Origin: Streptomyces sp. NBC_01262
GTDB lineage: Bacteria; Actinomycetota; Actinomycetes; Streptomycetales; Streptomycetaceae
NCBI RefSeq assembly: GCF_036226365.1
Contig: NZ_CP108462.1
Span: 5,082,501-5,146,500, forward strand
DNA length: 64,000 nt
Direction of reading: 5' to 3'
Within the stretch, counting starts at the first letter, position 1. Each line of letters starts with the position of its first letter. Made by a program: the position numbers and the translations under genes. The notes below the pieces were generated by a model. The model saw nothing but the letters and a program-made list of their open reading frames with translations. It made no database searches and was not told the origin of the DNA. Below, piece after piece: positions 1-64,000 of this stretch.

Positions 1-128
1 CGGGCTATCGTGCCATCGCCGGTCCGTCGGGCGTTTACGGCGGTCTGACGCCCGATGGGAAAAGCTGTGTTCAGCCTGTCGGTCATTACTTCCGTCTTGA
101 GTTCCGTCTTACCCCGAGGAGAACAGCT

Positions 129-1631
129 GTGAGCACCGAGAACGAGGTCGGCCCGGCTCCGGCTGCGAGTGAGTCGCCCGCGCCTTCCGTTACGGATGCG
201 GCGGAGCCGCAGACGGCCCAGCTGCCCGCCGTACCGCCGACTCCTCCCATCGCGCCCCCGGCGCCCCCGGTGGCCCCCGCGGTTCCGTCGTCGGCCCCGG
301 TGCCGGCCGCTGTCGCCACGGCCGAGCCGCCCACCCCGCCCGCGTACGGCCCCCCGGCCGCTCCCGCTGCACCTGCCGCCCCTGCCGCCTTCGGCGCCGA
401 GGCCCCGCCCGCCCAGCCCGTGTACGGCGCTCCCGCCCCGCTGCCGGCCTCCCCCGGCGGACCGGAAGGGCCCGTCTGGGGCGCCCCGGTCCCGGGCGCG
501 CCGGCCCCCGCGCCGAAGAAGTCCGGCAACGGCGGGCTCGTCGCCGCTGTCCTGGTCGCGGCGCTCCTCGCGGGCGGCGTAGGCGGCGGCGTCGGCTACT
601 GGGCCGCCGACCGCAACAGCGACAACGCGTCCAGCTCCACCACCGTCACCACCTCCGGCAGCTCCAAGGACCTCAGCCGCGCCTCCACCTCGGTCGCGGC
701 CATCGCCAAGAAGGCCCTCCCCAGCGTCGTGACCATCGAGGCCACCGGCAGCTCCGAGAGCGGCACCGGCACCGGCTTCGTCTTCGACAAGCAGGGCCAC
801 ATCCTCACCAACAACCACGTCGTCGCCCCCGCCGCCGACGGCGGCAAGCTCACCGCGACCTTCTCCGACGGCAAGAAGTACACCGCCGAGGTCGTCGGCC
901 GCGCCTCCGGCTACGACGTCGCCGTCATCAAGCTCAAGGGCATCAGCGCCGACAAGCTCACCCCCCTCGCCCTCGGCGACTCCGACGCCACCGCCGTCGG
1001 CGACGCCACCATCGCCATCGGCGCCCCCTTCGGCCTCTCCGGCACCGTCACCACCGGCATCGTCAGCGCCATGCACCGCCCCGTCGCCTCCAGCGACGGC
1101 ACCGGCTCCAGCGCCTCGTACATGTCCGCCATACAGACCGACGCCTCCATCAACCCGGGCAACTCCGGCGGCCCCCTCCTCAACGGCCAGGGCGCCGTCA
1201 TCGGCATCGACTCCGCCATCCAGTCCACCGGCAGCTCGGACAGCACCACCCAGTCCGGCAGCATCGGCCTCGGCTTCGCCATCCCCATCAACCAGGCCAA
1301 GCGCGTGGCCCAGGACCTCATCAAGACCGGCCAGCCGGTCTACCCGGTCATCGGCGTCTCCGTCGACTCCTCCTACACCGGCGAGGGCGCCAAGATCTCC
1401 ACCGGCACCGACGCCATCACCTCCGGCGGCCCCGCCGCCGCCGCGGGTCTCCAGGCCGGCGACATCATCACCAAGTTCGACGACGCCGTCATCGACTCCT
1501 CCCCCACCCTCATCGCCGAGATCTGGCAGCACGAGCCCGGCGAAAAGGTCACCCTCACCTACACCCGCTCCGGCCAGTCCCACACCGTCTCCCTCACCCT
1601 CGGCGAGCGCAAGGGCGACAGCACCAGCTGA
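129..1631 (+). CDS. HtrA/DegP-like membrane-anchored serine protease with PDZ domain
   Basis: A 500-residue trypsin-like S1C protease, expected to degrade or process misfolded proteins at the outer face of the membrane. Residues 1-130 are a Pro/Ala-rich cytoplasmic tail, 136-160 a single membrane segment, about 185-390 the protease domain and about 400-490 a PDZ domain. The triad is visible: His230 (ILTNNHVV), Asp263 (YDVAVIKL) and Ser346 (NPGNSGGPL). The GTG start at 129 has a GAGGAGA ribosome site just upstream. Long Pro/Ala tails are usual in Streptomyces HtrA-like proteins. The gene lies alone before tRNA-Ser. The family is certain; the substrate is unknown. Confidence 0.93.
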   Translation: MSTENEVGPAPAASESPAPSVTDAAEPQTAQLPAVPPTPPIAPPAPPVAPAVPSSAPVPAAVATAEPPTPPAYGPPAAPAAPAAPAAFGAEAPPAQPVYGAPAPLPASPGGPEGPVWGAPVPGAPAPAPKKSGNGGLVAAVLVAALLAGGVGGGVGYWAADRNSDNASSSTTVTTSGSSKDLSRASTSVAAIAKKALPSVVTIEATGSSESGTGTGFVFDKQGHILTNNHVVAPAADGGKLTATFSDGKKYTAEVVGRASGYDVAVIKLKGISADKLTPLALGDSDATAVGDATIAIGAPFGLSGTVTTGIVSAMHRPVASSDGTGSSASYMSAIQTDASINPGNSGGPLLNGQGAVIGIDSAIQSTGSSDSTTQSGSIGLGFAIPINQAKRVAQDLIKTGQPVYPVIGVSVDSSYTGEGAKISTGTDAITSGGPAAAAGLQAGDIITKFDDAVIDSSPTLIAEIWQHEPGEKVTLTYTRSGQSHTVSLTLGERKGDSTS

Positions 1632-1696
1632 TCCCTCGCAGCCCCCTCCCCCGACCCGTTAGGCTGTCCCCGCGTCACCCCAGGTGGGCGACGCGG

Positions 1697-1781
1697 GGTG
1701 GGTTGCCCGAGCGGCCTAAGGGAACGGTCTTGAAAACCGTCGTGGCGCGAGTCACCGTGGGTTCAAATCCCACACCCACCG
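1697..1781 (+). tRNA. tRNA-Ser (anticodon UGA)
   Basis: Acceptor arm GGTGGGT (1697-1703) pairs with ACCCACC (1774-1780), with discriminator G at 1781. The anticodon loop CTTGAAA gives UGA. There is a long variable arm, as expected for serine, and the T arm GTGGGTTCAAATCCCAC is perfect. The 3' half is the left attachment site of the integrative element that follows, so this gene was most likely restored by element DNA. Confidence 0.96.
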
Positions 1782-1783
1782 CA
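1726..1783 (+). repeat. attL of the AICE (3' half of tRNA-Ser)
   Basis: Shares GGTCTTGAAAACCGTCGTGG and the whole T arm/acceptor segment with 17115-17174. The two copies differ by two inserted bases in the variable arm of the right copy. Crossover therefore probably lay in the anticodon region, and the left copy is the element-supplied half. Confidence 0.88.
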
Positions 1784-1808
1784 TGCAGGTCAGCGTAGGT
1801 GCTGGTCA

Positions 1809-1841
1809 GAAGGGGTGCCTCTCGATGAGAGGCACCCCTTC
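1809..1841. terminator. hairpin after tRNA-Ser, convergent with int
   Basis: Perfect inverted repeat GAAGGGGTGCCTCTC / GAGAGGCACCCCTTC with a 3-base loop, between the tRNA and the convergent integrase. It lies inside the element and would end both transcripts. It replaces the original tRNA terminator, now at 17179-17215. Confidence 0.75.
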
Positions 1842-1918
1842 CGCGTTGAGCCTGTCTCACCCCGTATCGCCGGTATCCCACTGTTGACCAGGGCGTACGG
1901 CCAACCTGTGGCCAGCTT

Positions 1919-3295
1919 TCAGGGCGTCTGCGGGTCGTCCTCCTGGTCGGCAAAGCCCTTGTCGATCAGGTCGTTCATCCGGTCTTCCTCGCCGTCCAGC
2001 ACCTTCGCGTAGTAGCGCTGGAGTACCGCGATGCTCTGGCCGGCCCGGCGGGCGGTCTCGGCGAGGCTCACCCCTGAGCGCAGCCAGAAGGACACACAGG
2101 CGTGCCGGAGGTCGTACGGAATGAACGCGAGCGGTGAGGCGACCTGAGCCGGTGTGAGCGCGGTTCGGCGTGCTTCCTTCCACACCGCGCCGTACTCCTG
2201 CGATCGGACGGGCCCGCCCCGGACGGCGCGGAACAGACGGCCGTCGTCGCCGGTGCCGAACTGCTCGATGTGCTCGCGCAGCAGCAGTACCAGGGCGGGC
2301 GGGATCGGTACCCGGCGCACGGTCCGGCGGGCGCGGTGCTTCAGCCCCCGTTCCTCGTACGGCTTCCCGTCGTCGGTCCATCCTGAACCGACCTGTGGGC
2401 GGGCCCCGGAGAGGTCCACACGGCCCCATCCGGTCTCGGGAAGCGTGCACTGCTCGACACTGAGCACGGAGACTTCCTCCGGCCGCATGGCCGCGTAGTA
2501 CATGCACCCGAAGAACGCTGACAGGTGCGCGCCGCGCCGCCCCTGGCCGCGCACGGCCTTGAGCAGCGCGCTTGCTTGGGCGGGCGTGGCCACGCTGCGT
2601 TCGTCCAGCTCTTCCACGGCCTTGGGGATCTCCCAGTGGACGCGACTGAGCGGGTTGCTCGGCAACAACTCCTTTTCCACAGCCAGGCGCAGGCAGTTGC
2701 TCAGTACCGCCCGGCGCCGCCTGATCGTGTTCGGGGCAGCAGCCTTTCCATCCTTCTTCCGCGCCAGCTCATCAAGGACCGTGCGCATCTTCTTCGCGCT
2801 GTCCAGATCCACGACCGCCGGCGCGTGCTTTTCGGCCCACGCCAGTGCCTGAGCTTCGGCGTCCGGCGGGTCCTCCTTGTGCCTGCCGGCGTTGAATGCC
2901 CACTGGTAGAGAGCGCGTCGCAGCAGTTCCCCATCCGGTCGGCCCTTGCCGTCCGGGCAGAGCGCCATGGTCGCGATGGTCAAGCTCTCCGCGATGCTCG
3001 CGCGGTGCTTCGCGGCGGCCGTAGGCCACTTCATGGCCGCGTGGTCCCGTGCGTGGGCGTACCAGGACGTTCGGTTGAGCTGGCGAAGCTCGGAGACGGG
3101 TAGCCCTGTCTCCGTGTCGAACGCCTCGCCGCTTCGGGCCGCCGTCACCAATTGTGCTCGGCGTGCGTCGGCGAGGGTCTTGGTCAGGAAAGGCGCTTGG
3201 TGAACCTTGCCGCCGACAGTCCAACGGAGTTGGAAAGGGGCGCTCTTGCTCGCGCGGCGACGGATGTTCCACACGCGCACGTCGTAGCTGTGCAT
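1919..3295 (-). CDS. int: AICE tyrosine site-specific integrase
   Basis: A 458-residue tyrosine recombinase that integrates and excises the element at tRNA-Ser. The catalytic domain is visible from about residue 235: Arg271 in AAMRPEEV, box II YDLRHACVSF (Tyr where the first His usually sits, Arg and His kept) and the nucleophile in LQRYYAKV near the C terminus. I chose the ATG at 3295 because GAAGGAGAG lies a few bases upstream; longer frames lack a site. The gene points toward the tRNA, with its stop about 135 bases from attL. A strong hairpin separates it from xis. Confidence 0.94.
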   Translation of the reverse strand: MHSYDVRVWNIRRRASKSAPFQLRWTVGGKVHQAPFLTKTLADARRAQLVTAARSGEAFDTETGLPVSELRQLNRTSWYAHARDHAAMKWPTAAAKHRASIAESLTIATMALCPDGKGRPDGELLRRALYQWAFNAGRHKEDPPDAEAQALAWAEKHAPAVVDLDSAKKMRTVLDELARKKDGKAAAPNTIRRRRAVLSNCLRLAVEKELLPSNPLSRVHWEIPKAVEELDERSVATPAQASALLKAVRGQGRRGAHLSAFFGCMYYAAMRPEEVSVLSVEQCTLPETGWGRVDLSGARPQVGSGWTDDGKPYEERGLKHRARRTVRRVPIPPALVLLLREHIEQFGTGDDGRLFRAVRGGPVRSQEYGAVWKEARRTALTPAQVASPLAFIPYDLRHACVSFWLRSGVSLAETARRAGQSIAVLQRYYAKVLDGEEDRMNDLIDKGFADQEDDPQTP

Positions 3296-3311
3296 GCATC
3301 TCTCCTTCATG

Positions 3312-3346
3312 CCGAAGGGGCCCGCCATATCGGCGGGCCCCTTCGG
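3312..3346. terminator. hairpin between xis and int
   Basis: Perfect inverted repeat CCGAAGGGGCCCGCC / GGCGGGCCCCTTCGG around a 5-base loop. It lies in the 65-base gap between the xis stop and the int start and probably limits read-through from xis into int. Confidence 0.7.
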
Positions 3347-3360
3347 GTTGGTGCTTCGGA

Positions 3361-3540
3361 TCAGGCGGCTTCTTCGCAGCGGTCCCACCAGGCATCAAGG
3401 TCCGCCCGACGCACGCGGAGCTGTCCGTTGGGGAGCTTGTGGAGCTTCGGTGCCTTGCCTCGTGCGCGCATGCGGTAGAAGGCGGCGCGGCTCATTTCGA
3501 TCTCTTCGAGGACTTCACGGAGTTTGAGCGGGCGGGCCAT
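3361..3540 (-). CDS. xis: excisionase / helix-turn-helix DNA-binding protein
   Basis: A 59-residue MerR/Xis-like winged helix-turn-helix protein (LREVLEEIEMSRAAFYRMRARGKAPKLHKLPNGQLRVRRADLDAWW). The pattern of recognition helix followed by a conserved R-x-x-DLDAW is the standard excisionase/HTH_17 form. It sits directly before int, as in pSAM2-type elements, and should steer the integrase toward excision. Start ATG 3540; a longer frame has no better start. Confidence 0.85.
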   Translation of the reverse strand: MARPLKLREVLEEIEMSRAAFYRMRARGKAPKLHKLPNGQLRVRRADLDAWWDRCEEAA

Positions 3541-3702
3541 GACTGCTACTCCTCGGCTCGGTCTTCTGGCTTCCTGGGGATCCGCAACATCCGCCACGCC
3601 GCAACATGGCTGGTCAGCGGCTTGAGTTTGTGGCGGACGGCGATTTTGTGGCGGATAGGTGCCGCCACACCCGGGTGTGGCGGCACCTGCTGATCAGGTC
3701 GG
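3541..3702. other. iteron-like repeats and 30-bp palindrome; candidate replication origin
   Basis: This 162-base gap lies between the replication gene and xis. It holds two direct copies of TTTGTGGCGGA (3627 and 3645, 18 bases apart) followed at once by a perfect 30-bp palindrome at 3658-3687 (each arm GGTGCCGCCACACCC). Further GTGGCGG and CCGCCAC words continue into the 3' end of the neighbouring gene. Iterons beside a replication gene suggest an origin; the palindrome could instead be only a terminator. Confidence 0.45.
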
Positions 3703-4953
3703 TCAGCTCGCGATGGGGAGGAGCTGTGTGGCGGTTTCCGTGGGCGTGTGGCGGGTGTCTGTGGCGCTATCCGCCACAGATTCACCCCCTCTGACCTGGG
3801 GTGTGGCGGACGTTGCGGCTGTTGCGGATTTCTCAGCGGGCGGAGGGCAGTAACGGGTCCACGCGTCCGTGAGGTCGTCCGCGTAGTAGCCCTTCGGGGT
3901 GCCCGAGGAGGTGCGGATACCGCGCGGCTTGATGGGCTTGTTGCCGGGGGTGACGTACTGCCCGAGCAGCTTGGACAGGGTGCGGGAGGTGAGCGGCTTG
4001 TCGTCCAGGTCGCCCCAGGGCGCGTCATCCATGCCCAGGAGGCATTCGAGGATGACGGCGGTGGGCATGCGGTCGGCTCCGCAGAACACGGTGTCGCGCA
4101 GGTCGGTCAGCAGGCGGACGCCGAGGGATGCTTCGTCGTTCTCGTGCGCTGCCTGGATCAGTTCCAGGCAGGCGGCGCGGGCACGGGCGGGCCAGTGTCC
4201 GCCGGCCGCGTCGGCGACGGCGAGCAGGGGTTCCCACACGTCCGCCGGTCGGTCGCTGACGCCCTCGGGCATCTCGGGCCAGGCGGCGGCGACCTGGTCA
4301 TGGACGGTGTCGGCCCAGGTGGCGAGCCTGTCGCGCAGGGCGTGGCCCTGCTGCTCGTGGATGCGTCGGCGGTAGGGCTCGACCTTCTCGTTGGGGGCGC
4401 GTTTGCGCATGCGGATGATGACGGAGCGGGTCAGGATCGTGTCGGGCAGGGAACCGAGCCCGGCCATGGCGACGGCGCAGAACGACGAGAACCATGCGGC
4501 GGTCTGGTTGTTGCCGCCGTCGCTGACGCAGCGCAGTGACTTGCCGCCGCGCCGGTATCCGGAGTTCAGGAACCCGCGTACGAGTTCGTCCCCTCCCGCC
4601 TTGGGACCGAACACGGTGTCGATCTCGTCAAACAGGAGGGTCGGAATTCCCTCGGGGGCTTCGACCAGCCGGAAGAGAGCATTGGCGGATGCGTTGACCG
4701 TGGTCGCGGCGCGGGGCGTGAGAGTTTCGATGATTTCCAGGGCGCGGGACTTGCCCGAGCCAGGCTCGGGGGACAGGAACGCGATGCGGGCGGTCCCGTC
4801 GAACGCGTCGATGAGGTGGGCGTGCGCGTCCCACAGGGTCACGGCGACGTAGGCGGCTTCCCTCGGGAAGATGTTGAAACGGCGGTGGAAAGCCTCCACC
4901 TCGTCCAGCAGGGCGGCGCCGTTCACTCCGGCGTGCTGCTCGGTTTGGGTCAT
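3703..4953 (-). CDS. DUF3631 P-loop ATPase, AICE replication module
   Basis: A 416-residue protein with a P-loop near residue 60 (PEPGSGKSRALE), Walker B LLFDEID about 50 residues later, and a C-terminal DUF3631 region (YYADDLTDAWTRY). Such ATPases accompany prim-pol proteins on actinobacterial plasmids and AICEs and probably act as the replicative helicase or initiator partner. Its ATG overlaps the upstream stop by 4 bases, and two genes upstream is the prim-pol gene, so translation looks coupled. The last 40 residues are low-complexity and overlap the repeat-rich DNA described at 3541-3702. Confidence 0.85.
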   Translation of the reverse strand: MTQTEQHAGVNGAALLDEVEAFHRRFNIFPREAAYVAVTLWDAHAHLIDAFDGTARIAFLSPEPGSGKSRALEIIETLTPRAATTVNASANALFRLVEAPEGIPTLLFDEIDTVFGPKAGGDELVRGFLNSGYRRGGKSLRCVSDGGNNQTAAWFSSFCAVAMAGLGSLPDTILTRSVIIRMRKRAPNEKVEPYRRRIHEQQGHALRDRLATWADTVHDQVAAAWPEMPEGVSDRPADVWEPLLAVADAAGGHWPARARAACLELIQAAHENDEASLGVRLLTDLRDTVFCGADRMPTAVILECLLGMDDAPWGDLDDKPLTSRTLSKLLGQYVTPGNKPIKPRGIRTSSGTPKGYYADDLTDAWTRYCPPPAEKSATAATSATPQVRGGESVADSATDTRHTPTETATQLLPIAS

Positions 4954-5318
4954 GCGGCCTGCCTCCTTTCGGGTGCGGGGTTGCGCAGCGGGCACACGGT
5001 GCGGTGGGCGGTGTGGGCTTCGACCAGGGCGAGCACGTCGTCACGGCCGACGGCTTCGACGTGCCGGCCGCAGGCGCAGTGCGAGACGGCACGGGCCGGG
5101 GCGCGCCAGCTCGGCGGCGCCACGATGTGCAGCCACGCGAGGGGCCAGCGTCCGTCGTCGGCCTGCGGGTCAGGACGAAGGGATGACAGGACGCCCTGGC
5201 GGGCGGCGAACTTCGGCGCGCTACGGCCGGTGGGGGTGTCGGCCGGTTCGGCGGTGCTGGGCTGGTCGGGGGTGGGGGTGAGGCTTTTCAGGCGGGGGCG
5301 GGGTTCGGTGGTGGTCAT
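4950..5318 (-). CDS. conserved hypothetical protein of the replication operon
   Basis: A 122-residue protein between the prim-pol and DUF3631 genes, overlapping both by 4 bases (ATGA), so it belongs to the same translation unit. The first 45 residues are Pro/Thr-rich. The C-terminal half has a CACGRHVEAVG motif plus later His and Cys (HTAHRTVCPL), which could be a small zinc-binding site. No family is recognised. The position suggests a replication accessory protein. Confidence 0.75.
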   Translation of the reverse strand: MTTTEPRPRLKSLTPTPDQPSTAEPADTPTGRSAPKFAARQGVLSSLRPDPQADDGRWPLAWLHIVAPPSWRAPARAVSHCACGRHVEAVGRDDVLALVEAHTAHRTVCPLRNPAPERRQAA

Positions 5319-6181
5319 GCCGTTTCCCGGGGTCGGGCGGTGCGGATGGACCAGTCCAGGGCGCTGCGGATCGTGGCGCGGCACTCGGACGCGGGCAGTC
5401 CGGCCGCCTCGCCCCCCGCCTGAAAAGCCGCTTCTACCTCGGTGCGGTTGAGATCACCCCAGGCGACGAACCGGCCCACAGCCCGCACCGCGCGCAGCAG
5501 TTCCGCGTTGCGACCGCCCTCACCCGTCGCGGCGACGGCGGCCATCTCCCTGCGCAGCACCGCGTTGGCGAGTCGGTCGCCGCCGTGGGTGGGCATGGGC
5601 AGGATCGTGGCGGTGGCGGACCCCTGAGGGGCTTTCAGGGCGCTTTGGAGCCATTCAGGTAGCTTTGCAACGGGGGAGTCGTCCAGGACGGTGTACGGGC
5701 CGTGGGGCGTCTCACTGCCGGGGGCGACGACTTGCCCGCCCCAGGCGCGGGTGTCGACCTTGGGGGCGACGGTTCCGGCCGTGTTGGCCAGTCGCAGGCC
5801 GGGCGGGGCGGTGAAGTACAGATGCTGTCCACCGCTGGGGGTCCGGATGCGGCGTGTGGTCGGGACCGCCTGCCCGGCGCGCTCGCAGAGCGCCAGGAAG
5901 TTCGTCGCGCCGTCAGGCGTGCCCTTCTCATCCTTGGGCTTGAGCGTGTCCAGGTCCACGACCAGCAGCCCGGCGGGGCCGGTAGCGATGCCGACGTTGA
6001 ACGGGCCCGCAGCCCAGCAGCGTTCGATACGAACGGCGTCGGTTGTGGCGCGCTCTTCCCACGAGCCAATGGCAGGAGCCTTGCGGCCGGGTCGCAGGGG
6101 AATGACCGGCCAGCTGTGTTCAGCGGCCGTCAGGGCGGCATGCAGCAGATGGGATCGGCGCTTGTGAGCGGTATGGGTCAT
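5315..6181 (-). CDS. bifunctional primase/polymerase (prim-pol), AICE replication protein
   Basis: A 288-residue archaeo-eukaryotic-type primase. The prim-pol core is visible: WPVIPLRPGRKAPAIGSWEERAT, the metal-binding LLVVDLDTL, and TPSGGQHLYFTAPP with the catalytic His. About 80 C-terminal residues form a helical domain found in plasmid prim-pol proteins. With the DUF3631 ATPase it makes up the RepPP-type replication module of AICEs. Start ATG 6181 is preceded by AGGAGACAACCAGC and by the hairpin leader at 6200-6263. Confidence 0.88.
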   Translation of the reverse strand: MTHTAHKRRSHLLHAALTAAEHSWPVIPLRPGRKAPAIGSWEERATTDAVRIERCWAAGPFNVGIATGPAGLLVVDLDTLKPKDEKGTPDGATNFLALCERAGQAVPTTRRIRTPSGGQHLYFTAPPGLRLANTAGTVAPKVDTRAWGGQVVAPGSETPHGPYTVLDDSPVAKLPEWLQSALKAPQGSATATILPMPTHGGDRLANAVLRREMAAVAATGEGGRNAELLRAVRAVGRFVAWGDLNRTEVEAAFQAGGEAAGLPASECRATIRSALDWSIRTARPRETA

Positions 6182-6199
6182 GCTGGTTGTCTCCTGTTT

Positions 6200-6263
6200 C
6201 CTGGTTGGGATGGGAGATCCGGGGGCGGCGGGCGACCTTGGCGGGGAGTACCGCCGCCCCCGG
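6200..6263 (-). promoter_or_regulatory. hairpin leader element, copy 1 (before prim-pol)
   Basis: A stem CCGGGGGCGGC (6219-6229) / GCCGCCCCCGG (6253-6263) encloses a conserved block, followed on the minus strand by the motif CATCCCAACCAGG (6200-6212) and the prim-pol ribosome site. The same arrangement recurs at 12646-12702 with a different but still paired stem. The hairpin starts 6 bases after the stop of the upstream gene. Probably a structured RNA that ends, processes or regulates the transcript. Confidence 0.6.
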
Positions 6264-6269
6264 GCGTAT

Positions 6270-6503
6270 CTAGGCGGCGCGGCGAGCGGGGAATGGCAGG
6301 ACAGTGGCGAAGCTGTTGTCCTGTGCGGGCAGGGGCTCGCCACCCTCGGGCGGGATGATGGACTGCGTAGCGCGGTGGGCGGCGAGGGCGGCGAGGGTGT
6401 CGGTGGTGGCCCTGCGGGTGCGGTACATCGCGACCGCCAGGGCGGGGGCGACTACGGCGGCGGGCGCGCCCAGGACGGCGGCGGCGATCAGGTCGGCGTT
6501 CAT
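6270..6503 (-). CDS. small membrane protein (possible Spd-type)
   Basis: A 77-residue protein with one N-terminal membrane segment (residues about 4-26, LIAAAVLGAPAAVVAPALAV) and a basic then Pro-rich cytoplasmic tail. It is the last of a run of small overlapping genes downstream of traB. Spread (Spd) proteins of Streptomyces plasmids look like this and sit in the same place. No sequence family is recognised. Confidence 0.7.
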   Translation of the reverse strand: MNADLIAAAVLGAPAAVVAPALAVAMYRTRRATTDTLAALAAHRATQSIIPPEGGEPLPAQDNSFATVLPFPARRAA

Positions 6504-6709
6504 GGGGTGGCCTCCGGGTTGAGGAGTTCGGTGAGGGTGCCGCCGAGGGCGGCGAGGCGCTGTTCGATGGCGTGCCAGGAGTCCGGGTCGATGCTCATGA
6601 GGCCGTAGACGGCGGCGGCGGTGTCGCCTCGCCGGTGGGCTTCGAGGGCGTCGCGCAGTTCGCCGGCGGCCATGAGCGTGATCCGCCCGGCGGTGTCGGG
6701 CCCGGTCAT
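6500..6709 (-). CDS. small soluble hypothetical protein of the transfer cluster
   Basis: 69 residues, no membrane segment, predicted helical (AAGELRDALEAHRRGDTAAAVYGLMSIDPDSWHAIEQRLAAL). It overlaps both neighbours by 4 bases, so it is co-translated with two membrane proteins. Function unknown; possibly an accessory to mycelial spread. Confidence 0.65.
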   Translation of the reverse strand: MTGPDTAGRITLMAAGELRDALEAHRRGDTAAAVYGLMSIDPDSWHAIEQRLAALGGTLTELLNPEATP

Positions 6710-6900
6710 GAGGTGAGGTCGGACAGGGCCGTGATGAACGCGGCGGTGAGCTCGCGCACCGGCCCGGCGGCTCCGGTGGAGGCGAGGAAGAAGCCGAACA
6801 TCACGGCGACGAACGCGCCGCCGCAGCCCAGGACCTTGAACTTGACCAGGGCGGCGAGCAGGACGCCGAACAGGAAGACCAGCGAGACGGTGACGAACAC
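6706..6900 (-). CDS. small two-segment membrane protein of the transfer cluster
   Basis: 64 residues; hydrophobic segments at about 2-19 and 27-46 (VSLVFLFGVLLAALV; GGAFVAVMFGFFLAST). It overlaps the next gene by ATGA. The position after traB and the size fit a Spd-like spread protein. No family is recognised. Confidence 0.7.
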   Translation of the reverse strand: MFVTVSLVFLFGVLLAALVKFKVLGCGGAFVAVMFGFFLASTGAAGPVRELTAAFITALSDLTS

Positions 6901-6936
6901 GATCGTTCCCTTCGCGATTGGGGCGGGCAGGGCGGG

Positions 6937-7188
6937 TTATCGGGTGCCGGCGCGGTGGACGCCGCGCCACAGGTTCCACAGGTGGCGGCCGATGCGTATG
7001 CGCTTGCCGGTGGCGCGGCACTTGCGGCAGTCCCTGCCGCGCTTGGCCTTGCCCTTGCGGTCGGTGCGCATGGCGAAGCCGAAGCCGCCACAGCGGCGGC
7101 AGTCCTTGAACGGCACCGCCGCACACATCCCGGCGTAACCGAGCGTGACGAGTAGTAGGCAGGTGAAAGCGAGGAGGGGAAGGGCCAT
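6937..7188 (-). CDS. membrane protein with DnaJ-like paired CxxC zinc motif
   Basis: 83 residues: an N-terminal membrane segment (LPLLAFTCLLLVTLGYAGM) followed by CRRCGGFG and CRKCRATG, 18 residues apart. The CxxCxGxG pair is a half DnaJ-type zinc finger and suggests a zinc-bound cytoplasmic head held at the membrane. The remaining tail is strongly basic and could touch DNA. It is the first small gene after traB. Start ATG 7188 has GGGAGGCACTCC upstream. Confidence 0.75.
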   Translation of the reverse strand: MALPLLAFTCLLLVTLGYAGMCAAVPFKDCRRCGGFGFAMRTDRKGKAKRGRDCRKCRATGKRIRIGRHLWNLWRGVHRAGTR

Positions 7189-7282
7189 GGAGTGCCTCCC
7201 TGGCGGGTTTCCGGGGGTTTTCGCAGGTGGGCTGCTATGTGCTTGATCCCTGATGGGGTGTGGTGCGGGGTGATAGCGGGGG

Positions 7283-7322
7283 TGCTTGCGCAAGCGGGTT
7301 GGGGTGCTTGCGCAAGCACCCC
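7283..7322. repeat. two palindromic repeats between traB and the spread genes; possible clt or operator
   Basis: TGCTTGCGCAAGC occurs at 7283-7295 and 7305-7317, exactly 22 bases apart (two helical turns). The second copy is the centre of a perfect 22-bp palindrome, 7301-7322 (half site GGGGTGCTTGC). It lies just downstream of traB. In Streptomyces plasmids the TraB binding locus clt is found near traB; the spacing would also suit a dimeric repressor. Confidence 0.5.
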
Positions 7323-7330
7323 TGCTAGGG

Positions 7331-9586
7331 TCAGCCCGCGCTCTTCTTTCGGTCACGCTCCGCAATCGCTGCGGTGATGTGGGCGCGGTCGATGCCGCGC
7401 CGGTTGACGACTTTGCCGTCGATGCGGCGGTTGACCTGAACCGCCTTGATCCCGTACCGCTTGAGGGCGGCTGAGAGTTGTCCGGCGTCCCACTCCCCTG
7501 CCTCGTCGGTCCAGGTCTGGTAGACCTCGGGGCGCAGGTCGGTGAGGCGGGCGATGACGGTTTCGGACCACACCTTGGCCTCATCGGCGGGGACGACGGA
7601 CAGGATGTCGTCGAGCAGGGTGTCTGCCGCCTCACGCCGCTCGGGCGTCTCGCCAGCGGCGAGGCCGCGCAGCGTGCCGGCCAGTTCGCGGGCGGCGCGG
7701 GCCCGGTCGCAGATCAGATCGGCGGCGGGGTTGTCGATGTAGTAGGTGCGGACGATCTGCGGGTCGTCGGCGGCGCCGGACAGGTAGCCGATGCCCTTGT
7801 CGGACTTGGTGAACGTGGTGGCCTGGATGCCCTTCTTGTACATCGAGGTGCCCAGGATCATGTCGTTCTCCATCTGGCCCATGACGCGCAGGCAGAACCG
7901 GGTGCCGACGTTGGCGGAGATGCCGGTGGGCAGGCTCTCTTTGTCGGGGCGCTGGGTGGCGAGCAGGATGATCCAGCCCAGGGCCCGGCCGCGCTTGATG
8001 AGCGAGGTGCACAGGGCGCCGGCTTCCTTGCCGAACTCCGGGTGGGAGAACAGCTCCTGGCACTCATCGATGGCCAGCACGCCGGGGTGCAGTCCGAGGG
8101 ATTTGATGGCGGCCAGTTCCGGGGTGACCTTGTTCTCCGGGCACTTGTCCTTCGGCAAAGAGGCGATGACCTTCGCGCGTCGTTCCAGGTCGTTGTAGAC
8201 GTAGCGGATGGAGTCCAGGGCGGCGGCGCAGGTTTCGTCGTCGGGGCCGGAGCCGTAGTCGGCGGCGACCTTGGCCAGTGCGGATAGGTCGCCGGTGCCC
8301 TTGAGTTCCCAGATCAGCAGTTCTGCCAGCGGGTCCAGGGCGGCGGCGAGCAGGGGGGTGCGCAGGGAGAAGGTCTTGCCCATGCCGGGCATGGCGCCGA
8401 TGAGGACGTTGTCGTACATCAGCGTGATGTCGACGGGGCGTCCGCGCTGGTCGGTGCCGAACGGGATCGGCTTGAACAGCGAGGGCGTGCCGCTGCTGCT
8501 CTTGGCCAGCGGCCACGCCGCCGGGGGCACCTTGTTCAGTGCCTTGTCCCCGACCCACAGCATCATGCGGCCGGCGTGCTCGTCCGCGACGGGCTCGGGC
8601 CATACGCAGCCGAGGGGGCGGCGCAGTCCGGAGGCGAGGCGGTCGCGGCGGTCGAGGATGTCGGTGACGGTGACGCCGTAGGGCAGGTCGACGTCGGCGC
8701 GCCAGCCGGGGCCGTCGCGGGTGATCGGCGCGGGGAACTTGATGCCCTGCCCGCCCTTGCCAAGGGCCTTGTTGATCTCGGCGTTGCCCAGCGCGCCCAG
8801 CGCCCGTTCCACGATCTGCGAGGTGAGGCGCTCCACCTGCGTGGCCACGACGGCGGGGGAGATGACGGGCTTGTCGGTCGGGGTGCCCAGCCAGCCCAGG
8901 GCGAAGGTCAGGGCGGCGGTGGTGGCGGCGAGCAGCCAGGCCGGGGCGAGGATCCACATCGCCAGGGCGGCGATCGGGCCGATGACGGCGGACAGGGCGA
9001 TGATGATGCCGCGCAGCTTGACGCGGTTGTCGCGCTGCCGGGACAGCTTGAGGTAGTCCTCGGGGTTCTCCCGGTTGGCGGCGGCCTGGCGCAGGTGCTC
9101 GCCTTCGGCGTCGGTCACCCAGCGCACCGTGCCGCCGATGAACTTCGCCGCACCGGCGGGGGCGCGCAGGGCGAGGCCGGCCGCGTAGTAGGGCAGGCGC
9201 ACCGTGTGGAAGGCGGTGGTGTGGGCGGCGTAGCCGAGCAGCCATCCGGCCGCGTCGACGAACTCGGGCTTGGAGGTGAGCCAGGCCGGGAGCACCGATC
9301 GGCGGCGGGCGCCGCGCACTCGCGCCATCAGACCGGGGCCCGTCGGCTCGGGTCCATCGACCAGGGCAACGGAGTCCCCCGACGCGTCGGGGCCGGAGTC
9401 GCCCGACTCAGTCGGGTGGGAGTCGGCCGACGCGGTCGCGGTCGGGTCGGGTGCTCCGGTCGGGGAGTCGGCCGACTCCGATCGGGCGGCGCGGGCCTTG
9501 TCCAGGTCGACGACCTCGCCGCCGAAGTCGGCGGCCAAGTCGGCTTCGAGCCGGTTGAACAGCTCGTTCTCATCGTCGTGATTCAC
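7331..9586 (-). CDS. traB: TraB-type FtsK/SpoIIIE DNA translocase
   Basis: A 751-residue membrane-anchored ATPase that moves double-stranded element DNA between hyphae. Residues 1-80 are acidic and repetitive (Ser-Ala-Asp repeats). Two membrane segments lie at about 195-245. The ATPase domain has Walker A GAMPGMGKT and Walker B VLAIDECQEL, and the C-terminal 70 residues look like the winged-helix DNA-reading domain (QLSAALKRYGIKAVQVNRR). GTG start 9586 has AAGAAGGAAA upstream. It is the only conjugation ATPase of the element. Confidence 0.92.
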   Translation of the reverse strand: MNHDDENELFNRLEADLAADFGGEVVDLDKARAARSESADSPTGAPDPTATASADSHPTESGDSGPDASGDSVALVDGPEPTGPGLMARVRGARRRSVLPAWLTSKPEFVDAAGWLLGYAAHTTAFHTVRLPYYAAGLALRAPAGAAKFIGGTVRWVTDAEGEHLRQAAANRENPEDYLKLSRQRDNRVKLRGIIIALSAVIGPIAALAMWILAPAWLLAATTAALTFALGWLGTPTDKPVISPAVVATQVERLTSQIVERALGALGNAEINKALGKGGQGIKFPAPITRDGPGWRADVDLPYGVTVTDILDRRDRLASGLRRPLGCVWPEPVADEHAGRMMLWVGDKALNKVPPAAWPLAKSSSGTPSLFKPIPFGTDQRGRPVDITLMYDNVLIGAMPGMGKTFSLRTPLLAAALDPLAELLIWELKGTGDLSALAKVAADYGSGPDDETCAAALDSIRYVYNDLERRAKVIASLPKDKCPENKVTPELAAIKSLGLHPGVLAIDECQELFSHPEFGKEAGALCTSLIKRGRALGWIILLATQRPDKESLPTGISANVGTRFCLRVMGQMENDMILGTSMYKKGIQATTFTKSDKGIGYLSGAADDPQIVRTYYIDNPAADLICDRARAARELAGTLRGLAAGETPERREAADTLLDDILSVVPADEAKVWSETVIARLTDLRPEVYQTWTDEAGEWDAGQLSAALKRYGIKAVQVNRRIDGKVVNRRGIDRAHITAAIAERDRKKSAG

Positions 9587-9615
9587 TGAGATTTCCTTCT
9601 TCCAAGGAGGGATGG

Positions 9616-9657
9616 CGGGGTCCGGCCGTCGCTTTGGTCGGTTGAGACCGGACCCCG
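9616..9657. terminator. hairpin upstream of traB
   Basis: Inverted repeat CGGGGTCCGG (9616-9625) / CCGGACCCCG (9648-9657) in the 136-base gap between the small gene at 9723 and traB. It could terminate upstream transcription or shape the traB leader. Confidence 0.4.
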
Positions 9658-9722
9658 TTACTCATGTTTCTTTTGCCGCATCCCGAGCGTTAAGAGGACC
9701 CGTCTCAGTCCTCGACGGCCGG

Positions 9723-9968
9723 TCAGGCGGTGGGGCGGGGCAGGGCGCGGCACTTGGCGGAGTGTTCCTGCGCCCACTCGTTGACCTTGGCGCGGTATCC
9801 GGCGGGCGAGTCGGCGTCGCAGGCGCGGCAGTTGGCCACGACCCAGGTGTGGACGGTGCGCGCCGGGGTCACGTCGACGGTGGAGCCGAACAGGGTCGGG
9901 AAGCGGTAGAGCACGCCCTCGGGCCACTCGGTGGTGTCGGCGGGCGGGGCGGGTGTCTGGCTGGTCAT
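9723..9968 (-). CDS. hypothetical protein with CxxC motif
   Basis: 81 residues, no membrane segment. Contains CRACDADSPAG and, 20 residues later, HSAKC, a spacing that could hold one zinc ion; the Trp/His-rich core (VHTWVVANCRACD) is typical of small AICE accessory proteins. ATG 9968 has GGAGATTCACC upstream. No family recognised. Confidence 0.7.
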   Translation of the reverse strand: MTSQTPAPPADTTEWPEGVLYRFPTLFGSTVDVTPARTVHTWVVANCRACDADSPAGYRAKVNEWAQEHSAKCRALPRPTA

Positions 9969-9993
9969 GGTGAATCTCCTTGGTCGGCGGGGT

Positions 9994-10296
9994 TCAGAAC
10001 AGGGGGTCTTGGGCTTGGGCTGCCGCGTCCTGGCGGGCGTGGTCGGCGGCGGTGGTGATGCGGTGCCAGCAGTTCGGGCACCAGGCGCGCAGCGCGTCGG
10101 CGTCGGCGGTGACGGCTTCGCGGTCCGGCAACGGCCGTTCGGGGGCGGCGAGCAGGCGGGCGCGGTCGGTGTCGGGGATCCGGCAGATGCCGCCCTTGCG
10201 GTGGGTGCTGCCGCACTCGCCCTGGCACTGGCAGGCCCATCCGGCGGCGGTCATCACGGCGTTGAACAGCTCCGCGCCGGCCAGCGGCCCGCGCAT
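9994..10296 (-). CDS. HNH-like zinc protein overlapping the methyltransferase gene
   Basis: 100 residues. N-terminal CQCQGECGSTHRKGGICRI and C-terminal LRAWCPNCWHRIT resemble the two zinc knuckles of small HNH nucleases of actinophages and plasmids. The central His of the HNH motif is not clear, so activity is doubtful. Its ATG overlaps the stop of the C5 methyltransferase gene, so the two are translationally coupled. A nuclease/methyltransferase pair is possible but unproven. Confidence 0.6.
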   Translation of the reverse strand: MRGPLAGAELFNAVMTAAGWACQCQGECGSTHRKGGICRIPDTDRARLLAAPERPLPDREAVTADADALRAWCPNCWHRITTAADHARQDAAAQAQDPLF

Positions 10297-11333
10297 CACG
10301 CCGCCGCTCCCGTGCCGTACCGCCAGGGCTGGAGGCGGTCGGCCAGGAGGCGCAGCGCGGCGGTGGCCTGCTGCGGGACCACGCCGTTGCCCAGGGCCTT
10401 GAGCTGGGCGGTGCGGGACAGGCCGGGGACGGCGGTGACGTGGCCTGCGGGCAGGCCCATCAGCCATTCCACCAGGGGTGGGTTCAGTCGTCCCAGAGCG
10501 TCAGTTGGCCACGGCGCGGGCCGTCCGAGGGCGTGTTCCCAGCGGGCGATGGCAGCTTCGTAGCGTCCCCAATCAGGTCGGTCACCGCGTGCAGCGACGG
10601 ACGGACCGCTGCTCCGGGAGTCGGTGACTGGTTGCTGGGCCAGGTCGCGGCCGACGGTGTCGGCAGCAGGCTGGCCACTTCCGCCGCCAGGCATTTGCCG
10701 TGGGTCCCGGCTTCCTGCGAGGGGGTGCGCCTGGTCTGCCGGTTCTCGTTTGCCGACGCCCTCGGGGTGGGCAACAGGGCCACCACTGCCGTCGGGAGCT
10801 GGCCCTTCTGCCCGCCGCCGCGCCAGTCCCGGGCGGCTGGGGTCGGCAGGCCAGGCGAGGAGGAACAGGCGGCGGCGCTGGTGGGCGGCGCCGACGGCTT
10901 CCGACGCGCTGACACACAGCCACTCCGCATCGAACCCGAGGCGGGCAAGGTCGGCGAGGACGGTGTCGAATCCGAGAGAAAGGTGCCCTGCGACGTTTTC
11001 AAAGACCGCGTAGCGGGGTCGTAGAACGCCAAGGGCGGTGGCGATGTGCGGCCAGATGTGCCGGGCATCTTTGGTTCCCTTCCGGTGGCCGGCGGTGCTG
11101 AACGGCTGGCACGGATAGCCCCCGATCACCACGTCGACCGGTTCCGCGCTCGTCCAGCCGACGGCGGTGATGTCCCCGAGGTTGGGCACCTGCGGATGGT
11201 GGTGCGCGAGGATGCGGGCGGCGCCGGGGTCGTTGTCGGCGACCCAGGCCAGCGAACCGCCGAACACCTCCTGTACGGCCATGTCCAGACCGCCGTAGCC
11301 GGTGCACACCGAACCGAGCCGCAGCCCGCTCAT
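10296..11333 (-). CDS. DNA (cytosine-5) methyltransferase
   Basis: A complete 345-residue C5 methyltransferase. Motif I is GSVCTGYGGLDMAV, motif IV GGYPCQPFS with the catalytic Cys, motif VI FENVAGH, motif VIII AHQRRRLFLLA and motif X KALGNGVVPQQ. About 130 residues between VIII and X form the target-recognition region. The neighbouring genes include no clear restriction enzyme, so it may protect the element from host restriction. It overlaps the DUF2637 gene by 4 bases upstream. Confidence 0.92.
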   Translation of the reverse strand: MSGLRLGSVCTGYGGLDMAVQEVFGGSLAWVADNDPGAARILAHHHPQVPNLGDITAVGWTSAEPVDVVIGGYPCQPFSTAGHRKGTKDARHIWPHIATALGVLRPRYAVFENVAGHLSLGFDTVLADLARLGFDAEWLCVSASEAVGAAHQRRRLFLLAWPADPSRPGLARRRAEGPAPDGSGGPVAHPEGVGKREPADQAHPLAGSRDPRQMPGGGSGQPAADTVGRDLAQQPVTDSRSSGPSVAARGDRPDWGRYEAAIARWEHALGRPAPWPTDALGRLNPPLVEWLMGLPAGHVTAVPGLSRTAQLKALGNGVVPQQATAALRLLADRLQPWRYGTGAAA

Positions 11334-12337
11334 GCCGCCGCCCCCTCGGCCTGGTCGTCGCCGTCCACCGCGTGCAGGGGACGGCCGTCGGCGGCCCGCT
11401 CATCCCTCAACGCTTCCCGCAGCAGACGGGAGTTGCGGGCGGAGCAGTGCACTGCGTTCATGATGGGTTCGGCCGTCAGTCCCTCGATCGGCCACCCGGC
11501 CGTGGCCGTCCGCGCCTCTGCGAGCAGCTGCTCGAAGGTGCGGGCGGGGCGGGCGGGCTTGGCCGCCGCACGCTTGCGCGCCGCCGGCTTGCGGGGCACC
11601 TTCTCCTCCTGCTCCCGGTCTGCCGGGAGTGCGGGAGGGGCGGGCGGTTCGGTCTGGCCGGCGGGGTCGAGGTCACCAAGCTTGAGCAGGACGCGGGTGC
11701 GGCGCGGGGTGCGGCGCCGCCAGCCACGGCTGTAGCGGCCCTGCCCGTAGGTCTCGCGCAGGTCCGCACGGGCCAGCAGCCGCGCGCGTTCCAGGGCGAG
11801 GGCGTCGGTGTAGGAGGTGAGTTCCCACAGGGTCATGCGGCGCCACAGGGCGAACGTGCTGATCGGGGCGAGGATCCAGCGGGAACGTCGGATCTTCTCC
11901 ATCCGCCGGCCGGTCACCGCCCCGATGTGGGAGGCGTAGACGTGTGCGGCGACCTCGGAGAGCACGACCCACAGCAGGGGCATGGTGCCGTGCGCGAGCT
12001 TGGCTGACACCCCGTGTCCGGCGTCGATGTTGAGCCAGCAGGTGACCAGGGTCAGCGCCCAGGGCACCCACCGCACCCATGCCAACGGGATGTCCTTGCG
12101 GATCAGCAGCAGGTTCACGATCGTGAATGCCGGGATCGCGGTGTCGATGGCGGCCGGCAGCATCTGCGGGACGGCAAACCCCCATCGGATCGCGGCGGCG
12201 GTCACGGTGTCGAAGGACAGGGCGAACCCGGTCCCACCCACACCGACTCCCAGCACGCCGGCCACCGCGAGCAGCCACCGTTCCGGCGTCGTCAACGGCG
12301 GCACAGCCGCCTGTACGGTCTCGGGTGCGGTGGTCAT
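11330..12337 (-). CDS. DUF2637 membrane protein (SpdB-like)
   Basis: A 335-residue protein with four membrane segments between about 20 and 160 (LLAVAGVLGVGVGGTGFAL; AIDTAIPAFTIVNLLL; WVPWALTLVTCWL; MPLLWVVLSEVAAHVY), the DUF2637 pattern. The C-terminal 170 residues are basic and soluble (KPAARKRAAAKPARP) and end in a possible DNA-binding helical part. DUF2637 proteins are found on most Streptomyces conjugative elements and are linked to intramycelial spread. It overlaps both neighbours by 4 bases. Confidence 0.85.
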   Translation of the reverse strand: MTTAPETVQAAVPPLTTPERWLLAVAGVLGVGVGGTGFALSFDTVTAAAIRWGFAVPQMLPAAIDTAIPAFTIVNLLLIRKDIPLAWVRWVPWALTLVTCWLNIDAGHGVSAKLAHGTMPLLWVVLSEVAAHVYASHIGAVTGRRMEKIRRSRWILAPISTFALWRRMTLWELTSYTDALALERARLLARADLRETYGQGRYSRGWRRRTPRRTRVLLKLGDLDPAGQTEPPAPPALPADREQEEKVPRKPAARKRAAAKPARPARTFEQLLAEARTATAGWPIEGLTAEPIMNAVHCSARNSRLLREALRDERAADGRPLHAVDGDDQAEGAAA

Positions 12338-12630
12338 GCCGCCACCCCCGTACGGGCGGCGCGCCGCCGGACGGCGGACGGCGGCGGGGTGATGCGGAAC
12401 AGCTCGGGCATGTGCGCCTCGATGGCCTGCGCCGCAACGCGCAGCGTCCGGTCGGCAAGGGCGGGGTCGTCGGCGAGGATGTCGCGTGCCGCAGCCTCAC
12501 GGGCCGCGCGCTCCTCCTCGTTCTCGCCGTCCTCACCCAGCCACAGGTCAAGCGGCGTACCCAGGGCCAGTTCGAGAAGATCGGATGGCGTCATCACGTG
12601 GTGACGGCCGATGAAGTCCTTCATGGTCAT
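12334..12630 (-). CDS. hypothetical protein, first gene of the long AICE operon
   Basis: 98 residues, acidic centre (GEDGENEEERAAREAAARDIL) and basic end. No membrane segment and no family recognised. It overlaps the DUF2637 gene by ATGA. GGAGACCGGC precedes ATG 12630, and the second copy of the hairpin leader lies just upstream. Confidence 0.68.
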   Translation of the reverse strand: MTMKDFIGRHHVMTPSDLLELALGTPLDLWLGEDGENEEERAAREAAARDILADDPALADRTLRVAAQAIEAHMPELFRITPPPSAVRRRAARTGVAA

Positions 12631-12645
12631 GCCGGTCTCCGGATT

Positions 12646-12702
12646 CCTGGTTGGGATGAAGTGGGGTGGCGGGCGACCTTTGGCGGGGAGTGCCGCCACC
12701 CC
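12646..12702 (-). promoter_or_regulatory. hairpin leader element, copy 2
   Basis: Stem GGGGTGGCGG (12663-12672) / CCGCCACCCC (12693-12702) encloses GGCGACCTTTGGCGGGGAGT, nearly identical to the loop at 6230-6249, and is followed on the minus strand by the same CATCCCAACCAGG word (12646-12658). Relative to copy 1 a C-G pair has become T-A, so pairing is kept. Confidence 0.6.
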
Positions 12703-13026
12703 TGGAAAGTCGTGCAGGGTGCTGGGCCGGACTGTTCCCGGCTCCCCTCAACCCCGCCCGTACGGCGCAAGACCGGACGGGCGAGGGAGGCAACCGGCCG
12801 CCACGTCAGAACGCGGCGGAAGTTGGGTAGTGCGTGTCTCCTTCATCGCGACTGCGCTCCCGTGTCAGGTAGAGCTGTCCAGCCTCGAAGTAGGCGTATG
12901 GAGACGTGACCTTTCGGTCTAGCCCTCCGGTTAATGACAAGGACCCGGGTGCCCTCGGCCCGCTCTGTCCCGGGCCCCTCATCGCGCAGCTCGGAGCAGC
13001 CCAAAGAAGAGCCCTCCAGCCTTCGT
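12703..13026. other. divergent intergenic region
   Basis: Lies between the minus-strand transfer/replication operon and the plus-strand GntR gene. It should hold the promoters of both. A small minus-strand frame (12843-13082) has no ribosome site or family and I do not call it. A word resembling a -35/-10 pair is not clear enough to place. Confidence 0.4.
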
Positions 13027-13095
13027 AGTCCTAGGACTGCGCGACTGGTATGACTGTGCACCCGTAGTCCTGGGACTGTCAACAGTCCTAGGACT
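13027..13095. promoter_or_regulatory. three AGTCCTAGGACT operators upstream of the GntR gene
   Basis: Palindrome AGTCCTAGGACT at 13027-13038 and 13084-13095, and the one-base variant AGTCCTGGGACT at 13066-13077. The last two are 18 bases apart and end 33 bases before the GntR start. Position and symmetry fit autoregulation by the GntR protein, like KorSA/Kor operators on pSAM2 and pIJ101. Confidence 0.75.
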
Positions 13096-13128
13096 GTGTT
13101 TCACTGTTCCTGTCGAGAGGAGTGCTTC

Positions 13129-13929
13129 ATGGCGCCCAAGTGGCGAGAGCTGGCGGACAAGCTGGCTGACCGGATCAGAAGCGGCGAGCAGGGGTACCAG
13201 CCGGGGCAGCAGTTGCCGCATATCCGGGACCTTGTGGATCAAGGCGAGGGCTCCAAAGCCACAGTTCACGCGGCGTACAAGGCTCTGGAGGCAGAGGGCC
13301 TCGTCACCTCGTCACGGGGCCACGGCACCGTGGTTCGGGCGGCGGCACCTCTCAAGCGGCTCGGTGTCGGACGCTATGACAAGGCCAAGTGGCGCGACGG
13401 CGACGAAGTAGCGTTCATTGCTGACCGCGTCGCGTCAGGGCGCGCATACAAGCGCAACGAGCAGACGCAGAAGGTCAGCTTCGGCGAGGCTCCACCGGCC
13501 GCGGTTGCGGCCCACGGGCTTCCTGCCGGAACCCCGCTCTACGCGCGGGCCCGGCTGGTGAAGGAAGGCGAGCAGCCGACTCACACACTGACCAGCTACT
13601 ACCGCCCGGAGCATGTGGAGGGGACTCGACTGGTTGACCCCACGCCGGGCCCCGCCGGCCGGGGCGGTGGCTTCCGAGTGCTCTACGACGCGGGGTACGA
13701 GATCGACACCATGAAAGAGGAGATCTTCGCACGCGTCCCCACGCCGGAAGAAGTGAAGCTCTTGCAGTTGCCACCGGGAGAACCCGTCGTTGAGCTGCAC
13801 CGGACGACGTATACCGCCGATGGCACGGTGGTTGAGTTCGCCATCGGTGTGCACGCCGCATCACGCTTCGCGTGGGAATACGACTTCAAGGTTCCGGACT
13901 CTGCACAGGACGAGAAGGGGCGGACATGA
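13129..13929 (+). CDS. GntR-family (HutC/UTRA) regulator, KorSA-like
   Basis: 266 residues: an N-terminal GntR winged helix-turn-helix (LADKLADRIRSGEQGYQPGQQLPHIRDLVDQGEGSKATVHAAYKAL) and a C-terminal UTRA ligand domain (PVVELHRTTYTADGTVVEFAIGVHAASRFAWEYDF). ATG 13129 follows GAGGAGTG. It faces away from the transfer operon and has three operators in front, so it probably represses itself and the element's transfer genes, as KorSA does. It overlaps the next gene by 4 bases. Confidence 0.9.
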   Translation: MAPKWRELADKLADRIRSGEQGYQPGQQLPHIRDLVDQGEGSKATVHAAYKALEAEGLVTSSRGHGTVVRAAAPLKRLGVGRYDKAKWRDGDEVAFIADRVASGRAYKRNEQTQKVSFGEAPPAAVAAHGLPAGTPLYARARLVKEGEQPTHTLTSYYRPEHVEGTRLVDPTPGPAGRGGGFRVLYDAGYEIDTMKEEIFARVPTPEEVKLLQLPPGEPVVELHRTTYTADGTVVEFAIGVHAASRFAWEYDFKVPDSAQDEKGRT

Positions 13930-14600
13930 TCTCTGCACAGGCATGGGCGGATGCACGGCTGCTCTGGGACTACCACCGTATGCACCATGAGGTGCGGCCC
14001 TGCTCGGTGGCTGTCGGCCTGGGGAGCCATGACCTGGGCGTGGCCGACGTAACAGCCGACCTGTACCGGCGGGGTATGGCCCCGGTGATCGTGTTCACCG
14101 GCTCGACAAGCCCCACTACTCGGGCGCGCATGCCGCGCGGCGAGGCCGTCCACTACCGTGAGCGGGCGCTTGAGCTTGGAGTGCCTGACTCTGCCGTACT
14201 GCTGGAACCGCACGCGACCAACACCGGCGAGAACATCGAGTTCACGCAGGCCGTGCTCAAGGAGGCCGGCATTGAGGTCTCGTCCGTCCTGCTCGTGAGC
14301 AAGCCGTACGAAGAGCGACGCTCGTACGCCATGGCGCGCAAGCTGTGGCCCGAAGTCGAGATCGTGTGCGCGTCCACGCCGATGGACTTGGAGGAGTACG
14401 CCGACTCCATCGGCGATGCCCGCATGGTGATCGACATGATCGTTGGCGCGCTGCAACGGGTGCTCATCTTCCCGGACTGGGGCTTGGCCATCACTCAGGA
14501 AGTCCCCGACGCCGTTGCTGCGGGATACAGACGTCTGTGCCAAGAAGGCTTCAGCAGCCGGCTTCTCCCTGCCGACATGACACCTCCGCCGGGCCGCTAA
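13926..14600 (+). CDS. YdcF/SanA-type DUF218 protein
   Basis: 224 residues with the DUF218 (ElyC/SanA/YdcF) fold: GLGSHDLGVADVTADLYRRG, VFTGSTSPTTR, the characteristic LLEPHATNTGENIEFT and LLVSKPYEERRSYAMARKLWP. Members bind nucleotides or SAM, but the reaction is unknown. It is translationally coupled to the GntR gene (ATGA). I recall this pair on other Streptomyces elements; a link between a small-molecule-handling enzyme and a UTRA regulator suggests that the ligand may control excision or transfer. Confidence 0.85.
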   Translation: MISAQAWADARLLWDYHRMHHEVRPCSVAVGLGSHDLGVADVTADLYRRGMAPVIVFTGSTSPTTRARMPRGEAVHYRERALELGVPDSAVLLEPHATNTGENIEFTQAVLKEAGIEVSSVLLVSKPYEERRSYAMARKLWPEVEIVCASTPMDLEEYADSIGDARMVIDMIVGALQRVLIFPDWGLAITQEVPDAVAAGYRRLCQEGFSSRLLPADMTPPPGR

Positions 14601-14725
14601 AGACTCCTCTCCGTCCGCGCCACGTGCTCAAGGCGTTCGCCCCACCTGGCAGGCAAACCCCAGAAGACAGCCCACGGCTCACCCATTGGACCGAAGACCG
14701 ATGTATCCGGCAGCCGCCCACTGGT

Positions 14726-15637
14726 TCAGGCCATGCCTACCTCGGCCGCCTGCAGCACGTAGTCCTCAACCCCGAGACGCATAGCGTCTTCTTCTGCGTT
14801 CCTTCTCCATTGGTAGAACCAATCGGGAATTAGGGCGTTCTTCTGGCGGCTACTAAATATCACATCTTGCAGCTTGCGGCACTCGGCTTCGGACGGAATG
14901 ATGCCTGATTTCATAGCGGTATCCCATAGCTGTGCGCCTCGCGCATCTGCCTCCTCTTTGAGTCGCAAACTCTCAGAATTAAGGCGCCATATTTCAATCA
15001 ATTCCCTAACAACCGGAACTAGTGGCGAAAAGACGCCGAGTAGGGCTGAATTAAAAGACATTCCTGTCAACCCGCACGCCATCACAGTTGACGAAATAGT
15101 GAATACTCCACACCAGACTGCTCCCGCCGCCCAGTAGGCGTGAAGGGAGATGCTCCAGCCTAGGTTACTGCGTTGGCATATCAAAACATCGAGAGGGCGG
15201 ACCACGCTGCCGGTGTCACCGTACCAATTTTCCAGCCCCCCACCCCGATGCCTGGCAGCTGCGCGAGCAACAAGAGAGTTGTTTGGTCTCGCTGCTATTT
15301 CATTGTTCCATTCAAGGCGGTACAAAGAGGTATCGAACTCCTCTTGCACAGCCGCAGCCTCTCTTTGCTTACGCTTCTCTCTGGCACTACCGACAACACT
15401 AAAGAGGAAAAGCAGTAACCCGGATGCGGTTCCAATGAGAGGGCGGAGAGAGTTGAACGCCAGTGAGAGTGACGAAATCGCAATCCCAGCCCCAAGTACA
15501 GTGGATATGCGAGCGAAGTGGATTACCTTCGCATCGGAGTAGAGGCGCCTTTGAGCCGCCAGCAAGCGCAATGAGCGCTGAGAGTTTTGGGCGGAGAGGA
15601 TTGGCGGATCAGTTGGTCCTCGATTCACGGTTGGCAC
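14726..15637 (-). CDS. S-4TM pore-forming CBASS effector
   Basis: A 303-residue membrane protein matching the S-4TM effector family: NSQRSLRLLAAQRRLYSDAK near the N terminus, EEFDTSLYRLEWN at about 99-111, and four hydrophobic segments (about 44-62, 66-84, 164-190, 194-212). Such effectors open membranes when bound by a cyclic (oligo)nucleotide and kill the infected cell. The GTG at 15637 is 3 bases after the CD-NTase stop, so both are one unit. Base composition and codons (ATA, TTA, AGA) are unlike the flanking genes, which shows recent transfer. Confidence 0.88.
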   Translation of the reverse strand: MPTVNRGPTDPPILSAQNSQRSLRLLAAQRRLYSDAKVIHFARISTVLGAGIAISSLSLAFNSLRPLIGTASGLLLFLFSVVGSAREKRKQREAAAVQEEFDTSLYRLEWNNEIAARPNNSLVARAAARHRGGGLENWYGDTGSVVRPLDVLICQRSNLGWSISLHAYWAAGAVWCGVFTISSTVMACGLTGMSFNSALLGVFSPLVPVVRELIEIWRLNSESLRLKEEADARGAQLWDTAMKSGIIPSEAECRKLQDVIFSSRQKNALIPDWFYQWRRNAEEDAMRLGVEDYVLQAAEVGMA

Positions 15638-15640
15638 CCC

Positions 15641-16516
15641 CTAGAAGACAAACGGGAAGTCCGACCCAAAGACGATACGCAACTCTTGAGATGCCGCGTA
15701 GTTATCTACGGTCCACTTCGAAAACGCCGTATCTAGATGTCCCAACGCTGTTTGCATAGCCCGGATGGACGTTGTTCGCTTCAATTCCGACGAACATGCG
15801 GAGATGCGATTAACTAGGCCCGCCGGATCGTTCATCGAGCGCAATTCGTGGTTCACCATCTTCCTCATGAGTGAAGGCAGGGCGGATGGGTAAATGATGC
15901 TGTCATTCGAAGCGCCATACTCGGCCGCGCGCATTTCAAGATAGAAGGAAGAGACCGGCACGTCGTGCTCGTACTTCCATGCCTTAAGGAGGCGGGCAAG
16001 GCCCTTAACTTTCCCATTACGCTTTTGATCAATGTCGCGAACGTATGCGAGATGGGCTTTTGGGGCAGACTCCCTCCATGTATTATTGGGGCCCGAGATG
16101 GAGTAGATTATGTGCCCGTTTGCTTCACGCTCGTAGAAGGCGGGGGTGACTTCATATTGCGTCACAATTCCGCGAAAGTCGATACTCACGGTGGGTCGAG
16201 AAGTCCAAATCGAACTTGCCTCCCAGAGTTTGATCGTAAGCAAACTCTTCATGGCTTCAAGAGTTGATGATGAGTATGTAGTCTTCCGGGCGATTGGAAT
16301 CCAAGCCATGTAGTCAACATCGCTCTTGAGTGAGATTCCTGTCCCGTTCGAGAATGAGCCGCTTTGAAAGAAGCCAAGCAGTCCGTACTCCGCACTAAGG
16401 ATTTCATTGATTCTGGTGCGAAATTTGGTTACCTCTTCCCGCTCCCAGCTTTTAGGGATTTTTGTCTTCAGATACTCTGAGAAAGCTTCAGAGATAGTCA
16501 CTGCTACTGCTGTCAT
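15641..16516 (-). CDS. CD-NTase (SMODS nucleotidyltransferase), CBASS signal synthase
   Basis: 291 residues. The polymerase-beta-like core has GS at 53-54 (QSGSFSNGTG), the metal-binding Asp66 and Asp68 (KSDVDYM) and a third acidic residue at Asp113 (TVSIDF), so it is probably active. Members of the CD-NTase family make cyclic di- or trinucleotides upon phage infection. There are no Cap2/Cap3 genes next to it, so this is a minimal two-gene (type I) CBASS. ATG 16516 is chosen as the first Met of the conserved domain; an upstream extension is low-complexity. Low GC like its partner. Confidence 0.88.
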   Translation of the reverse strand: MTAVAVTISEAFSEYLKTKIPKSWEREEVTKFRTRINEILSAEYGLLGFFQSGSFSNGTGISLKSDVDYMAWIPIARKTTYSSSTLEAMKSLLTIKLWEASSIWTSRPTVSIDFRGIVTQYEVTPAFYEREANGHIIYSISGPNNTWRESAPKAHLAYVRDIDQKRNGKVKGLARLLKAWKYEHDVPVSSFYLEMRAAEYGASNDSIIYPSALPSLMRKMVNHELRSMNDPAGLVNRISACSSELKRTTSIRAMQTALGHLDTAFSKWTVDNYAASQELRIVFGSDFPFVF

Positions 16517-17114
16517 TGCCACCCCCGGCAGTCTCTTCGGCTCGTGTCCAGCTCGCCCGTGAGCTGATTCAAGCCAGTATGCCCCTCGGGTCTGACAAGG
16601 ACTCCCGAACCGCCTCACTAATACGAGCCGCTGACAACGGGGGGGGGCGGACGGGCCTTGGCTGACGGCCTGCTCCGAGGGCTGCAAGCCGTCTCAGGAG
16701 GGCCTCGACGACCGGCTAATCATGTATGCAGGGAATGGCCCCGGACATGGCGCTAGCGCGACCAGCAGACCTGGGAGGCGTGTTGGCGGCTCCTAGCAAC
16801 GAACGTGGGAGAGCAACATTCCCGCAGGTCAGCGCCCGCGTCTCCGCTCAAGTGCTGGCGATTTCTAAGCTCGGTGGCTCGTTCGATTCCTGACCCTGCT
16901 CAACGTCGGGTCGCAGGGCATGTGGTCTGGCGGGCCCTGATGAGCACGGGCGGTCGCCGAGGGGACTTCAGGCACCACGGCGCTGGCAGTTCAGATCCGA
17001 ATGGATCTTCCAGGTCGGGGTCATCGTGGCCAACCCGTGGCCAGAGAGACCGGTGGGGAAGAGGGCGCGGTCCATCTGTCGAGGTCAGGGCACTGCTGGG
17101 GTGGTGGGTGGACT
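16517..17114. other. intergenic region, right end of the AICE
   Basis: About 600 bases upstream of the CBASS operon up to attR. It should hold the CBASS promoter. It contains a run of nine or more G at about 16640. Open frames here have neither ribosome sites nor recognisable products, and I see no further gene. Confidence 0.5.
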
Positions 17115-17174
17115 GGTCTTGAAAACCGTCGTGGCAGCGATGTCACCGTGGGTTCAAATCCCACACCCACCGCA
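17115..17174 (+). repeat. attR of the AICE (displaced 3' half of tRNA-Ser)
   Basis: Same GGTCTTGAAAACCGTCGTGG, T arm and acceptor end as the functional tRNA at 1697-1781, but no 5' half, so it is not a tRNA gene. Its variable arm has two extra bases (AGCGAT instead of GCGA), so it is probably the original chromosomal half. Confidence 0.88.
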
Positions 17175-17178
17175 CGTG

Positions 17179-17215
17179 AACGGCCCCCGACCAGGCAATC
17201 CGGTCGGGGGCCGTT
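17179..17215 (+). terminator. original tRNA-Ser terminator
   Basis: Inverted repeat AACGGCCCCCGACC / GGTCGGGGGCCGTT directly after the displaced tRNA half. It would have ended the tRNA transcript before the element inserted. Confidence 0.75.
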
Positions 17216-17398
17216 CTCGTACGCGCTGTCCGTGAGTGGCCTTCGTTCCCGATAGATCGGTCACCAGCGGTCATACGGAGGGCCCCGGAGGCCTCTTTGG
17301 CTCCCGGGTGATCCGGCGGGTTCGTGGGCATGAGGTGAAGTCTGGGCGGGACGCGAAGTGCCGGGCATGCATGGGTACGCGCCGGGTAGCATCGGGCA

Positions 17399-17559
17399 GT
17401 GGTCTTCGCCTGTGTTCTATTCGCGATCGTTGGCGTCGTAGCAACTGCCGTTCGGGTAATACAACAGCGGTGGTTGCTGGCCGTCGCAGCGATACTTGGC
17501 TCGGGCTCCGCGGAGTTGGGCTTGGCCGCGGGTCACGTCCGCTGGAGTGGTGTATCGAC
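17399..17559 (+). pseudogene. possible membrane-protein gene cut by the IS256 element
   Basis: A GTG frame encodes two hydrophobic stretches (VVFACVLFAIVGVVATAVRV; RWLLAVAAILGSGSAELGLA) and runs straight into the left inverted repeat of the insertion sequence. Its continuation should lie after 18876, where a fragment with similar hydrophobic character is seen in another frame. No family recognised. The 17216-17398 stretch before it holds nothing I can name. Confidence 0.35.
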
Positions 17560-18876
17560 GGCCACTCGGTGATCTCGTTTTGAGGCTATGCGGTGAGTTC
17601 GGTGGGCAGGGCGGTCTCGTCTGTTTCTGACTCGATCGGGTGGAGGCGGGCCTTGGCGAGGAGATCGCGGCCCATGTAGCGGCGGGCTTCGGTCCACTCG
17701 TCGTTCTGTTCGGCCAGGACCGCGCCGACCAGGCGGATCAGGGCGGTGCGATCGGGGAAGATCCCGACCACGTCGGTGCGACGCCTGATTTCCTTGTTCA
17801 GCCTCTCCTGCGGATTGTTCGACCAGATCTGCCGCCAGATCTCGCGCGGGAAGGCAGCGAACGCCAGCAGGTCGTGCTGGGCGGCATCCAAGTGGGCTGC
17901 GGCCTTGGGGAACTTGGCTTCCAGCGCGTCCAGGACGTGCCGCATCTGGGCCTGGACGGCTTCGGCATCGGGCTGTTCGAAGACGGTCCGCAGCAGCGTG
18001 GCAACCCACGGCTGAGCGGACTTCGGAACCTGGCAGAGCAGGTTGCGGGCGTAATGCGTGCGGCATCGTTGCCACGAGGCTCCGGGCAGGACGGCGCCGA
18101 TCGCGGCGACCAGGCCGGTGTGGGCGTCGGAGACGACGAGCTGGACTCCGGACAGGCCGCGGGCGGTCAGGGAGCGCAGGAAGGCCAGCCAGCCGGCGCC
18201 GTCCTCGCAGGTGGCGACGTCGATGCCGAGGATCTCGCGGTGGCCGTCGGCGTTGACGCCGACGGCGATCAGGGCGTGGACGTTGATGATGCGGCCGCCC
18301 TCGCGGACCTTCTGGGTTAGTGCGTCGACCCAGACGAACGCGTAGGGCCCGGCGTCGAGCGGCCGGTTGCGGAACGCGGCGACCTGTTCGTCCAGGTGCT
18401 TGGCCATCGCCGAGACCTGGGACTTCGACAGTTGGGTGACGCCGAGGGACTCGGCGAGTTTCTCGACCCGGCGGGTGGAGACGCCGAGCAGGTAGGCGGT
18501 GGCGACCACCGAGATGAGGGCCTGTTCGGCCCGGCGGCGGCGCTCCAGGAGCCAGTGCGGGAAGTAACTGCCCTGGCGCAGTTTGGGGACGGCGAGTTCG
18601 ACGGTGCCGGCGCGGGTGTCCCACTCGCGTGGGCGGTAGCCGTTGCGGTGGTTGACGCGTTCGTCGCTGACCTGCCCGTATTCAGCGTTGCAGAGCGCGT
18701 CGGCCTCTGCGGACATGAGGGCGTCGGCGAACGTTTTGACCATCGCGCGCAGCAGATCGGGACTCGCCGTGGCGAGGTTGTCCTCGGCGAGGGCGTGCAG
18801 GGGCAGACTGTCAGGTGCGGTCATCGTGCTGATCTCCTTCGAGGCTTCGACACTTCGAAGATCAGCCGGTGGCCGT
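17558..18876. mobile_element. IS256-family insertion sequence
   Basis: About 1.32 kb with one transposase. The ends are imperfect inverted repeats: ACGGCCACTCGGTGATCTC at the left (17558-17576) and the complement of GAAGATCAGCCGGTGGCCGT at the right (18857-18876). I see no matching 8-9 base target duplication, which suggests an older insertion or later rearrangement. Confidence 0.82.
17586..18824 (-). CDS. IS256-family transposase
   Basis: 412 residues, full length for the family. Mutator-type DDE features are present: FVWVDALTQKVREGGRIINVHALIAVGV with the first Asp, VVSDAHTGLVAAI with the second, the CRTHYARNLL motif, and the Glu region NNPQERLNKEIRRRTDVVGIFP. ATG 18824 has GAAGGAGATC upstream; the longer frame to 18911 would cross the terminal repeat. 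Intact, so transposition may be possible. Confidence 0.93.
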   Translation of the reverse strand: MTAPDSLPLHALAEDNLATASPDLLRAMVKTFADALMSAEADALCNAEYGQVSDERVNHRNGYRPREWDTRAGTVELAVPKLRQGSYFPHWLLERRRRAEQALISVVATAYLLGVSTRRVEKLAESLGVTQLSKSQVSAMAKHLDEQVAAFRNRPLDAGPYAFVWVDALTQKVREGGRIINVHALIAVGVNADGHREILGIDVATCEDGAGWLAFLRSLTARGLSGVQLVVSDAHTGLVAAIGAVLPGASWQRCRTHYARNLLCQVPKSAQPWVATLLRTVFEQPDAEAVQAQMRHVLDALEAKFPKAAAHLDAAQHDLLAFAAFPREIWRQIWSNNPQERLNKEIRRRTDVVGIFPDRTALIRLVGAVLAEQNDEWTEARRYMGRDLLAKARLHPIESETDETALPTELTA

Positions 18877-19536
18877 TCATCTATGCGGGCACCATCCCGA
18901 TGCCGGAGCAAACCCCCGGATCAGGTCGAACCCGTACACCACTTCCCTGGACGCAACCTGGCCGCGCTGACCTTCCACCGGCTCTGGATCAATCTTGTCG
19001 CTACGGGAGCGGCGCTCGCAGCAGGTGGCTTTGGCCTGATGGACGCCCGGCGCCAGGTACGAGCGGCCAACGCACAGCAGCAGAGTTGATTTCATGGTGG
19101 GTACTACTGCTGGCCATCCTGTCTGCCTGGGGCGGTGACCTGCGGCTGAGGCGTCAATGATTGTCAGCGCTGGTCGCTGTTGAGCACCCTTTCGGTCGGA
19201 CGATGTGGATGAGTGTCGCCGCCTCAGTGTCGGTTGATCGTCACGACCGAGATAGGCATGGCGAGCAGGCTCCATGCGAGGAGGAACGGCCCCGGCCCCG
19301 GTCCCGCCTGGCCTGCCAAGTGCATCATGACGGGCATGGTGCATGGCCAACGGCAGAGGGGTCAAGATCAGCTTCTTCCCGATCTCCCGTTTACCTGGCG
19401 GCAGGCGCTCACGGTGGAGGTGGGGCAATCGGCTGTTCATGGTCTGGGCGGTCGAGCTGCGCGGCTACCGTGGAGAGTGACGGCGCGTGTACGCAGCGTG
19501 CGCGCGCGGTCGTGACCCCGGGGGAGGCGGAAAGTC
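18877..19536. other. 660-base region with coding remnants
   Basis: A plus-strand frame ending at 19089 encodes NLAALTFHRLWINLVATG followed by a hydrophobic stretch but has no start of its own, and looks like the 3' remnant of a membrane-protein gene. On the minus strand a 37-codon frame (19224-19337, MPVMMHLAGQAGPGPGPFLL) has a hydrophobic end but no ribosome site. I see no intact gene. The region also serves as leader for the XRE gene. Confidence 0.4.
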
Positions 19537-20349
19537 ATGGCGAACGGCGATTCCACGTCAGGGACGTTGAGGTACTTCGGAAGTCAACTGCGGCTGTGGC
19601 GGACGAAGGCGGGGCTGAGCCGCGAGCAACTGGCGGAGGCCATCGGGTACTCGCTCGCCATGGTGCAGTCGGTGGAGCTCGGGCGGCGGATGCCGCAGCA
19701 GTCGTTCATCGATGCGGCGGACGATGTGCTGGGTGCGGGTGGGATGTTGACGGCCGGGGCGACGCATTTGGTGCGGGAGCGGGTGCCGAACTGGTTCCAG
19801 GACTACCTGTTGGTCGAGAGCGAGGCGCTGAGCTTCGGGATCTATGAGTGCATGGTGGTGCCAGGTCTGTTCCAGACCGAGGCGTACGCGAGGGCGATCA
19901 ACCTGGAGAGCTGCCCGCCGCTGACTGATGCGGAGATCGACGAGCGGGTGGCCGTGAGGCTCAAGCGGCAGGAGATCTGGGGCCGTGTCCGGCCGCCGAT
20001 GGCGAGCGGTGTGCTGGAGGAGGCGGCGCTGCGGCGGATCGTGGGCGGGCCGGAGGTGATGAAGGGGCAGGTTCTGCAGCTGATCGAGCTGGCGCAGCGG
20101 CGCAACATCGCGTTGCAGGTGATGCCGACCGGCAGTGGGACGCATCCTGGGATTTCGGGGCCGATCACGCTGGTTGAGTCGGTGGACCACCGCAATCTCG
20201 CCTACGTCGAGTACCAGGGCGGTGGAATCTTGATCTCCGAAGCCGAGGATGTCAGCGTGTTGGCGCAGCGGTTCGGCATGATCCGCGCGAGGGCGCTGAC
20301 TCCTGATGAGTCGCTGCGCTTCCTGGAAGGACTGGGGGAAGAGCTATGA
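19537..20349 (+). CDS. XRE regulator with DUF5753 domain
   Basis: 270 residues: an N-terminal XRE helix-turn-helix (LWRTKAGLSREQLAEAIGYSLAMVQSVELGRRMP) and a C-terminal DUF5753 domain (NWFQDYLLVESEALSFGIYECMVVPGLFQTEAYARAI). This is the WhiJ/BldB-associated regulator class, abundant in Streptomyces and tied to development and antibiotic control. ATG 19537 has GGGGGAGGCGG upstream. The stop overlaps the DUF397 gene start by 4 bases, the standard pairing of this class. Confidence 0.92.
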   Translation: MANGDSTSGTLRYFGSQLRLWRTKAGLSREQLAEAIGYSLAMVQSVELGRRMPQQSFIDAADDVLGAGGMLTAGATHLVRERVPNWFQDYLLVESEALSFGIYECMVVPGLFQTEAYARAINLESCPPLTDAEIDERVAVRLKRQEIWGRVRPPMASGVLEEAALRRIVGGPEVMKGQVLQLIELAQRRNIALQVMPTGSGTHPGISGPITLVESVDHRNLAYVEYQGGGILISEAEDVSVLAQRFGMIRARALTPDESLRFLEGLGEEL

Positions 20350-20555
20350 GCAAGAGGCGAGACAGCGGTGTGCCGGCCGATGGGCCGGAGTGGTTCAAGA
20401 GCAGCTACAGCACCGACCAGGGCGGCAACTGTGTCGAGGTGGCCGCCGCCGTCGCGGTCCGCGTGCGGGACTCCAAGGTCGAGGGTGGGCCGACGCTGGC
20501 TTTCGGTGCTGCGGCGTGGGCGGCGTTCGTCGCGTATGCGGCTGTGCGTCACTGA
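20346..20555 (+). CDS. DUF397 domain protein
   Basis: 69 residues with the DUF397 signature (WFKSSYSTDQGGNCVEVA then VRVRDSK and a final WAAFVAYA). DUF397 proteins are small partners of XRE-DUF5753 regulators and are thought to modulate them by direct contact. The ATGA overlap with the regulator gene confirms the pair. Confidence 0.92.
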   Translation: MSKRRDSGVPADGPEWFKSSYSTDQGGNCVEVAAAVAVRVRDSKVEGGPTLAFGAAAWAAFVAYAAVRH

Positions 20556-20818
20556 TCGAGGGCACGGTCACCCGTTTTGGCTGGAAATGTGCCGTAACGA
20601 TTCACCTGTTGGTGGGCAAGGGGTGTGGGGGCCGAGCCGGGTGGTTCGCAGGGCTTCGGGGTGACATTGGGGGTTTATCGACAGATCGTCACGCTTGCGA
20701 GGTAAATGGGCGGTGAGGGGTGGTTCGACGGGGATTGTGTGGGCAACTCTGGTCTCGGCGACGTCGCAGTAGGCCAGCAAGGCAAGCCCAGCTTTCTCGG
20801 TTCCCTGGAGGGAATTTC

Positions 20819-21085
20819 ATGGCAAGCATCCGTACCGCTCGTGTCCTGGCCGCGATGGCCGCACTGCCCCTGGCGGCGGCTCTGTTCACCGGCACGGCGA
20901 TGGCCGACAACGGCGCGATCGCGGGCAACGTCGGCGGCAGCAACTTCGGGAGCGTGACGACGACGCAGCAGGCGGCGAGGGGGGCGGGGGCGTCCAACCA
21001 GAACAACACGGCGAGCGTGGTGGGTTCGGCGTTCACGTCGGTCGATCAGTCGAATGTGAACGTGCGCTTCAGCCCGCTGTGGTGA
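20819..21085 (+). CDS. small secreted Asn/Gln-rich protein
   Basis: 88 residues. A clear signal peptide (RTARVLAAMAALPLAAALFTGTAMA, cut near residue 29) is followed by a Gly/Asn/Gln/Ser-rich mature part without Cys (NQNNTASVVGSAFTSVDQSN). ATG 20819 follows TGGAGGGAATTTC. It resembles chaplin/rodlin-type surface proteins in composition only; no motif ties it to either family. A terminator hairpin follows at 21121. Confidence 0.8.
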   Translation: MASIRTARVLAAMAALPLAAALFTGTAMADNGAIAGNVGGSNFGSVTTTQQAARGAGASNQNNTASVVGSAFTSVDQSNVNVRFSPLW

Positions 21086-21120
21086 TGCGGGGGTAGCGGG
21101 GCTCGGTCCCGGGCAAGGGC

Positions 21121-21157
21121 GGCTGCGCGACGGCATCCTCAGTGCCGTCGCGCAGCC
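21121..21157 (+). terminator. terminator after the small secreted protein
   Basis: Perfect 15-bp inverted repeat GGCTGCGCGACGGCA / TGCCGTCGCGCAGCC with a 7-base loop, 35 bases after the stop codon. Confidence 0.75.
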
Positions 21158-21278
21158 GTGTTCAGGGGGCCGGGTCGTCCACAGGGTGTGGATAACTTTC
21201 GGCGACCTTGACAGGAGGGCCGGGCGGGAAGGAATCTGACGGTCAGTCAGAAAACTCCGTAGGGGGAGGCCGCCCGCC

Positions 21279-22211
21279 GTGCAACGCGACTTCCGGGAAG
21301 TCATACCCGCGCAGACCGGGACACAGTCGATTGATTTCCGGGTGTATGAGGGCAGGGCCGCCGCCGTGGGCGGGGTGGGGAAGGACCCGGTGAACGGGCC
21401 GATGATCCGGCACTGGTGCGAGGCGATGGGTCACCCGGTGCCGGTGGACGGGTCGGCGCCGGCGGCGATGCTGCAGGTGTGGACGATGGGCGGGTTGTCC
21501 GGGCATACAGGGATGGGGCGTTCGGCGGCGTACGAGGAACTGCTCGGGAAGCTGGACGCGGCGGGGTGTACGTCGGTCGTGGCGACCGACTGCGAGCAGG
21601 AGTATGTGCGGCCGCTGCGGCCCGGCGAGCGGATCACGTTCGACGCGGTGATCGAGTCGGTGTCGGGCAGCAAGACCACGAAGCTGGGCACGGGGCACTT
21701 CGTCACCACCCGGACGGAAGTCCGGGCGGAGGGCGGTGAACTGGTCGGGACGCATCGCTTCCGTATTCTCAAGTACGCGCCCGCGCAAGGGAAAGCGCCG
21801 AAGCAGACAGCGCGGCCGAGGCGGCCTCGGCCGGTGGTCAATCGCGACAACGCGGGTTACTGGGAGGGCATTCGGGAGCGCAGGCTCCTCATCCAGCGGT
21901 GTGCGGGGTGCGGGGCGCTGCGGCTGCCCTGGCTGCCGGGTTGTGACGGCTGCGGGTCGGCCGACTGGGACACCGTTCCGGCGGGCGGCGACGGGGTGGT
22001 CTTCAGTTACGTCGTCATGCACCATCCGCCCTTTCCGGCCTTCGATCCGCCGTACGCGGTCGCGCTCGTGGAGCTGGCGGAGGGGGTGCGGGTGCTGGGG
22101 AACGTGGTGGGGGTGCCGTACGACAAGGTGCGGATCGGGATGCCGGTCAGGCTGGAATTCCTCGACGCGGACGATGAGTTGACCGTGCCCGTGTTCCGTG
22201 GGGAGGGCTGA
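21279..22211 (+). CDS. MaoC-like dehydratase fused to DUF35 OB-fold (ChsH2-like)
   Basis: 310 residues: an N-terminal MaoC/FAS1-like hot-dog domain (about 1-165) and a C-terminal DUF35 domain with a rubredoxin-type zinc ribbon (CAGCG and CDGCG at about 207-227) plus an OB fold. The same fusion forms ChsH2 of mycobacterial cholesterol side-chain degradation, whose DUF35 part holds the aldolase Ltp2. The next two genes are the ChsH1- and Ltp2-like partners. GTG 21279 has AGGGGGAGG upstream. The substrate here may be a steroid or another branched acyl-CoA. Confidence 0.87.
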   Translation: MQRDFREVIPAQTGTQSIDFRVYEGRAAAVGGVGKDPVNGPMIRHWCEAMGHPVPVDGSAPAAMLQVWTMGGLSGHTGMGRSAAYEELLGKLDAAGCTSVVATDCEQEYVRPLRPGERITFDAVIESVSGSKTTKLGTGHFVTTRTEVRAEGGELVGTHRFRILKYAPAQGKAPKQTARPRRPRPVVNRDNAGYWEGIRERRLLIQRCAGCGALRLPWLPGCDGCGSADWDTVPAGGDGVVFSYVVMHHPPFPAFDPPYAVALVELAEGVRVLGNVVGVPYDKVRIGMPVRLEFLDADDELTVPVFRGEG

Positions 22212-22212
22212 G

Positions 22213-22593
22213 GTGGAGGTCGGTGACGTGCTGCCCGAGCTGCGGATTCCGGTCACGCGCACGCTGATCGTGGCGGGCGCGGTCGCTACCCGCGACTACC
22301 AGGACGTGCATCACGACGCCGAGGCCGCGCGGGAGCGGGGATCGCCGGACATCTTCATGAACATCCTGACCACGAACGGGCTGGTGAGCCGCTACGTGGC
22401 CGAGTTCTTCGGCCCGACGGCCGCCCTGCGGCGGCTGCGGATCCGGCTCGGGGTGCCCAACTACCCCGATGACGAGCTGGTGTTGACCGGCCGTGTCACG
22501 GCGGTCGACGGCCCGGTCGTGGCCGTCGAGGTGGTCGGCGCCAACCGGCTGGGCCGGCATGTCACCGGGAGCGCGGAGGTGGTGCTGCCGTGA
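22213..22593 (+). CDS. MaoC-family enoyl-CoA hydratase subunit (ChsH1-like)
   Basis: 126 residues, a single hot-dog MaoC domain. The hydratase motif is visible: ATRDYQDVHHDAEAAR with Asp and His, then DIFMNILTTNGLVSRYV. I chose GTG 22213, 1 base after the upstream stop, because GGGGAGGG is well placed. With the gene before it, it would form a heteromeric enoyl-CoA hydratase. Its stop overlaps the thiolase start (GTGA). Confidence 0.87.
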   Translation: MEVGDVLPELRIPVTRTLIVAGAVATRDYQDVHHDAEAARERGSPDIFMNILTTNGLVSRYVAEFFGPTAALRRLRIRLGVPNYPDDELVLTGRVTAVDGPVVAVEVVGANRLGRHVTGSAEVVLP

Positions 22594-23786
22594 GCGTACG
22601 CGGGCGGGACAGCCTCGGCGGCCGGGCGGCCATCGCCGGGATCGGGGCGACGGAGTTCTCCAAGGACTCCGGGCGCAGCGAGCTCAAGCTTGCCGTGGAG
22701 GCGGTGCGGGCGGCGCTGGACGACGCCGGGCTGACGCCGGGGGATGTGGACGGCATGGTGACCTTCACCATGGACACCAGCCCGGAGATCGCGGTCGCCC
22801 AGGCGGCGGGCATGGGCGAGCTGGGGTTCTTCGCGCGGGTGCACTACGGGGGCGGCGCGGCCTGCGCGACGGTCATGCAGGCCGCGATGGCGGTCGCGAC
22901 CGGGGTCGCGGAGGTGGTCGTCTGCTACCGCGCCTTCAACGAGCGGTCGGGGCGGCGTTTCGGGGCGGGGGTGCAGCAGCGCGAGCCGTCGGCGGAGGGG
23001 GCGGCGCTCGGGGTGAACCTGCCGTCCGGGCTGCTCACGCCGGCGTCGTGGGTCGCTATGTCGGCACAGCGATATTTGTACGCCTACGGGCTGGAAGCAT
23101 CGGTTTTCGGCCATGTCGCGGTCGCCGACCGCAAGCACGCGGCGACCAACCCGGCCGCGTACTTCTACGGCAAGCCGATCACCCTGGCCGAGCACGCCGC
23201 GTCGCGGTGGATCGTCGAGCCGCTGCGGCTCCTCGACTGCTGCCAGGAGACGGACGGCGGCTCGGCGATCGTGGTGACCTCCGTCGAGCGGGCACGCGAT
23301 CTGCGGCATCCTCCGGTGGTCGTACGGGCCGCCGCGCAGGGCGCGGGGCGCGCGCAGGAGCAGATGACCAGCTACTACCGGCAGGACCGGGACCTGGCGG
23401 GGCTGCCCGAGATGGGCGTCGTCGCGCGCCAGCTGTGGCGCACGTCCGGGCTGGGGCCGGGGGATGTGGATGTCGCGGTGCTGTACGACCACTTCACGCC
23501 GTTCGTGCTGATGCAGCTGGAGGAGTTCGGCTTCTGCGGGAGGGGCGAGGCGGGGGACTTCGCGGCGGGCGGCGGCTTGGAGGCGGGGGGCGCGGGGTGC
23601 CGGCTGCCGGTCAACACGCACGGGGGGCAGCTGGGGGAGGCGTATCTGCACGGCATGAACGGGATCGCGGAGGGGGTGCGGCAGGTGCGGGGGACTGCCG
23701 TCAACCAGGTGGGGGGCGTGGCGCATGCGCTGGTCACGGCGGGGACGGGGGTTCCCACGTCGGGGCTGATTCTGGGGGCGGGGTGA
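22590..23786 (+). CDS. lipid-transfer thiolase-fold aldolase (Ltp2-like)
   Basis: 398 residues, thiolase fold of the SCP2/lipid-transfer class: AIAGIGATEFSKDSGRSELKLAVEA, the segment GGGAACATVMQAAMAVATG, and NTHGGQLGEAYLHGMNGIAEGVRQVRG near the end. Ltp2 cleaves the hydrated acyl-CoA by a retro-aldol reaction, and works in a complex with the DUF35 part of ChsH2. Overlaps the ChsH1-like gene by 4 bases, completing a three-gene hydratase/aldolase operon. Confidence 0.88.
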   Translation: MSVRGRDSLGGRAAIAGIGATEFSKDSGRSELKLAVEAVRAALDDAGLTPGDVDGMVTFTMDTSPEIAVAQAAGMGELGFFARVHYGGGAACATVMQAAMAVATGVAEVVVCYRAFNERSGRRFGAGVQQREPSAEGAALGVNLPSGLLTPASWVAMSAQRYLYAYGLEASVFGHVAVADRKHAATNPAAYFYGKPITLAEHAASRWIVEPLRLLDCCQETDGGSAIVVTSVERARDLRHPPVVVRAAAQGAGRAQEQMTSYYRQDRDLAGLPEMGVVARQLWRTSGLGPGDVDVAVLYDHFTPFVLMQLEEFGFCGRGEAGDFAAGGGLEAGGAGCRLPVNTHGGQLGEAYLHGMNGIAEGVRQVRGTAVNQVGGVAHALVTAGTGVPTSGLILGAG

Positions 23787-23901
23787 AGGCGGGGCTGAAC
23801 CGGACGCGGAGGGCTGAGCCAGACGCGGAGGGCTGAACTAGACGAATGAACCGCCAGCGTGTCTGAGCAGCTTCCGTAGAGCCGGAACATTGACTCGGGG
23901 C

Positions 23902-24888
23902 ATGCGCGAAAACAACCCGATCATCCGATGGGCGACGGCGATCGTGGTGGTGCTGCTCTGTCTGCTGGCCGCGACCGCAGCGGTTGCGGCGCCGGGAGCA
24001 GTACCGGGACCGGACAGCGACCCCGACGACCTGACCAGCACGTACGACGCCGTGACCGACGACCTGACCGACCTCACGCCATCAGCGGGTCCGGCCGCCG
24101 AGCCGGAGCCGAGCCCGCAGCGGCAGCCGGGCGAGGTCGCAGCGGCGACGGCGGCGATCCGCAACGCGCGCGTCTTCCGTGGCTGGGGCTTCGACAGCTG
24201 CCACACCCCGTCGATCCAAGCCATGCAGGCCTGGCTGCGCTCCGACTACCGCGCGGTCGGCGTCTACTACGCGGGCCATGGGCGCACCTGCCGCACTCAG
24301 GCCCACCTCACCCGCGACTGGGTGCGCAGCGCCGACCGGATGGGCTGGCGGATCATGCCGGTCTACGTCGGCTCGCAGCCGCCCTGCGTCTTCGGCAAGG
24401 ACAAGCCGAAGTACACGATCAGCCGCGCCCGCCCCTGGCAGCAGGGCACCGACGAGGCTCTCGACGCCGTGACCCGCGCGGCCCTCCTCGGCTTCGGCCC
24501 GGGCAGCCCCCTCTACCTCGACATGGAGGCGTACAGCCTCACCGACGCCGGCTGCGCCGGCGCCACGCTGTCCTTCGTACGGGGCTGGAACCGCCAGGTC
24601 AGGGCCGGCGGCTACCGTCCCGGCTTCTACAGCAGCTCCAACTCCGGCATCACCCACATGAACCGGGCCCGGGCCGCCGGAATGCGCGACATGCCCAGCG
24701 CCGTCTGGTTCGCCCGCTGGCATGTGCCCGCGACCGTCCACGGAGAGCCGCGCCTCAGTGCGGGCGCATGGCTCCCGCACCGCCGCATCCATCAGTACGC
24801 GGGCAACGTGTTCGAGAAGCACGGCGGCCATCGGCTGAGCATCGACCGCAACCGCCTGGACGCCCCCGTCGCGTTCGTCGTGAGGTGA
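23902..24888 (+). CDS. secreted DUF1906 (glycoside-hydrolase-like) protein
   Basis: 328 residues. Signal peptide or anchor at about 8-33, a disordered Pro/Glu linker, then from about residue 90 a DUF1906 TIM-barrel (FRGWGFDSCHTPSIQAMQAW; VGVYYAGHGRTC; PLYLDMEAY; GYRPGFYSSSNSG; IHQYAGN). The family, typified by Rv2525c, resembles GH25 lysozymes, but the substrate is unsettled. I prefer ATG 23902 over TTG 23890. Confidence 0.85.
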   Translation: MRENNPIIRWATAIVVVLLCLLAATAAVAAPGAVPGPDSDPDDLTSTYDAVTDDLTDLTPSAGPAAEPEPSPQRQPGEVAAATAAIRNARVFRGWGFDSCHTPSIQAMQAWLRSDYRAVGVYYAGHGRTCRTQAHLTRDWVRSADRMGWRIMPVYVGSQPPCVFGKDKPKYTISRARPWQQGTDEALDAVTRAALLGFGPGSPLYLDMEAYSLTDAGCAGATLSFVRGWNRQVRAGGYRPGFYSSSNSGITHMNRARAAGMRDMPSAVWFARWHVPATVHGEPRLSAGAWLPHRRIHQYAGNVFEKHGGHRLSIDRNRLDAPVAFVVR

Positions 24889-25056
24889 CCGGGGCGGCGC
24901 GGGAGTAGGACGGGGGTAGGACCGGGAACCTACACGTAAGGGTAGGGGTCAGCCCACGGTAGGTGGGGACAGCCCCCGGTCTACTCCCTGAGGGTGATCC
25001 CGTTTCGGCACCTGCGGCGGATCCGCCGGGACCCGCCCCGCTCATAGCGTTGAGCC

Positions 25057-25605
25057 ATGACCACGCCAGTGTGCACGAGCAAGTTCGCCGGTTACGCCAG
25101 CAGCTGCGCCGGCTACGAGTTCACCAGCTACGTACGGGCCAAGGGCCCGGCGCTGCTGCGTACCGCCCGCTCGCTCACGCCGAACCCGAGTGATGCCGAG
25201 GACCTGCTGCAGACCGCGCTGACCAAGACGTACCTGGCGTGGGAGCGGATCGACGACCACCGGGCGCTGGACAGCTACGTGCGCCGGACGCTGGTCAACA
25301 CCCGCACCTCGCAGTGGCGCAAGCGCCGTGTCGACGAGTACGCGACCGACGAGCTGCCCGAGCCGTCGGCCACGACGGCCGCCGGACCGGACGGGGCGGA
25401 GCAGCAGGCGGAGCGCGACGCGATGCTGCGCGCGATATCGCGGCTGCCGGTCCGCCAGCGGGCGATGGTGGTACTCAGGTATTACGAGGACATGAGCGAG
25501 GCGCAGACCGCCGAGGCCCTCGGGGTGTCCGTGGGCACGGTGAAGAGCGCGGTGTCGCGCGCGCTGTCCAAGCTACGGGAAGACCCTGAATTGGTCGGGA
25601 GGTAG
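25057..25605 (+). CDS. SigE-family ECF RNA polymerase sigma factor
   Basis: 182 residues. Sigma region 2 (LLRTARSLTPNPSDAEDLLQTALTKTYLAWERI) and region 4 (LPVRQRAMVVLRYYEDMSEAQTAEALGVSVGTVKSAVSRALSKLRE) are intact. It belongs to the SigE-70-like ECF group common in Streptomyces. No anti-sigma gene is adjacent. The 168-base upstream region repeats GGGTAGG words but no promoter can be placed with confidence. Confidence 0.92.
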   Translation: MTTPVCTSKFAGYASSCAGYEFTSYVRAKGPALLRTARSLTPNPSDAEDLLQTALTKTYLAWERIDDHRALDSYVRRTLVNTRTSQWRKRRVDEYATDELPEPSATTAAGPDGAEQQAERDAMLRAISRLPVRQRAMVVLRYYEDMSEAQTAEALGVSVGTVKSAVSRALSKLREDPELVGR

Positions 25606-25690
25606 TGACATACCGCGCGGTATGCCAGCACAATCACGGGAAACCTACCCTCGCGTAGACGCTCCACCGCTTCAATGAGGAGGCATCCCC

Positions 25691-27340
<1,650 letters not shown>

Positions 27341-27356
27341 GCTTCGGCTTCGGTAC

Positions 27357-27389
27357 GGGAGGGGGCGGCCGTGACGGCCGCCCCCTCCC
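27357..27389. terminator. bidirectional terminator between converging genes
   Basis: Perfect 16-bp inverted repeat GGGAGGGGGCGGCCGT / ACGGCCGCCCCCTCCC with a 1-base centre, between the converging acyl-CoA ligase and secreted-protein genes. Confidence 0.78.
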
Positions 27390-27405
27390 GTATGCGTCGT
27401 CCGTC

Positions 27406-27882
27406 CTACTTCTTCTCGTCCTTCTGGGGGCAGGGCTTGTCGTCCGTGGGCGCGGCGTCCGGCTTGACGAAGATCCGCCGGTGCAGGAGGGCCTTGGAGG
27501 CCGGGGCGCCGGGGGTGGTCTCGTTGATGAAGAGGATCTGCTCGCCGAGTGCCAGCTCGCGGGTCGGGGTGCAGGTCCACGCACCGTCGGCGCCGACGAC
27601 GGCGGAGGTGCAGAGCGCCTCGCCGCTCTCCGGCCAGACGGTGACGACGTCGTTCGCGACGGCGCCCGCGCCGCTGAACACCGGCAGCCGGGTGGTGATG
27701 GTGTCGTTGTTTTTGATGCCGGTGAGAGTCAGCGCGCGGGGCGCGAGGGCGGGCGCGGCAGCCGCCCCCGGCGCCTGCGGGGACTGCGGGGACTGCGGGG
27801 CTTCGGCGGCGAGAGCGGCGCCGCTCAGGGGCCCGAGGACCATGAACAGGGACAGGACGACGGGGACGTATCGCTGAGTCAT
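27406..27882 (-). CDS. secreted protein with Ig-like domain
   Basis: 158 residues: signal peptide (VVLSLFMVLGPLSGAALA, cut near 25), a Pro/Gln/Ala linker, and one domain of beta strands (LTLTGIKNNDTITTRLPVFSGAG... WTCTPTRELALGEQILFINE) like bacterial Ig-type repeats on surface proteins. Two Cys could form a disulphide. Function unknown. Confidence 0.75.
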   Translation of the reverse strand: MTQRYVPVVLSLFMVLGPLSGAALAAEAPQSPQSPQAPGAAAAPALAPRALTLTGIKNNDTITTRLPVFSGAGAVANDVVTVWPESGEALCTSAVVGADGAWTCTPTRELALGEQILFINETTPGAPASKALLHRRIFVKPDAAPTDDKPCPQKDEKK

Positions 27883-27973
27883 GCGTTCCTCGAAGGTGAG
27901 TACGGTCGGAACTGACCTCTTGAGAGGAACATGACGGATCGTCAGCTGCGACCCGGGGTGAGCCGAAAGAGCG

Positions 27974-30900
27974 TCAGGTGCCGATCTTGCTCAGCAGATC
28001 GACGATCCGGTCCTGCACATCCAGGCTCGTCGACCGCTCCGCGAGGAACAGCACCGTCTCGCCGGAGGCGAGGCGCGGCAGCTCGGCCGGGTCGATGTCC
28101 ACGGAGGTGTAGACGACCAGCGGGGTGCGGTTGAGCTGCCCGTTGGCGCGCAGCCAGTCCACGATGCCGTGCCGGCGACGCCGTACGAGCATCAGGTCCA
28201 TGACGACGAGATTCGGGTGCACCTGCGTCGCGATCGTCATCGCGTCCGCCTCGGAACCGGCCTGCGCGACCTGCATTCCGCGCCGCTCCAGCGTGCCGGT
28301 GAAGGCCTCCGCGATCGGCAGATGGCTCTCCACCAGCAGGACCCGGGGCGGGTGCTGGTCGCTGTCGCGCGGGGCCAGCGCCTTGAGGAGTACGGCGGGA
28401 TCGGCGCCGTACGCCGCTTCGCGCGTAGCCTGCCCGAGCCCGGCCGTGACCAGCACCGGGACCTCGGCCTGGGCGGCAGCCTGGCGCAGCGACTGCAGGG
28501 CGGTGCGGGTGATCGGCCCGGTGAGCGGGTCGACGAAGAGCGCGGCCGGCGGATCGGCGACCTGCGCGTCGACCTCCTCGCGGGACCGTACGATCACCGG
28601 CCGGTAGCCCCGGTCGGTCAGCGCCTGGCGGGTCGAGACATCCGGCTCCGGCCATACGAGCAGCCGGCGCGGCTCGCCCAGTACGGGAACGGGCCCGTCG
28701 GTGACATCCACCGCGCCGTTCGGACCGTCCAGCGGCTCCGGGCCCTCGTCGCCCTCGGTGGGCGCGCCTATGGCGTAGGCCCGTCCGGCGGCCTGGGGCT
28801 GAAGCTGGGGTTGGAGCTGTGGCTGAAGCTGGGGCTGAAGCTGGGGTGGCTGCCCTTGCGCATGCGGCTGTTCCGGGACGGCGGGGTGCTGGCGCGCGCC
28901 GGTGTCGGGCTCGGCGGGGGCGTTGAGCTTGCGGCGGCGGCCGCTGGGCGTGCTCTGCGTCTGCTCGGCGATCTGCTGGGCGAAGGGGACGCCCTGGCCG
29001 AGCGTGCGCACGCTTATGGCCCGCCCCTGGGTGTCGTTCTGCGGGTGCGGCTGCGCCTGGGGCGCCGCATGCGCATGCGGCTCAGGCTGGGCCTGGGCCT
29101 GGGCCTGGGGCTGGAGCTGCGGCTGCAACTGGGGGGCGCGCTGCGTCTGCTCCGGGATCTGCGGCTGGGGCTGGACCAGGAGCTGGGGCTGCGCCTGTAG
29201 CTGGACTTCGGGCTGCTGCTGCGGCTGCGACTGCGGCGGGATCTGCGGCTGGGGTGCCTGCTGCACCTGTACCTGCTGAGCCTGTACCTGCTGCACTTGA
29301 GCCTGCTGAACCTGAGCCTGTATCTGCGGTGCGGCTTCGAGTTCGAGCGCGGGGCGCTGGGCCTGAGGCGCCGGAAGCTTGCGAGGGTCGACTATGGCCG
29401 ACGGCCGCGGCTGCTGCGGCGCGGAGCCGTGCGCTTCCGGCCACTCCGGAGCCGCAGGCGCGTCCTGCGCACGCCGTGCCCGTCGTCCGGTGGGCGCGTC
29501 CTGCGCATGCGGCTGTTGAACGTCGGCGGCCGCGGGGGGCAGCGCCGGGAGCCCCGCCGGCTGCTCCTCACCGCCCTCGGGTCGGCGGGCCCGCCGACCG
29601 GTCGGCTGCGGCTGCTCGGGAACCGCCGCAACGGGGGCGGGGGCGGGCGCGGGTGCCGGATCCGGGATCCGCGGCTGGGCCGGGACCGGCGCCTGAACGG
29701 GGACCTGTGCCTGAACCGGGACCGGGGCGGGAGTCGGCGCCGGAGCCTGTACCTGTACCGGCACCGGCGCCGGAGCCGGGGTCTGCGCGGCCTCCGGCTG
29801 CCGCAGCGCGCGGCGCCGCCCGCTCGGGGTTTCCTCGGCCGCCGGCAGCGCGAGGGCACCGCCCTGCTGCTTCGCCGGCGCCGGCTTCGTACCCGTACCG
29901 CGCACCGGCTCGACCGGCACCGGCATGACGGTGGTCTCCGACTCCCGTACCGGCTCTCTCACGGCGCCCGTGGCGCCGCCCGAGCCCTTGGCCCCGAGCG
30001 GCACCTCCAGCACGTACGCGCTGCCCTGCCCCGGCACCTTGTGCGTCTGCAGGACGCCGCCGTGCCGCTCCGCGATGCCGCGCGCTATCGGCAGATGCAC
30101 CGGATCGCCGCCCGCGTGCGGCCCGCGCACCTCGATCCGTACGACATCCCCGCGCTGCGCGGCGGCCACCACGATCGTCGAGTCGCCGCCCGGAGGCAGC
30201 ACCGGGATGTTCCCGGCCGCGTCGACCCCCGCCACGTCCGCGATGAGGTGCGAGATCGCCTGCGCGAGCCGCGCCGGGTCCACCGACGCCTCTATGGGCG
30301 GCGCGTGCACCGCGTACTGCGCACGCCCGGGTCCGATCAGCTCGACCGCGCCCTCGACGCCCGTCGCGACGACCTTGTCCAGGGACGTCGTCTCGCGCGC
30401 GAGCTTGTCCTCGCCCCGGTCCAGCCGCTGGAAGGCCAGCACGTTGTCGATGAGGGTCGTGATGCGCGCGTACCCCGCCGCCAGGTGGTGCAGGATCTGG
30501 TTCGCCTCGGGCCACAGATGCCCCGCCGGGTCGGCCGCCAGCCCCACCAGCTCGCCGCGCAGCTCGTCGATCGGCCCGCGCAGCGAGTCGCTCAGCACCG
30601 CCTGCAACTGCGTGTTCCGCGCCGCCAGCGCGTTGAACCGCGTCTGGTCGGTGAACGTCATCACCGCCCCGACCAGCTGGTCGCCCTCGCGCACCGGCGC
30701 CGTCGTCAGGTCCACCGGCACCGCCCGGCCGTCCTTGCGCCACAGCACCTGCCCGCGCACGCGGTGCTTCAGTCCGCTGCGCAGCGTCTGGGAGAGCGAG
30801 GTCTCCTCGTACGGCAGCGGGCTGCCGTCCGCCCGTGAATGCTGGATCAGCGGGTGCAGCTCCTGCCCGCCCAGGTCGGTCGCCCGGAAGCCCAGGATCT

Positions 30901-31429
30901 GCGCGGCGGCCGGGTTCACCAGGACGACCTTGCCCTCGGTGTCGACCCCGACCACGCCCTCGCTCGCCGCGCGCAGGATCATCTCGGTCTGCCGCTGCTG
31001 CCGGGACAGTTCCGCCTCGGTGTCCAGGGCGCCGGTGAGGTCCCGTACGACGAGCATCAGCAGCTCGTCGCCCGTATAGCTGTACGTCTCCGCGAAGGCC
31101 GTGCGCGCGTCGTCGATGTTCGCGCTCGTAACCTCCACCGGAAATTCACTGCCGTCGGTGCGCCGGGCGATCATCCGGGTCGGTTTCGTCCGCCCGTCGT
31201 CGTCATCCGGCCTGCGCATCGAGCCCGGGATGCGCTTGGAGTCGAAGGTGGGGAACAGGTCCAGCAGCCCGCGCCCGACGAGTGCCGTCCCGGGAGACTC
31301 GAAGGTGTCCAGCGCGATGGAATTCGCGTTGACCACTGTGCCGTTGGCGTTCACCAGGAGCAGCGCATCCGGCAGGGCGTCCAGTATTGCCGCGAGGCGA
31401 GCAGCGCCTCGGGATGGCCTGCTGCTCAC
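27974..31429 (-). CDS. giant PAS / degenerate histidine kinase / degenerate receiver protein
   Basis: 1151 residues from GTG 31429 (GGGAGGA upstream). Two PAS domains occupy about 10-285. A helical dimerisation-like part (SDSLRGPIDELRGEL) has no phospho-acceptor His, and the ATPase-like part (HLPIARGIAERHGGVL) lacks the N and G1 boxes. Then come about 450 residues of Pro/Gln/Ala-rich repeats and a C-terminal receiver that keeps Asp in VVMDLML but has AERS where the conserved Lys should be. It probably senses a signal but signals by protein contact rather than phosphotransfer. Confidence 0.8.
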   Translation of the reverse strand: MSSRPSRGAARLAAILDALPDALLLVNANGTVVNANSIALDTFESPGTALVGRGLLDLFPTFDSKRIPGSMRRPDDDDGRTKPTRMIARRTDGSEFPVEVTSANIDDARTAFAETYSYTGDELLMLVVRDLTGALDTEAELSRQQRQTEMILRAASEGVVGVDTEGKVVLVNPAAAQILGFRATDLGGQELHPLIQHSRADGSPLPYEETSLSQTLRSGLKHRVRGQVLWRKDGRAVPVDLTTAPVREGDQLVGAVMTFTDQTRFNALAARNTQLQAVLSDSLRGPIDELRGELVGLAADPAGHLWPEANQILHHLAAGYARITTLIDNVLAFQRLDRGEDKLARETTSLDKVVATGVEGAVELIGPGRAQYAVHAPPIEASVDPARLAQAISHLIADVAGVDAAGNIPVLPPGGDSTIVVAAAQRGDVVRIEVRGPHAGGDPVHLPIARGIAERHGGVLQTHKVPGQGSAYVLEVPLGAKGSGGATGAVREPVRESETTVMPVPVEPVRGTGTKPAPAKQQGGALALPAAEETPSGRRRALRQPEAAQTPAPAPVPVQVQAPAPTPAPVPVQAQVPVQAPVPAQPRIPDPAPAPAPAPVAAVPEQPQPTGRRARRPEGGEEQPAGLPALPPAAADVQQPHAQDAPTGRRARRAQDAPAAPEWPEAHGSAPQQPRPSAIVDPRKLPAPQAQRPALELEAAPQIQAQVQQAQVQQVQAQQVQVQQAPQPQIPPQSQPQQQPEVQLQAQPQLLVQPQPQIPEQTQRAPQLQPQLQPQAQAQAQPEPHAHAAPQAQPHPQNDTQGRAISVRTLGQGVPFAQQIAEQTQSTPSGRRRKLNAPAEPDTGARQHPAVPEQPHAQGQPPQLQPQLQPQLQPQLQPQAAGRAYAIGAPTEGDEGPEPLDGPNGAVDVTDGPVPVLGEPRRLLVWPEPDVSTRQALTDRGYRPVIVRSREEVDAQVADPPAALFVDPLTGPITRTALQSLRQAAAQAEVPVLVTAGLGQATREAAYGADPAVLLKALAPRDSDQHPPRVLLVESHLPIAEAFTGTLERRGMQVAQAGSEADAMTIATQVHPNLVVMDLMLVRRRRHGIVDWLRANGQLNRTPLVVYTSVDIDPAELPRLASGETVLFLAERSTSLDVQDRIVDLLSKIGT

Positions 31430-31607
31430 GAGACGCGTCCTCCCTGATGTACCGCATATGCCGCACACCACTTGGGTCTGGCGGGGTCTGCTGGTGGTGG
31501 CGGCCTATCTTGCCCGCCCCCACGGCGGCATGTCACTAGAGCGAGTGTACGGGCAGCGGTTGGCCCGGCGGTCGCGGATGCCCATGTCCCCTGCGGTGTG
31601 CAAGGGT

Positions 31608-32111
31608 TCAAGGTTGCCCGACGAGAATGTGGCGTGCGTCACGTCCCGGTCCGTCCCCTTGCCACCCGTCCGCCGCGGCCGGTACGGGCAGCACCGGAGC
31701 CATGTCCCTCCACCGCGCCGTCTCGCACCCGTTCGTCCGGCTGTACCGCGCGTCCACCTCCTCCCCTGCCCAGCTCCCCACCACCGTCGCCGTCTCCGGG
31801 CCCCCGTAGATCATCGTGCACATCTGCCCCCGCGGCGCCGGCCCCACCGGTCCCCCCAGCGCGTCCAGCCGTTCGCACGCCGCCTGCGGATCCGGATGCG
31901 TCCCCCCTGCCGGGTGGCACTCCAGCTCGTACATCGCCGCATGCCCCGCCCCGTCATCCACCGTCACCGTCAGCCGGTCCCGGTCCCCCACCCCCGGCTC
32001 GCCGGCGGCCGCCGCCACCGCCCCCGCCCCTGGCGCGCCCACCAGTGACAGCCCCACCGCACACACACCCGACACCACGCCCAGCGACACTCGCACTCGG
32101 TTCATTCGCAT
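31608..32111 (-). CDS. subtilisin inhibitor-like protein (SSI family)
   Basis: 167 residues: a signal peptide to about residue 31 and an SSI domain with the four expected Cys (ECHPAGG, ACERL, QMCTMIYGGPE, NGCETARW) forming two disulphides. The reactive loop is MCTMIYGG, so P1 is probably Met, as in classical SSI. Secreted dimeric inhibitor of subtilisin-like proteases, usual in Streptomyces during aerial growth. Confidence 0.93.
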   Translation of the reverse strand: MRMNRVRVSLGVVSGVCAVGLSLVGAPGAGAVAAAAGEPGVGDRDRLTVTVDDGAGHAAMYELECHPAGGTHPDPQAACERLDALGGPVGPAPRGQMCTMIYGGPETATVVGSWAGEEVDARYSRTNGCETARWRDMAPVLPVPAAADGWQGDGPGRDARHILVGQP

Positions 32112-32320
32112 GCCCCGTCCCTACATCCCCGCCCCCTCCCACCCCCCTGAATCACCCGATAGTGGGCGCGCCCCCCACCCCGCCGACCGGAAGCCCACCG
32201 AACTCCGCCGAACCTCTTTGCCCTGTCCGTACGACGCCTAGTAATCTGGTCAGCGATTGGTGACAGCCCGCCCGGCTGTGTCATCATCTGCACACACCCG
32301 CTCGCGCGGGCGTGCAGTCT

Positions 32321-32411
32321 GGAGGCTTCGCCTAGTCCGGTCTATGGCGCCGCACTGCTAATGCGGTTTGGGACTTCAATCCCATCGAGGGTTCAAATCC
32401 CTCAGCCTCCG
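32321..32411 (+). tRNA. tRNA-Ser (anticodon GCU)
   Basis: Acceptor GGAGGCT (32321-32327) pairs with AGCCTCC (32404-32410), discriminator G. The anticodon loop CTGCTAA gives GCU. Long variable arm of serine type and T arm GAGGGTTCAAATCCCTC. Confidence 0.96.
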
Positions 32412-32420
32412 CACCACCCC

Positions 32421-32454
32421 GGAAGCCCCGGCCGACCCCTCGGCCGGGGCTTCC
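32421..32454 (+). terminator. terminator after tRNA-Ser(GCU)
   Basis: Inverted repeat GGAAGCCCCGGCCGA / TCGGCCGGGGCTTCC with a 4-base loop, 9 bases after the tRNA. Confidence 0.75.
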
Positions 32455-32605
32455 GACGTTGGGCCGCGTGGGGTTGCCGGAGGGTGGCTCTGGGGTCGTT
32501 TTCGCAGCTCAGGCCGGGTGCGGCTAATGGATTTCACCTCACGCCACAGGTCATGTAATGTTGTTCCCGCAACGCCGACCGGCCAGAAACCGCCGGGAAG
32601 CACAA

Positions 32606-32678
32606 GCACTCGTAGCTCAACGGATAGAGCATCTGACTACGGATCAGAAGGTTGCAGGTTCGAATCCTGCCGAGTGCA
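32606..32678 (+). tRNA. tRNA-Arg (anticodon ACG)
   Basis: 73 bases. Acceptor GCACTCG pairs with CGAGTGC, discriminator A; anticodon loop CTACGGA gives ACG, whose first A is the substrate of the tRNA adenosine deaminase encoded at 53321. T arm GCAGGTTCGAATCCTGC. Confidence 0.96.
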
Positions 32679-32687
32679 CAGCAGACA

Positions 32688-32720
32688 AAGCCCCCGCCGG
32701 GATCACCGGGCGGGGGCTTT
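32688..32720 (+). terminator. terminator after tRNA-Arg(ACG)
   Basis: AAAGCCCCCGCC / GGCGGGGGCTTT hairpin followed by TCTCG, about 10 bases after the tRNA. Confidence 0.75.
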
Positions 32721-32782
32721 CTCGTGCCCTACTGCCCGACGATGGCGAGGCACGGCAGCGTCATGAAGCGGACGGCACCTTC

Positions 32783-33478
32783 TTACGGGCGGCGGAGCCT
32801 TACGGCCAGGAAGGAGGGCTGGCTGTGGGTCTTGTCGTAGCGACGTGGGTCGGTCAGTCGGGCTTCCTCGGTGGCGCGCGGTTCGACCAGCCCTTCCAGT
32901 ACGAACCCGGCGCCGAGAAGCTCGCCCAGGAACTGCTCCAGGGTCATCCGCCAGTAGCTGATGGCGAAGCCGCCCCCGATGGGGAGTTCAACCCGCTCCC
33001 CGGCGAAGTAGGAGTCGCCGAAGTAGGTCCAGTCGCTGGTGGGGTGGGTGGTGGAGACGAGCAGGGTGCCGCCTGGCCGCAGTATGCGCCGGATCTCGGC
33101 GAGCAGCTGTCCGCGTGCGTCGATGTGGTGGTAGACGAGGGCCATCACGGCCAGGTCGAACGACTGGTCCCCCAGGAATGCCAGAGGCTCCTCCAGGTCG
33201 TGGTGGTGCAGGACGGCACCGTCGCCAAGTCGCTCCTGCGCGACGCGCAGCAGAGTCTCGCTCCCCTCGACGCCGACGACCTGCGCGGCTCCCAGCTTCA
33301 GCAGTTCGGCGGCGTAGTGGCCGGCTCCACATCCAAGATCCAAGACCCGTAGTCCGGTTACGTCACCGGCCAGTCTCAGCATGGCCGGCCGATCGGTATG
33401 CGCGTTGTACGCGTGGTCCGTAGCCAGGGCGGCGAAGTGCTTGCCCATATCGCCGTGGTACGCGGTGTCGGCTCCCAT
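32783..33478 (-). CDS. class I SAM-dependent methyltransferase
   Basis: 231 residues. Motif I VLDLGCGAGHYAAEL, acidic post-I VVGVEGSE, motif IV SFDLAVMALVYHHI, then LRPGGTLLVSTTHPT. This is the UbiE/SmtA-like fold acting on a small molecule. The gene stands alone, so the substrate cannot be guessed. Confidence 0.9.
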   Translation of the reverse strand: MGADTAYHGDMGKHFAALATDHAYNAHTDRPAMLRLAGDVTGLRVLDLGCGAGHYAAELLKLGAAQVVGVEGSETLLRVAQERLGDGAVLHHHDLEEPLAFLGDQSFDLAVMALVYHHIDARGQLLAEIRRILRPGGTLLVSTTHPTSDWTYFGDSYFAGERVELPIGGGFAISYWRMTLEQFLGELLGAGFVLEGLVEPRATEEARLTDPRRYDKTHSQPSFLAVRLRRP

Positions 33479-33541
33479 CCCGCCATCCTCGCAACAGCCA
33501 CCGCCACCTGGCCAAGCGGTTTCTGTTCCACCGCCGGGACG

Positions 33542-34564
33542 TCATCGTAGAGTCCCGGCCTCGATGTCCTGGGCGATGAGGCGGCGCATGATCGTTACGC
33601 CTTCGGGCAGAGCCATGGGCTGGAAGTGGTACGTGCACTCCCAGCCCCGGCTGGAGCCGTTGACGCGGCGGACGGCGAAGAGGACGTCGTAACGCTGCTC
33701 CAGCAGGGAGTGCCCGGCGTACGGGGCGTCCAGGCGGCGTAGGAGCCGGGCGTCGCGGGCTATGGCGAAGAGCCGTTCGCGGGTGATGCCGGGGCACTCG
33801 AACTCAGCGCGCAGCCGGTCCGCCAGGGCGCCGAAGGACATGGCCTCGGTGGGGATGGAGGCGTGCCAGAGGGGCTCGTCGGCGGCGGGTGCGAGGGCTG
33901 CGCGCTGGGCGGGCAGGGTCGCCGCTTCCAGTACTTCGCGTACGCAGGTGGTGAGGGCCTGCGTCATGTCGCCGAAGCCCTCGCGGACGGCGGCTCGGAG
34001 TTCGGCGCCCATCTCGCGGCCCACCTCGCGGGCGGCGGCGACGGCGGCGTCGGTGGTGACGCGGGAGACCTCGCGCATGAAGAGCTGCATGTCTGCGGGG
34101 AGGCCGGAGGAGGCGGGGCGCTGGTCCGTCGAGTAGGTGCCGGTGCGGCGGATGGAGGGGAGGACGTCGTGGGTGACCCAGCGCTTGAAGGCTTTGGCGG
34201 CGGGTTTGCGGGAGCGGAGGATGAGGGAGTACAGGCCGGATTCGTTGATGATCGAAACGCGTCGTCCCTGGTCAAGGCCACTGTCACTAGTGGTTACAGT
34301 GGGCTCGACCTGCGGAAATGTGCGAATGCCCAGGTCAGCCCCAGTGTAGATACTATCTACACTGGGGCTGACCTGGGAAAATGGCACCGTTCGACTCTCG
34401 TCGTCGTCCAGCACTTTGCGCAGCGTGTCACGGGAGTTTTTGATCTCCAGGGCGGTGCATACGTCCTGTGCCACCCACCACGTCTCGCCGTCGATCACCA
34501 CCACGCGGACATCCGTCCCCCGGAAGTCGAACTTAAGAACGCTCAAGTCGGGTTTGTCGGTCAT
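33542..34564 (-). CDS. BRO-family (phage antirepressor-like) protein with palindromic insert
   Basis: 340 residues. N-terminal BRO-N domain (LKFDFRGTDVRVVVIDGETWWVAQDVCTALEIKNSRDTLRKVLDDDE ... INESGLYSLILRSRKPAAKAFKRWVTHDVLPSIRRTG) and a C-terminal domain like those of Streptomyces antirepressor-type proteins. Between DDDES and INESG there are about 40 residues where the family usually has about 15. This extra DNA contains a perfect 23-bp inverted repeat (34329-34377) yet keeps the frame. ATG 34564 is the first good start; no strong ribosome site is seen. Confidence 0.85.
   Translation of the reverse strand: MTDKPDLSVLKFDFRGTDVRVVVIDGETWWVAQDVCTALEIKNSRDTLRKVLDDDESRTVPFSQVSPSVDSIYTGADLGIRTFPQVEPTVTTSDSGLDQGRRVSIINESGLYSLILRSRKPAAKAFKRWVTHDVLPSIRRTGTYSTDQRPASSGLPADMQLFMREVSRVTTDAAVAAAREVGREMGAELRAAVREGFGDMTQALTTCVREVLEAATLPAQRAALAPAADEPLWHASIPTEAMSFGALADRLRAEFECPGITRERLFAIARDARLLRRLDAPYAGHSLLEQRYDVLFAVRRVNGSSRGWECTYHFQPMALPEGVTIMRRLIAQDIEAGTLR
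34329..34377. repeat. perfect 23-bp inverted repeat inside the BRO gene
   Basis: Arms at 34329-34351 and 34355-34377 (each begins CCCAGGTCAGCCCCAG on its own strand) around ACT. A weaker second hairpin follows within 60 bases, about 13 of 15 positions paired (starting GGTCGAGCCCACTGT on the coding strand). The coded residues are QVSPSVDSIYTGADLG. Confidence 0.9.
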
Positions 34565-34642
34565 AAGCTGATCAACGAATACGTCAACCCCAGGGACACG
34601 GCCACGCGTTCGGTCCGAGCCGCCCGACCGTACGATCGCGCC

Positions 34643-35266
34643 ATGCGCGAATCCCGCCAGGTCTGGTACGCCTCCTACGGCTCCAACATGCACCGAGCCC
34701 GCCTCGCCATCTACCTCGCGGGCTGCCGGGACCCACGGCCGCCGCAGCGCTCGGTGCCCGTGGAGCTGCCGGGGAGCATGTACTTCGCGTATGAGTCGAA
34801 GCGCTGGACCGGGGGGATGGCGTTCTACGACCCGGAGGCGCCCGGGACGGTGTGGGCGCGGGCGCATCTGCTGACGGAGGGGCAGTTCGCGGATGTCGCG
34901 ACGCAGGAGATGCACGGGGTGCCGGGGGCGGAGCCGGAGCAGGAGGGCGGCTTGGCGGTGGATCTCGGAGGGCTCGGGGCGGGCGAGCGGGTGGTGTTGG
35001 GGGACGGGCGGTACGAGACGGTGGTGGGGCTGGGGGAGTTGGAAGGACTGCCGTTGGTGACGTGTACCGCGCCTTGGGGGATGGGCGACATCGCGTGGCG
35101 GAGGCCGGCGGGGCGGTATCTGGGGCATGTGGCGGCGGGGTTGGTGGAGGCGGGGAAGTGGGAGGGGAGGGGGATCGTGGAGTACTTGGCGGGGCGGCCG
35201 GGGGTGGCCGGGGAGTGGGGCGTGGGGGAGATCAGGGCACTGGTGGAGGCGGCGGGTGAGGGATAG
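34643..35266 (+). CDS. gamma-glutamylcyclotransferase-like protein
   Basis: 207 residues with the N-terminal YASYGSNMHRARLAIYL motif of the GGCT/AIG2-like fold and the later GMAFYDPEAPG strand. The family releases 5-oxoproline from gamma-glutamyl peptides, but Streptomyces members of this length have no assigned substrate. Divergent from the BRO gene (79 bases apart) and overlapping the next gene by 11 bases. Confidence 0.75.
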   Translation: MRESRQVWYASYGSNMHRARLAIYLAGCRDPRPPQRSVPVELPGSMYFAYESKRWTGGMAFYDPEAPGTVWARAHLLTEGQFADVATQEMHGVPGAEPEQEGGLAVDLGGLGAGERVVLGDGRYETVVGLGELEGLPLVTCTAPWGMGDIAWRRPAGRYLGHVAAGLVEAGKWEGRGIVEYLAGRPGVAGEWGVGEIRALVEAAGEG

Positions 35267-35657
35267 CACGTGGGCGGGGGTGTTGCTGGGGGCCGGGGTG
35301 GTGGGGCCGGCGCTCGCGGTTGCCGAGCGGATACCGGTGCTGGCAGGGGGGTCGCGCAGGGACTACGTGGTGTGCCGCGCGGCGCAGTTGCCGGATCACT
35401 GCACCGAGGCGGCGATCGGGCTGATCCTGTTGGCGTCGGTGGCGGCGCTCGTGGCGGCGATCCTCGTCTGGGGGCGGGGGAAGACAGCGGGGTTGCTGGG
35501 CCTCGTGGTCGTGGCGGGGCTGCTCGTGGCGGCGGACGGGGTGGATGCGCGCGGGGAGCGGATCGTGGCCAAGGCGGCGGCGCAGCCCTTCGACGAGGAC
35601 GTGTGCGGCTACGGCGGGGTGTCGTACACGGCGACGCCCGGGTGGTTCTTCCCGTAG
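35256..35657 (+). CDS. hypothetical membrane protein
   Basis: 133 residues, GTG 35256 inside the end of the previous gene. Hydrophobic segments at about 5-24, 52-70 and 76-95 (AIGLILLASVAALVAAILVW; GLLGLVVVAGLLVAAD); a C-terminal outside domain ends YGGVSYTATPGWFFP. Three Cys. Translationally coupled to the GGCT-like gene. No family recognised. Confidence 0.65.
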   Translation: MRDSTWAGVLLGAGVVGPALAVAERIPVLAGGSRRDYVVCRAAQLPDHCTEAAIGLILLASVAALVAAILVWGRGKTAGLLGLVVVAGLLVAADGVDARGERIVAKAAAQPFDEDVCGYGGVSYTATPGWFFP

Positions 35658-35721
35658 GGCGGACCGCCGTTAATGTGTCCGGGTCAGGCAAGCAGTGAGC
35701 ACACATGGAGGGGAAGCCCCG

Positions 35722-35934
35722 ATGGCGGACATTGAGTCGGCGAAGAAGGCGTTCGAGCGGTTCGACGTGGATGGGGACGGGTTCATCACGGCGGCTGAGT
35801 ACAAGAAGGTCATGGCGGAGCTCGGGGACCCGTACGTGGCCGAGACGGTGGCGCAGGCGGTTATCGACGCCAAGGACGTCGACAGCGACCACGTGCTGTC
35901 GTTCGACGAGTTCTGGACGGGCCTCAACGGCTGA
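35722..35934 (+). CDS. small EF-hand calcium-binding protein
   Basis: 70 residues with two EF-hand loops: DVDGDGFITAAE and DVDSDHVLSFDE, both keeping the 1,3,5,12 oxygen ligands. This is the calmodulin-like CabB/CalD type of Streptomyces. ATG 35722 has GGAGGGGAAG upstream; the alternative GTG 35695 has none. Confidence 0.92.
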   Translation: MADIESAKKAFERFDVDGDGFITAAEYKKVMAELGDPYVAETVAQAVIDAKDVDSDHVLSFDEFWTGLNG

Positions 35935-35967
35935 GACGGCTGAGGCGCCAGCCTCGGACGTCCGGGT

Positions 35968-36843
35968 TCAGCCTTCCACCAGGAAGAGCTGCGGCACCTC
36001 CGTCGCCCCGCAGAGCCGCAGGGTGCGCGCGTGCAGCGGAGGGCACCGCAGGACGAGCCGGGCGGCCGGGTCGAGGTCGGCGGTGCGGCGGACGAGCAGG
36101 GCGGCGCAGTGGGCGTCGATGAAGGACAGCTCGGTGAGGTCGACGAGGCGGGGCGGGCCGTCGGGGGAGTCGAAGGCTTCGCGCAGGCCGAACTCGAACT
36201 CGGAGCGGGTGGCGAGGTCGGCGTCACCGCTTATCACCAGCGTGCCGTCGGCGTGCTCGATGTGGAGGGCGTCGAGCCGCTGGAGTACGGACGTGGGGTG
36301 GGCGGCGGAGACGCGGCCGAGGAGGTCCGGGGTGAAGCGGCGGCGGTCGTACTCGCAGATGGCGGTGAAGCCGATGTCGGCGAACACGGGGGTGAGGGCG
36401 GCCTCGTAGGCGATGAGGCGGTCGTGGTCGACGCCCTGGAGGACCCAGGACATGTCGCCGACGGCGCGGATGCCGGGGAAGCCCCGGCGGTGGGCGTCGT
36501 CGGTGGCCCGGACCCAGGTGGCGGCGTGGGCCTCGGGGTCGAAGCCGGCCTCGGGGTCGTAGCCGGGGATCCCGTTGTCGAGGATCACGAGGCTGCCCAG
36601 CGCCAGGGCCCGGGCGGCGCGTACGCCCAGCGCGGACAGGCGCGTGATCGTTTCTTCGGTTGTGGTGGCGGGGTCGGTGAAGAGTAGGACCTGCTCGCCG
36701 CGGTGGAGCCCTGACTCGGCGAAGGCGGCCCGGATCTCCCAGCGCGCGTCGTCGTCGTCGAAGCCGAGGCAGGCGTGATCGCCCGACGCCATGCGGTCTA
36801 CCGAGAGCGTACGGGGCACGGTGCCGCTGGTGCCGCTGTCCAT
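35968..36843 (-). CDS. MEDS sensor domain fused to STAS domain
   Basis: 291 residues. An N-terminal MEDS/DcmR sensory domain (GDHACLGFDDDDARWEIRAAFAESGLHRGEQVLLFTDP ... DMSWVLQGVDHDRLIAYEA) and a C-terminal STAS domain (TLVISGDADLATRSEFEFGLREAF ... VDLTELSFIDAHCAALLV) with Ser as potential phosphorylation site. Such proteins act as anti-anti-sigma factors in partner switching. It may serve one of the SigF-type sigma factors 14 kb away. Confidence 0.85.
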   Translation of the reverse strand: MDSGTSGTVPRTLSVDRMASGDHACLGFDDDDARWEIRAAFAESGLHRGEQVLLFTDPATTTEETITRLSALGVRAARALALGSLVILDNGIPGYDPEAGFDPEAHAATWVRATDDAHRRGFPGIRAVGDMSWVLQGVDHDRLIAYEAALTPVFADIGFTAICEYDRRRFTPDLLGRVSAAHPTSVLQRLDALHIEHADGTLVISGDADLATRSEFEFGLREAFDSPDGPPRLVDLTELSFIDAHCAALLVRRTADLDPAARLVLRCPPLHARTLRLCGATEVPQLFLVEG

Positions 36844-37007
36844 GCCCGCGAACGTACGCCCGGTGACGGCCGCCGGTCGCCGGACGGTCACTCTTGAACG
36901 GAGCCGGTGTTTTTGTGGCCTCGCCTGTACGGGGATGTCGCCCGCCGCGGCGAGAGGTGAGCGGACCACCGGTGCGATGATCGGCCCGCTCGCTCCTATG
37001 CGAGTGC

Positions 37008-37847
37008 TTATGCGAGTGCCTGCGCCAGGCGGCGCCGGTCCTCGGCCTGCCGCTCCTTCTCCCCCAGCAACTGCAGCGCGACATGGTCCGCGCCCGCGGC
37101 CCAGAAGTCCTCCACGCGCCGCCTGACGCGGTCCTCGTCGCCCCACGCGTAGAGCGCGTCGACCAGGCGGTCGCTGCCGCCGCCGGCGAGGTCGTCCTCG
37201 GTGAAGCCGAGCCGCAGCCAGGAATTGGTGTAGTTGGGCAGCTTCAGGTACACGGCCAGCGCGCCGCGCGCGACCGTACGGGCCCGGTCCGGGTCGGCCT
37301 CCAGGACGACGCCCAGCTCGGGGGCGAGCAGCGGGCCCTCGCCCAGCAGGGCGCGGGCCTCGGCGGTGTGCTCGGGGGTGACGAGATAGGGGTGCGCGCC
37401 GGCGGCGCGGTCGCGGGAGAGCTCCAGCATCCTGGGGCCGAGGGCGGCGAGTACCCGGCGTCCGGAGGGGACATCCACGGCGTCCAGCTCGTCCAGGTAC
37501 TGCGTCATCGCCGCGTACGGCCGCCGGTAGCGCTCCCCCGCGAGGGCGGCGTGGCTGACGCCCAGGCCCAGGAGGAAGCGGCCGGGGTGCGCGGACTCCA
37601 GCTCGGCGAAGCGGGCGGCGACGTCCTTGGCCTCGTACGACCAGATGGAGACGATGCCGGTCGCGACGGTGATCGAGGAGGTCGCGGCGAGGACCGGGGC
37701 CGCGTGCCGGGCGTCGGGACTGCCGCCCAGCCAGATCGTGCCGTAGCCGAGTTCCTCCAGCTCGGAGGCGGTTTCGGCGAGCTCGACGAGTCCGTCACCG
37801 CTCGCGTGCGTCCAGATTCCGTACCGTCCGACCGACTCGTTCATCAT
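37008..37847 (-). CDS. LLM-class F420-dependent oxidoreductase
   Basis: 279 residues, luciferase-like TIM barrel: GYGTIWLGGSPDARHAAPVLAATSSITVATGIVSIWSYE and AELESAHPGRFLLGLGVSH. It belongs to the F420-using branch frequent in actinobacteria. ATG 37847 follows GGGGAGCGC; the second Met is 3 bases on. The substrate is unknown. Confidence 0.88.
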   Translation of the reverse strand: MMNESVGRYGIWTHASGDGLVELAETASELEELGYGTIWLGGSPDARHAAPVLAATSSITVATGIVSIWSYEAKDVAARFAELESAHPGRFLLGLGVSHAALAGERYRRPYAAMTQYLDELDAVDVPSGRRVLAALGPRMLELSRDRAAGAHPYLVTPEHTAEARALLGEGPLLAPELGVVLEADPDRARTVARGALAVYLKLPNYTNSWLRLGFTEDDLAGGGSDRLVDALYAWGDEDRVRRRVEDFWAAGADHVALQLLGEKERQAEDRRRLAQALA

Positions 37848-38078
37848 GCGCTCCCCGGGGCTCTGGCGTTCGACGTCAGTGGTGCGAACCCGGCTCCCGA
37901 GGGCCCTATTCCAATCTGTGGCGAGTCTGTCCGACACCTTTAGGAACCCTTCATGCCTCTCTCATGTCCGGGTCCTAGCCTCTACCCAACGTGTGCACTG
38001 CGCACGTACAGCTTTTTCTTAGGGAATTCACAGACAGACAACAGTGTCCTCTTAGAACAGGCTCACAGGATTTCCCCC

Positions 38079-38822
38079 ATGACCGCGCCCTCATCTTCCG
38101 CAGCCCTTGACCTCACACGTCCCGACGGCTCCCCCGTCCGGGTCCTCGTCGTCGACGACGAGGCGGCACTGGCAGACCTGCTCTCCATGGCCCTGCGCTA
38201 TGAGGGCTGGGAGGTCCACACCGAAGGCAACGGCACCGACGCGCTGCGCTCCGCACGCGAGATACGGCCCGACGCCGTTGTCCTGGACGTCATGCTCCCC
38301 GACATGGACGGCCTGGAGGTGCTCGCCCGGCTGCGCCGGGAGTCGCCGGACGTCCCCGTACTGTTCCTGACCGCCAAGGACGCCGTCGAGGACCGCATCG
38401 CGGGCCTGACGGCCGGCGGCGACGACTACGTCACCAAGCCGTTCAGCCTCGAAGAGGTCGTCGCCCGGCTGCGCGGTCTGCTGCGCCGCTCCGGGGCCGC
38501 CGCCGCCCGTACGGAATCGCTGCTGGTCGTCGGCGATCTCGTACTGAACGAGGACAGCCACGAGGTCAGCCGCGGCGGTGCGAACATCCACCTCACGGCG
38601 ACCGAGTTCGAGCTGCTGCGGTACCTGATGCGCAACCCGCGCCGGGTGCTCAGCAAGGCGCAGATCCTCGACCGCGTGTGGTCGTACGACTTCGGCGGCC
38701 AGGCCAACGTGGTCGAGCTCTACATCTCCTACCTGCGCCGGAAGATCGACGCCGGGCGCCCGCCGATGATCCACACGCGGCGCGGGGCGGGGTATCTCAT
38801 CAAGCCCGGCGAAACGGTGTGA
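38079..38822 (+). CDS. OmpR-family response regulator
   Basis: 247 residues. Receiver domain with VLVVDDEAAL, the phospho-acceptor in VVLDVMLPDMDG, LFLTAKD and YVTKPFS. A winged-helix output domain covers the last 100 residues (LTATEFELLRYLMRNPRRVLSKAQILDRVWSYDF). First gene of a four-gene operon with its kinase and two membrane glycosyltransferases, so envelope glycans are a likely target. I chose ATG 38079 as the first Met matching family length. Confidence 0.94.
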   Translation: MTAPSSSAALDLTRPDGSPVRVLVVDDEAALADLLSMALRYEGWEVHTEGNGTDALRSAREIRPDAVVLDVMLPDMDGLEVLARLRRESPDVPVLFLTAKDAVEDRIAGLTAGGDDYVTKPFSLEEVVARLRGLLRRSGAAAARTESLLVVGDLVLNEDSHEVSRGGANIHLTATEFELLRYLMRNPRRVLSKAQILDRVWSYDFGGQANVVELYISYLRRKIDAGRPPMIHTRRGAGYLIKPGETV

Positions 38823-38829
38823 CGGCCTC

Positions 38830-40455
38830 GTGACCACTGCTGCCCAGGAGCCGCGGACGTGGACGCTGCCGCCCAGGCCAGGCCATCGTCCCGGACACCG
38901 GCCGCGGCGGCGTCTGTCGCTGCGCGCGCGCCTGGTCGTGTCGTCGATCGCGATGATCGCGGTGGTCTGCGCGGTCATCGGCGCCGTGACGACGCTCTCG
39001 CTGCGCTCGTACCTCTACAAGCAGCTCGACGCGCAGGTGGCCGCCGTCGCCCAGCGCGCCGCGGGCCCGCTCAAGGGCGGCAACCTGCCCGCCGGACCCG
39101 CGCCCGGCACCCTCAGCGGCGACAACACCGCCAACGACACCATCGACGCGGACGAGCTCAGCTACCTGGCCACCCCCGGCCTGAACCCCGGCGTCATCGG
39201 CGCCCACCTGGGTTCGGACCGCAAGGTCACCTCGGCGGGCATCGCCGTCCAGAGCACCCCCGGTGCGTCGATGGAGGTCAAGAAGTTCAGCGCCGCGCAG
39301 CAGGCCGCCTTCGCCTCCGTGCCGCTCGACTCCGGTACGCACACCGTCGACATCCCCGGCTACGGCGACTACCGGGTGACCCTGGTGCGCACCCCCGGCA
39401 CGAGCACCGGCTACACCGTCATCGGGCTGTCCACGGCGGACGTGGACGACACCATCAGCACCTACATCACCATCGAGGCCCTGGTCGCCGCCGCCGGCCT
39501 GGTCGCCGCCGCGCTCGCCGGCTCACTGCTGATCCGCTACTCGCTGCGCCCGCTGCGCCGGGTCGCCAACACGGCCACCCGGGTCTCCGAACTGCGCCTG
39601 GACAAGGGCGAAGTGGCCCTCCACGACCGCGTACCGGACTCCGACACCGATTCGCGCACCGAGGTCGGCCAGGTCGGCGCCGCGCTCAACCGCATGCTCG
39701 GCCATGTCGCCGAGGCGCTCAACTCCCGGCAGGAGAGCGAGACCCGGGTCCGGCAGTTCGTCGCCGACGCCAGCCATGAGCTGCGTACGCCGCTGGCCTC
39801 GATCCGCGGCTACGCGGAACTGACCCGGCGCGGCCGGGAGCAGATCGGCCCGGACACCCGGCACGCGCTGGGCCGGATCGAGTCCGAGGCCGCGCGGATG
39901 ACGACACTGGTCGAGGACCTGCTGCTGCTCGCCCGCCTGGACGCCGGACGGCCGCTCGCCCTCACCGAGACCGACATGTCGCCGCTGGTCGTGGACGCCG
40001 TCAGCGACGCGCGCGCGGTCGGCCGGGACCACCACTGGCACCTGGACCTGCCCGACGACCCGGCCTGTGTGCACGGCGACCCGGAGCGGCTGCACCAGGT
40101 TCTGACCAATCTGCTGGCCAACGCCCGTACGCACACGCCACCCGGGACGACGGTCGTCGCCCGGGTCGTGCCGGACGACTTCGAGGTGATCGTGGAGATC
40201 GCGGACAACGGCCCCGGCATCCCGCCGGACCTGCTGCCGCGGGTGTTCGAGCGCTTCGCGCGTGGCAACGCCTCGCGTTCAAGGGCCGCCGGCACCGTGG
40301 GCAGTACGGGACTGGGGCTCGCGATCGTGCAGGCGGTGGTGACCGCGCACGGCGGCCGGATCAGCCTGAGCAGCATGCCGGGCTACACGGCGTTCAGGGT
40401 TCACCTGCCCGTAACGCACTCACAGCTCACCCTCAGTCTGGCCACAATGTCATGA
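38830..40455 (+). CDS. sensor histidine kinase
   Basis: 541 residues. Membrane segments at about 36-62 and 217-240 frame a 155-residue outside sensor domain. Then a HAMP region (RYSLRPLRRVANTATRVSEL), H-box ADASHELRTPLASIRGYAE, N-box QVLTNLLANARTHTPPG and G-boxes ADNGPGIPPD and GSTGLGLAIVQAV. Partner of the response regulator 8 bases upstream. GTG start 38830. Its stop overlaps the next start. Confidence 0.94.
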   Translation: MTTAAQEPRTWTLPPRPGHRPGHRPRRRLSLRARLVVSSIAMIAVVCAVIGAVTTLSLRSYLYKQLDAQVAAVAQRAAGPLKGGNLPAGPAPGTLSGDNTANDTIDADELSYLATPGLNPGVIGAHLGSDRKVTSAGIAVQSTPGASMEVKKFSAAQQAAFASVPLDSGTHTVDIPGYGDYRVTLVRTPGTSTGYTVIGLSTADVDDTISTYITIEALVAAAGLVAAALAGSLLIRYSLRPLRRVANTATRVSELRLDKGEVALHDRVPDSDTDSRTEVGQVGAALNRMLGHVAEALNSRQESETRVRQFVADASHELRTPLASIRGYAELTRRGREQIGPDTRHALGRIESEAARMTTLVEDLLLLARLDAGRPLALTETDMSPLVVDAVSDARAVGRDHHWHLDLPDDPACVHGDPERLHQVLTNLLANARTHTPPGTTVVARVVPDDFEVIVEIADNGPGIPPDLLPRVFERFARGNASRSRAAGTVGSTGLGLAIVQAVVTAHGGRISLSSMPGYTAFRVHLPVTHSQLTLSLATMS

Positions 40456-41978
40456 CAGGGCGCCTCCGCAAAGTAATTGGTATGCGCACTCAACAGCTCC
40501 CGACGACTGGCACGTCATCCCACCAGCTGGGAACGCTGCCCGCCCGTGAGCACCTGGCTGTCTCGCAGACCGAGCCAGTGCTCGATGTCGTGATCCCCGT
40601 ATACAACGAGGAAAAAGACCTCGAGGGTTGCGTGCGCAGACTGCACGCGCACCTCACCCGGACCTTCCCGTACCCCTTCCGCATCACCATCGCCGACAAC
40701 GCCAGCACCGACCGCACCCCGGCCGTGGCCCGGACGCTGGAGCGGGAGATCTCCGAGGTCACCTCCTTCCGGCTGGAGCAGAAGGGCCGCGGGCGCGCGC
40801 TGCGCACGGTGTGGTCCGCCTCCGACGCGCCGGTGCTCGCCTACATGGACGTGGATCTGTCCACGGATCTCAACGCGCTGCTGCCGCTGGTGGCCCCGCT
40901 GATCTCCGGTCACTCGGACCTGGCCATCGGCTCGCGGCTGGCCCGCTCCTCGCGCGTCGTGCGCGGCGCGAAGCGGGAGTTCATCTCCCGCACCTACAAC
41001 CTCATCCTGCGCGGTTCGCTCGCCGCCCGCTTCTCCGACGCCCAGTGCGGCTTCAAGGCGATCCGCAAGGACGTCGCCGAGCGGCTGCTGCCGCTGGTCG
41101 AGGACACCGGCTGGTTCTTCGACACCGAGATGCTGGTGCTCGCCGAGCGGGCCGGCCTGCGCATCCACGAGGTCCCGGTCGACTGGGTCGACGACCCCAA
41201 CTCGACGGTGGACATCGTCAAGACGGCCACCGACGACCTCAAGGGCGTCATGCGCGTGGGGCGTGCCCTGGCCACCGGCGCGCTTCCGCTGGACCGGCTG
41301 CGCCGCCCCTTCGGTGACGACCCGCGCGACGAGATAGCCGAGGTCCCGGTGGGCCTCGCGCGGCAGCTCGTCGGCTTCTGCGTCGTCGGCGGGCTGAGCA
41401 CGCTGGCGTACCTGCTGCTGTTCTCCGTCTTCCGGATGGGCATGGGCTCGCAGCTCGCCAACGCCCTGGCCCTGCTGGTCTCCGCGGTCGGCAACACCGC
41501 GGCCAACCGGCGGCTCACCTTCGGCGTACGCGGCCGTGACAAGGCCATGCGCCACCAGGCCCAGGGCCTGGTCGTCTTCGGCATCGGCCTCGCCCTCACC
41601 AGCGGCTCGCTGGCCGCCCTGAACGCCGCGAACTCCGCGCCCGCGCAGGGCACTGAGATCGCCGTTCTCGTCGCGGCCAACCTCGCGGCGACCGTGCTGC
41701 GCTTCCTACTCTTCCGGGCGTGGGTCTTCCCGTCCCAGGGCGAGGACGACGGCGAGGGCGCGGACGGCGGCGAATCCAGCATGCGCATGCAGCCTTACGA
41801 GTCGCAGCAGCAGCCGTACCAGGCGCAGCAGCCGTACCCGTACGCCGACGCCCCATACGCCGACGCCCCGCAGGGCGGCACCCCCTGGCGGGTGAGCGGC
41901 CAGACCGGCTACGGCGACGAGACCATGCGCATGCGGCCCATAGACCCCCACGAGTACGACCCGAGGAGTAACCGATGA
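40452..41978 (+). CDS. GT2 glycosyltransferase fused to GtrA membrane domain
   Basis: 508 residues (498 if ATG 40482 is used; neither start has a strong ribosome site, but 40452 overlaps the kinase stop). N-terminal GT2 domain of dolichyl-phosphate-mannose synthase type (VVIPVYNEEKDLEGCV, ADNASTDRTP, AYMDVDLSTDLNAL, SDAQCGFKAIR). About residues 300-435 form a GtrA-type four-helix membrane domain, and the tail is Gln/Tyr/Pro-rich. Probably makes or flips a lipid-linked sugar used by the next gene product. Confidence 0.9.
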   Translation: MTGRLRKVIGMRTQQLPTTGTSSHQLGTLPAREHLAVSQTEPVLDVVIPVYNEEKDLEGCVRRLHAHLTRTFPYPFRITIADNASTDRTPAVARTLEREISEVTSFRLEQKGRGRALRTVWSASDAPVLAYMDVDLSTDLNALLPLVAPLISGHSDLAIGSRLARSSRVVRGAKREFISRTYNLILRGSLAARFSDAQCGFKAIRKDVAERLLPLVEDTGWFFDTEMLVLAERAGLRIHEVPVDWVDDPNSTVDIVKTATDDLKGVMRVGRALATGALPLDRLRRPFGDDPRDEIAEVPVGLARQLVGFCVVGGLSTLAYLLLFSVFRMGMGSQLANALALLVSAVGNTAANRRLTFGVRGRDKAMRHQAQGLVVFGIGLALTSGSLAALNAANSAPAQGTEIAVLVAANLAATVLRFLLFRAWVFPSQGEDDGEGADGGESSMRMQPYESQQQPYQAQQPYPYADAPYADAPQGGTPWRVSGQTGYGDETMRMRPIDPHEYDPRSNR

Positions 41979-44452
41979 CCACGTCCCGCAGCGACGGGGC
42001 CGAGACGCCGTGGCGGTCGCCGGAGGAAGTTCCTCCGGCGCCGCCCGGCGGCGTTGTTGCCACAACCAGCAGCACCACAGCCGGCACCGCCGCCGTGCCG
42101 CCGCCCCCGGCGCACCTGCCGGCCGGCGTGCAGCGCACCCCCGTACCGGCTGACGCGCCTCCGCCGGGTGCCGTCGGCGCGGGCGTCGCGGGCGCCGAAC
42201 CCCCGTTCACCGTCGAGCCGGTGCTCTCCGGTTACGGCGGCGACGGCGCCGAACCCCCGCCCGGCGAGGGCGGCGGAGGCGGTGGCGGCGGTGAGGGCCA
42301 GGGGCCGAGCGGCTTCGCCGCCCGCGTGTGGCGCGGCCGTCCCGACGACGCGCCCTGGGTGCGCCCGGCCTTCCTCGGCCTGCTGCTGGTCACGACCCTC
42401 CTCTACCTGTGGGACCTGAGCAGCTCCGGATACGCCAACTCCTTCTACTCCGCCGCCGTCCAGGCCGGCAGCAAGAGCTGGAAGGCCCTCTTCTTCGGTT
42501 CCCTCGACGCCGGCAACGCCATCACCGTCGACAAGCCCCCGGCCGCCCTGTGGCCGATGGCCCTGTCCGTCCGCCTCTTCGGCCTCAGCTCCTGGTCGAT
42601 CCTCGCCCCCGAGGCGCTGATGGGCGTCGCCACGGTCGGTGTGCTCTACGCCGCCGTACGCCGCCGCTTCAGCGCCGCCGCCGGCCTCATCGCGGGCGCC
42701 TCGCTCGCGCTGACCCCGGTCGCCGCGCTGATGTTCCGCTTCAACAACCCCGACGCGCTGCTCGCGCTGCTGATGGTCGTCGCCGTCTACTGCGTCCTGC
42801 GCGCGCTGGAAAACGCGAGCACGAAGTGGATCGTGCTGGGCGGCGTCGCCTTCGGCCTCGCCTTCCTCACCAAGACGCTGCAGGCCTTCCTGATCCTGCC
42901 GCCGCTCGCCGTCGTCTACGCGGTCTGCGCACCGGCGACCGTGAAGAAGCGGTTCATCCAGATCGGATACGCGGCGCTCGCGCTCATCGTCTCCGGCGGC
43001 TGGTGGGTCGCCATCGTCGAGCTGTGGCCCGCCTCTTCGCGTCCGTACATCGGCGGCTCCCAGGACAACAGCTTCCTGTCGCTGACCTTCGGCTACAACG
43101 GCTTCGGCCGTATCACCGGCAACGAGACCGGCTCAGTCGGCGGCGGTGGCGGAGGCGGCGGCACCGGCATGTGGGGCGAGACCGGCATCAGCCGGCTCTT
43201 CAGCTCCGACATGGGCGGTCAGATCGCCTGGCTGCTCCCCGCGGCCTTCATCCTGCTGGCCGCCGGCCTGTGGCTGACCTGGCGCGCGGTGCGTACCGAC
43301 ACGCAGCGGGCGGCCTATCTGGCCTGGGGCGGGTCGCTGCTGTTCACCTTCGTGACCTTCAGCTTCATGTCCGGCATCTTCCACCAGTACTACAACATCG
43401 CGCTGGCGCCGTACATCGCCGCTCTCGTCGGCATGGGCGCCACGATGCTCTGGGAGCGCCGCTCGCAGATCGTCGCCTCGGCGATCCTCGCCGTCACGGT
43501 CGCGGTCACGGCCATCTGGTCGTACGACCTGCTCAACCGCTCGTCCGACTGGTACCCGGGCGTCCGCTACGCCGTCCTCATCGGCGGCATCGTCGCGGCC
43601 CTCGGCCTGCTGCTGGCGGCCCGGCTCGGCAAGCACCTCGCCCTCGCCTCCGCCGGCCTCGGCATCGCCGCCGCGCTCGGCGGCCCGCTCGCGTACACCC
43701 TCCAGACCGTCAACACCGGCCACACCGGCTCCATCGTCACGGCCGGCCCCTCGGTCCAGGGCGGAGGCTTCGGCGGCGGCGGCATGCGCGGCGGCGGCCA
43801 GGGCGGCCCGGGAGGCACCCAGGGCGGTACGGGTGGTCAGGGCGGCTTCCCCGGCGGCACGCAGGGCGGCACCCAGAACGGCCAGGGCGGCCAGAACGGC
43901 TTCCCGGGCGGCACGCAGGGCGGCGGCACGGGCGGCACCGGTGGCCAGGGCGGCTTCCCCGGCGGAACCCAGGGCGGCCAGAACCAGCAGGGAGGCCAGA
44001 CCCAGAACGGCACGGGCGGCTTCCCCGGCGGCAACACCGAAGGCGGCACGCGCGGCGGCACCGGCGGCGGCATGGGCGGTGTCGGCGGGCTCCTCAACGG
44101 CGCCAGCGTCAGCTCCCAGATGAAGGCCCTCCTTGAGGAGAACGCCTCCAAGTACACCTGGGTCGCCGCCACTATCGGCTCCCAGAACGCCGCGAGCTAC
44201 CAGCTCTCCACCGAAGACCCCGTCATGGCCATCGGTGGCTTCAACGGCAGCGACCCCTCGCCCACCCTCGCCGAGTTCAAGAAGTACGTGGCGGAAGGCA
44301 AGATCCACTACTTCATCGCCTCCGGCACCGGCGGCGGTGGCGGCATGGGCAGCAGCGGCACCGGCACCCAGATCAGCTCCTGGGTCCAGTCCGCCTTCAC
44401 CGCCAAGACGGTCGACGGCGTCACCGTCTACGACCTGACCGCCTCGAACTGA
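41975..44452 (+). CDS. GT39/ArnT-like membrane glycosyltransferase (YkcB type)
   Basis: 825 residues. A disordered Pro/Gly N terminus of about 110 residues precedes a polytopic GT39-like domain with the conserved luminal acidic motif SLDAGNAITVDKPPAALW. After the last membrane helix comes a Gly/Gln-rich repeat linker (about 590-710, GGFPGGTQGG units) and an outside C-terminal domain (KYTWVAATIGSQNAASYQLSTEDPVMAIGGF). It should move sugar from a lipid carrier to an envelope acceptor. Overlaps the GT2 gene by 4 bases. Confidence 0.9.
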   Translation: MTTSRSDGAETPWRSPEEVPPAPPGGVVATTSSTTAGTAAVPPPPAHLPAGVQRTPVPADAPPPGAVGAGVAGAEPPFTVEPVLSGYGGDGAEPPPGEGGGGGGGGEGQGPSGFAARVWRGRPDDAPWVRPAFLGLLLVTTLLYLWDLSSSGYANSFYSAAVQAGSKSWKALFFGSLDAGNAITVDKPPAALWPMALSVRLFGLSSWSILAPEALMGVATVGVLYAAVRRRFSAAAGLIAGASLALTPVAALMFRFNNPDALLALLMVVAVYCVLRALENASTKWIVLGGVAFGLAFLTKTLQAFLILPPLAVVYAVCAPATVKKRFIQIGYAALALIVSGGWWVAIVELWPASSRPYIGGSQDNSFLSLTFGYNGFGRITGNETGSVGGGGGGGGTGMWGETGISRLFSSDMGGQIAWLLPAAFILLAAGLWLTWRAVRTDTQRAAYLAWGGSLLFTFVTFSFMSGIFHQYYNIALAPYIAALVGMGATMLWERRSQIVASAILAVTVAVTAIWSYDLLNRSSDWYPGVRYAVLIGGIVAALGLLLAARLGKHLALASAGLGIAAALGGPLAYTLQTVNTGHTGSIVTAGPSVQGGGFGGGGMRGGGQGGPGGTQGGTGGQGGFPGGTQGGTQNGQGGQNGFPGGTQGGGTGGTGGQGGFPGGTQGGQNQQGGQTQNGTGGFPGGNTEGGTRGGTGGGMGGVGGLLNGASVSSQMKALLEENASKYTWVAATIGSQNAASYQLSTEDPVMAIGGFNGSDPSPTLAEFKKYVAEGKIHYFIASGTGGGGGMGSSGTGTQISSWVQSAFTAKTVDGVTVYDLTASN

Positions 44453-44466
44453 GCCTCCGGCTCAAC

Positions 44467-44502
44467 GCAAAGGGCGGTGGCCACCCGGCCACCGCCCTTT
44501 GC
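44467..44502. terminator. bidirectional terminator
   Basis: GCAAAGGGCGGTGGCC / GGCCACCGCCCTTTGC with a 4-base loop between the converging GT39 and secreted-protein genes. Confidence 0.78.
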
Positions 44503-44506
44503 GCGC

Positions 44507-44950
44507 TCAGCAGCTGTCATCCGTCGCGAAAAGGTCCAGCGAATCGGACGTCATGCGCTGGACCTTGAAGTGGTGGTTGACCCATATCGTCCAGCCCCCC
44601 TTCACGAGCGAGGTGTTCTCCGAGGCTTCAAGGGCGAGGTGCTTCGCCGGTCGCCAGCCCTGTCGCCGCAGCGCCGCCACGGCGTCGGAGTACGCCTGTG
44701 CCGCGCCCTCGTCGGCCGCGGCCCACGTGACGACGCAGTCCTTCGTCAGCGGCGTGCCGTGTTTGCCGGTCCCGGCGACCAACAAGGCGGCGCCACCCCG
44801 GCCCACCTCGGCCCCCGCCATGGCGGAGTCGATCTCCGCCACGACATCGCTCCTGCTCAACGGCGCGGACTGCGGAAACGCGGGTGCGTCGCCGCTCACC
44901 ACCACGGTCCATGACGCGGCCGCGACTGCGGCCAATGCCACCGACTTCAC
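44507..44950 (-). CDS. hypothetical exported protein
   Basis: 147 residues. Short N-terminal hydrophobic segment (VALAAVAAASWTVVVSG) as signal or anchor, then a soluble domain (AQAYSDAVAALRRQGWRPAKHLALEASENTSLVKGGWTIWVNHHFKVQ) with Cys at both ends. It starts 5 bases after the stop of the PPOX gene, so the two form an operon. No family recognised. Confidence 0.72.
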   Translation of the reverse strand: MKSVALAAVAAASWTVVVSGDAPAFPQSAPLSRSDVVAEIDSAMAGAEVGRGGAALLVAGTGKHGTPLTKDCVVTWAAADEGAAQAYSDAVAALRRQGWRPAKHLALEASENTSLVKGGWTIWVNHHFKVQRMTSDSLDLFATDDSC

Positions 44951-44954
44951 GCCG

Positions 44955-45425
44955 TCAGTCCTCCGGCGCCAGCCGCGCCGGGAAGCCGCCCGTCGCGATC
45001 GGCCCCCACCGCTCCGGCGTGATCCGGATCAGCGACTTGCCCTGCTTCACCATCGCCTCCCGGTACTCCGCCCAGTCCGGGTGCTCCCCCGAGATGTTGC
45101 GGAAGTACTCCACTAACGGCTCCACCGACTCCGGCGAGTCGATCACCTCCGCCGTCCCGTCGATCTGCACCCAGGGCCCGTTCCACTCGTCCGAAAGCAC
45201 GATCACGCTCACCCGCGGATCCCTGCGCGCGTTCCGCGTCTTCGCCCGTTCCGGATACGTCGACACGACCAGCCGCCCCGAGTCGTCCACCCCGCACGTC
45301 AGCGGGGAGCCCTGCGGCAGCCCGTCGGCGCGCACGGTCAGCAGGATCGCCCGGTGGCGCGGACGTACGAATTCGAGAAGCTGGTCGAGGCCGACGGCGG
45401 TGTTCGTCGCGATGTAGGCAGCCAT
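44955..45425 (-). CDS. PPOX-class F420-dependent oxidoreductase
   Basis: 156 residues, split-barrel FMN/F420-binding fold: FVRPRHRAILLTVRADGLPQGSPLTCGVDDSGRLVVSTYPERAKTRNARRDPRVSVIVL and VQIDGTAEVID. This family reduces or oxidises small molecules with F420. First gene of a short operon with the exported protein. Confidence 0.88.
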   Translation of the reverse strand: MAAYIATNTAVGLDQLLEFVRPRHRAILLTVRADGLPQGSPLTCGVDDSGRLVVSTYPERAKTRNARRDPRVSVIVLSDEWNGPWVQIDGTAEVIDSPESVEPLVEYFRNISGEHPDWAEYREAMVKQGKSLIRITPERWGPIATGGFPARLAPED

Positions 45426-45478
45426 GAGGCCAGCCTATGTGCGGGATACTCGACCTGGCCGACCGGAAGGGGACCACG

Positions 45479-46039
45479 ATGGAGTACGCCCGAATGCGTG
45501 CCATCGCCGACGAACTCCGTCAGGTCGAGGAAGCGTGGGCCATTGAGATCAGCGGCGACCACATCATCATGGTGATGAGCCCCGCCAAACGGCATCAGCT
45601 CATCGCGTTCCGCATCGCTGAGCAGCTCAACAGCCAGCTGGCGGGCACCGAGCCCCAGGTGATCGCCCAGTCCGGTGCGCAGATCGAGGATGTCTCGGTG
45701 GCCGCCGCATTGCGCAGACCCGATGTGGTGATTCTGCCCCTGGCCGCGCTGGACACAGAGGGCGACACCGTTGACCCCGCCGACGTGCTCGCTGTGGTGG
45801 AAGTCGTTTCGAAATCGAACCCGGAGAACGACTACCAGGGCAAAACCCGCGACTACGCGGTCATGGGCATTGAGCACTATCTGCTCGTCGACCCGCGCAA
45901 GGGCACCGGCATGGTGCTCTCCAGCCCGCACCACACGCCGGAGGGCCCGCAGTACGCGGTCCGCCGCGAGTTCGTCTTCGGCGAGACCGTGCCGCTGAAG
46001 GACTGGCGGATCGAGACCGCCGACTTCCCGCTCTACTAG
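45479..46039 (+). CDS. Uma2-family (DUF820) putative restriction-like nuclease
   Basis: 186 residues. PD-(D/E)xK-type core: RRPDVVIL, VVEVVSKSNPENDYQGKTRDYAVMGIEHYLLVDP. ATG 45479 has GGAAGGGGAC upstream and fits better than 45437. The family is expanded in Streptomyces; members lack known targets and may be domesticated nucleases. Confidence 0.88.
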   Translation: MEYARMRAIADELRQVEEAWAIEISGDHIIMVMSPAKRHQLIAFRIAEQLNSQLAGTEPQVIAQSGAQIEDVSVAAALRRPDVVILPLAALDTEGDTVDPADVLAVVEVVSKSNPENDYQGKTRDYAVMGIEHYLLVDPRKGTGMVLSSPHHTPEGPQYAVRREFVFGETVPLKDWRIETADFPLY

Positions 46040-46167
46040 AGCGCAAGTATCGGGGCCCGGTGGCGGCCTCGGCCGTCCCCTGCTCCGGCCGCCGGGCCGG
46101 GCCCCTGCCGCCGGGGCGCGCGCCTCCGCTGTGGGCGCGCGTACCGGCGGCTGTCGGGTGGAGGGCG

Positions 46168-47787
46168 TCAGCCCTCGGTCTTGGCGTCCTCCGCGACAGG
46201 CGTGGCGACGGCGGCGGCAGCGGCCTGGAGGCCGCTGTGCGAGCGCAGCGGGACCTCCTTGACGAAGACCACCAGCAGCAGCCCGAGCAGCGCGAACGGC
46301 GCGGCGGACAGGAACACATCGCCGACCCCGTGTCCGTACGCGTTCTCGACCACGGACCGCACGGGGGCGGCCAGGCTGTCCAGGTCGGGGATCGAGTCGC
46401 TGGTGCTCGCGCCGCCGGTGTTGACGCCGATCGCGGCCAGGCCGTCCGTGACGTAGTCGGTGATGCGGTTGGCCATGACCGCGCCGAGCGCGGAGACGCC
46501 GACCGCGCCGCCGAGGCTGCGGAAGAAGCTGACCAGGGAGCTGGCGGAGCCGAGCTCGTGGGGCTGGACCTGGTTCTGGGTGGCGAGGACGAGGTTCTGC
46601 ATCGACATGCCGAGGCCGAGGCCGAGGAAGGCCATGTAGACCGCCATCTGCCAGTACGCGGTGTCGTGGCGGATGGTGCCGAGCAGCCCGAGGCCGGACG
46701 TCATCAGGACGCCGCCGGTGAGCAGCCAGACCTTCCAGCGGCCGGTCCTGGTGATGAACCGCCCGGAGACGGTGGAGGAGATGGCCAGACTGCCGATCAG
46801 CGGGATGGTCAGGACGCCGGACATCGTCGGTGACTTGTCCCGGGCGAGCTGGAAGTACTGGCTCAGGAAGACCGTGCCGGCGAACATCGCGATGCCCACG
46901 AAGGCGCTGGCCGCCGAGGTCAGGGTGATCGTCTTGTTGCGGAACAGCCGCAGCGGGACGATCGGTTCGGCCACCTTGGACTCGATGGCGAGGAAGACGC
47001 CGCCGAGTGCCAGCGACCCGCCGATCATGGCCAGGGTCTGCCAGGAGATCCAGTCGTACTTGTCACCCGCGAAGGTGACCCAGAGCAGCAGCAGCGAGAC
47101 GGACGCCGCCAGCACGGACGCGCCCAGCCAGTCCACCTTCACGTCGCGCTTCACGACGGGCAGCTTCAGCGTCTTCTGCAGCACGACCAGCGCGATGACC
47201 GCGAACGGCACGCCCACGTAGAAGCACCAGCGCCAGCCGAGCCAGCTGGTGTCCGTGATGACGCCGCCGAGCAGCGGGCCGCTGACCGTGGCGACGGCGA
47301 AGGTCGCGCCGAGGTAGCCGCTGTAACGGCCGCGCTCGCGCGGCGAGATCATCGCCGCCATCACGATCTGGGCGAGCGCCGACAGACCGCCGACGCCGAC
47401 GCCCTGGACGACGCGGCAGGCGATGAGCATGCCGGAGTTCTGCGAGAGGCCGGCCGCCATCGAGCCGGTCACGTAGATGACCAGGGCTATCTGCACCAGC
47501 AGCTTCTTGCTGGTCAGGTCGGCGAGCTTGCCCCACAGGGGGGTGGTGACCGTCATCGCGAGCAGCGAGGCCGTGACGACCCAGGTGTACGCGCTCTGCG
47601 TGCCGTGCAGGTCGGCGACGATGTCCGGGAGGGCGTTGGTGACGATCGTGGACGACAGGATCGCCACGAACATGCCGAGCAGCAGACCGGACAGGGCTTC
47701 CATGATCTGCCGGTGCGTCATGGGGGCCGCGTCACTCGCCTGGGCGTCGGGCCCCCGCACACCGGGCGGTGTCGCGGTTGATGTCAT
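46168..47787 (-). CDS. DHA2-family MFS drug efflux transporter
   Basis: 539 residues, 14 membrane segments of the EmrB/QacA type. Motif A GKLADLTSKKLLVQI and motif C GPLLGGVITDTSWLGWRWCFYVGVP are clear. It exports a toxic compound using the proton gradient. ATG 47787 has AAGAAGAGGG at proper spacing; ATG 47793 would be too close. Located 37 bases after the MarR gene, which probably represses it. Confidence 0.92.
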   Translation of the reverse strand: MTSTATPPGVRGPDAQASDAAPMTHRQIMEALSGLLLGMFVAILSSTIVTNALPDIVADLHGTQSAYTWVVTASLLAMTVTTPLWGKLADLTSKKLLVQIALVIYVTGSMAAGLSQNSGMLIACRVVQGVGVGGLSALAQIVMAAMISPRERGRYSGYLGATFAVATVSGPLLGGVITDTSWLGWRWCFYVGVPFAVIALVVLQKTLKLPVVKRDVKVDWLGASVLAASVSLLLLWVTFAGDKYDWISWQTLAMIGGSLALGGVFLAIESKVAEPIVPLRLFRNKTITLTSAASAFVGIAMFAGTVFLSQYFQLARDKSPTMSGVLTIPLIGSLAISSTVSGRFITRTGRWKVWLLTGGVLMTSGLGLLGTIRHDTAYWQMAVYMAFLGLGLGMSMQNLVLATQNQVQPHELGSASSLVSFFRSLGGAVGVSALGAVMANRITDYVTDGLAAIGVNTGGASTSDSIPDLDSLAAPVRSVVENAYGHGVGDVFLSAAPFALLGLLLVVFVKEVPLRSHSGLQAAAAAVATPVAEDAKTEG

Positions 47788-47824
47788 CGTCATCCCTCTT
47801 CTTCGCGTCGTCGCGTTCACTTCG

Positions 47825-48253
47825 TCACGCCGTGGTGAAATCGGTCCTGAGCCGGGCCAGCAGTTCCGTGAACCGCTCCACGTCCTCGTCCGGCCAGCCG
47901 TCCAGCCGGTCGGCCAGCACGCCGGCGATGTGGTCCTGGGCGGTGCGCAGCACCGCATCGCCCCGCGTGGTGAGCCGCAGCAGCCGGGACCGCTTGTCCA
48001 GCGGGTCGGGCGCGCGCTCGATCCAGCCGCGGTCCGCGAGGTGCGCGACGTGGCGGCTGGTGACGGACATGTCGATGTCCAGCAGCTCGGCCAGGCGGCC
48101 GATCCGCATCTCGCCATGGCGGCTGATCACGGACAGCACGCCCACCGACGCCACCTGGCAGTCGCCGGGCAGTGTGCGGGCCATCCCCCGCATGACCGAG
48201 ATCGTGGCGCGCAGCTGTGTCGCGAGTTCCGCGAACTGCTTGCGATCAGCCAT
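47825..48253 (-). CDS. MarR-family transcriptional regulator
   Basis: 142 residues, winged helix-turn-helix (SVISRHGEMRIGRLAELLDIDMSVTSRHVAHLADRGWIERAPDPLDKRSRLLRLTTRG). ATG 48253 is preceded by GGGGGGTGG; the longer frame is unlikely. First gene of the efflux operon, with two TTGCNNNNNGCAA operators just upstream. Confidence 0.92.
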   Translation of the reverse strand: MADRKQFAELATQLRATISVMRGMARTLPGDCQVASVGVLSVISRHGEMRIGRLAELLDIDMSVTSRHVAHLADRGWIERAPDPLDKRSRLLRLTTRGDAVLRTAQDHIAGVLADRLDGWPDEDVERFTELLARLRTDFTTA

Positions 48254-48280
48254 GACGCCACCCCCCCTGCCATCCTGTAG

Positions 48281-48321
48281 TTGCCTCAAGCAACCATAGA
48301 GTCATTGGTTGCTGCAGGCAA
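48281..48321. promoter_or_regulatory. two MarR operators
   Basis: TTGCCTCAAGCAA (48281-48293) and TTGCTGCAGGCAA (48309-48321), each a TTGC-N5-GCAA palindrome, 28 bases apart. Together they form a larger inverted repeat with 14 of 16 matches. They lie 28 bases before the MarR start, as expected for autorepression. Confidence 0.75.
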
Positions 48322-48363
48322 ATGATTCTCGGGAGCAAGCGAGTAAAAATCTCCCAAAGGAAA

Positions 48364-48392
48364 GGCCCGCCTTCGGTCAATCAAGGCGGGCC
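48364..48392 (-). terminator. terminator after the aldo/keto reductase
   Basis: GGCCCGCCTT / AAGGCGGGCC hairpin followed on the minus strand by TTTCCTTT, 33 bases after the stop of the reductase gene. Confidence 0.7.
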
Positions 48393-48424
48393 CTCACCGC
48401 AAAACGGCTGGTCAGTGCGGCTGG

Positions 48425-49372
48425 TCAGCCCGACGCAGCCGTCAGCTTCGCCAGTTCCTCCGCGGTCAGTTTCAGATCCGCCACCGCCACCAGCGCGCCC
48501 AACTGCCCCACATTGCGCGCGCTGGCGATCGGCGCCGCGACCGTCGGCTGCGCCGCCAGCCACGCCAGCGCCACGGTCGCCGGTTCCGCGTCATGCGCAG
48601 CGGCGACTTCGTCCAGGGCGGCCAGCACGCGCACGCCGCGTTCGGCCTGCTCGCCCTTCAGGTACTCCCCTGCCCCGGCCGCGCGCGGGCTGTCCACCGC
48701 TTCGCCTCCGGGCCGGTACTTGCCGGTCAGGAAGCCCTTGGCCAGCCCGAAGTACGGCACCGAGGACAGCCCGTGCGCCTGGACGACCTCGCGCAGCGCG
48801 CCCTCGTACCCGTCGCGCTCCACGAGGTTGTAGTGCTGCTGCAGCGCGACGTACTTCGCCAGGCCCTCGCGGTCCGAGAACTCAAGGGACTCGGCCAGCC
48901 GCTCCGGGGTGATGTTGGACGCCGCGATCTGCCGCACCTTGCCCTCGCCGACCAGGGCGTCCAGCGCTGTGATGATCTCCTCGACCGGCACCTCGGGGTC
49001 GTCGAAGTGGGTGTAGTAGAGGTCGATGCGGTCGGTGCCCAGCCTGCGCAGCGAGGCCTCGGCGGCGGCCTTGATGTTGGCGGCCCTCAGGCCCTTGTAC
49101 TCGGGGTGCGAGCTGACCTTGGTGGCCACGATGACGTCGTCGCGGTTCCCGCGCGCCGCCACCCAGCGGCCGATGACCCCCTCCGACTCCCCGCCGCTGT
49201 GCCCGGGGACCCAGGCCGAGTAGCCGTCGGCCGTGTCGATGAAGTTGCCGCCCGCGGCGGCGTAGGAATCGAGTACGGCGAACGAGGCCTGTTCGTCGGC
49301 CGTCCAGCCGAACACATTGCCGCCGAGGGAGAGCGGGAAGACATCGAGATCCGAGTTGCCAATGCGTGTCAT
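48425..49372 (-). CDS. aldo/keto reductase
   Basis: 315 residues, (beta/alpha)8 barrel. Catalytic Asp/Tyr region AAGGNFIDTADGYSAWVPG, Lys in VIVATKVSSHPE, His in IDLYYTHFDDP and the NADPH-binding SARNVGQLGALV near the end. It belongs to the AKR11/YajO-like group that reduces sugars or aldehydes with NADPH. Monocistronic. Confidence 0.92.
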   Translation of the reverse strand: MTRIGNSDLDVFPLSLGGNVFGWTADEQASFAVLDSYAAAGGNFIDTADGYSAWVPGHSGGESEGVIGRWVAARGNRDDVIVATKVSSHPEYKGLRAANIKAAAEASLRRLGTDRIDLYYTHFDDPEVPVEEIITALDALVGEGKVRQIAASNITPERLAESLEFSDREGLAKYVALQQHYNLVERDGYEGALREVVQAHGLSSVPYFGLAKGFLTGKYRPGGEAVDSPRAAGAGEYLKGEQAERGVRVLAALDEVAAAHDAEPATVALAWLAAQPTVAAPIASARNVGQLGALVAVADLKLTAEELAKLTAASG

Positions 49373-49432
49373 GTGTTACGTAAGCAACCCGGGGGTGCCC
49401 TCCATTCCGCATCTTCGCTAGGGTTCCGGCCC

Positions 49433-49624
49433 ATGAGCACTCCCAACAGCCCCGAGAACAACTACGACCCGGCCGGCAGCACCCAGATGTTCCGGGCCTT
49501 CGTGGACGAGCAGCCCCCGCAGCAGGCCGCCACCGCCTCCGGCGGCAGCAAAACCGGCCTGATCGTCGGCGTCATCGCCGCGATCGTGGTGGTCGCCGTC
49601 GTGGCCTGGCTCGCCCTCAGCTGA
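49433..49624 (+). CDS. small single-pass membrane protein
   Basis: 63 residues: a polar N terminus (NSPENNYDPAGSTQMFRAFVDEQPPQQA) and a C-terminal membrane segment GLIVGVIAAIVVVAVVAWLALS, so a tail-anchored topology. Too short for a family call. The stop overlaps the convergent gene by 8 bases. Confidence 0.65.
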   Translation: MSTPNSPENNYDPAGSTQMFRAFVDEQPPQQAATASGGSKTGLIVGVIAAIVVVAVVAWLALS

Positions 49625-50294
49625 GCCGGACGTCCTGGGTCTCCACGTGCATGCCCAGCGGCACCCGCCAGGCGTCCACGCAGATCTCCCAGGTCTTCTC
49701 CTTCTTCGCGCCGCCCTCCACCGGCACCGGCACCGCCTCGTCGGTCTCCACGGTTGCCCAGTCGATGCCCAGCAGCCCGATGATGTGCGTGCCGAAGGTG
49801 ACGGTGCCCGTCGTCGCCGGCTGACCGCCGGTGTTGGTGAAGGTCACGGTGACGTACTCGCACCAGCGGTCGTCCGATGCTGCCCGCGTGAGCCCGCCGA
49901 CCGCGAGCCGGGCGGGCGCGGGGCTTGAACTCGGGCTTCGGCTCGGGCTCGGGCTCGGGCTGGCCTCAGGGGCCGACGCGGAGGCCGACGCCCGGCCCTG
50001 CGCACGCGGCGTACCGCCAGGGCTCCGTACGGAAGCGGAAGCCGAAGCCGAAGCCGAAGCACCAGGGCCGCCGCTCGCGGGGCCGCCGTCCAGCGGCACC
50101 CACTCCACGCTCCCGTCCGGCGGGACGTTCCCCGTGGCCGCCGCCGTCCCCGTCGGCCCGGCCGGGCCGACCGCGAGGTAGCCCGGATCCGTGCCGCCGT
50201 CCGGGCCGAAGGTGGCGAGCGCGCCGAGACACAACACGGCCGCCGAGGCAGCGGCAAGGACCGCGCCCCGGCGGCCGGACGGCAGGTGAACCAT
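49617..50294 (-). CDS. secreted Ser/Ala/Pro-rich protein with C-terminal beta domain
   Basis: 225 residues. Signal segment (AVLAAASAAVLCLGALATFG), a long low-complexity linker (ASASASASASV; SPSPSPSRSPSSSPAP, about 75-130) and a C-terminal domain with WCEYVTVTFTNTGGQPATTGTVTFGTHIIGLLGIDWATV, resembling a CARDB/carbohydrate-binding-type beta sandwich with two Cys. Likely cell-wall exposed. Confidence 0.72.
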   Translation of the reverse strand: MVHLPSGRRGAVLAAASAAVLCLGALATFGPDGGTDPGYLAVGPAGPTGTAAATGNVPPDGSVEWVPLDGGPASGGPGASASASASASVRSPGGTPRAQGRASASASAPEASPSPSPSRSPSSSPAPARLAVGGLTRAASDDRWCEYVTVTFTNTGGQPATTGTVTFGTHIIGLLGIDWATVETDEAVPVPVEGGAKKEKTWEICVDAWRVPLGMHVETQDVRLS

Positions 50295-50347
50295 CGCGCC
50301 AGATTACTGACGTGGCGTCAGTAACGGAACACTCGCAGGGACACTCT

Positions 50348-51289
50348 CTACTGCTCAGCCGTCAGACCGTCCCGCAGCTGGGACAGGGTCCGGGTGAGCA
50401 GCCGGGAGACGTGCATCTGGGAGATGCCGACCTCCTCGCCGATCTGCGACTGGGTCATGTTGGCGAAGAAGCGCAGCATGATGATCCGCCGCTCGCGCGG
50501 GGGCAGCTGGGCCAGTAGCGGCTTGAGCGACTCGCGGTACTCCACGCCCTCCAGCGCGGTGTCCTCATAGCCGAGCCGGTCCGCCAGTGAGCCCTCGCCG
50601 CCGTCGTCCTCCGGGGGCGGGGAGTCCAGCGAGCTCGCGGTGTACGCGTTGCCGACCGCGAGGCCGTCGACGACGTCCTCCTCCGACACGCCGAGCGCCA
50701 CAGCGAGCTCGGCCACGGTCGGGGACCTGTCCAGCTTCTGCGCGAGCTCGTCGCTGGTCTTGGTCAGCGCGAGGCGCAGCTCCTGGAGCCGCCTGGGCAC
50801 GCGCACCGACCACGACGTGTCGCGGAAGAAGCGCTTCACCTCACCCACGATCGTGGGCATCGCGAAGGTCGGGAACTCCACGCCGCGGTTGCAGTCGAAG
50901 CGGTCGATCGCCTTGATCAGGCCGATGGTGCCGACCTGGACGATGTCCTCCATGGGCTCGTTACGGCTGCGGAAGCGAGCCGCCGCGTACCGGACGAGCG
51001 GGAGGTTCAGCTCGATGAGGGTGTCCCGGACGTACGTCTTCTCCGGGCTGTCCTGCGACAGCTGCGCGAGCCGCAGGAACAGCGCGCGGGAGAGCGTACG
51101 GGTGTCGACCGCGGTGCTCACCTCGACGGGAATGTCGATTTCGGCGATCGCGGTGGTTGGGTCGACAGCCTCGACGACGGTGTCGGCTGAGTCGGCGGCG
51201 GTGGTGATGTCGATGGCCTTGCCGCTGAGAGCGTCGGCCGGCGCTGCGTCGGTACGGAGCACCTTCGGACTGCCCACTTCTACGGACAT
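50348..51289 (-). CDS. SigB/SigF-family RNA polymerase sigma factor (SigN-like)
   Basis: 313 residues. Regions 2 ([37 protein letters not shown]), 3 (RSPTVAELAVALGVSEEDVVDGL) and 4 ([42 protein letters not shown]) are intact. ATG 51289 follows AGGGGGTGGC. In S. coelicolor I recall sigN and sigF lying side by side near upp; by order this one corresponds to SigN. Sigma factors of this class act in stress and sporulation and are held by anti-sigma factors. Confidence 0.9.
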   Translation of the reverse strand: MSVEVGSPKVLRTDAAPADALSGKAIDITTAADSADTVVEAVDPTTAIAEIDIPVEVSTAVDTRTLSRALFLRLAQLSQDSPEKTYVRDTLIELNLPLVRYAAARFRSRNEPMEDIVQVGTIGLIKAIDRFDCNRGVEFPTFAMPTIVGEVKRFFRDTSWSVRVPRRLQELRLALTKTSDELAQKLDRSPTVAELAVALGVSEEDVVDGLAVGNAYTASSLDSPPPEDDGGEGSLADRLGYEDTALEGVEYRESLKPLLAQLPPRERRIIMLRFFANMTQSQIGEEVGISQMHVSRLLTRTLSQLRDGLTAEQ

Positions 51290-51462
51290 GCCACCCCCTT
51301 GAGGTCGCGGACGGGTGTCGCAGGCGGGCGACGGTTCGTTCCTCCAACTGGAATACCGGCCACCAGCCCGCGACAAACGCGGTATCCGCAGAATGTCACA
51401 TGTCGGCAACACGCTGTAGCGCCATGTCGACATTTCTTCGCAGGTTGGTTAATCCTATTCAG

Positions 51463-52314
51463 CTATGATTCGATCTGATTTGCGGATCTGAGCCTTGCGA
51501 AGCTCCTCGACAGCAGTCGTGACACATGCATCTGAGACACCCCCAGCTCCGCACTGATCTGCGACTGGGTCAGATTCCCGAAGTAGCGCAGCAGCAGAAT
51601 CCGCCGCTCCCGCTCCGGCAGCTGCACCAGTAGATGCCGCACCAGGTCCCGGTGCTCCACGCCCGTCAGCGCCGGATCCTCGTACCCCAGCCGGTCCAGC
51701 AGCCCCGGCGCCCCGTCCCCGCCCTCCTGGGCCGCCTCCAGCGACGTCGCGTGATACGCCCGCCCCGCCTCCAGGCAGGCCAGCACCTCCTCCTCGGCCA
51801 GCTTCAGCCGGCCCGCGATCTCCGCGGTGGTCGGCGTACGCCCGTGCAGCACCGTCAGATCCTCGATCGCCCCGCTCACTTGCACCCACAGCTCATGCAG
51901 CCTGCGCGGCACGTGGACGGTCCGTACGTTGTCCCTGAAGTAACGTTTGATCTCGCCGACCACCGTGGGCATCGCGAAGGTCGGGAACTGCACCCCGCGC
52001 TCCGGATCGAACCGGTCGATCGCGTTGATCAGACCGATCGTCCCGACCTGGACCACGTCCTCCATCGGCTCGTTGCGGCTGCGGAAGCGGGCGGCCGCGT
52101 ACCGCACCAGCGGCAGATTCACCTCGATCAGCGCCGCCCGTACCCGCGCGTGCTCCGCGGTCCCCGGCTTCAGGCCGGTCAGCTGCTCGAAGAGCACCTG
52201 TGTGAGCGCCCTCGCCTCGACGGCATTGGCATTCGGGGCACGGGTACGGGTCCGACCCCCGCCCCCGCTTCTGTCGCTGCTTGCTGGTGACGCCGTACGG
52301 GCCGACACGGACAT
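51463..52314 (-). CDS. sigF: SigF-type sporulation sigma factor
   Basis: 283 residues with the same SigB/SigF architecture (region 2 [37 protein letters not shown]; region 4 [37 protein letters not shown]). Regions 2.1-2.3 are almost identical to the neighbour at 50348, showing an old duplication. Nearest to tadA/upp, so by position it matches S. coelicolor SigF, active late in spores. The symbol rests on synteny recall. Confidence 0.82.
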
Positions 52315-52446
52315 ACCACCCCACCCTCATCGGTCCACTCATCCGTCAAAAGCGGTCATAGCATCACAATTCATGTGCACTGTGCGCAAGCACCGTATAA
52401 CACCGTGTTGAAGGCGAGTTGACCTTGACTTGGGGTGTTCCATGAC

Positions 52447-52482
52447 AAAAGCCCCCCACCCGGAGGGCGAGGGGCTCAGCGA
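52447..52482 (-). terminator. terminator after the Dabb gene
   Basis: AGCCCC / GGGGCT stem with inner CCACCC-type pairing, then TTTTGTC on the minus strand, 20 bases after the stop. Confidence 0.6.
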
Positions 52483-52501
52483 GAACCGCTGGAACGGTTA
52501 A

Positions 52502-52795
52502 CTAGAACGGGTAATCGGCGATCACCCAGGTGGCGAACTCCCGCCACTGCGCCACGCCGGCCTGATGCGCCGGGTGCTCGATGTACGCCTTCAGCGCGTC
52601 CGCGTCCGCCACCGAGGAGTTGATCGCATAGTCGTACGCGATCGGCCGGTCCGAGATGTTCCAGCCCACTTCCCACGACGCCAGCTCCGGAACCAGCGCC
52701 CCCAGCTCCTCGAAAGCCCTGGCCCCCGCCACCACCCGCGGCTCGTCGCGCTGGACGCCCTCGTTGAGCTTGAACAGGACCAGATGGCGTATCAC
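52502..52795 (-). CDS. Dabb-family (stress-responsive alpha-beta barrel) protein
   Basis: 97 residues, dimeric ferredoxin-like fold: IRHLVLFKLNEGV at the N terminus, SSVADADALKAYIEHPAHQAGVAQW and VIADYPF at the end, as in plant stress proteins and bacterial Dabb enzymes. The His residues in HPAHQ are usual. Function unknown. Confidence 0.9.
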   Translation of the reverse strand: MIRHLVLFKLNEGVQRDEPRVVAGARAFEELGALVPELASWEVGWNISDRPIAYDYAINSSVADADALKAYIEHPAHQAGVAQWREFATWVIADYPF

Positions 52796-52826
52796 GCTGT
52801 ACTACTCCTCACCGGTGCCCCGCCGG

Positions 52827-52991
52827 TCAGTTGATCAGCTGGGTCATGAACTCACCGACGCCCTGGGCGGCGTCCGATATGCCCTGAAAGCCTATCTGGA
52901 CGAGGTCCGCAGCGCGTGCCGGCGACGTGATGACGGTGTACAGCACGAACACCACGACGACGTACATGGAGATCTTCTTCGCCTGCGCCAT
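52827..52991 (-). CDS. small membrane protein
   Basis: 54 residues: KKISMYVVVVFVLYTVITSPARA could be a signal peptide or anchor, followed by LVQIGFQGISDAAQGVGEFMTQLIN, an amphipathic helix. ATG 52991 is followed by a typical small-protein frame; conserved in Streptomyces as far as I recall. Confidence 0.7.
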   Translation of the reverse strand: MAQAKKISMYVVVVFVLYTVITSPARAADLVQIGFQGISDAAQGVGEFMTQLIN

Positions 52992-53103
52992 GTCTGGAGT
53001 GTATCCACCGGATGGCTCAATCACCCTTGAACAAAACGACCCTCCGCCGATCTCCGGCGCAGGCCGTCGTCCCGCTTCGGCCCCGGTGAGCGGCCCGACA
53101 CGC

Positions 53104-53146
53104 AAAAAAACCCCTCTGGCTGCACCGAAGTGCAGTCCGGAGGGGT
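53104..53146 (-). terminator. terminator after tRNA-Ser(CGA)
   Basis: Stem CCCCTCTGG-CTGCA / TGCAG-TCCGGAGGGG with a run of seven T after it on the minus strand. Confidence 0.78.
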
Positions 53147-53154
53147 GTTGCTGG

Positions 53155-53241
53155 CGGTAGCGGTGGGATTTGAACCCACGGAGGAGTTGCCCCCTCACAC
53201 GCTTTCGAGGCGTGCTCCTTAGGCCGCTCGGACACGCTACC
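53155..53241 (-). tRNA. tRNA-Ser (anticodon CGA)
   Basis: Minus strand: acceptor GGTAGCG pairs with CGCTACC, discriminator G; anticodon loop CTCGAAA gives CGA; long variable arm (GAGGGGGCAACTCCTC) and T arm GTGGGTTCAAATCCCAC. Confidence 0.96.
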
Positions 53242-53320
53242 GAGACAGAGCTTAGCGGACGCGGACGTGTGCTTTGAAATCGTTTGATCAGGCAGCCCGC
53301 AGGCCGCCCTCAGGTTGCCC

Positions 53321-53752
53321 TCAGGTCGCTCTGAAGAAACGGGTGAGCAGCGCCGAGCACTCGTCCGCCAGGACGCCCTCGATGACCTCGGGACGGTGGT
53401 TGAGGCGGCGGTCGCGGACGACGTCCCAGAGGGAGCCGGTGGCGCCGGCCTTGGGGTCGGCGGCGCCGTAGACGACGCGGTCGACCCGGGACAGGACGAT
53501 CGCGCCGGCGCACATCGTGCAGGGTTCGAGGGTGACGACGAGGGTGCAGCCGGACAGCCGCCACTCGCCCACCGCCTTGGCGGCCTCGCGGATGGCGAGG
53601 ACCTCGGCGTGGGCGGTGGGGTCGCCGGTGGCCTCGCGTTCGTTGTGGCCGTGACCGATGACGGTGCGGCCGTCGGGGCCGAGCACGACCGCGCCCACCG
53701 GCACGTCGCCGGTGAGCGGGGCGAGCCCGGCCTCGGTGAGGGCGTGGCGCAT
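53321..53752 (-). CDS. tadA: tRNA(adenine-34) deaminase TadA
   Basis: 143 residues. Zinc motif HAEVLAI with the catalytic Glu and [10 protein letters not shown] with the two Cys ligands. It converts A34 to inosine in tRNA-Arg(ACG), which is also encoded in this window (32606). Follows its associated gene in the same direction. Confidence 0.94.
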
Positions 53753-53838
53753 CGGCCCGGCCCATGGGTCGCGCAGCGGATCCTGCGGTGGATCATGCCG
53801 CGGATCGTGCGCCGGGCCGGGCGGTGGGGCGGATGAGC

Positions 53839-54390
53839 TCAGCGCACTGCCTCCAGGACGTCGGCGCAGCCCAGCGTGTCGGCGATCTCGCCGAGCGCCT
53901 CGCCGGTCAGCGCGCCGTCGCCGCTGAGAGCCAGCAGCGCCTTGTTGCTCATGCCGAGGTCGACCAGTATGTCGGCGTCGCCGAGCGGGCCGACAGGTGC
54001 GGCCTCCTCGGTCGGGCCGGGGACGACATCGTCGTCGTCCGCTTCCTCGTCACCCTCCTCGGTTCCGTCGAGGTCGACGAGGTCGTCGAGGTTGTCGGCG
54101 GCGCCGGGGTCCCGCCCGAGCAGTTCGTCGGTGAGCAGGATCTCACCGTACGAGCTGCGGGCGGCGGCGGCCGCGTCGGATACGTAGATCCTGGGATCCT
54201 CCTCGCCATCGACCCGGACGACGCCGAACCAGGCGTCCTCCTGCTCGATGAAGACCAGGACCGTTTCCTCCCCGCCCGAAGCCTCACGGGCCAGGTCGGT
54301 CAGGTCGCCGAGGGTTTCCACATCGTCGAGATCGGTCTCGCTCGCTTGCCAACCGTCCTCGGTGCGCGCGAGCAGTGCGGCGAAGTACAC
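53839..54390 (-). CDS. tRNA adenosine deaminase-associated protein
   Basis: 183 residues, GTG 54390 after GGGAGAG. N-terminal domain [62 protein letters not shown] and an acidic linker ([11 protein letters not shown]), then a helical end. Always found next to tadA in actinobacteria, so a helper in tRNA editing or a coregulated protein; biochemistry unknown. Confidence 0.87.
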
Positions 54391-54554
54391 CGTGACTCTC
54401 CCACAGGTCTCAGGCCGTCCGGACTGGGCGGAGCCGTACGTGATTCTCTCCCCGCCCACTCGGCATCGTGGCAGAAACCGGGGCTTCGCGAGAGGTCTTC
54501 CGCGCTGCGTCGTGCCTGGCCTTCCAGCTTTTTTGCCTGCGGCAGCCCTACGGG

Positions 54555-54737
54555 CTACCAGCGGAAGGTCCTCATCCGCATCTGCTGACGTGCCCGCGCC
54601 GCCCGCGCGCGGCGTGGCTGGACCCGCTCGCGCAGCTCTTTCGCCTCGTTCAGCTCCCGCAGGAACAGCGCTCGCCGCCGTCGCCGCTCGGCGTCGCTCT
54701 CCCCGTGCATGTGGGGTTCGTCGCGCTCGGCTGCCAT
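54555..54737 (-). CDS. small basic helical protein
   Basis: 60 residues, extremely Arg-rich ([46 protein letters not shown]). One long helix, probably nucleic-acid binding. Located between upp and the tadA pair on the minus strand; ribosome site weak, so the start (ATG 54737 or 54710) is not certain. Confidence 0.65.
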
Positions 54738-54858
54738 TGGGTACCACCCCTGCTGCTGTCCACTGGGCGTATGTGCAGGACTTCCCTCTCCAGTGTGGTT
54801 TGAAGCACCGACTTGCGCATGCGGCGGACAGCCGTCGCGCGCGGATAGAGTCGTGTCC

Positions 54859-55494
54859 ATGCGGATCCACGTAGTCGACCACCCGCTGGTGGCGCACAAA
54901 CTCACCACTCTGCGCGACGAGCGCACCGACTCGCCGACCTTCCGGCGGCTGGCCGACGAACTGGTCACCCTCCTCGCCTACGAGGCGACCCGCGATGTGC
55001 GCACCGAGCAGGTCGACATCGCGACCCCCGTGGCCAAGACCACAGGCGTACGCCTTTCCCACCCCCGCCCGCTGGTCGTCCCGATCCTGCGGGCCGGCCT
55101 CGGCATGCTGGAAGGCCTCGTACGCCTCCTGCCGACCGCGGAGGTCGGCTTCCTCGGCATGATCCGCGACGAGGAGACGCTGGAGGCCAAGACCTACGCC
55201 ACGCGCATGCCGGAGGACCTCTCCGGCCGCCAGGTGTACGTCCTGGACCCGATGCTCGCCACCGGCGGCACCCTGGTCGCCGCGATCAACCTGCTCATCG
55301 AGCGCGGCGCGGACGACGTCACCGCCGTCGTGCTGCTGGCCTCGCCCGAGGGCGTTGCCACGATGGAGGAGGCGCTGGCCGGCAAGCCGGTCACCGTCGT
55401 CACGGCGGCCCTGGACAGCCACCTCAACGAGCACGGCTACATCGTGCCGGGCCTCGGCGACGCGGGCGACCGCCTTTACGGGACGGCGAACTAG
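54859..55494 (+). CDS. upp: uracil phosphoribosyltransferase
   Basis: 211 residues. PRPP-binding motif [24 protein letters not shown] and the uracil-binding [16 protein letters not shown]. Makes UMP from uracil and PRPP for pyrimidine salvage. ATG 54859 gives the standard family length. Converges with the next gene, overlapping stop codons. Confidence 0.96.
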
Positions 55495-56198
55495 CAGCTC
55501 TTCGCGGTGCCGGCGCTGGGCGCGGGCGACGGACTGGCCTTGGCCTGCGCCGCCCGCGCCTTCAGCGTTTTCAGGGTCTTGGCGGCGGCCTTCTCGGCGG
55601 TCAGCTTCTTGAAGGCGTTGCCGATCATCAGGTCGACCACCGCGCCGGACCGCTTGGCGTCGATCTTCGTCACGGTGCCGGTGAGCTGCGCGCCCACCAC
55701 CTGGAGGGCGGCCGCCGCCTTCGTACCGCCGACCAGCAGCGCGGGCTGCTTGACCTTGCGGTCGTACTCGGGCGGCGCGTTGCCGAAGGTGCCGATCTTG
55801 AAGCCGCGCGCGGCGAGCGCGTCGGCGGTGTCCTTGGCCAGGCCGCTCTTCGCGGTGGCGTTGTAGACGTTGATCGTCACCTGGCCGGTCTCCGGCAGCT
55901 TCGTCACCAACGGCAGCGCCGCCGCGGACGCCGCTGCCGCCGAGGCCTTCGCCGACGCCGCCTCGCACTCGCGCTTCTTGGCTGCCGCGGCCTGCGCGAT
56001 GCTGGCGGGGTCCTTGCCGCCCCCGCCGAAGACATCGATGAGCTGCAACGTGCCGTACCCGATCAGGCCGACCACGACGACCGTCGCGAGGACGGCCGCC
56101 ACAATGCGGCCACGGTTTCTTGGGCGGCGCATCCGCGGGTACTGGTTCCCGGTGATGCGGTACTTCCCGCCCATTCCGGGGGGAGTCAGCATGCTCAT
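55491..56198 (-). CDS. LytR C-terminal-domain membrane protein
   Basis: 235 residues. Membrane segment at about 31-55 ([25 protein letters not shown]), an Ala-rich linker, then a LytR_C domain ([36 protein letters not shown]) and a Lys/Ala-rich tail ending in Cys. The domain sits on cell-wall ligases of the LCP group but stands alone here. Probably a wall-associated accessory. Confidence 0.85.
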
Positions 56199-56321
56199 AG
56201 GCGCAGCGTAATCCGCGATTCGGTCCAGGCCTACTAAATGATCAACCAATGGGGCTGAGTTGAACCCGAAAGGACGAACGGCAGGCTGACGACGGCTCAG
56301 TCAGAGCCTTGTAAATGAGTC

Positions 56322-56618
56322 TCAGTCCATTTCGAGCACGCGCGCGTGCAGCACCTGTCTCTGCTGCAGGGCGGCCCTTACGGCGCGGTGGAGCCCGTCC
56401 TCCAGGTACAGGTCGCCCTGCCACTTCACGACATGCGCGAAGAGATCGCCGTAGAAGGTGGAGTCCTCCGCGAGCAGGGTCTCCAGATCCAGCTGCCCCT
56501 TCGTCGTGACCAGCTGGTCGAGGCGCACCGGGCGCGGTGCGACGTCCGCCCATTCGCGGGTGCTTGTCCGGCCGTGGTCGGGGTACGGCCGCCCGCTTCC
56601 GATGCGCTTGAAGATCAC
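56322..56618 (-). CDS. conserved small protein, VapB-like annotation class
   Basis: 98 residues: MIFKRIGSGRPYPDHGRTSTREWADVAPRPVRLDQLVTTKGQLDLETLLAEDSTFYGDLFAHVVKWQGDLYLEDGLHRAVRAALQQRQVLHARVLEMD-type sequence. Orthologues in Streptomyces sit in the same place and are sometimes called VapB-type antitoxins, but no toxin gene is nearby, so I treat the function as unknown. Confidence 0.8.
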   Translation of the reverse strand: MIFKRIGSGRPYPDHGRTSTREWADVAPRPVRLDQLVTTKGQLDLETLLAEDSTFYGDLFAHVVKWQGDLYLEDGLHRAVRAALQQRQVLHARVLEMD

Positions 56619-56719
56619 ACGGAAAGCCTACCGGGCAAGCGCGTACGGGCGCAGCCTCGGCGCATGAGTGCGATGGTGGGGAAAGCTGATCAAAGCAGCC
56701 GATTACGGGAGCTAGCGTC

Positions 56720-58272
56720 ATGCCGACGGATGCCGATCCCGCCGCCGAGCCGGCCGCCGATCCCGCCGCCGAGGCCGTGGCGGCGACCATCGCCAAGGGC
56801 TACGCCTTCACGGGCCCGTCCCTGGAACTGGGATCCCTCCTCTGGGACGGCGCCTGCCACCCGGACTCCCCCGTCCGCATCCCCCTCGGCATGCTCAACC
56901 GCCACGGCCTCGTCGCCGGCGCCACCGGCACCGGCAAGACCAAGACCCTCCAGCTCATCGCCGAGCAGCTCTCCGCCGTCGGCGTCCCCGTCTTCCTCGC
57001 CGACGTCAAGGGCGACGTCTCCGGCATCTCCGCCCCGGGAGCCCCCGGCGACCGCGTCACCCAGCGCGCCGCCGAGGTCGGCCAGGCATGGGCCCCGGCC
57101 GCCTTCCCCGCCGAGTTCTACGCCCTCGGCGGCATGGGCGCCGGCATCCCCCTGCGGGCGACGGTGACCAGCTTCGGTCCCGTACTGATGTCCAAGGTCC
57201 TCGGCCTCAACCCCACCCAGGAGCAGTCCCTCGGCCTGATCTTCCACTACGCCGACACCAAGGGCCTGGAGCTGACCGACCTCAAGGACCTGCGGGCGGT
57301 GGTCACCTTCCTGACCTCCGACGCGGCCGGCAAGGCCGAGCTGAAGACCATCGGCGGCATCTCCCCCGCCACCGCCGGCGTGATCCTGCGCACACTCACC
57401 GCCTTCGAGGCCCAGGGCGCCGGCACCTTCTTCGGCGAGCCCGAATCGACACCTCCGAGCTGCTGCGCACGGCGCCGGACGGCCGCGGGATCGTCCCCGT
57501 CCTCGAACTCCCCGAGGTCCAGGACCGCCCCCAGCTCTTCTCCACCTTCCTGATGTGGCTCCTCGCCGACCTCTTCGAGGACCTCCCCGAAGTCGGAGAC
57601 CTCGACAGGCCCAAGCTCGTCTTCTTCTTCGACGAGGCGCACCTTCTCTTCTCCGGCGCGTCGAAGGCCTTCCTCACCGCCATCACCCAGACCGTCCGCC
57701 TCATCCGCTCCAAAGGCGTCGGCATCTTCTTCGTCACCCAGACCCCGAAAGACGTCCCCTCCGACGTCCTCGCCCAACTCGGCAACCGCGTCCAGCACGC
57801 CCTGCGCGCCTTCACCCCCGACGACGCCAAGGCCCTGCGCGCCACCGTCCAGACCTTCCCCAAGTCCCCCTACGACCTCGCCGCCGTCCTCCCCGCCCTC
57901 GGCACCGGCGAAGCCATCGTCACCGTCCTCAGTGAAACCGGCGCCCCCACCCCCGTAGCCGCCACCCGCCTCCGCGCCCCCCAGTCCCTCATGGGCCCCC
58001 TCGCCCCCACCGCCCTCACCACCGCCGTCACCGGCTCCCCGCTCCACGCCCGCTACGCCCAGGCCATCGACCGCGAGTCCGCGTACGAGAAACTCACGGC
58101 GGCGCCCATCCCCGACAACCCGCCCCCGGCCCCCGTACCCGAGCCCGGCGTCGTCGACCAGGTCGTCCACAGCGGCGTCTTCACATCCCTGGCCCGCTCC
58201 ATCGGCACTCAGCTCGGCCGCGAGATCACCCGCTCCCTCTTCGGCGCCGCCAAACGCTCCCGCCGCCGCTAG
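56720..58272 (+). pseudogene. HerA-like P-loop ATPase (DUF853), single-base frameshift
   Basis: The upstream frame (from ATG 56720) gives GMLNRHGLVAGATGTGKTKTLQ (Walker A) and continues to FFGEPE near 57444. There the frame shifts and the rest (DTSELLRTAPDGRGIVPVLELPE ... KLVFFFDEAHLLFSG, Walker B, to 58272) is read in another frame. One missing base at about 57445 explains it; the intact protein would be about 517 residues. Either a real mutation or a sequencing error. The family is DUF853, related to HerA/FtsK DNA translocases. Confidence 0.85.
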
Positions 58273-58289
58273 CCCCCGGAACGCAAAGA

Positions 58290-58385
58290 CCCCCCACGCA
58301 CCCGCCAGAGCTCACCTACCCTTGCTGCCTTCCGGCCCTGGGGGGGTTCAGCGAGATAGCGCCACGTGAGGGGCTGCGCCCAGCC
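58290..58385 (-). ncRNA. ffs: signal recognition particle RNA (4.5S-type)
   Basis: The minus strand holds the conserved tetraloop domain GGCCGGAAGGCAGCAAGGGUA flanked by pairing GAACCCCCCCAGG / and a long stem. This is the universal Ffh-binding helix 8. The outer ends are approximate. Its neighbourhood before a tRNA-Ser is usual in Streptomyces. Confidence 0.9.
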
Positions 58386-58450
58386 TACCCGATCCGATCA
58401 CCCCCGATCGAGTTCGCTAGCACCCCCTCCCGTCTTGTAGTGTTTGCGGC

Positions 58451-58535
58451 GGAGGATTCGCCTAGTGGCCTAGGGCGCACGCTTGGAAAGCGTGTTGGGG
58501 GCAACCCCTCACGAGTTCGAATCTCGTATCCTCCG
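58451..58535 (+). tRNA. tRNA-Ser (anticodon GGA)
   Basis: Acceptor GGAGGAT pairs with ATCCTCC, discriminator G; anticodon loop TTGGAAA gives GGA; long variable arm; T arm ACGAGTTCGAATCTCGT. Its 3' end is the likely attachment site of the integrase gene that follows. Confidence 0.96.
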
Positions 58536-58553
58536 CACCGGCTGACCAGCCAA

Positions 58554-58592
58554 AATGAGGCCCTGGACCGCATCGCGGTCCGGGGCCTCATT
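58554..58592. terminator. hairpin between tRNA-Ser(GGA) and the integrase
   Basis: AATGAGGCCCTGGACCGC / GCGGTCCGGGGCCTCATT, one G-T mismatch. Ends both the tRNA and the convergent integrase transcript. Confidence 0.72.
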
Positions 58593-58596
58593 TGCC

Positions 58597-58620
58597 TTTG
58601 GTCTCAGTTTTGGTCTCAGT
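58597..58620. repeat. tandem 12-bp repeat near the attachment site
   Basis: TTTGGTCTCAGT twice, head to tail, 60 bases after the tRNA and 38 bases before the end of the integrase gene. Possible arm-type integrase or excisionase site. Confidence 0.55.
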
Positions 58621-58657
58621 TGGCCTTCGTGGACCCCTGCGGACCTGGGCGGACGAG

Positions 58658-59893
58658 TCAGCCGTGACGCTCGGTCGGCCAGAGCAGGCCGCCGACCTTG
58701 TCGGCGGTGTCGCGGAGGACGCGGCCGGTGAGGTGCTGGTAGCGGCGGCGCATCCGGGCGGACTTGCCAGGCTCCCAGCCCATGATCGCGTCGACCACGA
58801 CGTCGGCAACGCCGAGGATCAGCAGGACCGTTCCTGCGGTGTGGCGGGCGTCGTGCAGTCGGCCGTCGCGGACCCCAGCGGACTTGAGCAGCTTTTTCCA
58901 GTTGTGGTAATCGGTGTTGGGATTGAGGGCCTCGCCGGTTGGTGAGGTGAAGACGTATCCGTTGTCCGTCCACAGGTCCCGGGCGGTGGCTCGCTCGCGC
59001 GCCTGCTCGGCCTTGTGCTCCTTGAGCAGCTTCAGCAGTTCCTCGGGCAGGCCGATCGGCCGCTTGCCCGCTCGGGACTTGGTGTCTTTGGTCTCGCGGC
59101 GGATGTTGATCTTCTGCGGGCAGTAGCCGGGCTTGCGTCCGCACGAGCCGCCGCAGCCGTGGTCGTACCTCGGCCGTAGCCGTCCGCGCTGGACGCGGAT
59201 CACGCCGGACTTCAGATCGACGTCCGTCCACTTCAGGCCGAGTACCTCGCCCTGGCGGAGGCCGAGGGCCAGGGCGATGACCCAGCGGGCGGCGTTGCGC
59301 TGCCGCCCGGCTTCGAGGAGGAGGCTCTGCACCTCCTCGACCGAGTAGGGCTCGACCTCCTCCTCTTCGACGCGGGGTGCCTTGGCGATCGAGGCCGGGT
59401 TGACGGTGAGGTGGCGGCGGCGGATCGCCTCGTTGAGGGCGGCGCGGACGGTGCGGTGGGCTTGGTGGGCGGTGCCAGCGGCGCTGCCGGTGTCCTGCAT
59501 TTTCTTGTAGAAGCGCTCCAGGTGCTCGGGCTCCAGCTTCTCCAGGCGGTGGGCACCGAGGCCGGGAATGAGGTGGTGGTAGACCGCGACGCGGTAGCCG
59601 TCGATCGTGTTCTCGGAGACGGACGGGGCGGCGATGTTCTCGACCCAGTGGGTGAGCCAGGTCTCGACGGTCCAGCGCTGACCGGCCTTGCGGACGGTGC
59701 CGGAGTCGCGCAGCCGCTCCAGTTCACGGACGACCTTGGTGACCTCGGCGCGGGTCTTCCTGGACACGTGACGGCGGTCAGGGGTTCCGTCGTCCTTCAC
59801 GCCGACGGTGACCCGGCCGTGCCAGCGACCGTCGCTGGCTTGGTAGATGGTGGATGCGCCGTTGGGCTGGCGCGAGTCGCGCTTCTTGGCCAT
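58658..59893 (-). CDS. int: tyrosine integrase of a second element
   Basis: 411 residues. N-terminal arm-binding domain (GRWHGRVTVGVKDDGTPDRRHVSRKTRAEV), SAM-like core-binding domain, and catalytic residues Arg in LALGLRQGEVLGLKW, His-Arg in LHDARHTAG and Tyr in RRRYQHLTG. A zinc-like insert CGGSCGRKPGYC is present. ATG 59893 is chosen from the conserved MAKKRDSRQPNG start. It is next to the tRNA as in tRNA-integrating elements. Confidence 0.94.
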   Translation of the reverse strand: MAKKRDSRQPNGASTIYQASDGRWHGRVTVGVKDDGTPDRRHVSRKTRAEVTKVVRELERLRDSGTVRKAGQRWTVETWLTHWVENIAAPSVSENTIDGYRVAVYHHLIPGLGAHRLEKLEPEHLERFYKKMQDTGSAAGTAHQAHRTVRAALNEAIRRRHLTVNPASIAKAPRVEEEEVEPYSVEEVQSLLLEAGRQRNAARWVIALALGLRQGEVLGLKWTDVDLKSGVIRVQRGRLRPRYDHGCGGSCGRKPGYCPQKINIRRETKDTKSRAGKRPIGLPEELLKLLKEHKAEQARERATARDLWTDNGYVFTSPTGEALNPNTDYHNWKKLLKSAGVRDGRLHDARHTAGTVLLILGVADVVVDAIMGWEPGKSARMRRRYQHLTGRVLRDTADKVGGLLWPTERHG

Positions 59894-59904
59894 GGTCCGT
59901 CCCC

Positions 59905-60204
59905 TCAGGCCGCGGTGGTGAAGTCGGCGGCGGTGAGGCGCTTGGCGAGGAAGTCGCGCACGGCCTCGGCGGGTATTCGGCGCAGGCGGCCGATCGTGAC
60001 GGACGGGATCTCGCCGGAGGAGACGTACTCGTACATCTTGGTGCGGCCGATGCCGATGCGGCGGGCGGCTTCCTCGACGGTGAGCGCGACGAGGGTCGGA
60101 TCGCCTGGCGCGTCGCCTCGCTTGGCCATGAGGGTGAGGAGGTCGTCCTCGGCGATGCCGAGGAGGTGGGCGATCTGGGAGATGGGCAGGGGGTGCTGGG
60201 GCAA
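59905..60204 (-). CDS. xis: excisionase-type helix-turn-helix protein
   Basis: 99 residues: a helical N-terminal part and a C-terminal MerR-like excisionase domain (LTVEEAARRIGIGRTKMYEYVSSGEIPSVTIGRLRRIPAEAVRDFLAKR). It lies 11 bases upstream of int and should direct excision of the second element. Confidence 0.9.
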   Translation of the reverse strand: MPQHPLPISQIAHLLGIAEDDLLTLMAKRGDAPGDPTLVALTVEEAARRIGIGRTKMYEYVSSGEIPSVTIGRLRRIPAEAVRDFLAKRLTAADFTTAA

Positions 60205-60341
60205 GGGGGTGCTCCTTGTCCGGCAGGCGGGGGCGGCAACCCCGGGTGCTGGCCGGTGGTGATGTGCGTGGATGGGCGGATGTGGTGGTGCGGGGGTCCC
60301 GGGTCCTGGGTGTTCGCAGCACTCAAGGGCGGGCGTTGTGG

Positions 60342-60830
60342 CTATTCGCTCCTGCGGTGGAGTTCGTGGGGCTGGGGGAGGTTCATGGTGTCGCGGGCGA
60401 GGGCGCTGGAGACGACGGCGTCGACCTCGTCGGCGATGTCGGGGTGGTTGTCGAGGTAAATGTCGAGGGCGTCGCGGGCTTGGGTGAAGGCGAGGTTGGC
60501 GCGTTGGACGTCGCCCCAGGCGCGGCGGATGACCTCGACGAGTTCCATGGCTCTGGCGTGGGCGGCCAGGCGGGGCGGGCCGGCGAGGCTGTCGAGGGAG
60601 AGGCCGAAGATCTCGGCGAAGCCGATGGCCTCGTCGAGGTTGACGCGGCGTTTGCCGTTCTCGATGCGCCAGACGGCGGAGGGGTTCATGTCGTAGCCGG
60701 CGGCGTTGAGGCGGTCGGAGACGGCGTTGGTGCTCCAGCCGCGTGTCTCGCGTTCGAGCTTGATGCGGACGGCGAGGTTCTCCTCGCCGCTGAGCGGCGC
60801 GGACTCCTCCGGCGGGACGTCGTCTGTCAC
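60342..60830 (-). CDS. XRE-family regulator of the second element
   Basis: 162 residues. Helix-turn-helix NLAVRIKLERETRGWSTNAVSDRLNAAGYDMNPSAVWRIENGKRRVNLDEAIGFAEIFGLSLDSL, then a helical dimerisation part (VEVIRRAWGDVQRANLAFTQARDALDIYL). GTG 60830 follows GGGAGGAG. Three palindromic sites lie just upstream, so it probably represses itself and controls the element. Confidence 0.87.
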   Translation of the reverse strand: MTDDVPPEESAPLSGEENLAVRIKLERETRGWSTNAVSDRLNAAGYDMNPSAVWRIENGKRRVNLDEAIGFAEIFGLSLDSLAGPPRLAAHARAMELVEVIRRAWGDVQRANLAFTQARDALDIYLDNHPDIADEVDAVVSSALARDTMNLPQPHELHRRSE

Positions 60831-60861
60831 CGGGTCGACTCCTCCCTCTCGTAGTGGATCT

Positions 60862-60931
60862 CTGCGGTTTGCAGCAAGGTCAAAACAGTAGCATGCCTCT
60901 GCGGATTGCAGAAATGCTCTGCGAATCGCAA
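60862..60931. promoter_or_regulatory. three XRE operators
   Basis: CTGCGGTTTGCAG (60862), CTGCGGATTGCAG (60899) and CTGCGAATCGCA (60919), all of CTGC-N5-GCAG form, 37 and 20 bases apart, upstream of the XRE start. Confidence 0.6.
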
Positions 60932-61193
60932 GATGGGTGGTACTGTTGATCTCCACCAGCCCGAATCGACCTGCGAGAGACGCCCAGAGACGACAGAACC
61001 CCCGGCGCTGCGAACGCCGGGGGTTGAAGCAGAAACCTTGACGACCGCCCATCCAAGAACGATCAACCGGTAGGCCGGGATTGCCGTCCCATACGGCCAC
61101 CGGGTAAGGAGTCTCCGTGCCCCAGGGTACGACGCCCCCACCCAACCCCGCATCCCCCGTCCGACACGCCCTGCCGAAGGCGGGGCGATAGAC
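60932..61193. other. intergenic region of the second element
   Basis: Holds a hairpin AACCCCCGGCG (60997-61007) / CGCCGGGGGTT (61015-61025) and otherwise no gene. Probably leader and terminator DNA left after loss of the element core. Confidence 0.4.
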
Positions 61194-61517
61194 ATGGCAC
61201 GCATCCGCACCATCAAGCCCGAGGCCTTCGCCTCCGAATCCCTGGCCGCCCTGACCAACGCCGAAGCCGCAGGCCACGACCCCAAACGCCTCCTGGCGCA
61301 AGCCGCCGACGAGCGAGCCCTGGACGACGCCCGCTCGCCCGCGCAAGTCCTCACCTGGCGGGTCCACCGCCTCGCCCAGCGGCCCGTCCCCAGTGCCCGG
61401 GCCCTCGCCGCACAAGCCCGCACAACGGTAATGACGCAGACGTCAGGGCCTGTCCACGCCGAAGCGGTCTCCGCTCCCCGCCCTGATCCGGCGGCAGGTC
61501 CCGGCCGACGCCGCTGA
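61194..61517 (+). pseudogene. chimeric remnant of element genes
   Basis: 107 codons. The first 20 residues (MARIRTIKPEAFASESLAAL) are the N terminus of a protein found on many actinophages and plasmids. The next part (NAEAAGHDPKRLLAQAADERALDDARSPAQVLTWRVHRLAQ) resembles the C terminus of mobilisation-type proteins. A deletion seems to have fused the two, removing most of the element. Confidence 0.5.
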
Positions 61518-61558
61518 GCCCAGCGCTGATGGCCGCCGCCGTACTTCGCGGTTGGGCC

Positions 61559-62035
61559 TCAGCTCTGCGGGGTGTCCCAGTAGTCCGCGAGCATCTCGCC
61601 TGGCCAGCTGGGCTCGCATATCTTGCCGCGTGGGCCCATCTCCCGGAAGTAGGGGGCGAGGTCGTAGACCGGGCTTCCGTCGATCGCGTCCAGATCGGTG
61701 ACGTGGAGGTCCAGGCCGTCGACCTTGAGCAGGCGGGGGAAGGACTGGGCGAGCTGGTTCGGGCGGCGGTGGTTGCGGTGGACGAAGGTGCCGGTGGTCG
61801 GCCATTGGGGGTTGTTGCGGGGGCTGCGGGCGTGCAGTGCGACGTCATCGGGGGAGGCCTTGTGGAAGTGCCAGACGACGAGCAGGTGGGAGAACTCCTC
61901 CAGGCCCTGGACCACCTCGGCAGGGAAGTCCGGGTTCAGGCGGATGATGGCCGTGCCGGTCCAGTGGTCGTCGGTGGGCTCGGTTCGTCCGCTGACCACG
62001 GTGCCGATGGGCTTGATCTCCAGCGACTTCGACAT
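61559..62035 (-). CDS. TrmO/TsaA-like methyltransferase
   Basis: 158 residues, TrmO (UPF0066) fold: IKPIGTVVSG at the N terminus, GLEEFSHLLVVWHFHKA, HARSPRNNPQWPTTGTFVHRNHRRPNQL and VDGLDLHVTDLDAIDGSPVYDLAPYF. TrmO methylates t6A37 of some tRNAs using SAM. ATG 62035 follows GGAAAGGGAG. Here it may also be an accessory of the RiPP-like locus downstream of which it lies. Confidence 0.88.
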   Translation of the reverse strand: MSKSLEIKPIGTVVSGRTEPTDDHWTGTAIIRLNPDFPAEVVQGLEEFSHLLVVWHFHKASPDDVALHARSPRNNPQWPTTGTFVHRNHRRPNQLAQSFPRLLKVDGLDLHVTDLDAIDGSPVYDLAPYFREMGPRGKICEPSWPGEMLADYWDTPQS

Positions 62036-62135
62036 GCGCTCCCTTTCCAGAACAGTCCTGGCCATCGGCCGGTGTATTCACCCTGCCAGCGGTCGATGGC
62101 CGAGGCGCAGCGAGCCTGCACGTCGGCCGCCGTCT

Positions 62136-63011
62136 CTAGCGGACTGGCGATGAACAAATGAAGCCTAGGGAGCGGAGTCCTTCGGACTGGCACAAGCGGT
62201 CGGAGGCTCCGCCGACCTCGGTCTGAAGCAACTGATAGGCGGCGCCGTGGGTCTTTCCCCAGCTCATGGCAGCCCTCCACAACAGGCGTCCAAATCCGTG
62301 GCCTCGGTGTTCCGGCAGTACGCCGAAATACTGAGGCATGAGCTGGGCGGCACCCACGGCGTCCGGCCTATTTTCCATCGGGCCGATCGCGCCCGCCACG
62401 CGACCGTCTGCAACGGCAACGAGCACCGGCCCGACGGTGCCGGCCTGCATGCAACTGTGGAGGAACGCGAAGCCGTCAGCGGCCATCCGCTCGGCGAAGT
62501 CACCGAACGTACGCCGCACCCCCGCAGCGCAGTGACCAAAGTCCAGCACAGGACCGTCAGCCAGCGGAGACGGCATCCCGGCGAAGTCCTTGAGCTGGAT
62601 GCGGGTTCCTCGCATCTGGCGGGCTGGATGCTCCGGTCCCGCGAACCAGACCACACGGGCCTTCGCCGCGTTATGAACAGCGCAGAGCTTCAGTGCCAGC
62701 TCTTCGGCACTCCAACGGCTGTCCGGTGCCGCTCCGTAGACGTGGACCTTCACGGTGCCCGAGCCGCGCCGCAGGAGGGTGGGGATCAGGGTCTCGCCCA
62801 GCCGATGCACGACGTCCTCGACGAGGACTCTTTCGTCCTTGGCGTCGGACCAGCGAAGGTCCTTGTCGTACCGAAGGAACCGCTCGGTCGGCGCGGCGAT
62901 CAAGGTGTCCGTGAAGAGGTCCTCGGTGAGCACCGAAGGGTGCACCGGGCCGATGGTCGGGACGAAGGGAACCGTCACCACTGGGCGTAGCCAGTCCCAA
63001 CGGAATCGCAT
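62136..63011 (-). CDS. GNAT-family N-acetyltransferase
   Basis: 291 residues: an unassigned N-terminal half (about 1-130) and a C-terminal GNAT domain with LVAVADGRVAGAIGPMEN and the acetyl-CoA site PQYFGVLPEHRGHGFGRLLWRAA. It starts 87 bases after the stop of the candidate precursor and so is probably co-transcribed with it. It could acetylate the peptide or confer self-protection. Confidence 0.85.
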   Translation of the reverse strand: MRFRWDWLRPVVTVPFVPTIGPVHPSVLTEDLFTDTLIAAPTERFLRYDKDLRWSDAKDERVLVEDVVHRLGETLIPTLLRRGSGTVKVHVYGAAPDSRWSAEELALKLCAVHNAAKARVVWFAGPEHPARQMRGTRIQLKDFAGMPSPLADGPVLDFGHCAAGVRRTFGDFAERMAADGFAFLHSCMQAGTVGPVLVAVADGRVAGAIGPMENRPDAVGAAQLMPQYFGVLPEHRGHGFGRLLWRAAMSWGKTHGAAYQLLQTEVGGASDRLCQSEGLRSLGFICSSPVR

Positions 63012-63098
63012 GACGGCACCTTACTCACCTCCCACACGTGGTGCAGGCCCCGGCGCGGAATGCGTCGAGGCCTGCACGATATTGATCGTCTGCGCTGG

Positions 63099-63266
63099 TC
63101 AGTGGGGGTTGTCGTCGCTGCCCGAGCAGGAGCAGGCGATGCCGCTCATCAGGTCGTCCAGGTCGCGCACGATGGCGACGGCCGGTGTGGCGACGAGGTG
63201 GTCGGGCAGTTCGGGCCGTGTCCTGGGCGATGGGGTCCTCTGGATGGTCACTGCTACTGCGGTCAT
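63099..63266 (-). CDS. candidate RiPP precursor peptide
   Basis: 55 residues. Leader-like N terminus (TAVAVTIQRTPSPRTRPELPDHLVATPAVAIVRDLDDLMSG) and a short C terminus ACSCSGSDDNPH with two Cys. The ATG overlaps the stop of the radical SAM/SPASM gene (ATGA), so enzyme and peptide are translationally coupled. Size, acidic DLDDL stretch before a small Cys/Ser core, and gene context fit a ribosomally made, radical-modified peptide. No known family is recognised. Confidence 0.68.
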   Translation of the reverse strand: MTAVAVTIQRTPSPRTRPELPDHLVATPAVAIVRDLDDLMSGIACSCSGSDDNPH

Positions 63267-64000
63267 GCGTTCACCGTTTCCTTCCGGAGTTGGCCGTGCT
63301 GGCAGTAGTTCTGCAGTGGAGCCCTCGCCTCCTGGAACTGCTTGGCCAGTGGCCGGCACACCAGGCACGAGCCGGACAGCTGGCAGCCGGAGCAGCCCCC
63401 GGTGCGAAGCATCAACTTGTCCGCGACGCCGGGAAGGCGGCGCAGCCCTTCGAGGCCTTCGGCCATGAGGTCGATCTGATCGTCCCTGCCGACCTTGCAG
63501 ATGCTGACCTTGGCGTGCGGGTCGGCGTGGAAGAAGGTGTGGCCGGCGTTGCAGCCCGCGAACGGCGTACGTTCGCGCAGGTGCTTGCTGGACTGGGCGA
63601 GCAGGGATTCCGGTCCGCCATAGATCGTCGGCGTCATGTTCGTGTAGATGTGGTGCCGCAGGCCCCAGTCCTCGGCCATGGCGGCCATGGCGTCGATCTC
63701 GTGGGCGCTGTCCTCGGTCACCACGATGTTCAGCCGCACGGGGAGCCGGGCTTCACGTGCCGCCGCCATGCCGCGCTGGAAGGTCTTCCACGAGCCCCTG
63801 CGCTGCGTGAGCCCGTCGAAGCTCGCCTCGGTGGCCCCGTAGACGCTGACGACGAGCCGGTAGGCGGGGCACTCCTCGAACATCGCCAGGAGCGAGGTCT
63901 CCCACAGCCGGGAGGCGTTGGTGGAGACGGTGAGCATCATGCCCAGCGAGGCGGCGTAGCGGTAGGCGTCTGGGAAGTGCTTGTCGATCGTCGGCTCACC
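63263..64000 (-). CDS. radical SAM/SPASM maturase (5' part beyond the window)
   Basis: 246 codons visible, open at the window edge. GEPTIDKHFPDAYRYAASLG matches the GGEP strand of radical SAM barrels; TVSTNASRL and RLVVSVYGATEASFDGLT follow. The C-terminal SPASM region has seven Cys in the usual pattern (CNAGHTFF ... SICKVG, GGCSGCQLSGSCLVC, NYCQHG), for auxiliary iron-sulphur clusters. The CxxxCxxC motif lies outside the window. Presumed to modify the peptide encoded at 63099. Confidence 0.88.
   Translation of the reverse strand, partial: GEPTIDKHFPDAYRYAASLGMMLTVSTNASRLWETSLLAMFEECPAYRLVVSVYGATEASFDGLTQRRGSWKTFQRGMAAAREARLPVRLNIVVTEDSAHEIDAMAAMAEDWGLRHHIYTNMTPTIYGGPESLLAQSSKHLRERTPFAGCNAGHTFFHADPHAKVSICKVGRDDQIDLMAEGLEGLRRLPGVADKLMLRTGGCSGCQLSGSCLVCRPLAKQFQEARAPLQNYCQHGQLRKETVNA

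Follow-up and report, generated by a model that had tools for sequence, protein, structure and literature searches.

What is a gene of only 55 codons doing between a radical SAM enzyme and an acyltransferase on a Streptomyces contig? The window, the whole stretch of 64,000 nucleotides analysed here, represents positions 5082501-5146500 of a single 9.74-Mb contig; a position in the adjoining DNA (L009) becomes a window coordinate on addition of 59500. A first-pass annotation had placed a radical SAM gene, a peptide gene and a GNAT gene next to one another on the minus strand and read them as a leader-guided radical SAM/SPASM RiPP cassette. We confirm the arrangement (Table 1), and the reading gains support from the many genomes in which homologous peptides adjoin homologous SPASM genes. 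What the analysis establishes is a cassette of precursor, enzyme and transferase that is conserved and mobile and includes an RRE-like domain, the fold of which is assigned by structure prediction. We consider it probable, at roughly 60%, that the three genes form a mobile RiPP cassette of Actinomycetota in which an RRE-bearing enzyme modifies the adjacent peptide and a third enzyme acylates or phosphorylates it. Judged by architecture, this is a radical SAM RiPP family, apparently new to curated libraries and undescribed in the open literature searched.

Three genes and a family of conserved tails

Table 1. Positions of the cassette genes, of the features of their island and of a phage-borne cassette, in window coordinates unless stated otherwise.
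Feature	Position	Strand	Basis
Radical SAM/SPASM maturase gene, 3' part	63263..64000 and beyond the window	-	PF04055, full translation, family alignment
Precursor peptide gene, 55 codons	63099..63266	-	Homologues adjoining 81/85 related enzymes
Tandem GNAT acyltransferase, 291 codons	62136..63011	-	PF00583 over cut-off; predicted structure; family conservation
Excisionase-like HTH_17 protein of the island	59905..60204	-	PF12728, 55.5 bits
Tyrosine integrase of the island	58661..59893	-	PF00589, 62.5 bits
tRNA-Ser (GGA), presumed attachment site	58451..58536	+	ARAGORN; direct repeats
Repeats of the tRNA-Ser 3' end (58483-58536)	80618-80753 and 83586-83638 (window-equivalent)		
Complete cassette of Streptomyces phage Success	NC_073472 266-2380; locus L145 7800-9914		

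The radical SAM gene runs past the window and extends in L009 to about position 4930 (window-equivalent about 64430); in a profile search, the translation of the whole open frame of the window's gene matches PF04055. Its stop overlaps the ATG of the peptide gene by 4 bp (ATGA), and the GNAT gene follows about 90 bp past the peptide gene. The peptide reads MTAVAVTIQRTPSPRTRPELPDHLVATPAVAIVRDLDDLMSGIACSCSGSDDNPH, with ACSCSGSDDNPH as its core, and the corresponding peptide of a same-genus genome (G009) is 52% identical to it. After the GNAT gene, on the same strand, comes a TrmO-type gene (61559-62065; TrmO_N 78.7 bits, TIGR00104 under cut-off), which is not a conserved neighbour of the cassette at other loci.

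Is the enzyme gene of this strain intact? Its first usable start, a GTG, gives a protein of only 309 aa, where relatives have about 370, and the frame continues open upstream of the GTG, 381 codons in total. The first ~30 codons expected of the enzyme (VVHEVVVSPFLDGYLAVRPGSEAGIR) are present, but in a different frame, and alignment with a relative (L079) reveals a 1-base deletion at about window coordinate 64318. The deletion may be a mutation or an assembly error, and because of it the gene may be inactive in the window's strain. Broken copies are common in the family, among them L035, L076, a copy in Streptantibioticus cattleyicolor and several in same-genus or same-family genomes.

Does the peptide belong to the enzyme? 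The first homologues came from Streptomyces plasmids and from Nonomuraea. A total of 276 relatives were then found in GTDB genomes, 80 loci of these were retrieved, and 85 loci were examined for the peptide. The loci come from Streptomyces, Kitasatospora, Amycolatopsis, Saccharopolyspora, Lentzea, Glycomyces, Frankia, Nocardiopsis, Actinomadura and others. In 81 of the 85, a peptide of 41-74 residues with the tail C..D-[NQVA]-P-[HYF] lies directly downstream of the related radical SAM gene, so that a precursor gene is linked to a modifying enzyme across genomes, as is the case for RiPPs; in 43 of the loci examined, a 4-bp overlap with the enzyme gene marks the peptide start. Elsewhere, the tail pattern occurs once in 1.06 Mb on both strands, and therefore the association of peptide and enzyme is beyond chance. 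The first-pass annotation had named two observations that would count against its reading, namely a missing CxxxCxxC motif and a lack of homologous peptides next to related SPASM genes. Neither counts against it, since extension past the window uncovers the motif (GCKFACKHC, in L009) along with SPASM cysteines, and such peptides do adjoin related SPASM genes. The four loci without a standard tail peptide comprise a truncated gene (L041), a deletion joining enzyme to GNAT (L043), a tail whose stop was lost (L073) and a Pro-to-Val variant, CSCTASDDQVY (L106).

The precursors share a layout. A short motif at the N-terminus (often MTAVxVxI) is followed by a variable linker, which leads to a hydrophobic-V-x-D-[LVM]-[DE] motif and then to the core; the D of this second motif is placed exactly 10 residues ahead of the first Cys in 71 of 84. 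Variation in the codons of the conserved core is mostly synonymous. Two core types occur: CSCx(A/S)(G/S)DDxP[HYF], with Cys-X3-Asp, and a single-Cys type resembling GCG[ED]DNPYN, with Cys-X2-Asp. Every core contains one of these two spacings, that is, the Cys and spaced acceptor looked for in ranthipeptides and sactipeptides. The last aromatic residue and the Pro preceding it are nearly invariant and stand at the C-terminus or one residue from it, some C-termini carrying one extra residue (PYN, PYR, PYS).

The first-pass annotation could place the core in no RiPP class and took it for a new one, which it may be; what is borne out is that curated libraries lack the precursor. No Pfam, NCBIfam or PHROG model covers the window's peptide, and none of the family members tried gave a curated-level match in these three libraries. 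In the open-licence literature, the tail strings DDNPH, DDNPY and EDNPY led to unrelated papers only, and keyword searches turned up no cassette of this kind, although one may have been described in a subscription journal.

The third gene and its mobile setting

What does the third gene contribute? It is fixed in position whether it encodes a GNAT like that of the window, as in most loci, or an APH-type kinase with its HTD-x4-N / DWAW motif intact, as in 26 of the first 87 loci. The initial call of a GNAT gene stands; its N-terminal half, described as unassigned, is by predicted structure a degenerate GNAT domain, because the model (pLDDT 93.8) matches tandem GNATs along its whole length (2wpx, Z 13.7; 1ozp, Z 13.4). 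By sequence, the window's GNAT matched no PDB chain at 1e-3. The acyl-CoA motif RxxGxG in its C-terminal half is invariant in all members, and the enzyme looks catalytically complete. Named aminoglycoside acetyltransferase and phosphotransferase resistance families were rejected because the scores lie far below the NCBIfam cut-offs, the GNAT reaching at most about 18 bits against the resistance models and the kinase exceeding the cut-off of none.

The first-pass annotation thought acetylation of the peptide possible. Given that a kinase takes the place of the GNAT in roughly one locus out of three, however, acetylation does not define the cassette, and it may serve self-protection rather than tailoring. 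Nor are the two enzymes strictly alternatives. Two Amycolatopsis loci carry a GNAT, and in one there is clearly a GNAT and a kinase in a row, with the tandem GNAT and the APH-type kinase of L082 (7380-9078) both downstream of the peptide. We place even odds on the GNAT or kinase acting on the product of the radical SAM enzyme, acylating or phosphorylating it either as a finishing step or for self-protection.

Is the third enzyme matched to the end of the peptide? Among 98 tree rows, the terminal residue is Tyr in 31 of the 31 kinase loci scored, and His in 44, Phe in 7 and Tyr in 3 of the GNAT loci, with classes assigned by motif, a few loci unassigned and one (L103) likely miscalled. On the tree, this link comes down to about four independent switches, two or three of them agreeing and none opposing, and is not significant after correction for kinship. 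The pattern would fit a kinase that needs the Tyr hydroxyl and a GNAT that acts elsewhere, e.g., at the N-terminus of the released core.

How does the cassette spread? We place the window's copy inside an integrative island because further copies of the tRNA-Ser 3' end lie at distances of 22.1 kb (85% over 136 bp) and 25.1 kb (54 nt, one missing); the presence of two such copies on the right-hand side points to tandem or nested elements. The island also holds arsenic-resistance-like genes (L009 8577-20000, window-equivalent 68077-79500), which, read from translations alone, include a thioredoxin reductase, ArsC-type phosphatases, ArsR-type regulators and an aquaporin-like channel. Other cassettes reside on linear and circular plasmids, and tRNA genes are found in the flanks of 22 of 87 loci. 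On two plasmids, the cassette is followed by a second small protein (HPHE...CCQDVGEAT; L025 7142-7654 and L026 4281-4724), the L026 copy of which matches nothing in Pfam or NCBIfam. The cassette enzyme is present on 21 viral contigs, 20 of which also have the peptide. In Streptomyces phage Success, which is propagated on Streptomyces lividans, genes 3, 2 and 1 at the left end of the genome encode the enzyme (annotated as an 'oxidoreductase'), a 38-aa peptide (MNTATTTTEETGTVVLVDDVEALTGDITPGCGDDNPYN) and a kinase. The presence of the whole cassette on this phage raises a question that can be tested, namely why a modified ribosomal peptide should be encoded by a phage at all.

The distribution is patchy, with the cassette in 15 of 35 same-genus genomes (fragments included), 63 of 298 Streptomycetaceae genomes and 2 of 149 genomes drawn thinly and evenly across the phylum, both of them in the window's family. 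Given the patchy presence in genus and family and the many broken copies, a cofactor or housekeeping role was rejected as the most likely explanation. In 41 loci, including the window's, a divergent XRE-type regulator whose C-terminal half is long sits no more than 3.5 kb upstream of the cassette, the regulator clusters being built by single linkage. Only three relatives of the window's regulator, all distant, turn up in its own genome at 1e-8, and the association of the regulator with the cassette is therefore unlikely to reflect chance. No transporter or protease is conserved among the cassette's neighbours, which is the main gap in the RiPP interpretation.

What purpose might the product serve? 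We infer that it may help mobile elements to compete with or exclude one another. It is also conceivable, if unlikely, that the cassette is a toxin-immunity or exclusion module in which the modified peptide harms cells or phages that lack these genes, while carriers are spared through its inactivation by the GNAT or kinase; the chemistry may be the same as in our main reading, the difference being that the third gene would confer immunity instead of tailoring the product. The location on phages, plasmids and islands, the patchy distribution, the frequent broken copies and the interchange of GNAT and kinase all agree with such a module, and both GNAT and APH folds are common solutions to self-resistance. 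Against it, there is no transporter or export signal, GNAT and kinase occur together at an Amycolatopsis locus, and broken enzyme genes beside intact partners are no proof of toxicity. We would hesitate still more to accept an account in which a RiPP family new to the libraries and spread by phages, plasmids and islands pairs one radical SAM-modified peptide with interchangeable tandem GNATs and APH-type kinases matched to the last aromatic residue, with a product for mobile-element competition or exclusion and the third enzyme as immunity.

The radical SAM enzyme and its putative reaction

What reaction could the enzyme of this candidate RiPP cassette perform? Among 38 diverse members, 42 alignment positions are invariant, including C88, C92 and C95 and most SPASM cysteines; the conserved cysteines are 88/92/95, 279, 297, 332, 335, 341, 344 and 362. 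The enzyme thus has both the CX3CX2C motif and the cysteines of a SPASM domain, and the spacings C-X12-G-X4-C and CX2CX5CX2C fit SPASM, although in the latter one gap falls short of the usual length by a residue. The enzyme scores far below the curated cut-off of every named family, scoring 86 bits against 500 for AhbD, 69.9 against 265 for the mycofactocin enzyme MftC and 57.1 against 625 for StsB, which belongs to the sactipeptide streptosactin. Viperin-like defence (pVip) was rejected, as the NCBIfam score is 41.9 bits against a cut-off of 180 and only the radical SAM core is shared; a PADLOC pVip match of 56.8 bits covers that core only.

AlphaFold2 was used to predict the structure (pLDDT 85.2, pTM 0.87) of the enzyme from L079, which shares 72% identity with the window's 309 aa. 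The N-terminal domain of the model has the order beta-beta-beta-helix-helix and is matched in SkfB and SuiB by their RRE region. These two proteins give the two best VIA alignments (Z 22.3 and 22.1, respectively), both starting from residue 1, which supports a built-in RRE-like domain in the enzyme, as modelled; CteB aligns only from residue 75. The structural matches fit makers of thioether (SkfB) and C-C (SuiB) bonds alike.

How might the enzyme engage its peptide? The RRE-like domain would bind the leader at the hydrophobic-V-x-D-[LVM]-[DE] motif, and the tail of the bound peptide would be presented to the SAM-derived radical. PapB links the Cys of CX3D motifs to the Asp and also accepts other spacings (PMC9413430). 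By analogy with it, the enzyme might join the invariant Cys to the downstream Asp by a thioether, a tentative proposal to which we give a little under even odds. Such a thioether would span Cys-X3-Asp in the CSC type and Cys-X2-Asp in the single-Cys type. It would leave the near-constant aromatic C-terminus unaccounted for.

Could that end be the target instead? An MftC-like enzyme would oxidize or decarboxylate the C-terminal residues, or form a C-C link, at Asp/Asn-Pro-[His/Tyr/Phe], yielding a small molecule. The near-invariance of the final aromatic residue and its Pro, at or beside the C-terminus, argues for this, as do the weak similarity to MftC and the kinase-Tyr link, which suggests that the last residue matters. 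However, the Cys is equally invariant, whereas MftC chemistry requires none, and C-termini extended by one residue occur. Moreover, the enzyme scores far under the MftC cut-off, and its conserved neighbours include nothing like MftB, MftE or MftF. We regard MftC-like action as improbable. That the small protein is a regulatory or binding partner of an enzyme acting on a small molecule is very improbable, for although its tail is very uniform for a natural product and no protease is conserved, PQQ and mycofactocin have uniform cores as well, and RiPP precursors are typically built in this way, with a variable linker set apart from a conserved Cys/Asp tail and an RRE-like domain to go with them.

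Read as a RiPP system, the cassette offers a compact, widespread three-gene substrate-enzyme pair for seeking new radical SAM chemistry, because conservation defines the precursor, its likely leader motif and its core, and many strains have intact members.

Comparison with known systems

How does the cassette compare with characterized systems? PapA/PapB, which makes the ranthipeptide freyrasin in Paenibacillus polymyxa, likewise pairs a SPASM enzyme with an adjacent peptide containing Cys-X3-Asp (PMC9413430, PMC10470005). PapA has six Cys/Asp sites, whereas the cassette peptide has one, at the very C-terminus, as well as a second Cys and an aromatic end; the cassette also adds a tandem GNAT or kinase, and its reaction is a putative one. 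No structures match the enzyme model better than SkfB and SuiB, which align with nearly all of it, N-terminal domain included, but the cassette enzyme is only about 12-15% identical to them and reaches no family cut-off. The bonds they form also differ, being a sactionine thioether in SkfB and a C-C link in SuiB.

Mycofactocin's MftA/MftC resembles the cassette in its short precursor with a conserved, aromatic-ended C-terminal core and in having a SPASM enzyme in Actinomycetota. Unlike MftA, the cassette peptide lacks the Val-Tyr end and has an invariant Cys/Asp pair, and no mft partner genes are conserved. Finally, the window's GNAT, at 13-14% identity, shares its predicted two-domain GNAT fold over the full length with 2wpx, from the clavulanic acid cluster, and with the mycothiol synthase MshD (1ozp), and in these proteins, as in the window's, one domain bears the acyl-CoA motif.
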